DNA of 38,147 nucleotides from Pedosphaera sp. Lineage in GTDB: Bacteria; Verrucomicrobiota; Verrucomicrobiia; Limisphaerales; UBA1100. The position numbers were made by a program, and so were the translations under genes. Below the pieces are notes generated by a model that was given only the letters and a program-made list of their open reading frames with translations, ran no database searches and had not been told where the DNA came from. The stretch spans positions 1 to 38,147 of the forward strand of contig SIAW01000015.1 of assembly GCA_009695465.1 (NCBI GenBank). Direction: 5' to 3'. Position 1 is the first letter of the stretch; every line of letters begins with the position of its first letter. This document shows, piece by piece, positions 1 to 38,147 of the stretch.

Positions 1-1
1 G

Positions 2-397
2 ACGGAAACCGACGGCGGCGGGGTGGGCTTTCTGCTCAACGAAATGAAGACGCGCCCGGAATTGGGGTTCAATGTGGTCTGCGCCAATTCACTTCATGAC
101 AGCGTGCTGGCCCATGAAGTCGGGCACAACCTCGGCTGCACACATGCCGCAGGCGACCCGCAGGCCACCGGCGCGATGTTCGATTACGCATTCGGCCATC
201 GCTTCGATGCCAATGACGGCAGCGGCAGTCGGCAGTTCCGCACAGTGATGGCCTACGCGCCGGGTGCGCGCGTCAAATACTTTTCCAACCCGCAGGTGAA
301 ACTGCACGGCGTGCCCACCGGCGTGGCGGGCAAGTCCGATAACGCCAAGGTCATCAACCAAACCGTGGCGCTTGTCGCCAAAAACTCGGATAAATGA
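2..397 (+). CDS. Metzincin-type zinc metalloprotease, C-terminal part (5' end outside window)
   Basis: Open frame from the window edge; HEVGHNLGCTH matches HExGHxxGxxH, followed by Met-turn-like VMAYA and YFSNP. Confidence 0.85.
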   Translation, partial: TETDGGGVGFLLNEMKTRPELGFNVVCANSLHDSVLAHEVGHNLGCTHAAGDPQATGAMFDYAFGHRFDANDGSGSRQFRTVMAYAPGARVKYFSNPQVKLHGVPTGVAGKSDNAKVINQTVALVAKNSDK

Positions 398-485
398 CGG
401 GCAAATTTTGTGCAACCTCCGCGCCCGTCGTGCCGTCCAATACACCGTGCCCAGTGCCGCACCTATTAGTCCAGTGCCAGACAAA

Positions 486-2099
486 ATGAAAATCAACCCA
501 CGGAAACTCTGGGCGTTGCTAGTTGTCGTGCTCTTCGTGGCGGCGCTGGCGGGTGTGTGGCTCTTTCGCACGCGCCCGGCTCCGCATCTTATTTCAAGCA
601 AGCCCGTCGCCGCGCCCACCAAACAGGTGCTGCCCGAAAAGCGCATCACCAAACGCCAGCGCTACGTGCAGTTGGACGCCAATGTCGCCAAGATAATTTT
701 GAAGGAGGAAAAGGGCGCGGTGCAGTTGGAGCTTTTCCCGGGCGAAGTCGTCACGGTGGACTTTGAGCGCTCGGATATGGAATCCGCTGAATCCGCCACG
801 GTGACTGGCGGCGTGCGCGGACAACCCGGCAGCGAGGCGGTGTTGATTTCGCACAAAGGCGTCGTGGCCGGTTCCATCATGCTCGGCGACGGCCGTTCGT
901 TCCTCGTCAACTTTGCCGGCGAGAACCGGCATTCGGTCGTGGAACTGGATCCGGACAAGATGGCGCAGCCCGATCATCTCACCCGGCACATGGCGGATAA
1001 AATGCCGCGCAAGCTCCCGCGCAACACCATCATCAGCATGCCGCAACTGCCGTGGAACCAGACGATCCCCGTGCCGGGCATGCCGTGGTTCACCACCACG
1101 CTCATCGGCACGAATCCGTGGCCGCAGGGGCCGCCGGTTTACGGGCCGCCCGTGGTGAGCTTGATGGTGCTTTACACCGCCAAGGCCAGCCAGGAATTGT
1201 CCGGCCTGCTCGGTGTGGAATCGCGCATCCGCTTGGCTGTGGGGCAGGTCAACGCCGCGCTCAAATACAGCGGCACGACCGCCAAGGTTCGCTTGGTGCA
1301 CTCCGAGGAGATTGCCTACAACTCCACTGGCGACCTGCAGACGGATTTGCAGAACATGACCTTTGGCATCGGCCCCGTGATGCCCAAGGTGCATGATCTG
1401 CGCTGGGAACATCGCGCGGATCTCGTCTCGCTGTGGGTGGAATCCAACTCGCAGAATCTCATGCACGGCACCGCGTGGATGCTCACCTCATTTGATCCCG
1501 CACCGGCATTTGGTTTCAACGCCATCGAAGGCATCTACTGCAACACCTCCGTGTTGGCGCATGAGATTGGCCACAACCTCGGTTGCAATCACGCCACCAA
1601 CGACGTGGGCGGATTTTTGCAGGGCGCGTTCACCAATTCCTACGGCTATCGCTTCGGTGTGTTTGATACCAACAGCGGCGTGACGTACAACTTCCGCACG
1701 ATCATGGCTTACGGCGCGGGACGGCAGATTGGATATTTCTCCAACCCCGCAATCAATTTCTGGGGCGTGGCCACTGGCGACACCAACTGGGCCAACAATG
1801 CCTACACGATTGAACGCACCGCGCCGATGGTCGGCAGCTACATGAGTGGCGGCTACGGCCCGCCGTACTATGCGCCCGGTCAGCAGAACGCACAGGCCGT
1901 CGCGCAGGTGGAAAAGAACAACGGACAGCAGAGCAACTTCACCGTGAACTTGAGTGGCGCGGGATCTTCCTCCTCGCAGGGTTCAACGTCCTCCTCGGGA
2001 GCAGGCGCTGCGGCCAACGATCAATCCGGTCCGCAAGCGCCCTTTGACCGGAACAACCTGCGCCTTCCCGCGCGGTCATTCCCCGGCGCGTCCAACTAG
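486..2099 (+). CDS. Membrane-anchored or secreted metzincin-type zinc metalloprotease, paralogue of the upstream gene
   Basis: ATG at 486 gives an N-terminal hydrophobic segment (MKINPRKLWALLVVVLFVAALAGVWLF); HEIGHNLGCNH zinc motif, IMAYG Met-turn, YFSNP; Ser/Gly-rich C-terminal tail. Confidence 0.88.
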   Translation: MKINPRKLWALLVVVLFVAALAGVWLFRTRPAPHLISSKPVAAPTKQVLPEKRITKRQRYVQLDANVAKIILKEEKGAVQLELFPGEVVTVDFERSDMESAESATVTGGVRGQPGSEAVLISHKGVVAGSIMLGDGRSFLVNFAGENRHSVVELDPDKMAQPDHLTRHMADKMPRKLPRNTIISMPQLPWNQTIPVPGMPWFTTTLIGTNPWPQGPPVYGPPVVSLMVLYTAKASQELSGLLGVESRIRLAVGQVNAALKYSGTTAKVRLVHSEEIAYNSTGDLQTDLQNMTFGIGPVMPKVHDLRWEHRADLVSLWVESNSQNLMHGTAWMLTSFDPAPAFGFNAIEGIYCNTSVLAHEIGHNLGCNHATNDVGGFLQGAFTNSYGYRFGVFDTNSGVTYNFRTIMAYGAGRQIGYFSNPAINFWGVATGDTNWANNAYTIERTAPMVGSYMSGGYGPPYYAPGQQNAQAVAQVEKNNGQQSNFTVNLSGAGSSSSQGSTSSSGAGAAANDQSGPQAPFDRNNLRLPARSFPGASN

Positions 2100-3382
2100 T
2101 CCGTCGCGCCGCTGCGCTTGCCGATGCACCACAGGTGCCGGTGCGTGCGCAGAAAAATCTGACCATCGGCCGCCGCCAGCGAGGCATTGGTCAGCGCGCC
2201 GTCCAACGGGTTGGTCGCCAGCAACTCAAACTTCGGCGCCGCGCGCAGCACGTACGTTTCACCGGACTGATTGGGGATATAGATCTTGTCACCCGCCAGC
2301 AGCATGGACGACCACGATTCATTCTTCGCCGCCGCGCCGCGCAGCCGTTCGTTATACACCACCTTGCCCGTCTTCAGTTCAATGCACTCCACAAATCCCG
2401 GCGTGTTGAGCACGTACACATGCCCCGCGTGAATCACGCCCGAGCCTAGCCGGTTCTGCGTGCGCACCGTCTGCCACAACCGATGCGTCGCCGTCACATC
2501 GCCTTTGCCGCCCAACTTCACCGCCTGCGACGTGCCGAAAAATCCGCCCATCGCCACCACCGTGTCTTCGCCCGCGATGGGCGAGGCATAAATCATCGGA
2601 TTCAATCCCGCGCACGACCAACGCACCGCGCCCGTGGCCGGATCCAGCCCGCGCAACTGCCCCGGATGGCTCATCACCAATTCCTCCTGCGCGCCATGTT
2701 TGATGATGATGGGCGTGCTGTACGAGCAGATCCATTCGCGGCTCTTGTTGCCCTTGAAACCGTCCGTGCGATCCTCAATCGCGATGGCCGGATCGTCCCG
2801 GCGCCACACCGTGCGGCCCGTGCGTTTGTCCAACGCCACCAGATGCGCCTGCGGATCGGGGCCGCGGTAGAGAAACACCATGCCACCGTGGATGACCGGT
2901 GAGGCGGCCGCGCCCCACGTGAATCGGATTTTCCCCAAGTCGCGCTTCCACAATTCGCGCCCTTCAAAATCGTAGCAGTACACCCCAGCCGATCCGTACG
3001 TCACCACGACGATCTCCCCGTCCGTGGCCGGTGACTCGGAGCAGAAAGGATTGTCCTCGTGCGACTCCTCCGCCTCCGCATATTTCACCGTGCGCTGCCA
3101 CAGCACGCGACCGTCACGGCGATCCAGACACAGCAACGCGCGCTCGTTGGATTTCTCCAGCGGCTGCGTCAGGAAAATCTTGTCGCCCCAAACGATGGGC
3201 GTTGAATTGCCGCGATCAGGCAGCGCGATCTTCCACGCGATGCTGTTCGTGGCGTTCCATTTTTGCGGCAGCGCCTTTTCATTGGCCGTGCCGCTGCCCG
3301 TTGCGCCGCGCCACATCGGCCAGTTGTCCGCGTGCATCCCAAACGGTGCGACCAGAAGAGCGAGAAGGCAGAGGCGAATCAT
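2096..3382 (-). CDS. Secreted PQQ-like beta-propeller repeat protein
   Basis: Start at MIRLCLLALLVAPFGMHADNWPMWRG (signal peptide); repeated DxxxGxxxW motifs; C-terminal FLRTHRHLWCIGK shared with two paralogues in the window. Confidence 0.85.
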   Translation of the reverse strand: MIRLCLLALLVAPFGMHADNWPMWRGATGSGTANEKALPQKWNATNSIAWKIALPDRGNSTPIVWGDKIFLTQPLEKSNERALLCLDRRDGRVLWQRTVKYAEAEESHEDNPFCSESPATDGEIVVVTYGSAGVYCYDFEGRELWKRDLGKIRFTWGAAASPVIHGGMVFLYRGPDPQAHLVALDKRTGRTVWRRDDPAIAIEDRTDGFKGNKSREWICSYSTPIIIKHGAQEELVMSHPGQLRGLDPATGAVRWSCAGLNPMIYASPIAGEDTVVAMGGFFGTSQAVKLGGKGDVTATHRLWQTVRTQNRLGSGVIHAGHVYVLNTPGFVECIELKTGKVVYNERLRGAAAKNESWSSMLLAGDKIYIPNQSGETYVLRAAPKFELLATNPLDGALTNASLAAADGQIFLRTHRHLWCIGKRSGATD

Positions 3383-3388
3383 GCCGCC

Positions 3389-3416
3389 AGCGTATCGCGT
3401 GCAAATCTCCTGACAA
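3389..3416 (-). promoter_or_regulatory. Possible leaderless promoter of the PQQ-like protein
   Basis: TTGTCA, N16, TACGCT, then 6 nt to ATG at 3382. Confidence 0.45.
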
Positions 3417-3479
3417 GCCGCCACGCGCGGCACACGTGGCGTTGCCAATCCGTGCGCGGTGCGATAAGCAGTCCCGCGC

Positions 3480-4130
3480 ATGCCATGCCTCATTCTCGCC
3501 ACGGGCAACCTTCACAAGGTGGAGGAGATTCGCAGCATCCTCGGCGACGGCCCGTGGGACTGGCTCACCCTGCGCGATTTCCCCGGCGCGCCCGTCGCGT
3601 GCGAGGACGCCGACACCTTCGCCGGCAACGCCACTAAAAAAGCCGCGAGCCTCGCGCAGTGGCTGGCGCAACAACCCGGCGTGCACCGGCAGCATCCGGT
3701 CGCGTGGGTGTTGGCGGATGATTCCGGATTGGAAGTGGACGCGCTGAATGGCGCGCCCGGTGTGCATTCAGCGCGGTTCGCTGCTTTGGAAACCAACGCC
3801 ACCGGCAACAGCCGTGATGCCGACAACAACGCGAAGCTGCTGCGACTTCTCAACGATGTGCCCGATGTCCAACGCGCCGCGCGCTTCCGCTGCTGCATCG
3901 CTGTGGTTCAACTGAGCGGCGGTCCGTGCCTTCTGTTCGATGGCGCCTGCGAAGGAAAGATTGCGCGCGCTCCATCGGGGCAGGGTGGCTTTGGCTATGA
4001 CCCGCTATTCATTCCGTCGGGTTTTAACCGCTCATTTGCGGAGTTGAGTGGTGAAGTAAAAAACAAAATTAGTCACCGCGCTGTGGCGCTGGCAAAACTT
4101 GCGCAGTGGCTGCGCACGTTGCCGGGCTGA
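3480..4130 (+). CDS. rdgB: RdgB/HAM1 family non-canonical purine NTP pyrophosphatase
   Basis: ILATGNLHKVEEI, DDSGLEVDALNGAPGVHSARFA, GFGYDPLFIPSG, ISHRAVAL motifs. Confidence 0.95.
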   Translation: MPCLILATGNLHKVEEIRSILGDGPWDWLTLRDFPGAPVACEDADTFAGNATKKAASLAQWLAQQPGVHRQHPVAWVLADDSGLEVDALNGAPGVHSARFAALETNATGNSRDADNNAKLLRLLNDVPDVQRAARFRCCIAVVQLSGGPCLLFDGACEGKIARAPSGQGGFGYDPLFIPSGFNRSFAELSGEVKNKISHRAVALAKLAQWLRTLPG

Positions 4131-4143
4131 TTTCGGACTGAAA

Positions 4144-5082
4144 TTATTGGCCGCCCAATTTGTCGAAGGCACTGGCCAGCGACTGAAGCCCACTACCGGC
4201 GGCAGCAGTCTTGGGATCGAGCGTCCGCTTCAGATATTCCATCGCGTCGGGAATGCGCTGGATGGTATGCGGCAGCGTGGCGCCCGCTGCGTTGGGATGT
4301 CCGCCGCCTTGCAGTCGCTGCGCGACGCCCAGTGCTTCGCCGTTGCGGCTGCGCAGGCTCACGCTCACCGTGCGCGCGCGCAATGTCAGCGTGGCCAGCA
4401 CCGGTTGGGGCGCGGCTTTTTCTTCCAGCAACCGATGCACGATGGCGTTGGTGTCGCCCACGGCGGTGTCCACCACGGCAACCACGTCGCTGAGCGGCGT
4501 CAGATTTTTCAAGCTGTACGCGTAGCCCAGCGGATTCTCCACGCGCCGCCGTGTGGCCACCACTTCCAGCAACGGATGATCCACCAGCGCTTCCAAGTCA
4601 TCGCCGATCAAGTCGTGGATGTTCCAGAAGAGATACTGTTTGATGAGCGCGCCGTAATCCACGGCGGTCACAAAATCCGGATCGGCGGTGAGGTAGAGAT
4701 CGCCCACGTTGGTCAGGTGCGCCAGGCGCGCGAGCTTCTCGCTGCCCAACCCGTGTTGCGCGCACAGCTCGTAGCAGAGCAGGGTGGCGGACTTGGTGGC
4801 GTCATGGATGAGCTGGGCGTGCTGGGGCTTGGTGTCGGTGTGATGATGATCCACGATCACCCAGCCGGCCTTGTCCAAGCGCGGTGTAAAACTCAGATCG
4901 GTCACCCACGCCGTGCGCTCGCGCAGGTTGCGCTGCTCCCAGTTGGTGTAGTTCCAAGCCTGCAAGGGCACGGAGGTGTCAAACAGTTTCTGCGCCAGCC
5001 GCTGCAGCAGGTGACCGGCGACAAAACCGTCCAGGTCGCTCTCGTGCGTGATGATGACTTCAGGTTTGGGCAACTCGCTCAT
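4144..5082 (-). CDS. DHH/DHHA1 family phosphoesterase
   Basis: ITHESDLDGFVAGHLL, VIVDHHHTD motif; C-terminal GGHPNAAGATLP (DHHA1-like). Confidence 0.85.
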   Translation of the reverse strand: MSELPKPEVIITHESDLDGFVAGHLLQRLAQKLFDTSVPLQAWNYTNWEQRNLRERTAWVTDLSFTPRLDKAGWVIVDHHHTDTKPQHAQLIHDATKSATLLCYELCAQHGLGSEKLARLAHLTNVGDLYLTADPDFVTAVDYGALIKQYLFWNIHDLIGDDLEALVDHPLLEVVATRRRVENPLGYAYSLKNLTPLSDVVAVVDTAVGDTNAIVHRLLEEKAAPQPVLATLTLRARTVSVSLRSRNGEALGVAQRLQGGGHPNAAGATLPHTIQRIPDAMEYLKRTLDPKTAAAGSGLQSLASAFDKLGGQ

Positions 5083-5174
5083 CTGGCGCGACGGTAGCCC
5101 AGCGCACGGCATGGCGACAATGGTTTTCCGTCTTTTTGCTTTCCCGCTCCATGCAGCTTGCGCACCATCGCGCC

Positions 5175-5981
5175 ATGAATTTGTTCGACCTGAAAGGCGA
5201 AGTGGCCGTGGTGATCGGCGCGACGGGCGCGTTGGGCGGCGCGTGCGCACAGGCGTTGGGCGCGGCCGGTGCGGCAGTGGCGGTGCTGGGACGGCATGCG
5301 GATCGGGGCGCGATCTGTGTGGACGCCATCACTTCTGCAGGTGGGCGCGCGCAGTTTTTTTCCTGCGATGCGATGCAGCCGGAAAGTCTGCACGCAGCGC
5401 ATCGCGCAGTGGAGCAGGCGTTGGGCGCGCCGACGGTGCTGCTCAACGCCGCCGGCGGCAACAAGCCCGAGGCGGTGATCTCCGCGGATCGGCCCTTCGA
5501 GAAAATCCAGATGACTGCGTGGAGCGAAGTGTTTGATCTCAACTTGGTGGGCGGCGCATTGTTGCCCTGCCAAGAATTCGGGCCGGGCATGGTGACGCGG
5601 CGTAAGGGCAGCATCATCAACATCGCCAGCGTCACCTCGCATCTGCCGCTGTCGCGCGTGGTGGCGTACTCGGCGGCGAAGGCGGCGGTGCTGAGCTTGA
5701 GCCGGTTTCTCGCGCGCGAATGGGCAACGCACGGTGTGCGCGTGAACACCATCACGCCGGGGTTTTTCCCGGCGGAACAGAATCGCAAACTGCTCTTCAA
5801 TGACGACGGCACGCCCACGGCGCGCACGGCGGCCATCTGGGGGCACACACCCATGGGGCGGTTTGGCCAGCCTGCGGAGGTGGGCGGGGCAGCGGTGTTT
5901 TTGGCCAGCCCGCAGGCGGCGAGTTTTATCACCGGCACGGACATCGTGGTGGACGGCGGCTTTCTTTCGCAGACGATTTGA
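5175..5981 (+). CDS. SDR family oxidoreductase, UxuB/D-mannonate oxidoreductase-like
   Basis: GATGALGGACA Rossmann motif, YSAAK active site, PGFFPAEQNRKLL and TPMGRFGQPAEVGGAAVFLASPQAASFITGTDIVVDGGF. Confidence 0.88.
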   Translation: MNLFDLKGEVAVVIGATGALGGACAQALGAAGAAVAVLGRHADRGAICVDAITSAGGRAQFFSCDAMQPESLHAAHRAVEQALGAPTVLLNAAGGNKPEAVISADRPFEKIQMTAWSEVFDLNLVGGALLPCQEFGPGMVTRRKGSIINIASVTSHLPLSRVVAYSAAKAAVLSLSRFLAREWATHGVRVNTITPGFFPAEQNRKLLFNDDGTPTARTAAIWGHTPMGRFGQPAEVGGAAVFLASPQAASFITGTDIVVDGGFLSQTI

Positions 5982-5982
5982 C

Positions 5983-7263
5983 ATGAAAGCCATTTCTGAA
6001 ATTGCACCGGAGAACGGATCGCTTGCACCGGCGCAGGTGGAGGCACTGGTGGCGCAGGCGATGTCCGTGGACGAACATCGCGGGCGTAGATTGTTGGTGA
6101 TCATTCCCGACGCCACGCGCACGGCGCCGGTGGGCCAGATTTTCAAGATGTTGCACGAGCGACTGGGCGCGGTGACGCAGTCGCTGGACGTGATGGTGGC
6201 GCTGGGCACGCATCCGCCGATGAGCGAGGAGGCCATCTGCACGCGGCTGGAGATGACGCTGGAAGAGCGGCGCGGGCGGTACGCGCGCGTGCAGTTTTTT
6301 AATCACGAATGGGACAACCCTGCGGCGCTGCTCCAACTGGGCGTGCTGCCGGCGGCGGAGATTCGTGCGCTTTCGGAGGGGCGCTTTGAGATGGACGTGC
6401 CGGTCACCATCAACCGGCGGGTGTTTGACTACGACCGCCTGCTCATCATCGGGCCGGTGTTCCCGCACGAGGTGGTGGGGTTTTCTGGCGGCAACAAATA
6501 TCTCTTCCCGGGCGTGGCGGGCGCAGAGGTGCTCAACTTCTTCCACTGGCTCGGCGCGGTGGTGTCCAATCCCAAAATCATCGGCAGCAAATGGACGGCG
6601 GTGAGGCGCGTGGTGGATCGCGCCGGCAGTATGGTGAGCGTGGACAAACGTTGCCTGGCCATGGTGGTGCGTCCGGACAAATCGTTGGCGGGACTTTTCT
6701 ACGGGACGCCCGAGACAGCGTGGGACGCCGCCAGTGATCTTTCGGCGCAGGTACACATCGTGCACAAGGATCGTCCGTTCCACACTATCCTTTCCTGCGC
6801 ACCGCCGATGTACGACGACATTTGGGTCGGCGGCAAATGTATGTACAAGCTGGAGCCGGTGCTGGCCGATGGCGGCGAGCTGATCATTTACGGGCCGCAC
6901 ATCCGCGCGATCAGCCACACGCACGGCAAGCTCATCCAAGAGGTGGGCTATCACTGCGAGCCGTACTTGCGCGCGCATTGGGAAAAGCTCAAGCACCTGC
7001 CGTGGGGCATCCTCGCGCATTCCGCGCACGTCAAAGGCATCGGCGCTTTTGTGGATGGCCGGGAAATCCCGCGCGCGCGCGTGACGCTGGCCACGGGCAT
7101 TCCCGAGGAGACCTGTCGCCAAATCAATCTGGGCTACACCGACTGGCGTGCGATTGATGTGGAGTCTTACGCCAACCGCGAAGATGAAGGCGTGCTGCTC
7201 GTGCGCAAGGCTGGCGAGATGCTTTATCACCTGCGCGAACGCCCGGCATGGGCGCGTTCTTAG
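5983..7263 (+). CDS. LarA-family nickel-pincer-dependent racemase/epimerase homologue
   Basis: DATR, GTHPPMS and PHEVVGFSGGNKYLFPGVAGAEVLNFFHW motifs of the LarA family; starts 1 nt after the SDR stop. Confidence 0.88.
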   Translation: MKAISEIAPENGSLAPAQVEALVAQAMSVDEHRGRRLLVIIPDATRTAPVGQIFKMLHERLGAVTQSLDVMVALGTHPPMSEEAICTRLEMTLEERRGRYARVQFFNHEWDNPAALLQLGVLPAAEIRALSEGRFEMDVPVTINRRVFDYDRLLIIGPVFPHEVVGFSGGNKYLFPGVAGAEVLNFFHWLGAVVSNPKIIGSKWTAVRRVVDRAGSMVSVDKRCLAMVVRPDKSLAGLFYGTPETAWDAASDLSAQVHIVHKDRPFHTILSCAPPMYDDIWVGGKCMYKLEPVLADGGELIIYGPHIRAISHTHGKLIQEVGYHCEPYLRAHWEKLKHLPWGILAHSAHVKGIGAFVDGREIPRARVTLATGIPEETCRQINLGYTDWRAIDVESYANREDEGVLLVRKAGEMLYHLRERPAWARS

Positions 7264-7767
7264 TGCGCGGGTTTCATGGGCACGATGTATTGGTAAACTG
7301 GGATGGGCTGCGGATCTTCCGGCACCAGCGCCTTGTAAGTAAACGACGTCGTGACGCCCGGGATGGGGAACGCGACGGCCACCACGCGCGTGCCCGGGCG
7401 CAGTGCTTGCAGGCGCGGCACCAACTGGGCGTGCAGTTCCATCACCAGATACAGGATGACCACGGTGGCTTCCGAGAAATCTTCGACCATCAAATCGCCG
7501 CAGCGCACTTCGACGCGATCGGCCACGCCCGCTGCGGCTGCGGCTTTCATGGTGACGGCCACCAACTTGGGATCGACCTCCACGCCCAACGCGCGGACGC
7601 CTTCATGCTTCGCGGCGGCGATGAGGAAACCGTCCATCACCGCTGCCCAAATCGCAGACGACGTCGCCGGGTTGGAGCTTGAGGGTGGATAACACCGCAT
7701 CCACCGCTCCCAATGGCGTGGGACGGAATGAGACGACTCTGCGGAACAGTAACTGTTCGGACGTCAC
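7260..7767 (-). pseudogene. Small class I SAM-dependent methyltransferase interrupted by a frameshift
   Basis: One frame encodes ...LLFRRVVSFRPTPLGAVDAVLSTLKLQPGDVVCDLGSGDGRF; the next residues FLIAAAKHEGVRALGVEVDPK...GDLMVEDFSEATVVILYLVMELHAQLVPRLQALRPGTRVV lie in another frame. Junction near 7624-7632. Could be a sequencing error rather than a true pseudogene. Confidence 0.78.
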
Positions 7768-7811
7768 ACAGGTTGCGGGACAAGGACAGGCGATCCTTTA
7801 CTGGAGGCAAT

Positions 7812-7824
7812 CACTAAATTAGTG
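7812..7824. promoter_or_regulatory. Perfect dyad CACTAAATTAGTG, possible operator
   Basis: 6-bp perfect inverted repeat around one central base, in the intergenic region between the methyltransferase remnant and PhyH; a minus-strand TTGACA lies at 7833-7838. Confidence 0.3.
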
Positions 7825-7928
7825 CCCGAGATTGTCAACGCATTTTGCGGGCGAAGGGTTCCGATACGGCTTTGACTTTCGCGCAGTCGGCGCCCAACCT
7901 GTCGGCACAGCATCGGACGTTTCATTCT

Positions 7929-8768
7929 ATGTCTTCCATAGCATTATCAGATGAACAGGTGGCGCAGTTCCAGCGCGATGGCTACCTGTTGGTGCGCGGT
8001 CTGTTTGATGCCGAAGAGGCGCGCATCCTGCAGACGGCGGCCAAGAGCGATCACGCGTTCAAGCAGAACGCCCACGACCTGAAGGACGGCGAGGGCGGCA
8101 ACGCGCAACTGGTGTTGTGGAACAAGGCGGGCGAGGATTTGTGGGGGAGCATCGCGCGCAGTCGGCGTTTGGTGGACGGCATGGAACGGCTGCTGGGCGA
8201 TGAGGTGTACCATTACCATTCCAAGATGAGCATCAAAGAGCCGCGTACCGGCGGCGCGTGGTCGTGGCACCAAGACTACGGCTACTGGTACATGAACGGT
8301 TGTCTCTTTCCGGACATGGGCAGCGTGTTCATCGCGGTGGATCCCAACACGCGCGAGAACGGTTGCCTGCAAGTGTTGCGCGGCTCGCACTTGATGGGAC
8401 GCATCGAGCACGGGAGATTTGGCGATCAGACCGGCGCAGATCCGGAGCGCGTGGACGCCGCGACCAAGATCATGGAGTTAGTGTATGTGGAGATGGCGCC
8501 GGGCGACGCGCTGTTTTTTCACAGCAACACACTGCATCGGTCCGACCAGAACAAGTCGCCCAACCCGCGCTGGTCGTTGCTCTGCTGCTACAACACGCGC
8601 CACAATAATCCCTACAAGACCTCGCATCATCCCAACTACGAGCCGTTGGAACGATTGCCCGACGAGGCCATCAAGCAGATGGGCGTGCGGCTTTTCGCGC
8701 AGGGCACGGAGTTCTGGAATCCGACGGTGGACAAGACCGTGGGTGCCGGCAAAGGCATCGCCCAGTAA
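7929..8768 (+). CDS. Phytanoyl-CoA dioxygenase (PhyH) family Fe(II)/2OG oxygenase
   Basis: FQRDGYLLVRGLFDAEEA, WHQDYGYWY (HxD), GDALFFHSNTLHRSDQN. Confidence 0.88.
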   Translation: MSSIALSDEQVAQFQRDGYLLVRGLFDAEEARILQTAAKSDHAFKQNAHDLKDGEGGNAQLVLWNKAGEDLWGSIARSRRLVDGMERLLGDEVYHYHSKMSIKEPRTGGAWSWHQDYGYWYMNGCLFPDMGSVFIAVDPNTRENGCLQVLRGSHLMGRIEHGRFGDQTGADPERVDAATKIMELVYVEMAPGDALFFHSNTLHRSDQNKSPNPRWSLLCCYNTRHNNPYKTSHHPNYEPLERLPDEAIKQMGVRLFAQGTEFWNPTVDKTVGAGKGIAQ

Positions 8769-8851
8769 CTGGGTTTCCCCACAAACGCCGCGCGCAGCGC
8801 CGTCCGCAGGATCGCAGTTTTTCCTTTCCACACCGCGTCGGCTCGCCTTTC

Positions 8852-9964
8852 ATGCGCGGCGTGAACCCCGACATCCGCCCGCCGACGCCGCGACGCCTGG
8901 ACTGGCGCATTGGCGTGTTGGGCAGCGGGTTCATCGTCAGCGATTGCCATCTCGTCGCCTATCGCAAGGCGGGTTTTAATCCCGTGGCCATCGCGTCGCG
9001 CTCGCGCATCAATGCGGAGCGCGCCGCCGCGCGCCACAACATCGACAAGGTGCACGACTCGTTCGAGCATTTGCTCGACGACCCGTCCATCGAAGTGCTC
9101 GACATCGCCGTGCCGCCCAACGCGCAGTTGGCACTCATCAAAGCCGCCTGCGCGCGACGCACGGTCAAGGGCATCCTCGCGCAGAAACCGTTGGGCATGG
9201 ATTACGCCGAGGCGCTGGAAGCCGTGCGCGCGTGCGAGGCCGCCGGCATCGTGCTGGCGGTGAACCAGAACATGCGCTACGACCCCAGCGTGTTTGCCGC
9301 GCGGCAGTTGCTCGATGCAAACGTGCTGGGCGAGCCGGTGCTGGCCAGTATTGATATGCGCGGCATCCCGCACTGGATGCCGTGGCAATCCAAGCTGGGC
9401 TGGGTGACGCTGCGCATCATGTCCATCCATCATCTGGATTGTTTCCGCTACTGGTTTGCGCGGCAGGGCGAACCGGCGCGCATTTTCTGCAGCGTGCGCA
9501 CGGATCCGCGCACGAAATTTCCGCACGCCGACGGCATCGCCGCGTACATCTTGGAATGGGACAACGGCCTGCGCTGCGTGGCGTTGGACGACACGTGGAC
9601 CGGCCCCGCGAAGGAAGGTTGCCCGGCCGACATCCGCATTCACTGGCGCATCGAAGGATTGGATGGACTGGCGATGGGCGACCTCGGCTGGTGTCAAAAC
9701 CCGTACACCACGCCCAGCACGATGCGTTGGGCGCGCAAAGGCGACGCGGGTTTTAACGAGCCGCGCTGGGCGGAGAGCTGGTTCCCCGACGCCTTCATCG
9801 GCACGATGGCGCAACTGCTGTGCGCGCTGGAATCCGGCGCGGCACCGGCCATCGGTGGTCGCGACAATCTCAACACGATGGCGTTGGTGGAGGCGGCCTA
9901 TCGCAGTGTGGCCGCGCGGCGTTCGGTGGCGTTGAGCGAGATCACCGGTGCGGCGCATCCCTGA
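8852..9964 (+). CDS. Gfo/Idh/MocA family oxidoreductase
   Basis: IGVLGSGFIVSDCHLVAYRKAGFNPVAIASRS Rossmann start; DIAVPPNAQ; LAQKPLGMDYAEA (EKP-like). Confidence 0.88.
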   Translation: MRGVNPDIRPPTPRRLDWRIGVLGSGFIVSDCHLVAYRKAGFNPVAIASRSRINAERAAARHNIDKVHDSFEHLLDDPSIEVLDIAVPPNAQLALIKAACARRTVKGILAQKPLGMDYAEALEAVRACEAAGIVLAVNQNMRYDPSVFAARQLLDANVLGEPVLASIDMRGIPHWMPWQSKLGWVTLRIMSIHHLDCFRYWFARQGEPARIFCSVRTDPRTKFPHADGIAAYILEWDNGLRCVALDDTWTGPAKEGCPADIRIHWRIEGLDGLAMGDLGWCQNPYTTPSTMRWARKGDAGFNEPRWAESWFPDAFIGTMAQLLCALESGAAPAIGGRDNLNTMALVEAAYRSVAARRSVALSEITGAAHP

Positions 9965-9975
9965 CGCGGGCACGC

Positions 9976-11118
9976 TTACTTCACGTAAAGCGGTTCTTTG
10001 AGGACGGCCAGCTCGGAGTAATTGCGCAGCCGTTCCATGCCCAGCTTTGAGATGCGGCTGCCAGCAATCAGGAGGATGAGTCCGTCCTTGGTCTCGGCGT
10101 TATCCATGAGGAGTTGGCCGGCCTTGATGTCCGCTGCGCTGAGTTCTTGCACGCCGACCATGTCCGGTGTGGTCGCTTTGGTCACCAGACAGGTGTGGGC
10201 GGCCTCCAGCACGGCCGGGTCATAGACGCCGAAGCGATCCTTCATCATCGCCAGTGCCGTCGGCTTGAATTTCTTTTTCGCCTCGAGGTCGAGCAGGTCG
10301 TTGAGCACTTTCAACATGCGCGCGCCCAGCGGGATTTGGTCGCCCATGACCGCGCCTTCCGGAAATCCTTTGCCGTTGAATTCCTTGTTTTGAAAACGGA
10401 TCATCTCGGCCACGCGCTCGAGCCGCGGCAGATGGTTGATGAGCTTGCTCGTCGTGTCGGGCAACCGCGTGATGATCTGCTGCTCTTCGGGGGAGAGATC
10501 TTCGGCGGCGTTCAATTTCTTCAGGAGGGTCGGCGGCAAGGTCATGTAGCCGAGCGGCGCGAGCATCGCTGCCGTCTCCAATTCCCACAGTGACTCCGCC
10601 TTCATCTCCGTGCCCAGATGATGGATGCACTCGCGCAGTTGTTGGCTGCGGCCAAACTGTTTTGGCGCGGCCATCGCCAGCACCTCGCTCAGAAGCTGCA
10701 GACTGCCATTGAGGGTTTTCTCCAGCAGCTCTGACTCGGCCATGTTGGTGGCGTACTGTTTCTCGGCGGACTCAATGGTATGCAGGAATGTTTCGGGCGC
10801 ACAGTCGTCGGGCAGAAAGGCGAAGATGTGGTCGCGGTTCAAGGCTTCAAACACCACGTCGAGATGGTCGTGCGGCACCAGCAGGATGCGTGTGGTCTTG
10901 GGTGCGCATTCCAATGCCTGGGCCAGAAACGCGATGCCATCACCGTCTGAGCTGCCGCAAGTGCAGAGGACCTCCGCAAAGGGAGGCAACTGGTTCAGCA
11001 ACGCGATGGCCTCGGCGAGATTGTAGGAGACGACCACTTCACGTTCGGGGGTGAGGCTGGCCGCACGGGCCGCCAGTGAACCTCCTTGTACGTCCACCAA
11101 CAGAATGCGTGTAGCCAT
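9976..11118 (-). CDS. Response-regulator-like protein with degenerate receiver and degenerate HD-GYP-like domain
   Basis: MATRILLVDVQ receiver-like N-terminus; C-terminal AAMLAPLGYMTLPPTLLKKL...SPEEQQI...LINHLPRLERVAEMI...FNGKGFPEG...GARMLKVLNDLLDL resembles HD-GYP with the HD and GYP motifs altered. Confidence 0.68.
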   Translation of the reverse strand: MATRILLVDVQGGSLAARAASLTPEREVVVSYNLAEAIALLNQLPPFAEVLCTCGSSDGDGIAFLAQALECAPKTTRILLVPHDHLDVVFEALNRDHIFAFLPDDCAPETFLHTIESAEKQYATNMAESELLEKTLNGSLQLLSEVLAMAAPKQFGRSQQLRECIHHLGTEMKAESLWELETAAMLAPLGYMTLPPTLLKKLNAAEDLSPEEQQIITRLPDTTSKLINHLPRLERVAEMIRFQNKEFNGKGFPEGAVMGDQIPLGARMLKVLNDLLDLEAKKKFKPTALAMMKDRFGVYDPAVLEAAHTCLVTKATTPDMVGVQELSAADIKAGQLLMDNAETKDGLILLIAGSRISKLGMERLRNYSELAVLKEPLYVK

Positions 11119-11182
11119 GTCGAGGGCGACAATAACAGAAAAGCTCGATTTTGCACGCCATGTAGGCAGGCTTCGCCCATCC

Positions 11183-12004
11183 ATGAAACTAGGCATCATC
11201 AACAGCGCGTTCCAGCAGGCCGGTGTGGACACCGCCACGGGACTGCGCCACATCGCACGCATCGGCTTTGATTGCGTGGACATCTTCACCGAGGCCGAGG
11301 GCATTTCCAAAAAGGAAATCAAGCTCGTGCGTGACACCGCCACCAAGCTGGGCTTGCCCATCATCTCGCTGCCGGTCGTGGCGGTGGGGTTGATTGATTT
11401 CAACGACCCCGTGCGCGAGTATCACGTGGCGCGCTGCAAGAAATTCATCGACCTCGCGCACACGTGGGGCGCGCACAACATCCTGCTGGTGCTCGGCGAA
11501 TACATCTGGCAACGCGAAGTCATCCCGCCCGCCGCGCAGTGGCAGTGGGGCATCGAGACCTGCCGTCGCCTCGGCGATTACGCGGGCAAACGCGGCGTGG
11601 ACATCGCGCTGGAGTTAGAGCCGTTCCGCTTGAGCCTGCTCCACAACGTCGGCGAGATGGTGCGCTTCGTGGACGAATGCAATCACCCGCGCGTGCGCGC
11701 GAACATCGACATCAGCCACCTCGTTCTCAGCGACACCTCGCCCGCTGATCTGCGCGCGCTCAAAGGCAAAGCCATCCACGTGCATCTTTCCGATTGCGAC
11801 GGCAAAGTGCACGGCGACCTGCCGCCCGGACGCGGTGTGGTGAAGTTCGCCCCGTACCTGCAGGCCATCAAGGAACTGAAAATTGACGGCGTGGTCTCCA
11901 TCGAGCTGGAATATTCGCCCGACCCCAAACGCATCGTGGATTGGGTCACCGAAGCGTACACGCAAACGGCCAAGCTGATGGATCAAGTCGGCCTGCGCGG
12001 TTGA
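11183..12004 (+). CDS. Sugar phosphate isomerase/epimerase (xylose isomerase-like TIM barrel)
   Basis: MKLGIINSAFQQAGVDTATGLRHIARIGFDCVDIF; ALELEPF; VRANIDISHL; IHVHLSDCDGKVH; GVVSIELEY. Confidence 0.85.
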   Translation: MKLGIINSAFQQAGVDTATGLRHIARIGFDCVDIFTEAEGISKKEIKLVRDTATKLGLPIISLPVVAVGLIDFNDPVREYHVARCKKFIDLAHTWGAHNILLVLGEYIWQREVIPPAAQWQWGIETCRRLGDYAGKRGVDIALELEPFRLSLLHNVGEMVRFVDECNHPRVRANIDISHLVLSDTSPADLRALKGKAIHVHLSDCDGKVHGDLPPGRGVVKFAPYLQAIKELKIDGVVSIELEYSPDPKRIVDWVTEAYTQTAKLMDQVGLRG

Positions 12005-12015
12005 TGCAGCCCAAG

Positions 12016-13317
12016 TCAGGGAGCGTGGTCTTCAGGCTCGGGGATGAACATCGCAAAGACGGTCGCGGGGATGAACAGCAGGCTCGCGTAGAGCAGCGCG
12101 GTTTTGAAGTCGCCTACCTTGGCGAATAGGCCAAAGAGCACCGTGCCCGCCGCTGCGGCGATGCGTCCGATGTTATAGCAGAAGCCCGCGCCAGTGGTGC
12201 GCAAGAGCACCGGGAAAAGCGGTGGCAGGCACATCGTGAACAGCCCGAACATGCCCGAGCAGAATCCCACGGCTGGGAACCAATAGGTGCTGAGCGTGCG
12301 CCAATCGTGATCCCATTGGAAGGTGCATTGGATGGTGACAAAGAAGGCCGCGCACATGATGGCGATGGCTCGCCGATAGCCCAGCCGCTGCGCCAGCCAG
12401 CCGCAAAAGAAATTGCCCACGATGGAGACTCCGATAGTCAGCGCAAAAGTACGCGCCACGATTTTCTCGACCTCTGCGCCGTTGTTCATCATCTCTGCGC
12501 GCAACGCGGGTAGGTTGCGCAGGTGTTGCGCCTGCCAGAACATGAAGGCCCACCACGCCGTGAGTGAGGTGGCGCAGACGCCGATGATGACCAGTGTGGT
12601 GCGCCGGATGTCCGCCGCAAAAAGGGCGGCCACGCCGGGAGTGACGGTGGATTTTTTCTTGGCCGCCTGCCATTCGTCCGGTTCGGGCACGTTGCGGCGA
12701 ATCCAGAACACAATCAGCGCGGGGGCGATGCCAACGAGGAAGACGTAGCGCGGGTGCAGGTCAGCCATCAGATACACTGAGAGGCAGGCGAAGAGCACGC
12801 CGATGTTCACGCCGGCTTGCAGCACTGCGGCAATCCACGGGCGCCATTTTTTGGGCCACGTCTCCGAGAGCAGCGTGGAGCCGACGGCCCATTCCCCGCC
12901 GATGCCCAGCGCTGCCACGAAACGAAAGATCATCAAGTGCCACCACGTCTCCGCAAAGAACGAGAGGCCGGTGAAGACGGCATAGGTGAGGATGGTGAGG
13001 CTCAACGCGCGCGCGCGCCCGATGCGGTCGCCGATGTAGCCGAAGAACCCGCCGCCCAACGCCCAGCCGACGAGGAAGGCGGCCTGAATCCACGAGCTTT
13101 TTTCTTTGACGTCTAAATCCGTGACCGCGCTGGCCTGCACCAAATACATGACAAACGGCGCAGCGACCAGCGTGTACAGGTGCATATCCAGCCCGTCAAA
13201 GAACCAGCCCAGCCACGCGGCGATGCCCGACTTCCATTGCTGCGGCGAAAGTTCGCGGAGGCTCTCGGCTTCCTTGCGCGGTGCGGCGCCGGGGCTTTCA
13301 AGAGGGGTTTGATTCAT
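12016..13317 (-). CDS. MFS transporter
   Basis: About 12 hydrophobic segments; [26 protein letters not shown] signature loop; [16 protein letters not shown] start resembling acid/sugar symporters. Confidence 0.88.
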
Positions 13318-13688
13318 GCGACAGGCTGCAGCGGGTTGGTGTTAAAGGCGTGCTCGGCCACGATGCGCCCGCCGATGAGGTGTTCTTGGATGATGCGTTC
13401 CAGCACCGCGGGCGTGCAGGTGTGGTACCAGACGCCTTCGGGGTAAATCACGGCGATCGGTCCGCGCGTGCAGATGCGCAGGCAGTTGGCTTTGGTGCGA
13501 TAGACCAGCGGTTGCGGGCCGGTCAACCCCAGTTCCTTGAGGCGTTGCTTGAGAAAAGCCCACGCGGCCAAGCCATCCTCTTTGGTGCAACAATGAGGCT
13601 CGGTCTGATCGGCGCAGAGAAAAATGTGCCGCCGAATACTGCCCAATCCCAACGAGGCGGCGGCGTGCTGCAAGGCGTCGTCGGGCAT
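13314..13688 (-). CDS. (2Fe-2S) ferredoxin domain-containing protein (thioredoxin-like fold)
   Basis: [19 protein letters not shown] and [26 protein letters not shown] cysteine pattern; ATGA overlap with the MFS start. Confidence 0.8.
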
Positions 13689-13740
13689 GGCGGGCGCATT
13701 GGATAGGAAACGGCACGGGGCGTCAATGTCAGCGCGGGGC

Positions 13741-13768
13741 TGGACAGGTTGAACGAGCCTGCTACGGT
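13741..13768 (+). promoter_or_regulatory. Possible leaderless promoter of the PQQ/PQQ/SRPBCC/esterase operon
   Basis: TGGACA, N16, TACGGT, then 7 nt to ATG at 13776. Confidence 0.4.
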
Positions 13769-13775
13769 GATTTTC

Positions 13776-15041
13776 ATGCGCACTCTCCAGATGACTTTGT
13801 GGCTGGGCTTTCTCACCTGCACCGTGCACGCGGCGCAATGGCCGGCGTGGCGCGGGCCGACGGGCGACGGGGTCTGCACGGAAAAAGGACTGCCGCTCAA
13901 ATGGGGCGCGAAAGAGAATGTGAAATGGCGCGTGGCACTTCCGGAGCGCGGCAACTCCACGCCCGTCGTCTGGGGCAAGCGCGTGTTCGTGACGCAGCCG
14001 GTGAACGCCGAGCGCATGTTGCTTTGTCTGGATCGCGAGAACGGGCGCGAGCTGTGGCGCGCGGGGGTCAAGGGCGCGGAGCGCGAGCCCTCGCACGGCA
14101 CCAATCCTTTTTGCAGCGGCTCTGCGGCCACGGATGGCGAGCGGGTCATCGTCTGCTTCGCTTCGGCGGGCTTGTTTTGTTTCGACATGGAAGGCGTGGA
14201 AATCTGGCGCCGCGATTTGGGTCTGCAACATCACATCTGGGGTTCGGGGCCGTCGCCGGTGATTTACGGCGACTTGTGCCTGCTCAACTTTGGTCCCAAT
14301 GACAAGACCTCGCTCATCGCCTTCGACAAAAAGACCGGCAAGACGATTTGGAAAAATGATGAGGCCACCGGCTATCAACATCCGCAAGGCGGCGAAAAAG
14401 GAAACCAAGGCAAAACGTACATTGGCTCGTGGACGACGCCCGTGCTGTTCAAGGACAACGACAAGGAAGCGCTCTTGATGTCGTGGCCCGGCCGCCTGTG
14501 TTCGCTCGACCCCAAGACGGGCAAGGAAAATTGGACCTCCAAAGGATTGAACCCGCTGGTGTACACCTCGCCGTTGCATGGCGATGGCATCGCGGTGGGG
14601 ATGGGCGGCTTCGGCGGGATGGGATTGGCCGTGCGCACAGGCGGCAAAGGCGATGTCACCGAGACGCATCGCGTGTGGCACCAGCGCAATTCGCCGCAGC
14701 GCATCGGCTCCGGCGTGGTGCACGAAGGACACATTTACATCCACAACGATCCCGGCACGGCGATGTGCCTCAATCTTAAAACCGGCGTCACGGTCTGGAA
14801 CGAGCGCCTGCCTGCCAAGGCCGGCAGCGGCACCAACTGGAGCAGCGTGATGCTGGCCGACGGCCACTGCTACTCTATCACGCAGGGCGGCGAATGTTTC
14901 GTGTTCAAGGCCAACACGAACTTTGAGCTGGTCGCCACCAACTCGTTGGGTGAGCCGAGCAATTCCTCCATCGCTGCTTCGGACGGCGAGCTGTTCATCC
15001 GCACGCACCGCGCGCTCTGGTGCATCGCCCAGAAAAAATAG
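13776..15041 (+). CDS. Secreted PQQ-like beta-propeller repeat protein (first tandem copy)
   Basis: Signal peptide then [41 protein letters not shown] repeats; C-terminal [15 protein letters not shown]. Confidence 0.87.
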
Positions 15042-15045
15042 GGCC

Positions 15046-16332
15046 ATGAAAAAGTTCCTGTGCGGGCTGTTGATCGCGAGTGGCATCACATCGCTGCGCG
15101 CGGAAAATTGGCCGGCGTGGCGCGGACCGACAGGCAACGGGGTCAGTGCAGAAAAGGAGCTGCCGCTCAAATGGGATGCGCTGGAGAATGTGAAATGGCG
15201 CGTGCCCTTGTCGGAGCGCGGCAATTCCACTCCCGTCATCTGGGGGGATAAAGTCTTCATCACGCAGGCTGGCGATTTGAAACTCTGGCCGCCGAAGGTG
15301 CCCGACAATTTCGCGGGGGGTTCCTCGGCGGGCGGCCATGCGATTGCCGAGAAGCGCTCGGTCCTGTGTTTCAATCGTGCGGACGGCAAACTCCTCTGGC
15401 AGCGCGATGTGATTTACAAGGAACCGGAGATCACGCATCCCACCAATCCTTTCTCTGCCGCGTCGCCAGTGACCGATGGGGAGCGCGTGATTGCCAGTCA
15501 CAACTCGGCGGGCTTGGTCTGTTATGATTTCGAGGGCAAAGAACTTTGGCGATACGACGTCGGCAAACTCGAACACCTGTGGGGCACGGCTTCCTCGCCC
15601 ATTCTTTACGGCGACCTGTGCATTGTTTGGTGCGGTCCCGGCGCGCGGCAGTTCCTTCTCGCGGTCAACAAGAAGACCGGCGCGAAAGTTTGGGAACAGC
15701 CGGAACTGGATGGCGACACGGGCATCACCAGCCGAAAATTTCTTGGCACATGGAGCACGCCCCTCATTGCCAAGGTGGGCGATCAGGATCACCTCATCTT
15801 CGCCGTGCCGCATCGGCTCAAAGGGTACGACCCGAAGACCGGCAAAGAAATCTGGTCGGCCAAAGTGGGCGGCACTTATTGCTATCATTCACCGCTCCAC
15901 GTTGAGGGGAATGCGGTTTTCGGCGCCAGCCTCGTCAAACTCGGTGGCAGCGGCGACATCAGCAAGGGACTGCTTCCGCACCGCGTCGCGGCCATGTACA
16001 TCAGCACCGCTGTGATTGCGGGTGAGCACCTCTACACCTATAACGGCGTCGCTCCCGCCTGCTATGAATGGAAGACGGGGAAGGAACTTTGGAAAAGCCA
16101 GATTGAGCAGCGCCCCGGCGGCAGCGATGCGTGGGGTTCGCCAGTGTATGCTGCGGGACGGATTTACATCGCGGACAGACAAGGGACGACGCTCGTCTTT
16201 GCAGCGGGCGCGAAGTACGAACATCTGGCCACCAACTCGCTCAAAGAGCACACCGACGCTTCCCTCGCGATTTCCAACGGCGACATTTTCATCCGCACCC
16301 ACCGCGCGCTCTGGTGCATCGGGCGCAAGTAA
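15046..16332 (+). CDS. Secreted PQQ-like beta-propeller repeat protein (second tandem copy)
   Basis: [19 protein letters not shown] signal peptide; [42 protein letters not shown] repeats; [14 protein letters not shown]. Confidence 0.88.
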
Positions 16333-16335
16333 ATC

Positions 16336-16776
16336 ATGGAGACGTTGACCCACAGCAAGAGCTTTCGCGCGCCGGTTGGCCGGGTGTTTGCCATGTTCAC
16401 GGGCGTTGCCCAAGCGCCCACGTGGATGCAGGCGATCAAGAAGATTGAGGTGCTCCGTGGCACGGGCAGCGCCGTGGGCGATCGCTGGCGGGAGTTGCGC
16501 CGGGTGGGGGGACGAGAACAATGGATGGAATTTGTCGTCACCGAATGTACGCCGGACAAAAGCTGGGCGATTGAGTCGGAGGCGGGCGGCACGCTTTGGA
16601 CGACCCACTTCACGTTCGCTGAATCGCTCGGCGTCACCGAGATTGCGGCGAGCATGCAATGGCAGCCCAAAGGCATCGTGCTGCGGCTGTTCAACGGGAT
16701 GATCCGGCGCAAGATCACCGAAGGCATGGAGATGGATTGTGAGGATTTGCGAAAAGCACTCGAGGAGAAATTATGA
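16336..16776 (+). CDS. SRPBCC (START-like) family protein
   Basis: SKSFRAPVGRVFAMFTGVAQAPTWMQAIKKIEVL and an overall length of about 146 aa typical of polyketide-cyclase/SRPBCC proteins. Confidence 0.72.
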   Translation: METLTHSKSFRAPVGRVFAMFTGVAQAPTWMQAIKKIEVLRGTGSAVGDRWRELRRVGGREQWMEFVVTECTPDKSWAIESEAGGTLWTTHFTFAESLGVTEIAASMQWQPKGIVLRLFNGMIRRKITEGMEMDCEDLRKALEEKL

Positions 16777-18764
16777 TTCGATACCTATTCCTGTGTGTGG
16801 CGCTGACGCTGAGCGCGGTTGCTGCAGAATTGAAGACGCCCGGCGACAAGATGTTTGCCGATTATTTCCGGCGCGAGACAGCCAAGGTCTCCGCGCGCAG
16901 TCTAGCGGACATCAAGACGTTGGAGGATTGGAACGCGCGCAAGGGCGGCTATCGCCAGCAACTGTTCGAGATGCTCGGGCTGGATCCGCTGCCGCCCAAG
17001 ACGAAGTTGAACCCCACCGTCACCGGCGTTACGCAGCACGAGGCGTTCGAGGTGCGCAAGTTGCACTTTCAATCCATGCCCGGCCTGTACGTCACGGCCA
17101 ATCTGTACGTGCCCAAAAATCTCACCAAGCCCGCGCCCACCATCTTGTATGTGTGCGGTCATGCGTTGGTGAAGACCAATCAGGTCAGCTTCGGGAACAA
17201 GGCGGGCTACCAGCATCACGGTGCGTGGTTCGCGCGGCACGGCTATGTCTGCCTGACGATTGACACGCTGCAACTGGGGGAGATCGAGGGCATCCATCAC
17301 GGCACCCATAACAAGAACATGTGGTGGTGGAATTCGCGCGGCTATTCCTCCGCCGGGGTGGAGGCGTGGAACTGCATCCGCGCGCTGGATTTTCTGGAGA
17401 CGCAGGATTTCGTGGACAAGACGCGCATCGGCGTCACCGGCCGCAGCGGTGGCGGCGCGTACAGTTGGTGGATCGCTGCGCTCGACGAACGCATCCAAGT
17501 GGCCGCGCCCGTGGCGGGCATCACCGATCTGCAGAACCATGTGGTGGACGGCGTGGTGGAGGGCCACTGCGACTGCATGTTCCACGTGAACACGTACGGC
17601 TGGGATTTCGCGCAGGTGGCCGCGCTCGTTGCGCCGCGTCCATTGTTGATTCTCAACACCGACGACGACCGCATCTTCCCGCTGGACGGCGTGGTGCGCG
17701 TGTTTAATCAGGTGCGCCGCATCTACGAGCTGCACGGCGCGAAGGATAAGCTGGGGCTGGTCATCACGCCCGGCGGCCACTTGGACACGCAAGAGCTGCG
17801 CGTGCCCGCCTTCCGTTGGTTTGATAAACACCTGCTCGGTCAGGTGCGCCCCATCGAGGTGGACGCGACCAAATTGTTCACGCCCCCGCAACTCAAGGTC
17901 TTCGCCGACTTGCCTAAGGACGAGCGCAACACCGTGATCCAAGAGACGTTCACGCGCCGTGCCGATGAGAGCTATCCGTTGCACACCGACCGCGTGCTGG
18001 CTGATCTGCGCCTGAAAACTTTTGGCGGCTGGCCGCAGGCACCCGGCCCGTTGGGCATGCGGACGGCGTTTGAAACTCGGCAGGAAGGCGTGGTGTTTTC
18101 CGGTCACGACTTCACCAGTCAAGACGGCGTGCAACTGCGTCTGTACCTCGCCGCGCGGGAAGGTCTGGCAAAACCCGAGCGCATCCATCTGGAAATTCTC
18201 GGCGAAGAAGAATGGCAGAAATATCTGCAACTGGGCCGCCCCGCTTTTGCCGCTGTGTGGGCCAAAGAACTGGAGCAAGCCGGCATCGCGGGGGATGCGC
18301 CTGTGACGCCGCAGGCCAAGGCCGCGATGCAAAAACAGATGGAACACGTGCGCAACCACGCGGAGGTGTACGCGGTGCTGTTGCCGCGCGGCGTGGGTCT
18401 GACCGCGCTCACCCGCAACGAACGGCATCTTACCCACACGCGCCGCCGGTTCATGCTGCTGGGCCAGACGCTGGCGGGCATGCAGGTGTGGGATGTGCAA
18501 CGCGGCATTGAGGCGCTGCGCACGCTGCCGCAGTGCAAATCCGCGCCGCTGGATTTGTGGGGCTACAACGGGATGGCCAGTCAGACGGCGCTGGCGGCGG
18601 TGTTCGCCCAAGGCGTGGCGCAGATCCACTTGAAAGGATATCCGGCGACGGACAAAGAGCAGCCTGACTATCTGAACATCTCCCGCATCCTCACACCCGC
18701 GCAGGTGCTGCAACTGACGCGGCAACGTACGAAGGTGAACCTGCTCGACGCTGCCAAGAAGTGA
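16773..18764 (+). CDS. Secreted two-domain alpha/beta hydrolase, acetylxylan-esterase-like
   Basis: Signal peptide; GVTGRSGGGAYSWW nucleophile elbow; LILNTDDDRIFPLDG (Asp) and GGHLDTQELR (His); second C-terminal domain; ATGA overlap with the upstream gene. Confidence 0.8.
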   Translation: MIRYLFLCVALTLSAVAAELKTPGDKMFADYFRRETAKVSARSLADIKTLEDWNARKGGYRQQLFEMLGLDPLPPKTKLNPTVTGVTQHEAFEVRKLHFQSMPGLYVTANLYVPKNLTKPAPTILYVCGHALVKTNQVSFGNKAGYQHHGAWFARHGYVCLTIDTLQLGEIEGIHHGTHNKNMWWWNSRGYSSAGVEAWNCIRALDFLETQDFVDKTRIGVTGRSGGGAYSWWIAALDERIQVAAPVAGITDLQNHVVDGVVEGHCDCMFHVNTYGWDFAQVAALVAPRPLLILNTDDDRIFPLDGVVRVFNQVRRIYELHGAKDKLGLVITPGGHLDTQELRVPAFRWFDKHLLGQVRPIEVDATKLFTPPQLKVFADLPKDERNTVIQETFTRRADESYPLHTDRVLADLRLKTFGGWPQAPGPLGMRTAFETRQEGVVFSGHDFTSQDGVQLRLYLAAREGLAKPERIHLEILGEEEWQKYLQLGRPAFAAVWAKELEQAGIAGDAPVTPQAKAAMQKQMEHVRNHAEVYAVLLPRGVGLTALTRNERHLTHTRRRFMLLGQTLAGMQVWDVQRGIEALRTLPQCKSAPLDLWGYNGMASQTALAAVFAQGVAQIHLKGYPATDKEQPDYLNISRILTPAQVLQLTRQRTKVNLLDAAKK

Positions 18765-18771
18765 CCGCCCA

Positions 18772-20193
18772 TCACCGCACCGGCGCACGCACGGCGCGGC
18801 CGGCCATTGCATCCTTTTGCAGTTGGCCCTCTTTCACCACCGCCACGCCGTTGACGAGCGTGTAGCGGATGCCCGTGGAGAACCGCGCTGCGTCGGCGTA
18901 GGTGGATTGGTCGCGCACCTTGTCTGCGTCGAAGAGAACCAAGTCCGCATCCGCACCCACCTTGATGCGCCCCTTGTTTTTCATCGCCGGCACGCGCGCC
19001 TCCAGCCGTTGCGCGGGCATGAGGCTGCATTTTTTGAGCGCGAGCATCAGCGGCAAATCTTTGTTCTCGCGCACGTACACGCCCAGCATGCGCGCGTAGG
19101 TGCCGGCGTTGCGCGGATGACCGGGCAGCCCGTCGCTGGCGATCATCGTCAGCGGATGTATCAACGCTTGGCGCACGAGCGGCTCCGGATTGCTGTGCGC
19201 GATGACCAGCCCGCCCGTCTTGCGGAACTGCTCGAAGGTGGCCTTGGTGAGCCGCTCGCCCGTCGCGCCCCATTGCAGGTCTTTGTAATCCATCCCGTCG
19301 CGTTCCATCCAGCCCGGGTCAAAAATCGCAGAGCTGATATCCGTCATCCCGGCGGTGTACGGATACACTTCGCAGGTGATGTCCGCGCCGTTCTTGCGCG
19401 CCTGCGTGATCAGCTCCAGCAACCGCGGCGTGGAGCGCATGCCCGAGGCTTGGATGTGTACGATGTGCCCCGGCGCACCCGTGATGGCCGAGGCCGCGAC
19501 AACCTCTTCCAGCGCGGAGAAAATATTCTGCGTGCCGCGATCGCCTTTGTTGCGGACATGCACGTGGCAGGAGGCTTTGAACTTCGCCGCCGCCGCAAAA
19601 CATTCCAACACCTCCCAGTGGCTGGCCTGCGGAGTGTATTGAAGTCCAAACCCCACCGCGATGGCGCCGCGCTGCAGTCCCTCCTCGAGCTTCGCGCGGA
19701 TCTGCGCCACCTGCTCGGGCGTGGCCGGCTCGCGCGCAGCCTTGCTGGCGGCACCGGGCAGGAACGTGGGGCGATCGCCCAGCACCGACATGCGCGCGGG
19801 GATGTGCCCAACGCTCACGCCAAAGTGGATGGGCGATTTGCCTTCGCGCACGCGGTACCACAGATCCACATCCGCCGCGCCCACTTCCAATTCCAGCGCG
19901 CTGGTCACGCCGTCCATCGCCTTGAAGTGATAATCCGCCAACGTCTGTCCGTGCTGATGCAGATCAATGAAGCCCGGCGCGACGGCTAGACCCTTGGCGT
20001 CGATCACTTGGCGTCCTTGCAACGGCGTCGCGGAGATGGCGCGGATGACCCCGCCGCTGATTCCCAGATGGCGCACGGCATCCAGTTCCGTCTCAGGATC
20101 CAGCACGCGGCCGTGGGCGATCACCAAATCATACGTCTGTGCGCCCACCCCAATTGGAACCCACAGCAGACAGATCAGGATCCAGTGTTTCAT
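18772..20193 (-). CDS. Exported amidohydrolase, D-aminoacylase/dihydroorotase-like
   Basis: Signal peptide MKHWILICLLWVPIGVGAQ; TYDLVIAHGRVLDPETELD; APGFIDLHQHGQ (HxH); ASDG...; GADADLVLFDADKV. Confidence 0.85.
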   Translation of the reverse strand: MKHWILICLLWVPIGVGAQTYDLVIAHGRVLDPETELDAVRHLGISGGVIRAISATPLQGRQVIDAKGLAVAPGFIDLHQHGQTLADYHFKAMDGVTSALELEVGAADVDLWYRVREGKSPIHFGVSVGHIPARMSVLGDRPTFLPGAASKAAREPATPEQVAQIRAKLEEGLQRGAIAVGFGLQYTPQASHWEVLECFAAAAKFKASCHVHVRNKGDRGTQNIFSALEEVVAASAITGAPGHIVHIQASGMRSTPRLLELITQARKNGADITCEVYPYTAGMTDISSAIFDPGWMERDGMDYKDLQWGATGERLTKATFEQFRKTGGLVIAHSNPEPLVRQALIHPLTMIASDGLPGHPRNAGTYARMLGVYVRENKDLPLMLALKKCSLMPAQRLEARVPAMKNKGRIKVGADADLVLFDADKVRDQSTYADAARFSTGIRYTLVNGVAVVKEGQLQKDAMAGRAVRAPVR

Positions 20194-20954
20194 CAGCCGC
20201 GGGCGTCTTGCAGATAATGTTTTACGGCCGGGCACAGCACCGACTCGAACGGCACGGTGATGTAGCGCGCGCCGCGTTCGCGCCAGAGCCGCGCGCCCAC
20301 GCTGTCATACACCATCAATCCCAGCACCTTGTCGCTGGCCAGCACGATGTCGGCGATGCGCTGCATGGCCGCTTGCACGTCAGCGTGGCCAATGTTGCCC
20401 GCGTGACCCAGCGAGTGCGCCAAATCATTTGGCCCGATGAACACCACATCCACACCGTCCACCTTGACGATCTCTGGCAGTCGTTCGATGGCCTGCCCGG
20501 TTTCAATCTGCGCCACCACCAGCGTTTCGGCGTTGGCCTGCTGGACATATTCGGAGAGCGGCGCACCGCGCCCAAATTCCGCGGCGCGGATGCCGGCCAA
20601 TCCACGCTGGCCGCGCGGATGATACTTGATGGACTGCACTGCGCGCTCGGCATCGTCGGCGGTGTTGATGAAAGGGATGTGCGCGCCCTGCGCGCCCGTG
20701 TCCATGAATCGCAGAATCGTGGGCGCATCATTGTGGGTCACGCGCGCGATGGCGGTGAGGCCGCGCAGTTCGCAGGCGCGCGCTTGATCCTCGATGTCGC
20801 GCGGCTGCAACGTGCCGTGTTCGCCGTCGAGCACCAGAAAATCCCAGCCCAGAAATCCCTGCAACTCGATGAGGCTCGTGTCAGGCGTGCGGAAGAATGC
20901 GCCATGCACCGTCTCGCCCGCGCGCAGTTTGGCCTTGGTGAGGTTGGTCTTCAT
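20193..20954 (-). CDS. HpcH/HpaI aldolase/citrate lyase family protein
   Basis: GWDFLVLDGEHGTLQ, TAIARVTHNDAPTILRFMDTGAQGAHIPFINTADDAERAV, VAQIETGQAIERL, DVVFIGPNDLAHSLG. Confidence 0.92.
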   Translation of the reverse strand: MKTNLTKAKLRAGETVHGAFFRTPDTSLIELQGFLGWDFLVLDGEHGTLQPRDIEDQARACELRGLTAIARVTHNDAPTILRFMDTGAQGAHIPFINTADDAERAVQSIKYHPRGQRGLAGIRAAEFGRGAPLSEYVQQANAETLVVAQIETGQAIERLPEIVKVDGVDVVFIGPNDLAHSLGHAGNIGHADVQAAMQRIADIVLASDKVLGLMVYDSVGARLWRERGARYITVPFESVLCPAVKHYLQDARG

Positions 20955-20956
20955 AT

Positions 20957-22453
20957 TCAAACGCAGGGGAACCAGATTGCGCCCAGCATCGTGACGCCCA
21001 ATCCGACGAACCCCATCAACGTGAGGCTCAGCGAAAATGTCTTGAGCGTTTCCATCTCTGTCATACCGCTCATCTTGCTGATGACCCAAAAGCCGCTGTC
21101 GTTCATCCACGGAAACGGTTTGGAGCCGCAGCCAATCGCCAGCGCCAAGTACACCGGATGATATCCCAGTTGATCGGCCGAGGCCAATCCGCCGACGATG
21201 CCCACCGAGGTGATCATCGCCACCGTGGCCGAGCCTTGCGCCGCACGGATGAGCGCCGTCACCCCGAAGGCCAGCGGCAAGAGCCAGAGATTGGAGGTGA
21301 GCATCCGCGCTGCGGCCTCTTTGATGTGCGGCCCGATGCCCGTCTGTTGCAGCACCGCGCCGAACGCGCCACCCGCCGCGCAGATGAGGATGATCGGCCC
21401 GGCCTCTTCAAAGGCCGGCTGCAGCCGCGCATTGAGCGAGAGGTTCTGGCCACTGGCCTCGCGCAGGGTGAAGAGCGCCAGCAACGCCCCCGTGGCCAAC
21501 GCGACGTTTTCATTGCCCAGAAAATTGATGGACGCGTCCAGCCCCGGCAGGCCGGTGTTTGACACCGAAGCCCCGATGCCGATCAGCGCCAGCGGCAACA
21601 CGATGGGCAGCATCGAAAGCCACAGCGGCGGCAGCTGCTCATTCGGGCGCGCGGACAGTTCCTCCAGCCGCGCCAACATCTCCGGCGTGTCGCGCAGTGG
21701 AATCACCATGCGCCGGTTCAGCCAGTGCGCGATGAGAAATCCCGCGGTGCTGGTGAACGCGCCCACCACCAGTCCGCCAAAGATCATCACGTCCAACCCC
21801 AGCCCCATTTCCTTAGCCACGAAGAGCGGCCCTGGCGTGGGCGGCACCAGCGAGTGCGTCATCGTGCCGCCGGCGATGATGGCCAGCACCATGAGCAGAT
21901 AATCTTTGCGCAGTTTCAGCCACATGGCTTTGGCCAGCGGAATGGCCAGCAAGAAGACGCCCTCGAAAAAAACCGGGATGCCCAGCACAAAGCCACTGAC
22001 TAAAAATGCCAACGGCGCGCCGCCCGGCCCCAGCACGGCAAGTCCGGCGCGCACGATGCGGTCCGCCGCGCCGCTGTCCAAAAGGCAACGGCCGATGATG
22101 CTCGCCAGCGCGATGAGAAAACCGACCTTCGCGCAGGTGCTGCCGAATCCATCGGCCATCCGCTGCAAGGCAGGCTTACCGGCCTCCGCCCGCGCTTGCT
22201 GCTGTATGACGGCTTGCGTGGACGCGTTGATATCCACAGGCGGGGGCTTCACGTCCTCCGCTTCTTTCTTCACCGACTTGCGCCACTCGCGCTCCAAACG
22301 GTCAGTGTGGAATTGCAGCACACTTTCTACAGGCGTGGCCATCGCCACCACCACTGCACCGATGAAGAGCGCGAGAAACGCATGCAGTCGCAGCACCAAA
22401 ATTCCACCCAACACCACGCCCAAGCCAAGCAGCAATAGGAGGACGGGGTTCAT
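20957..22453 (-). CDS. GntP-family permease (gluconate/carboxylate:H+ symporter-like)
   Basis: Many transmembrane segments; FVLGIPVFFEGVFLLAIPLAKAM, GGTMTHSLVPPTPGPLFVAKEMG, AAQGSATVAMITSVGIV, NDSGFWVISKMSGM. Confidence 0.92.
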   Translation of the reverse strand: MNPVLLLLLGLGVVLGGILVLRLHAFLALFIGAVVVAMATPVESVLQFHTDRLEREWRKSVKKEAEDVKPPPVDINASTQAVIQQQARAEAGKPALQRMADGFGSTCAKVGFLIALASIIGRCLLDSGAADRIVRAGLAVLGPGGAPLAFLVSGFVLGIPVFFEGVFLLAIPLAKAMWLKLRKDYLLMVLAIIAGGTMTHSLVPPTPGPLFVAKEMGLGLDVMIFGGLVVGAFTSTAGFLIAHWLNRRMVIPLRDTPEMLARLEELSARPNEQLPPLWLSMLPIVLPLALIGIGASVSNTGLPGLDASINFLGNENVALATGALLALFTLREASGQNLSLNARLQPAFEEAGPIILICAAGGAFGAVLQQTGIGPHIKEAAARMLTSNLWLLPLAFGVTALIRAAQGSATVAMITSVGIVGGLASADQLGYHPVYLALAIGCGSKPFPWMNDSGFWVISKMSGMTEMETLKTFSLSLTLMGFVGLGVTMLGAIWFPCV

Positions 22454-22461
22454 GCGGGCGC

Positions 22462-22490
22462 ATGGTGCGGGCACGCCCCGTGCCTGTCGA
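22462..22490 (-). promoter_or_regulatory. Possible near-leaderless promoter of the GntP operon
   Basis: TCGACA, N17, CACCAT, then 8 nt to ATG at 22453. Confidence 0.35.
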
Positions 22491-22609
22491 GTACTGCTTG
22501 AGGCGCGCAAGATGCCACATCTGTAGTGAGCCATATCGCCCGCCGCAGGGGATCACGGGGCGCAATTCCTGCCTTTTCATCGGCGGTGGCGTTGGGTTAG
22601 GTTTTGAGT

Positions 22610-24901
22610 ATGAACTCCCCGCTGCGTTTTGCGTTCTGCGTTGTCGTGTCGCTGGTTTGGATGGGCACCACTGCCACGGCGGCTGTGTTGGTGAAGGAAG
22701 GCAAGCCCACTGCGCTGATCGTGTTGCCGCAGGAGCCGGATGCTGCGGAAAAATTGGCGGCCGATGAGCTGGGCGTGCACATCGGGAAAATCTCCGGCGC
22801 GCAGTTGGCCACGACGAATGTGGCGCCGCAGGATTTGCCGGGGTTGCTGGAGCGCAGTCGGCGCGCGGGGATCGCCGTGGTGCGTCTGGGCCGCGCGGCG
22901 GCGTTGGAGAAAGTCATCGAAGCCAAAAGCCCGTTCCCCGGCACGTTCGCCATTCACGTCACGAAAGATCAGGTGCGGGTGGCGGGGCGTGAGATGGGCA
23001 CGGTCTTTGGGGTGATGGAATTGCTGGAGCAGTTGGGCGTGCGCTGGTTCATGCCCGGCGAGTTGGGCACGGTGTTGCCTGCGATGAAAACCGTGACGGT
23101 GGCCGAGCAGCAGATTGCGCAGGCGCCGTCCTTCGCCAGTCGCTGGTTCCAAATGCCGGACCGGGATTGGCAGGTGCGCCTGCGCTGCGGCGGGCCGGTG
23201 TTTCCGGGGGCGCACGGTTTGCCTGGGCCGACGTTCAAGGCCGAGCCGGAATTATTTGCGCTCATCAAAGGGCAGCGCAGTGCGCGCCAGCATTGCCTCT
23301 CCAACCCGAAGTTGTTGGAGCAGGTGATTGTGCGCGTGCGCGAGATGCGCGCCAAAGGTCGCGGGCCGATCATCGGCATGGGGCCTAATGACGGGCGCGG
23401 GTTTTGTGAGTGCGACAAATGTCGTGCGCTCGACGGCGGGGATTTCGATCCCTTCTCCGGCGAACCGGCGGTGACGGACCGGTACATCTGGTTTTTCAAC
23501 CAAGTGTTGGAGGGACTGGCCGCAGATTTTCCAGACACGAAAATTGCTTTCTATATCTACCATTCCTACATGCGCCCGCCGGTGCGTTGGAAACCCAACC
23601 CGCGCATCACTGGGGCGCTGGCGCCCATCGCACTGGATCGCGTGCACGGGTTTTCAAATCCGGTGGCGCCGGAGAAAAGCTACGCGCGCTGGTTGTACCA
23701 GGAATGGGGCAAGCTGTTGCCCGAATTGTACGACCGCGGTTACTGGAGCAATCTGGCGGACCCGGGATTCCCGTTCATCATCGTGCACCGGCTGCGCGAC
23801 GAGATTCCCGCATGCCACGCGCTGGGTGTCAAAGGCTGGCGCGTGGAGACCTTTCCCAACTACGGCCCGCAGTTGCCCTCGATGTACATCGCGGCGCGGT
23901 TGATGTGGGATCACAAGGCGGATGTGGACGCGTTGCTGGCGGACTTCGCGGAGAAATTCTTCGGCCCCGCTGCCGTGCCGATGGGCCGGTATGTCGGGTT
24001 GATGGACGCGGCGCTGCGGGACAGCCCCGACTGCACCGGCTCGGCGTGGGACATGCCACATTTTTATCCCGCGCCGCTGCGCGCCCAAGCGCGTCGCCTG
24101 CTCGATGAAGGCGCCAAGCTGGCTGCCGGTCGTGGCGTGTACGAGGCGCGCGTGCGCATGGTGCGGCAGACCTTCGACATGCTCGAGTTGTTCGTGGCGA
24201 TGATGGACGCCCGCACCCGTGTGGATTTCGCCGAAGCACAGCGCGCGCTGGTGCAGATGGATGCGGTGGCCGCAGAGTTGATGGCGCAGAAGCCGGTGGC
24301 GATGGTGTCGGCGGGGCGCTTCAGCACCTACGTCAATTACATGAAACGCTTCTACCGGCCGGCCACTGAGCAGGGTTTCGCGCGCGTCACCGGCGGCAAC
24401 CGTCTGGTCGCTGCGGCGCGCGACGAGTGGGATTTCCTCATCGACCCGCCGAGGGTGGGCGAAGGCATCGGCCTGTGGCGAGAGGAGATCCGTGGTGGCA
24501 ACTGGCAGAAGTTAAAAACCTCCAGCGCCTCGTGGAGCCATCAAGGGCTGCGCTACTACAAAGGATTGGCGTGGTACCGCCAGACGGTGGAGGTGCCCGC
24601 GCAGTTCAAAGGGCAGCGAGTGTTCCTCTGGTGCGGCGGCGTGGATGAAAAGGCGAAGGTGTGGGTCAACGGGCAGCCCATCGGCATCAGTCACGGCGCG
24701 GCGTTTTATCCCTTTGAGATGGACGTGACGGAGGCGGTGCGCGCCGGTGCGCCCAACCACATCACCTTCTGCGTGGTCAACGACGTGGTGAACGAACTGG
24801 GCACCGGCGGCATCGTCGCGCCGGTGATTTTCTACGCGCCAGCCGCCGGCAAGGACGCGAAGCTGGACAACACACGTCCGCTGGGCGACACGTTCCCGTG
24901 A
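22610..24901 (+). CDS. DUF4838 domain protein with GH67N-like N-terminus and GH2-like sugar-binding C-terminal jelly-roll
   Basis: EPDAAEKLAADELGVHIGKISGAQL; VFGVMELLEQLGVRWFMPGELGTVLP; GPNDGRGFCECDKC; C-terminal WYRQTVEVPAQFKGQRVFLWCGGVDEKAKVWVNGQPIG. Confidence 0.84.
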   Translation: MNSPLRFAFCVVVSLVWMGTTATAAVLVKEGKPTALIVLPQEPDAAEKLAADELGVHIGKISGAQLATTNVAPQDLPGLLERSRRAGIAVVRLGRAAALEKVIEAKSPFPGTFAIHVTKDQVRVAGREMGTVFGVMELLEQLGVRWFMPGELGTVLPAMKTVTVAEQQIAQAPSFASRWFQMPDRDWQVRLRCGGPVFPGAHGLPGPTFKAEPELFALIKGQRSARQHCLSNPKLLEQVIVRVREMRAKGRGPIIGMGPNDGRGFCECDKCRALDGGDFDPFSGEPAVTDRYIWFFNQVLEGLAADFPDTKIAFYIYHSYMRPPVRWKPNPRITGALAPIALDRVHGFSNPVAPEKSYARWLYQEWGKLLPELYDRGYWSNLADPGFPFIIVHRLRDEIPACHALGVKGWRVETFPNYGPQLPSMYIAARLMWDHKADVDALLADFAEKFFGPAAVPMGRYVGLMDAALRDSPDCTGSAWDMPHFYPAPLRAQARRLLDEGAKLAAGRGVYEARVRMVRQTFDMLELFVAMMDARTRVDFAEAQRALVQMDAVAAELMAQKPVAMVSAGRFSTYVNYMKRFYRPATEQGFARVTGGNRLVAAARDEWDFLIDPPRVGEGIGLWREEIRGGNWQKLKTSSASWSHQGLRYYKGLAWYRQTVEVPAQFKGQRVFLWCGGVDEKAKVWVNGQPIGISHGAAFYPFEMDVTEAVRAGAPNHITFCVVNDVVNELGTGGIVAPVIFYAPAAGKDAKLDNTRPLGDTFP

Positions 24902-24925
24902 GTTGCCCACCGCAGACGCTCGCCG

Positions 24926-26164
24926 CTACCACTTCAACGCCTGCAGACGACGGGCGACTTCTTCGGCGTTGGCGCGGCTGTTGAAGGCGGAGATGCGGAA
25001 GAAGCCTTCGCCCTTGGAGCCAAAGCCGCTGCCGGGTGTGATGACGACGTTGGCTCCGTTGAGAATCTTGTCGAAGATCTGCCAGCTCGTGACGCCTTTC
25101 GGCGTGCGCACCCAAATGTACGGCGCGTTCACGCCGCCAAAAACTTTCAGCCCAGCCTTGCGCGCGCCGGTGCGCAGCACCTTTGCGTTGCCCATGTAAT
25201 GTTCGATGAGCGCGCGCACCTGCGCCTTGCCGTCGTCTGAGTAAAGCGCCTCGGCCGCGCGCTGGATGATGTACGAGACGCCGTTGAACTTCGTGGTCAT
25301 GCGACGATTCCAGAGCGGGTGCAGCGGCTTCGTCTCGCCGGACTTCGTCTGCGCGTTGAGCGATTTCGGCACGACAGTGAACGCGCAGCGCGTGCCGGTG
25401 AACCCGCCGTTCTTGGAGAAGCTGCGGAACTCGATGGCACATTCGCGCGCGCCGGGAATTTCGTAGATGGAATGCGGAATGCCCGGCTCGCTGATGTACG
25501 CCTCGTACGCGGCGTCGAAAAGGATGATGGAATTATTCTCGAGCGCGTACTTCACCCACGCCTCGAGTTGCTCGCGCGTGGCGGCCGCGCCGGTGGGATT
25601 ATTCGGCGAACAAAGATAAATCACGTCCACGTGTTTCTTCGGCGGCTCGGGGATGAAACCGTTGCTCGGGCGGCAGGGGAGATAAACAATCTTGCCGTAC
25701 GCGCCGGCCTCGTTCGCCTCGCCGGTGTGGCCGGCCATCACGTTCGTGTCCACGTACACGGGATACACGGGATCGCTGATGGCGAGTTTGTTTTTGCCGC
25801 CGAGGATGTCGAGGATGTTGCCGCAATCGCACTTGGAACCGTCGCTCACGAAAATCTCGTCGTCGGCCACATCAATCCCGTGATCGCGATAATCATTCTT
25901 CGCGATGGCCGCGCGAAGGAAGTCGTAGCCTTGCTCGGGGCCGTAACCTTTGAACGTCGCGCGCGCGCCCATCTCATCCACCGCCTTGTGCAGCGCGGCG
26001 GTGACGGCGAGCGGCAACGGCTCCGTCACATCACCAATGCCGCAACGGATGAGCCGTTGCGCCGCGTCGGGATTCGCGTCGCAGAATGCCTTCACGCGCC
26101 GGCCGATTTCCGGGAAAAGATAACCGGCCTTGAGCTTGAGATAATTGTCGTTGAGATAAGCCAT
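24926..26164 (-). CDS. dapL: LL-diaminopimelate aminotransferase
   Basis: [107 protein letters not shown]. Confidence 0.96.
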
Positions 26165-26189
26165 AAAAGTTTCCGTGCTTGCGCGGCGC

Positions 26190-26218
26190 ACCGTAGCCAA
26201 AGGCGGCAGCAGTGGCAA
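26190..26218 (-). promoter_or_regulatory. Possible sigma70-like promoter for dapL
   Basis: Minus strand TTGCCA, 17-nt spacer, TACGGT; start codon 25 nt downstream. Confidence 0.4.
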
Positions 26219-26239
26219 GATGCGAGCGGCCGCGCACAC

Positions 26240-26268
26240 TTTACACGCCCGCGCCGCGCGCCTATAAA
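26240..26268 (+). promoter_or_regulatory. Sigma70-like promoter for the beta-helix gene
   Basis: TTTACA (26240-26245), 17-nt spacer, TATAAA (26263-26268); ATG at 26298. Confidence 0.6.
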
Positions 26269-26297
26269 AGCTCCAACCCAAATCAACCCACGCTGCC

Positions 26298-27641
26298 ATG
26301 AACACGATTGAACCTATCGCCAACCGCCGCCGCTTTCTCACGACAACCGCCGCCGCGTTTGCTGCGGTCGGTTCATTTGCTGCGCGATTGCGGGCAGAGG
26401 AACGGCCGGCTGTCACGCGACCGCGCGCAACTTCGGGCGACGCTGCCGTTGAACCGAATTGGGCCAGTCGCCTCACCATCACCGTTGGGCCGCGCGACGC
26501 GGACTTGGTGGGCACCGACGACAAGGCATTGCAGGCAGCGGTGGCTTATGTGGCGCGACTGGGCGGCGGCACGGTGCGCGTGTTGCCGGGCACCTATCGC
26601 CTGCGCAATGCCGTTCATCTGGCTTCGCGCGTCCGGTTGCTGGGCGCGGGGCAGGACACGATTCTCATCAAGGAACCTTCCGTCACCACCAAGCTCGCGG
26701 CTGACAGTGATTGGTACGATCAAGAGATCACGCTGACCGATGCCAGTGGCTTTCGCATCGGCGACGGGGTTTGTCTCAAGACCAAGAACGCGCACAAGAC
26801 CGGCCCGGATTACTGCAAGCGCACGCTCGTGGCGCGCGATGGCAACCGCTTCAAACTCGACCGGCCGTTGCGCGAGAATTTCTGGCAACTCGGCGAGGCG
26901 AATGTCTCCACACTTTTTCCGCTGATCAATTGCGAAGAGATTTCCGATGCCGTTGTCGAGAACATCACCCTCGACGGTAACAAGGCGAAGAACACTTTGC
27001 TGGATGGAAATTATGCCGGCTGCATTTTTGCGCAGGACTGCAGCCGCCTTGCGTTCCGTGGAGTGACGGCGCGCCACTACAATGGCGACGGCATCAGTTG
27101 GCAGATCTGTCACGATGTCGTGGTGGAGAATTGCCACAGCACCGGCAACGCGAATCTGGGACTGCATCCCGGCTCCGGCTCGCAGCGCCCCGTCATGCGC
27201 AACAATCGCCTTGAGGGAAATGACATTGGCATTTTCTTTTGCTGGGGCGTGAAGTTCGGCCTCGCCGAGGGCAACAAGATTGAGGGCAATCGCCTCGGCG
27301 TTTCCATCGGCCATCGCGACACGGACAATCTCATTGTGGCCAACGATATTCGCCGCAGCGGACAGGCTGGCGTGCTGTTCCGCAAAGAGCGCGGCAAGGA
27401 ATTCGCCGCGCACCGTAATCGGGTGGAGCGCAATTCCATCGTGGACAGCGGCGGCGATACTGGTGTCGGTGTGGACATCGAAGGCGGCACGGAGCAAGTC
27501 ACGCTCGTCCGCAATGAAATCCGGGAGACACGCGGGCCGGCCGGGCGCATCGGCATCCGGTTGAGCGCCGAGACCAACGCCATCAAGATGGAAGACAACC
27601 GCATCTCCGGTGTTGCCCGCGATGTCGTCACGCTCAAGTGA
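26298..27641 (+). CDS. Tat-exported right-handed parallel beta-helix protein (pectate-lyase-like)
   Basis: [25 protein letters not shown] Tat-like leader; [26 protein letters not shown]; repeated N-rich rungs such as [33 protein letters not shown]. Confidence 0.85.
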
Positions 27642-27647
27642 GCTGGC

Positions 27648-30600
27648 CTACTTGGTCTGCAGCAGATAGGCGAAGAGGTCGCGGACTTGCTGCGGTTGCA
27701 GCGCGTCCAGCAGTCCTTCGGGCATCAGCGAAGTGCTCATCGCCTGCAACAACTTCACCTCGCTCCGCGCCAGCGTCACTTCGTTGCGCGCCAGATCGCG
27801 CAGCGTCACCGACAGCGGCGTTTGCTGGGTGATAAAACCCGTCAACGTCTGATCGTCGCGCGTGGTGATGTTGAACCCGGCGAACTCCTCGCGGATGCCC
27901 AGCGAAGGATCGACGATCGCGGGGATGAGGAAATCCAGATTGTTGAGTTGATACGCGCCCAAGTCCGGCCCCACGTTGCCGCCTTCATTTTGGAAACGAT
28001 GACACGTCGCGCACGCCAGCTTGAACAGCTCGCGGCCCGCCATGGCATTGCCTTTGCCGCCGGCGAGCACTTGCCGCACTTCCGCCATGCGTTGCGTTTT
28101 GGCCTCGGTGGTCTGGCGGATGCGGCCCCAATGTTTTTGGATGAGGCGATCCACCGATTCATCGCGGTGGCTCTGCATGGCCAGCAGGGTGGCCGGATCA
28201 ATGGTCTCCCGCGCAACACGCCCGCCGACGGACTGCAACAATTGCAACGACCAGTTACTGCGGCTGGCCATCACATGCTGCGCGGCGATGCGCTGCGTGG
28301 ATGTCATGGCCGTGTATTGATCGAGGATCGTGCGGCCAATCTCGATGTCGTCGAAACGTTGCAACGCGGCGAGCAGGTCGTTGCGTGGCGCGTCACTTTT
28401 CTCATCGCGGAACTGGCGAAGGAACACCGGCACCGCGCGCGGTTCGCGGCGTTCGGCCAGCAGGCGGATCAATTCGCGGCGATCGTTGGCCGTCGTCTTC
28501 GCGTCGGCCACACGATCGAGCGCTGATTGCAGCGCCTCGGGCAAACCCAGTCGCGTGGCGAAACTGGTGAGCGTGGGCGTGTGCGGGCGCGTCTGCCACG
28601 CCTTGCGCGCAGCGGTGAGCAACGTCTCGGGCACGGCGCGGACGGTGTCGCCGCGCAGTCCTTCCTCCATGCCGGTGATGAGCAGGTCCAGATGCGCTTC
28701 GGTGGGTGCCAATCCCATCAGCGCGGCGGCGGTCTGCAGATTGTCTGTTGTGCGTTCGGCGGTGTACCGGCGGCCAAGTCGAGCGATGATGTGCGTGCGG
28801 ACGATGGGCCGACTCCAAAACCCGGCGTCCTTGAAGAGCGCGATGACCTGCGCGCGATCACTGACGGCTTTGTTCTCGATGGCCCACCAGAGGAGCAGGG
28901 GAATATGTTTGTCGCCGCCATCCTCATCGCGCGCCAACAACTCGCGCAGCAACGGGAGCGCGGCGTCGGCGGGCCAGCGTTTGCAGGAGGCGGCGAGTTG
29001 GCTGCGGACTTCCGGATTCGATTCGCTGCGCGCGAGGACCAGCATCTGCGGGCGCAGATCGCTCGCGAGTTGGCGGTTGTCGCCGAGCAGACGGATGGTC
29101 CAGTAACGAACGAACGGATTCGTGTGCCGCAGAGTTTGCGCGGCGAAGGCGGTGTCAAATCCGCCGCTGACGTTGACGGCCCAAAAGGCTTCGAGCGCCA
29201 GTTGGCCTTGCTCTTGTGCAACCAGGTTTTTGAGCGCGGGCAGAAGCGCGGCGTCGCGGCGATCGGCCAGCACGCGCAGCGATTCTTGCCGCCACCATTT
29301 GTTGGGATTGCGAAGCTGGGCGATCAACTCCACCCCGGTGGATTTGGCGAGATCAAACGGCTTGATGAGCTTGGGCGCATCCGCGTTTTGCAGGCGATAG
29401 ATGCGGCCGCTCTCTTTGTGCCACGTGTCGCGCGGGTCGAGATGGCTGAGGCGGCTGTCGTACCAATCGGCGAAATACACGGCGCCGTCGGGACCGGCTT
29501 TTGTGTCCACGGGGCGGAACCAGCGATCGTCGGTGAGCACGGGCGTGTCGGTGTCCTCGGTACGGAAGGTGGAGGTGTCGGCGTAAATGCGGCTGGCCTG
29601 CACGCGATTGACCAGCGACATGGCGGCGATGATCTGGCCTTCGTGATTCGGCAACGCGCCGCCTTCATAGACAATCATGGACTGCGGGAAGCGCGGCTTG
29701 AATCCCACTTGCGCCATGTGCTCGAACCAGCCGAAGGCGTACGGGTTCATCAACGGGCCGTGTTTGCCCCAGCCTTTGATGTAGCAGCCGCCTTGTTCGT
29801 AATGCACGCCGCGGGTGTCGCCGTAGTTGGTGCCGGAGAAAAGGCGGCCCTGCGAATCGAAGTCGATGCAGTACGTGTTGCCGCCGCCTTCGGCGAAGAC
29901 CTCGAACTTTTTCGTCGCGGGATGATAACGCCACACCGCTTGCCCCAGAAATTTCACGCCCTGAATATCCGCCGTGCACGTGCTGCCGTGCGCACCGTAA
30001 ATCCAACCGTCCGGCCCCCAGCGCAGACTGTTCGCGCCCGAGTGCGTGTCCTCCAAACCGAAGCCGGAAAGATGCACTTCCGGCGGGCCATCGGGCGCGT
30101 CGTCGCGATTCTTGTCGGGATAAAAAAGCAGATACGGCGGCATCAACACCCACACCCCGCCGCGACCGCTCAACACGCTGCGCGCCATGTTCAACCCGTC
30201 GGCGAACACCTTGTGCTTGTCGAAGCGACCGTCGCCGTCGGTGTCTTCGTGGATGGAAATCAAGTCCGCGCCGCGGTCGTGATGCGGCGGCGCTTTGGGC
30301 ATCTTGTCGTACACCGCGCGCAGATATCTGTCGTAGGAAACAATCTTCAAGCCGGCGGGGAACGGGTACTGGAGATACTGCACCACCCACAGGCGGCCGC
30401 GCTCATCGAAGTTCATGTTGAGCGGCTGGCGCACCAACGGCTCATGCGCCACCACCTGCATCGCCAAGCCGGTGCCGACTTTGAAATTCTTGATCGTCGC
30501 CTCCGGTGTCAGCGGCTTGGAGGCATCCGTCAACGCGCCACCCGGCCGGAAACTGTCCACGAACGGCTTGAGCTTGTCATCAAACAGCGGCCCCTTTTTC

Positions 30601-30659
30601 TCCGCGGCAGCCAGTGTGGAAATCGCCAATGCCAGCGGCCAGAAAAGGAGATGGTTCAC
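27648..30659 (-). CDS. PVC-type haem-binding CxxCH protein (membrane-bound dehydrogenase-like propeller, HEAT-like repeats, C-terminal cytochrome c domain)
   Basis: LWVVQYLQYPFPAG, EDTDGDGRFDKHKVFADGLN, HSGANSLRWGPDGWIYGAHGSTC; C-terminal LACATCHRFQNEGGNVGPDLG. GTG start at 30659 gives signal peptide VNHLLFWPLALAISTLAAA. Confidence 0.9.
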   Translation of the reverse strand: MNHLLFWPLALAISTLAAAEKKGPLFDDKLKPFVDSFRPGGALTDASKPLTPEATIKNFKVGTGLAMQVVAHEPLVRQPLNMNFDERGRLWVVQYLQYPFPAGLKIVSYDRYLRAVYDKMPKAPPHHDRGADLISIHEDTDGDGRFDKHKVFADGLNMARSVLSGRGGVWVLMPPYLLFYPDKNRDDAPDGPPEVHLSGFGLEDTHSGANSLRWGPDGWIYGAHGSTCTADIQGVKFLGQAVWRYHPATKKFEVFAEGGGNTYCIDFDSQGRLFSGTNYGDTRGVHYEQGGCYIKGWGKHGPLMNPYAFGWFEHMAQVGFKPRFPQSMIVYEGGALPNHEGQIIAAMSLVNRVQASRIYADTSTFRTEDTDTPVLTDDRWFRPVDTKAGPDGAVYFADWYDSRLSHLDPRDTWHKESGRIYRLQNADAPKLIKPFDLAKSTGVELIAQLRNPNKWWRQESLRVLADRRDAALLPALKNLVAQEQGQLALEAFWAVNVSGGFDTAFAAQTLRHTNPFVRYWTIRLLGDNRQLASDLRPQMLVLARSESNPEVRSQLAASCKRWPADAALPLLRELLARDEDGGDKHIPLLLWWAIENKAVSDRAQVIALFKDAGFWSRPIVRTHIIARLGRRYTAERTTDNLQTAAALMGLAPTEAHLDLLITGMEEGLRGDTVRAVPETLLTAARKAWQTRPHTPTLTSFATRLGLPEALQSALDRVADAKTTANDRRELIRLLAERREPRAVPVFLRQFRDEKSDAPRNDLLAALQRFDDIEIGRTILDQYTAMTSTQRIAAQHVMASRSNWSLQLLQSVGGRVARETIDPATLLAMQSHRDESVDRLIQKHWGRIRQTTEAKTQRMAEVRQVLAGGKGNAMAGRELFKLACATCHRFQNEGGNVGPDLGAYQLNNLDFLIPAIVDPSLGIREEFAGFNITTRDDQTLTGFITQQTPLSVTLRDLARNEVTLARSEVKLLQAMSTSLMPEGLLDALQPQQVRDLFAYLLQTK

Positions 30660-30724
30660 GCGCAGATTTTGAAGCCGCGAGATGCTGAAGACAAGCGCCA
30701 ATCTGCGTCCGTGCGTGCGGTGGA

Positions 30725-32095
30725 TCAAAGCAGCACGCCGGCCACCGCAGCGTTGAGCAGCGTGGCGACGAAACCGACGAAGAGCGCTTTCATCCCGAGC
30801 CGCGCGAGGTCGCCGCGCCGTTCCGGTGCCATCGCGCCAATGCCGCCCAACTGAATGCCGACGGAGGCAAAGTTGGCGAAGCCGGTGAGCGCGAAGGCTG
30901 TCAACATGTACGAGCGGTCGCTCATGAATCCCTCGGTGGCCTTCCAGCCTTTCATCAGGAGATAGGCGTAGTGTTCGTTGATGGACAATTTGGCGCCGAG
31001 CAGGCTGGCCACATTCGGGACATCGGCGAGGTCCACGCCCATGAGGAACGCCGCGGGCGCGAAGATGCAGCCGAAGATTTTTTGCAGCGAGAGTCCGTCG
31101 TGCAGCAATCCCAGCAACGCATCGGCCATCGCGACGAAGGCGATGAAGACGATGAGCATCGCGCCGACGTTGAGCGCCAGCCGCAGTCCGTCGCTGGTGC
31201 CGGTGGCGGCGGCGTCAATGCCGTTGACGTGCGGCGATTTCTCCAACTCCATCTGTGCGCTGCCCGCTGTCTCCGGTCGGCCCAGTTCCGGCATGAAAAG
31301 TTTGGAGAGATAAAGACTGCAGGGACAGGCCATGATGCACGTGGTGAGCACGGCCACGGGGTCGGCGCCGTAATTGATGTACACCACCATGATGCCGCCG
31401 GAGATGTGCGCCATGCCGCTGGTCATCAGCGCGAACAATTCGGAGTTGGTCATGCGTGGGATGTATGGCTTCACGATGAGCGGCGCTTCCGTCTGGCCCA
31501 TGAAGACGTTGGCGGAGACCGAGAGCGTCTCTGCGCCGCTGGTTCCCATCAGATGAATCATGCCGCGCGCCATCCAACGCACGCACCATTGCAGCACGCC
31601 GTAGTGGTAGAGCACCGTGAAAAACGCGGAGACAAACAGGATGGGCGGCAGCGCCTTGAAGGCGAAGATGAAGAGGAACTCCTTGCCGGGATTGAGTGCG
31701 AGGTCGCCCGGCCGCGCGAGATTGCCAAAGACGAACTCCGCGCCTTTGTCGGAGAAATCAATGAAGCTCACGATGACGACCTTCGCCGAGTTGAACGCGT
31801 CCTTCACCCACGGCACCTTGAGCACGAGCACCGCCAGCAGCACTTGCAGCGCGACGCCCCAGCCGATGGTTTTCCAATTCACCTCGCGCAGGTTCGTGGA
31901 GAACATCGCCACCAATCCGAAGAAGCAGAAAATTCCCGCCAACGCCTGGCCGCGCAGTCCGATGGTCTCGCGCAGGGCATAGGCCGCGAGTCCCAGCAAC
32001 ACGATGCCCACGCCAATGGCGACACGCCAACGCAACGGTGTGGGCGGCGATGCAGTCCGTGCGGCTGATGGGGCAGCGGTGGGATCCGGTTCCAT
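30725..32095 (-). CDS. Concentrative nucleoside transporter (NupC/CNT family)
   Basis: GLRGQALAGIFCFFGLVAMFSTN, NVFMGQTEAPLIVKPYIPRMTNSELFALMTSGMAHISGGIM, SDRSYMLTAFALTGFANFASVGIQLGGIGAMAPERR. Confidence 0.93.
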   Translation of the reverse strand: MEPDPTAAPSAARTASPPTPLRWRVAIGVGIVLLGLAAYALRETIGLRGQALAGIFCFFGLVAMFSTNLREVNWKTIGWGVALQVLLAVLVLKVPWVKDAFNSAKVVIVSFIDFSDKGAEFVFGNLARPGDLALNPGKEFLFIFAFKALPPILFVSAFFTVLYHYGVLQWCVRWMARGMIHLMGTSGAETLSVSANVFMGQTEAPLIVKPYIPRMTNSELFALMTSGMAHISGGIMVVYINYGADPVAVLTTCIMACPCSLYLSKLFMPELGRPETAGSAQMELEKSPHVNGIDAAATGTSDGLRLALNVGAMLIVFIAFVAMADALLGLLHDGLSLQKIFGCIFAPAAFLMGVDLADVPNVASLLGAKLSINEHYAYLLMKGWKATEGFMSDRSYMLTAFALTGFANFASVGIQLGGIGAMAPERRGDLARLGMKALFVGFVATLLNAAVAGVLL

Positions 32096-32160
32096 GGGGA
32101 GTGTCGCCGTGAAACTACACGGAATGGAAATGGCGCACAGGAAAAACTGGCGGCACCGAT

Positions 32161-33189
32161 CTACGTTGCCTGCGCGGTGCGCACGAGAGTCTTGATCGCG
32201 CGTTGACCCCGCGACATGCGAGCAAAGAGCGCGGGCAACTCGTCGAGCGCGCATTCTCCATCCACAAAATCGGCGGCGCGCACTGTACCTCCCTCGATGA
32301 ATTCCAAAGCGCGGCGGAACGTGCGCGGCGTGTGATGGAAACTCGCCTGCAACGAGAGGCTGGCGTAATGCAGCCGCTCCGTGTCCAGCGTGATTGTGGC
32401 ACCGGCGGCGCAGCCGCCGAAGAAATTCACCGTGCCGCCCTTGCGCACCAATCGCGTCGCCGCTTCCCAAGTCTGCGGCGTCCCGACGGCCTCGATCACC
32501 ACATCAAACGGACCAAGTGCGGAGGCTGTTTCGGCCACATCACCATCACCGACATTCACGATGGCATCTGCGCCGAGATGTTGCGCCATCTGCAAACGCT
32601 GCGTGCCACGTCCCGCGAGTGTCACGCGGCAGCCAAGATTTTTTGCGAGGCAAGTGAACATGAGACCGATGGGACCGGAGCCGATGACCAGCACATGCTG
32701 CCCCGCGCGCAGCCGACTTTCTTCCACGCCTTGAACCACGCAGGCCAGCGGTTCGGCGAGCGCTGCATCGGCAAACGCAGTCTGCGGGCGCAACCGGTGC
32801 AGATTGCGCTGCACGATGCGCGCGGGGATGACGATGCGTTCGGCGTACGCGCCATTGAGAAAGAGCAGGTCGTCGCAGAGATTCTCCTGCGCGTTGCGGC
32901 AATGAAAACATTCGCCGCACGGCGCGGAGTTGGCCGGCACCACACGATCGCCGATGGCCCAGTCCGTGACACGCTCGCCCGTCTCACAAATCACGCCGGC
33001 CAGTTCGTGGCCAAAGAGCGCCGGGGGCTGGATCATGCGCGGGTGCCCGCCGCGTTTGAACACCTTCAGATCCGTGCCGCAAGTGAGCGCGGCGCGGATG
33101 GCCACGCGCACTTCACCCGCACGCAACGCAGGCTCGGGCACATCCTCGATGCGCACGTCTTCCCGGCCATGCAGGACGGCGGCTTTCAC
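32161..33189 (-). CDS. Zinc-dependent medium-chain alcohol/polyol dehydrogenase
   Basis: CGTDLKVFKRG, GHELAGVI, CGECFHCRNAQENLC structural zinc Cys, LVIGSGPIGLMFTCLAK. GTG start at 33189 fits family N-terminus VKAAVLHGREDVRIEDVPEP. Confidence 0.9.
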   Translation of the reverse strand: MKAAVLHGREDVRIEDVPEPALRAGEVRVAIRAALTCGTDLKVFKRGGHPRMIQPPALFGHELAGVICETGERVTDWAIGDRVVPANSAPCGECFHCRNAQENLCDDLLFLNGAYAERIVIPARIVQRNLHRLRPQTAFADAALAEPLACVVQGVEESRLRAGQHVLVIGSGPIGLMFTCLAKNLGCRVTLAGRGTQRLQMAQHLGADAIVNVGDGDVAETASALGPFDVVIEAVGTPQTWEAATRLVRKGGTVNFFGGCAAGATITLDTERLHYASLSLQASFHHTPRTFRRALEFIEGGTVRAADFVDGECALDELPALFARMSRGQRAIKTLVRTAQAT

Positions 33190-33195
33190 GCAGGC

Positions 33196-33224
33196 TTTGT
33201 AGGACGCAGGCGCGGCGGCCTCAA
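33196..33224 (-). promoter_or_regulatory. Possible leaderless promoter of the zinc-dependent dehydrogenase
   Basis: TTGAGG, N17, TACAAA, then 6 nt to GTG at 33189. Confidence 0.5.
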
Positions 33225-33280
33225 CAACTTTCGCGTGCCGCACGCCGCGCCGTGTGTTAGCAGTGCGCGACCGGAGGCAC

Positions 33281-33931
33281 ATGGAAATAGTCCGCAACAT
33301 CTTCGACGTGCTGCTGCACCTCAATCAGCACTTGCAAAGCTGGACGGCCGAGTACGGCGTGTGGGTGTACGGCATCCTGTTCCTGATTGTGTTCTGCGAA
33401 ACAGGACTGGTGGTGACGCCGTTTCTGCCGGGCGATTCGCTGCTCTTCGCCGTCGGCGCTTTGGCAGGCGGCGGGACGTTGAGCGCGCCACTCGCGGGGG
33501 GTCTGATATTTCTGGCGGCGGTGTTGGGCGACGCGGTGAATTATTTCATCGGCTCACGACTGGGTGAGGTGGCCTGCGTACGTTGGCCGCGTCTCATCCG
33601 TCGCGAATATCTGGATCGCACGCACAGCTTTTTTGAGCGGTACGGCGGCAAGACCATCATCATCGCGCGCTTCGTGCCCATCGTGCGCACGTTCGCGCCT
33701 TTCGTGGCGGGCGCGGGGCGGATGACTTACCGGCGATTCATGGCGTACAATGTTTCCGGCGCGGCGCTGTGGGTGGTGACGATTGTCGGTGCCGGTTTTT
33801 GGTTTGGCCAAATGGAGTGGGTGAAAAAGAATTTCTCCGCCGTTGTGCTGGCGATCATCGTCATCTCCATCCTGCCAGCGGTCTTCGAAGTATGGCGCGA
33901 ATGGCGACGCGCTCGGCAGCCCGCGAAGTGA
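33281..33931 (+). CDS. DedA family membrane protein
   Basis: FCETGLVVTPFLPGDSLLFAVGAL, GDAVNYFIGSRLG, FFERYGGKTIIIARFVPIVRTFAPFVAGAGRMTYRRFMAYNVSGA. Confidence 0.95.
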   Translation: MEIVRNIFDVLLHLNQHLQSWTAEYGVWVYGILFLIVFCETGLVVTPFLPGDSLLFAVGALAGGGTLSAPLAGGLIFLAAVLGDAVNYFIGSRLGEVACVRWPRLIRREYLDRTHSFFERYGGKTIIIARFVPIVRTFAPFVAGAGRMTYRRFMAYNVSGAALWVVTIVGAGFWFGQMEWVKKNFSAVVLAIIVISILPAVFEVWREWRRARQPAK

Positions 33932-33937
33932 ATCAAC

Positions 33938-35077
33938 TCACGCCGCGCTGCCGCCGCAGTAGAGGCGCGGCACGCGGTAGGTGATGGCCGTCAGGATTTC
34001 CCACGGCACAGTGCCGCACCATTGGGCCAGTTGCTGCGCGGTGATTTCGGCGCGGCCTTGTTTGCCGATCAACACCGCTTCGTCCCCCGGCTGCGCGCGC
34101 ACGCGCGAGACATCCACCATCAATTGATCCATCGTAATGCGCCCGAGCACCGAGCAGAGCCGTCCGCCCACCAACACCCGCGCGCTGCCGCTGCCGCTGC
34201 GCAGATAGCCATCGCCGTAACCGGCCGTGAGGGTGGCCACGCGCATCCGGCGCGATGCCACAAAGCTGCGCCCGTAACTGAGCGATGCGCCCGGCTCGAT
34301 GGTTTTCACCAATGCCACGCGGCATTTCAAACTCAGCGCCGGACGGAGATGGCGTTTGAGCAGCGCGGGCGCACGGCGCCGTCCCGGCGGCAGGACGCCG
34401 TACACCAGCAGGCCGGGCCGCGCGAGGTTGCACATCGCATCAGGCTCGTGCAGCAGCGCGGCGCTGTTGTTGGCGTGGATGAAATCAAAGCCGCGCCCAT
34501 CTCGTGCCAGTTGCTGCACCAATTTCTCGAAGGCCCGACGCTGCCGGCGCGAGTAGGCCGCGTCATCCTCGGCCGCCGCGTAGTGGGTGTACAAACCTGT
34601 CACGCGCAGATGCGGCAGGCGATCCACTGCCGCGAGGAGCTTGGGCACCGCATCCACTGGCGCGCCCAGTCGGCCCATGCCCGTGTCCACCTTCAGATGC
34701 GCTTGCACGCTTTTTCCAAGCCGCGCTGCGGTGGCAGAAAAAGCACGCGCCTCCGCAATCGTCGAGAGCGTGGGCATCACGTTGTCTTTCACCGCTGTCT
34801 CCACTTCGTCGGGCAGACACGCGCCGAGCATGAGGATGGGAAAGCCGCGGCCGACGGAGCGGATGTCGCGCGCCTCCTGCAGATTGGCCACGCCAAAAAT
34901 ATCCGTGCCCGCCTGCATCAACAGCGCTGCCACTTGTCGCAGTCCGTGGCCGTAGGCATCGGCCTTGACGACGGTGAGGATTTTTTTCTGCGGCCCGATG
35001 CGATAACGCAGCCACGCAAGGTTGCCGCGCAGTGCGTCCAAATCAATCTCCGCCCAGCATCGGTGGGTGAAACTCAC
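33938..35077 (-). CDS. alr: Alanine racemase (GTG start)
   Basis: AEIDLDALRGNLAWLR, VVKADAYGHG PLP lysine, KVDTGMGRLG, HANNSAALL, ARPGLLVYGVLP, AGYGDGY, GRITMDQLMVDV. Confidence 0.96.
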   Translation of the reverse strand: MSFTHRCWAEIDLDALRGNLAWLRYRIGPQKKILTVVKADAYGHGLRQVAALLMQAGTDIFGVANLQEARDIRSVGRGFPILMLGACLPDEVETAVKDNVMPTLSTIAEARAFSATAARLGKSVQAHLKVDTGMGRLGAPVDAVPKLLAAVDRLPHLRVTGLYTHYAAAEDDAAYSRRQRRAFEKLVQQLARDGRGFDFIHANNSAALLHEPDAMCNLARPGLLVYGVLPPGRRRAPALLKRHLRPALSLKCRVALVKTIEPGASLSYGRSFVASRRMRVATLTAGYGDGYLRSGSGSARVLVGGRLCSVLGRITMDQLMVDVSRVRAQPGDEAVLIGKQGRAEITAQQLAQWCGTVPWEILTAITYRVPRLYCGGSAA

Positions 35078-35125
35078 AAGGCCGAATCAGGCGGACGCAT
35101 GCCCGGTTTGGCAAGCGCGGGTCAT

Positions 35126-35785
35126 TCACAGCACGCGCGGCGGTGTGGCCAGCGGGACTGTCGCGAATTGCGCCGCGCGCAGGTAAATGGGTTCGAGTGT
35201 TTCATCGGGTGTTGAAACATCTGCCGCGGCCAGCCGTGCTGCCGCTAGTCGAGCGAGCATCGCTGCGTCAGGAAATATTGGCTGGCAGCGGTCAACCAAC
35301 GTGGCGGTGTCTGGGCACAGACCTTTCGTTGTGGCCAGTGCCGCGCTTGCTTCTGTGGCGGAGACGATGGACAGCGGCAGCGTGAGTCGCGTGCCCGCTT
35401 CATCCAACTCGTACTCGGCGCGATAGAATTCACCGCGCTGCGCATCAATGAGGACGGTGCAGGGGCCGCGCGTACCGCTGGCGTGCGCGGTGGCGGCGAT
35501 GACCTCGGCGCTGCTGATGCCGAGCAGGCGAATCGGGCGCACCAGTTGCCAGCCTTGCGCAAAGGCGATGGCCGCGCGGATGCCTGCGTAGGAACCTGGC
35601 CCAATGCCAATCGCGATGGCGTGCACTTGCGCGGGTTGCCAGCCGGCCTCGCGCAGGGTGTGTTCCACCTGCTGCGGGACGGATGCTTTTGGGGCATCAG
35701 AAAACGACTGCGCGCAGAGGCGGCCTTCACACAATGCAGCCGTGCTGCGTCGTGGGCTGGAGAATTCAATCGCCAAAATCTTCAT
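35126..35785 (-). CDS. tsaB: tRNA threonylcarbamoyladenosine biosynthesis protein TsaB
   Basis: MKILAIEFSSPRRSTAAL, IAIGIGPGSYAGIRAAIAFAQGWQL; adjacent to tsaE. Confidence 0.92.
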   Translation of the reverse strand: MKILAIEFSSPRRSTAALCEGRLCAQSFSDAPKASVPQQVEHTLREAGWQPAQVHAIAIGIGPGSYAGIRAAIAFAQGWQLVRPIRLLGISSAEVIAATAHASGTRGPCTVLIDAQRGEFYRAEYELDEAGTRLTLPLSIVSATEASAALATTKGLCPDTATLVDRCQPIFPDAAMLARLAAARLAAADVSTPDETLEPIYLRAAQFATVPLATPPRVL

Positions 35786-36191
35786 ACTCGATGCGGCGTT
35801 CGGTGGGGCTGACCTCGCTTAGTCGGGCGTGACGATAGCGCGTCGGGCGCGGCCCTTGCCAGCGTTCCATCCACTCGATGAGGGTCACGCCGTCGGGCGC
35901 AAGATAAGGCCCCAATCCAGCGGACAAAATCTGCGCGTCATTTTCCAGCCGATAAAAATCCAGATGACACAGCAGCAGTCGCCCACCGTGATACTCGTGC
36001 AGGAGCGTGAACGTGGGCGAGGTGATCAGCCCGCTGATGCCCAGTCCGTGGGCGAGACCCTTGGCCAGTTGCGTTTTGCCCGCGCCCAAATCGCCGTCGA
36101 GGCCGATCACCCAGCCGGGCCGTGCTTCCTGCGCCCACGCGACGCCCAGCGCGAAGGTGGCTTCAGGACTTTTGGAAATGCACGTAGCCAT
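35766..36191 (-). CDS. tsaE: tRNA threonylcarbamoyladenosine biosynthesis ATPase TsaE
   Basis: LDGDLGAGKTQLAKGLAHGLGI Walker A, SPTFTLLHEYHGG, LCHLDFYRLE, VTLIEWMERW. Confidence 0.95.
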   Translation of the reverse strand: MATCISKSPEATFALGVAWAQEARPGWVIGLDGDLGAGKTQLAKGLAHGLGISGLITSPTFTLLHEYHGGRLLLCHLDFYRLENDAQILSAGLGPYLAPDGVTLIEWMERWQGPRPTRYRHARLSEVSPTERRIEYEDFGD

Positions 36192-37098
36192 GAGCGGTGA
36201 ACGGGCGCACGCCGTCGCGGTCGCGCAAAGTGATGCCGGGCTTGGCGGTGATCCTGCCGATGCAACTGAGGCGCAGATCGGCGAACGCCTGCTTCCACGC
36301 GTCCAAGAGCGGCACGGCTTGGCGGGGCGCGATGGTGAAGAGCAGTTCGTAATCTTCGCCATCGGTCAGCGCGGCGAGCAGCGGCGGTTTGCTGGAGGGT
36401 GTTTGACGCGCAGCTTGGCGGAGGGTGTCGCTGATGGGGATGGCCGGGGTCAGCAATTCGGCGCCGCAGTGACTGGCGTCGAGCAGATGGCGCAAGTCCG
36501 ACGCCAAGCCGTCGCTCAGATCAATCATCGCGTGCGGCAGAAAATGTTCGGCCAGCCAACGTGCTTGAGACAGGCGCGGCTCAAAATCCAAGTGCCGACC
36601 GTGCAGCGATCCGCCGAGTTGGCCGGTGACAAAAATAGCGTCGCCGGACTGGCTGCCCGCGCGGCGCACGCAGCGGGCTGGCGGCACGGTGCCGAGCAGC
36701 GCGATGGAGAGAGTCAGCACGGGCGTCGTGGTGGTTTCGCCGCCCACGATGGCCACGCCGTGTTGTTGCGCCAACGTTGTCATCCCGCGGTAGATGGCCT
36801 CGATGCGTTCGGGAGAATTCATGTCCGGCAGGCCCACGGTGACGAGTGCGTGCGTGGGGGTGCCCGCCATGGCGGCGATGTCTGAGAGGGCGCGGGCCAG
36901 CGCCTTGCGCCCGATTTTTTCAGGCTCGGTGGCGGCGGTGAAATGCACGCCTTCCACCACGGCGTCGGTCTTGAAGAGCAGCCACTGGCCCGGCAAAGCC
37001 AAGTCCAGCACAGCGCAGTCGTCGCCGGCGCCCACGCGGACGGAGTCGTTGGTGGGCAAACTCGCGGTCAGCCGTTGGATGAGTTCCGTCTCGTTCAT
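36163..37098 (-). CDS. thiL: Thiamine-monophosphate kinase
   Basis: VGAGDDCAVL, LFKTDAVVEGVHFTA, KALARALSDIAAMAGTPTHALVTVGLP, IVGGETTT, DLSDGLASDLRHLL. Confidence 0.95.
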   Translation of the reverse strand: MNETELIQRLTASLPTNDSVRVGAGDDCAVLDLALPGQWLLFKTDAVVEGVHFTAATEPEKIGRKALARALSDIAAMAGTPTHALVTVGLPDMNSPERIEAIYRGMTTLAQQHGVAIVGGETTTTPVLTLSIALLGTVPPARCVRRAGSQSGDAIFVTGQLGGSLHGRHLDFEPRLSQARWLAEHFLPHAMIDLSDGLASDLRHLLDASHCGAELLTPAIPISDTLRQAARQTPSSKPPLLAALTDGEDYELLFTIAPRQAVPLLDAWKQAFADLRLSCIGRITAKPGITLRDRDGVRPFTAHGYVHFQKS

Positions 37099-37877
37099 GA
37101 TGCCGGCAGCCAGTCTTCCAGTGGGATGACCTTGAGCATGATGAGCACGTTGATGAGGTTAAACACCGAGTGGGTGAGGATGGGGCTGATGAGGTTGCCG
37201 GTCTTCTCATACTGCCACGTGAGCATGGCGGAGAAGATCGCCAGCGGTGCCGCCGCCAGCAGGCTCCCGTGGCAGGCCGCAAACAGGCAGGAGGTGAGCC
37301 AGAGCGCCGCCGTCGCCCCGACGCGATTCTTCGCCGCCGGATACAGCAGGCCGCGGAAGAGCACCTCCTCCACCACCGGCGCGCGGAGGATGGCCAAGAG
37401 TGTGTAGTTGACGAGGGCTTGGTAGTCGGCGCGCTTGGCCGCGCGTTCAAATTCCCGCACCAACTCCTGCCGTTCGGGCATGAGCGTGACCTGTTCGAGA
37501 ATGAACTGCACTGCCAAGTTTAGCCCGAACGACACCGGCACAAACAGGATGCCCGTGGCGATGGACAACACAATCACGCGTGGCAGCGGCCCTTCTCGGT
37601 GGCCAATGGTTTGGTTGAGTGTGAGTTGATGGCGGCTCATCACGATGGCCAAAGCCATCGTCGCGTACGCCGCGTAGATCGCAAAATCCAAAAGGGCGTA
37701 CGACAACGTGGGCGGCGTGGCGGTGCCTTGCGGCATCAATCCGGAGAGAAATACCGGCAGGACGAAGGGGCAAAAGAGGATTGCGGCTTCGCCAAAACTC
37801 CACGGCTTGACCGTCAACCCGGCGGTGATGGGCACGGGCGGAGGCTCTGCGGGGGCGGCTGGGTTGTCCGGAAGCAC
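37095..37877 (-). CDS. CPBP family intramembrane metalloprotease (proposed GTG start)
   Basis: APVVEEVLFRGLLYPA (EExxxR), CLFAACHG, THSVFNLINVL; multiple TM segments. The ORF opens at 37976 but the GTG at 37877 has a promoter-like element 6 nt upstream. Confidence 0.85.
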   Translation of the reverse strand: MLPDNPAAPAEPPPVPITAGLTVKPWSFGEAAILFCPFVLPVFLSGLMPQGTATPPTLSYALLDFAIYAAYATMALAIVMSRHQLTLNQTIGHREGPLPRVIVLSIATGILFVPVSFGLNLAVQFILEQVTLMPERQELVREFERAAKRADYQALVNYTLLAILRAPVVEEVLFRGLLYPAAKNRVGATAALWLTSCLFAACHGSLLAAAPLAIFSAMLTWQYEKTGNLISPILTHSVFNLINVLIMLKVIPLEDWLPAS

Positions 37878-37883
37878 GCCGCC

Positions 37884-37912
37884 ACGGTAAAGAAGCGTGC
37901 GGGGGGTGACGA
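37884..37912 (-). promoter_or_regulatory. Possible leaderless promoter of the CPBP-thiL-tsaE-tsaB operon
   Basis: TCGTCA, N17, TACCGT, then 6 nt to GTG at 37877. Confidence 0.42.
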
Positions 37913-37936
37913 TGAAAAAGCGGCGCGCATTCGCCG

Positions 37937-37966
37937 TTGCGGTCAGTGGCCGCGGTTCACTACACT
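37937..37966 (+). promoter_or_regulatory. Possible near-leaderless promoter of rph
   Basis: TTGCGG, N18, TACACT, then 8 nt to ATG at 37975. Confidence 0.42.
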
Positions 37967-37974
37967 GCGCGCGC

Positions 37975-38147
37975 ATGAGCAGCTCAGTCCCGACTCCCTT
38001 GCGTGCCGATGGCCGCGCCCCCGATCAATTGCGTCCGGTGCGATTCCAAAACCATATTGCGCCGTACGCGGCGGGTTCCACGTTGATCGAGTGGGGCAAG
38101 ACGCGCGTCATCTGCGCCGCGACTATCGAGGAGACCGTGCCGCGTTG
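37975..38147 (+). CDS. rph: Ribonuclease PH, N-terminal part (truncated by window end)
   Basis: Translation from ATG 37975: MSSSVPTPLRADGRAPDQLRPVRFQNHIAPYAAGSTLIEWGKTRVICAATIEETVPR, matching the RNase PH N-terminus. Confidence 0.95.
   Translation, partial: MSSSVPTPLRADGRAPDQLRPVRFQNHIAPYAAGSTLIEWGKTRVICAATIEETVPR

Follow-up and report, generated by a model that had tools for sequence, protein, structure and literature searches.

One surplus base breaks the frame of a predicted class I methyltransferase gene at motif I in a Pedosphaera draft assembly

Introduction

The archaeal enzyme aKMT (NCBIfam NF041081; PDB 5FA8 and 5JWJ) is a lysine methyltransferase of broad specificity that acts on proteins, and FAM173B is its distant mammalian homologue (PMC9006661). 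Among solved structures, the one closest by sequence to the gene studied here is PDB 5BXY, whose depositors named it 'RNA methyltransferase', a name that suggests another substrate. As for genes that are read in two frames, the prfB-type +1 elements combine a stop codon at the A site with a slippery CTTT and a Shine-Dalgarno-like AGGGGG three bases upstream (PMC12421855). According to the authors of GeneTack, frame transitions that are confirmed by homology and do not cluster are either sequencing errors or indels that arose recently (PMC3711429).

Here we describe a methyltransferase gene of Pedosphaera sp. that is divided between two frames. The window, the stretch of 38,147 nucleotides that was analysed, makes up the entire contig C93 of a 2.57-Mb draft assembly, which has 130 contigs and 90.6% completeness. 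The comparison within the genus was made with one other genome, G001, referred to below as the sister species. Across the full 38 kb, the window is largely collinear with contig C14 of that genome.

Results

On the minus strand of the window, positions 7260-7767 encode one methyltransferase in two frames, with the switch at motif I. The features of the gene are as follows.

7260-7767, minus strand: whole frameshifted gene, predicted aKMT/FAM173-like class I SAM methyltransferase, from GTG (presumed start) to TAA; 508 bases versus 507 in the orthologue of the sister species (L003:1360-1869)
7603-7767, minus strand: upstream frame with the N-terminus and motif I (DLGSGDGRF), then the out-of-frame PHRRREA and TGA at 7605-7603; matches orthologue residues 17-61
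7623-7630, minus strand: frame-switch stretch, reading GTTTCCTC; one base longer than the orthologue in the DNA alignment with the sister species
7260-7634, minus strand: downstream frame with the remaining methyltransferase domain, TAA at 7262-7260; NF041081 at 54.5 bits, E=1.3e-14

From GTG at 7767 to TAA at 7260 there are 508 bases, one more than a multiple of three. The upstream frame reads ...PTPLGAVDAVLSTLKLQPGDVVCDLGSGDGRF and passes into PHRRREA before its TGA, giving a product of 54 aa if translation begins at GTG 7767, and the +1 frame resumes as DGFLIAAAKHEGVRALGVEVDPKLV...VPMKPAH up to the TAA. The sister species has an intact orthologue, and when this was aligned to the window, its residues 17-61 matched 7761-7627 (E=5.4e-17) and its residues 60-178 matched the adjoining piece 7631-7275 in a different frame (E=2.3e-51). 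Such a two-frame match is far beyond chance. A sequence-only reading of the window had described a methyltransferase split by a 1-nt frameshift exactly in its SAM-binding motif and had predicted one match across two frames for 7260-7767. The alignment bears out the split, its position at motif I and the adjoining pieces, and nothing shows that the position of the break within motif I carries any meaning. The single surplus base was also called correctly, the coordinates given for it (7624-7631) being one too high, as GAGGAAAC occupies 7623-7630. The 146-aa ORF that the same reading had called misleading, a mechanical call at 7700-7260, is indeed so. At its 3' end, the methyltransferase gene overlaps tail to tail with a plus-strand Lar_N (lactate racemase-like) gene by about 4 bases (7260-7263).

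The orthologue in the sister species lies in the same place, flanked by a PhyH dioxygenase gene and the Lar_N gene, and forms a single open frame of 182 aa that is about 71% identical to the window gene. Starting at its ATG opposite the GTG of the window, it has 507 bases, and the DNA alignment of the two genes contains one extra base in the window, the conserved domain being otherwise gap-free. The difference between the two genes is thus one base.

The same comparison revealed two further features of the window. An HD-domain (HD_5) gene at 9976-11403 on the minus strand separates two blocks of the window, 8819-9946 and 11183-12001, whose matches in the sister species are neighbouring genes; the HD_5 gene was therefore either inserted in the lineage of the window or deleted in the sister species. 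Three related coding stretches, at 2099-3385, 13785-15038 and about 15046-16323, are matched by one protein of the sister species at 77%, 51% and 39% identity, respectively, and are paralogues as judged from this shared match. The last of them has no separate best match in the sister species.

The family of the gene was assigned from its intact form. The orthologue carries motif I (DLGxGDGR) and the downstream ATVVxLYL in one domain, as expected of a class I SAM methyltransferase, and so does A1, an alignment built from intact homologues of the order; in the window copy the two motifs sit in different frames. Against Pfam Methyltransf_25 the orthologue scores 31.1 bits, above the cut-off of 27. 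Its best named family is NF041081 (82.4 bits, E=3.1e-23), which is also the best named family of the downstream fragment of the window (54.5 bits). With an equivalog cut-off of 200 bits, far above both scores, the gene is a relative of aKMT rather than a proven aKMT; the window copy differs further in being frame-broken. The best-matching solved structure is PDB 5BXY (E=3.4e-25, residues 25-148), and the orthologue also matches PDB 5fa8 (E=1.2e-22) and 5jwj (E=2e-21). By these similarities the gene belongs to the class I methyltransferases on the aKMT / FAM173 (ATPSc-KMT) side and likely encodes a protein-lysine methyltransferase, the substrate class being predicted from its relatives.

The A1 alignment, used as a query, recovered over 570 relatives from named genomes. 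Eighty of them were fetched, and the frame runs through motif I without a break in all 80, as shown by a motif pattern for 77 and by eye for the other three, which had failed the pattern. A scan of genome contigs with the downstream fragment alone gave no match, and a second methyltransferase copy (paralogue) was not found in the source genome. Within the family, a strong methyltransferase match is present in only 2 of 20 genomes, both of this genus. Comparison with related genomes had been proposed for this locus, along with the possibility that homologues begin at the second frame only; no relative examined begins there. Given the intact orthologue and the 80 continuous relatives, this assembly is the only one of all those examined to have the frame break.

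Then, how long has the frame been broken? Between the window and the sister species, substitutions at the first, second and third codon positions number 12, 9 and 25 over 46 codons of the upstream part and 20, 11 and 47 over 90 codons of the downstream part. Third-position GC is high in the two parts, 0.69 and 0.80, compared with 0.79-0.82 in control genes, and the alignment of the gene holds no further indel or stop. The predominance of third-position divergence in both parts, together with the lack of any other indel or stop, indicates either a recent break or an artefact. This pattern implies that, until recently, the two parts evolved together in a single coding frame and that selection at the protein level acted on the gene up to the very recent past, if it does not continue today.

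The rate of frame breaks was assessed over stretches of the two genomes (G000 and G001) that yielded 51 gene-level matches in 59 kb. The methyltransferase gene is the sole confirmed split among them. A second apparent split, in C2 at about 15.9-16.1 kb, was judged an artefact in which a gene, extended from stop to stop, overlaps the opposite strand of its neighbour. With no other confirmed break in this set, the assembly is not generally error-prone. One split in 51 matches and 59 kb is compatible with ordinary pseudogenes and also with occasional assembly error.

Discussion

Compared with its intact orthologue, this methyltransferase gene most probably carries one isolated single-base insertion that breaks the frame and arose by recent mutation or by error, with no recoding involved; we put the probability of this reading at about 0.93. 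That the insertion is a real and recent mutation we regard as an even bet. If the extra base is real, ribosomes that begin at the normal start would terminate no more than about 10 codons from the break. The resulting 54-aa product would retain motif I but nothing further of the catalytic domain, and the product of any internal start would lack motif I, so that the enzyme would have been lost, probably recently, in this strain. If the base is not real, the gene would be intact and the break would stem from an error in the local consensus or assembly.

This second form of the reading, a pure assembly or consensus error with an intact gene in the organism, has somewhat under an even chance. The window is one contig of a 130-contig draft with 90.6% completeness, the gene bears no other sign of decay, and homology-validated singletons are expected by the GeneTack authors to be mainly sequencing errors (PMC3711429). 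On the other hand, the switch falls at TTT then CC rather than in a long homopolymer, and the 59 kb of compared genes held no further confirmed frame break. The locus resembles the GeneTack singleton class 'hypothetical pseudogene / sequencing error' in that it is found in one genome only, is confirmed by homologues and lies at a site that is not conserved.

Could the two frames be joined during translation? Slippage is not forbidden by the local TTT-C sequence, because tRNA-Phe can pair again in the +1 frame when TTT is followed by C, and conservation of the downstream frame is good. It is nevertheless very improbable that the enzyme is regulated by programmed +1 ribosomal frameshifting at this TTT-C. 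The orthologue of the same genus and all 80 relatives use one frame, and the site is therefore not conserved as in a programmed +1 frameshift gene. The A site has no stop codon, the 0-frame TGA following some 20 bases further on, and there is no AGGGGG-like Shine-Dalgarno sequence at the prfB spacing (PMC12421855); in ...GATGGACGG TTT CCT CAT... none of the prfB-type elements (A-site stop, CTTT, AGGGGG) is present. The predicted RNA fold is unremarkable and not better than those of shuffled sequences (z = -0.85). A recoding site specific to this species alone, where slippage on TTT-C would yield a low level of full-length methyltransferase, we consider equally far-fetched. The sequence-only reading had listed recent mutation, sequencing or assembly error, and programmed frameshifting side by side: the first two remain, and the third is disfavoured by the intact syntenic orthologue, the 80 of 80 distant relatives in a single frame and the lack of a visible recoding signal. 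Nor does the switch carry the tandem repeat or long homopolymer of a phase-variable gene, the longest run being TTT with no tandem unit visible by eye. Two separate or coupled products, a short upstream peptide and a downstream restart at the ATG at 7637-7635, would make use of an in-frame ATG just before the junction and of two overlapping frames, but this arrangement is most unlikely, as motif I, which class I methyltransferases need for SAM binding, would be missing from the downstream product, and none of the relatives examined starts at that ATG position.

The isolated single-base insertion is an ordinary finding in a known kind of gene, a recent single-base mutation or an assembly error. 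Its bearing is mainly on annotation, as an automatic caller would give a misleading 146-aa ORF here or score the methyltransferase as absent, though it is intact in the sister species. If the mutation is real, it would represent the young loss of a patchily distributed and probably dispensable methyltransferase.
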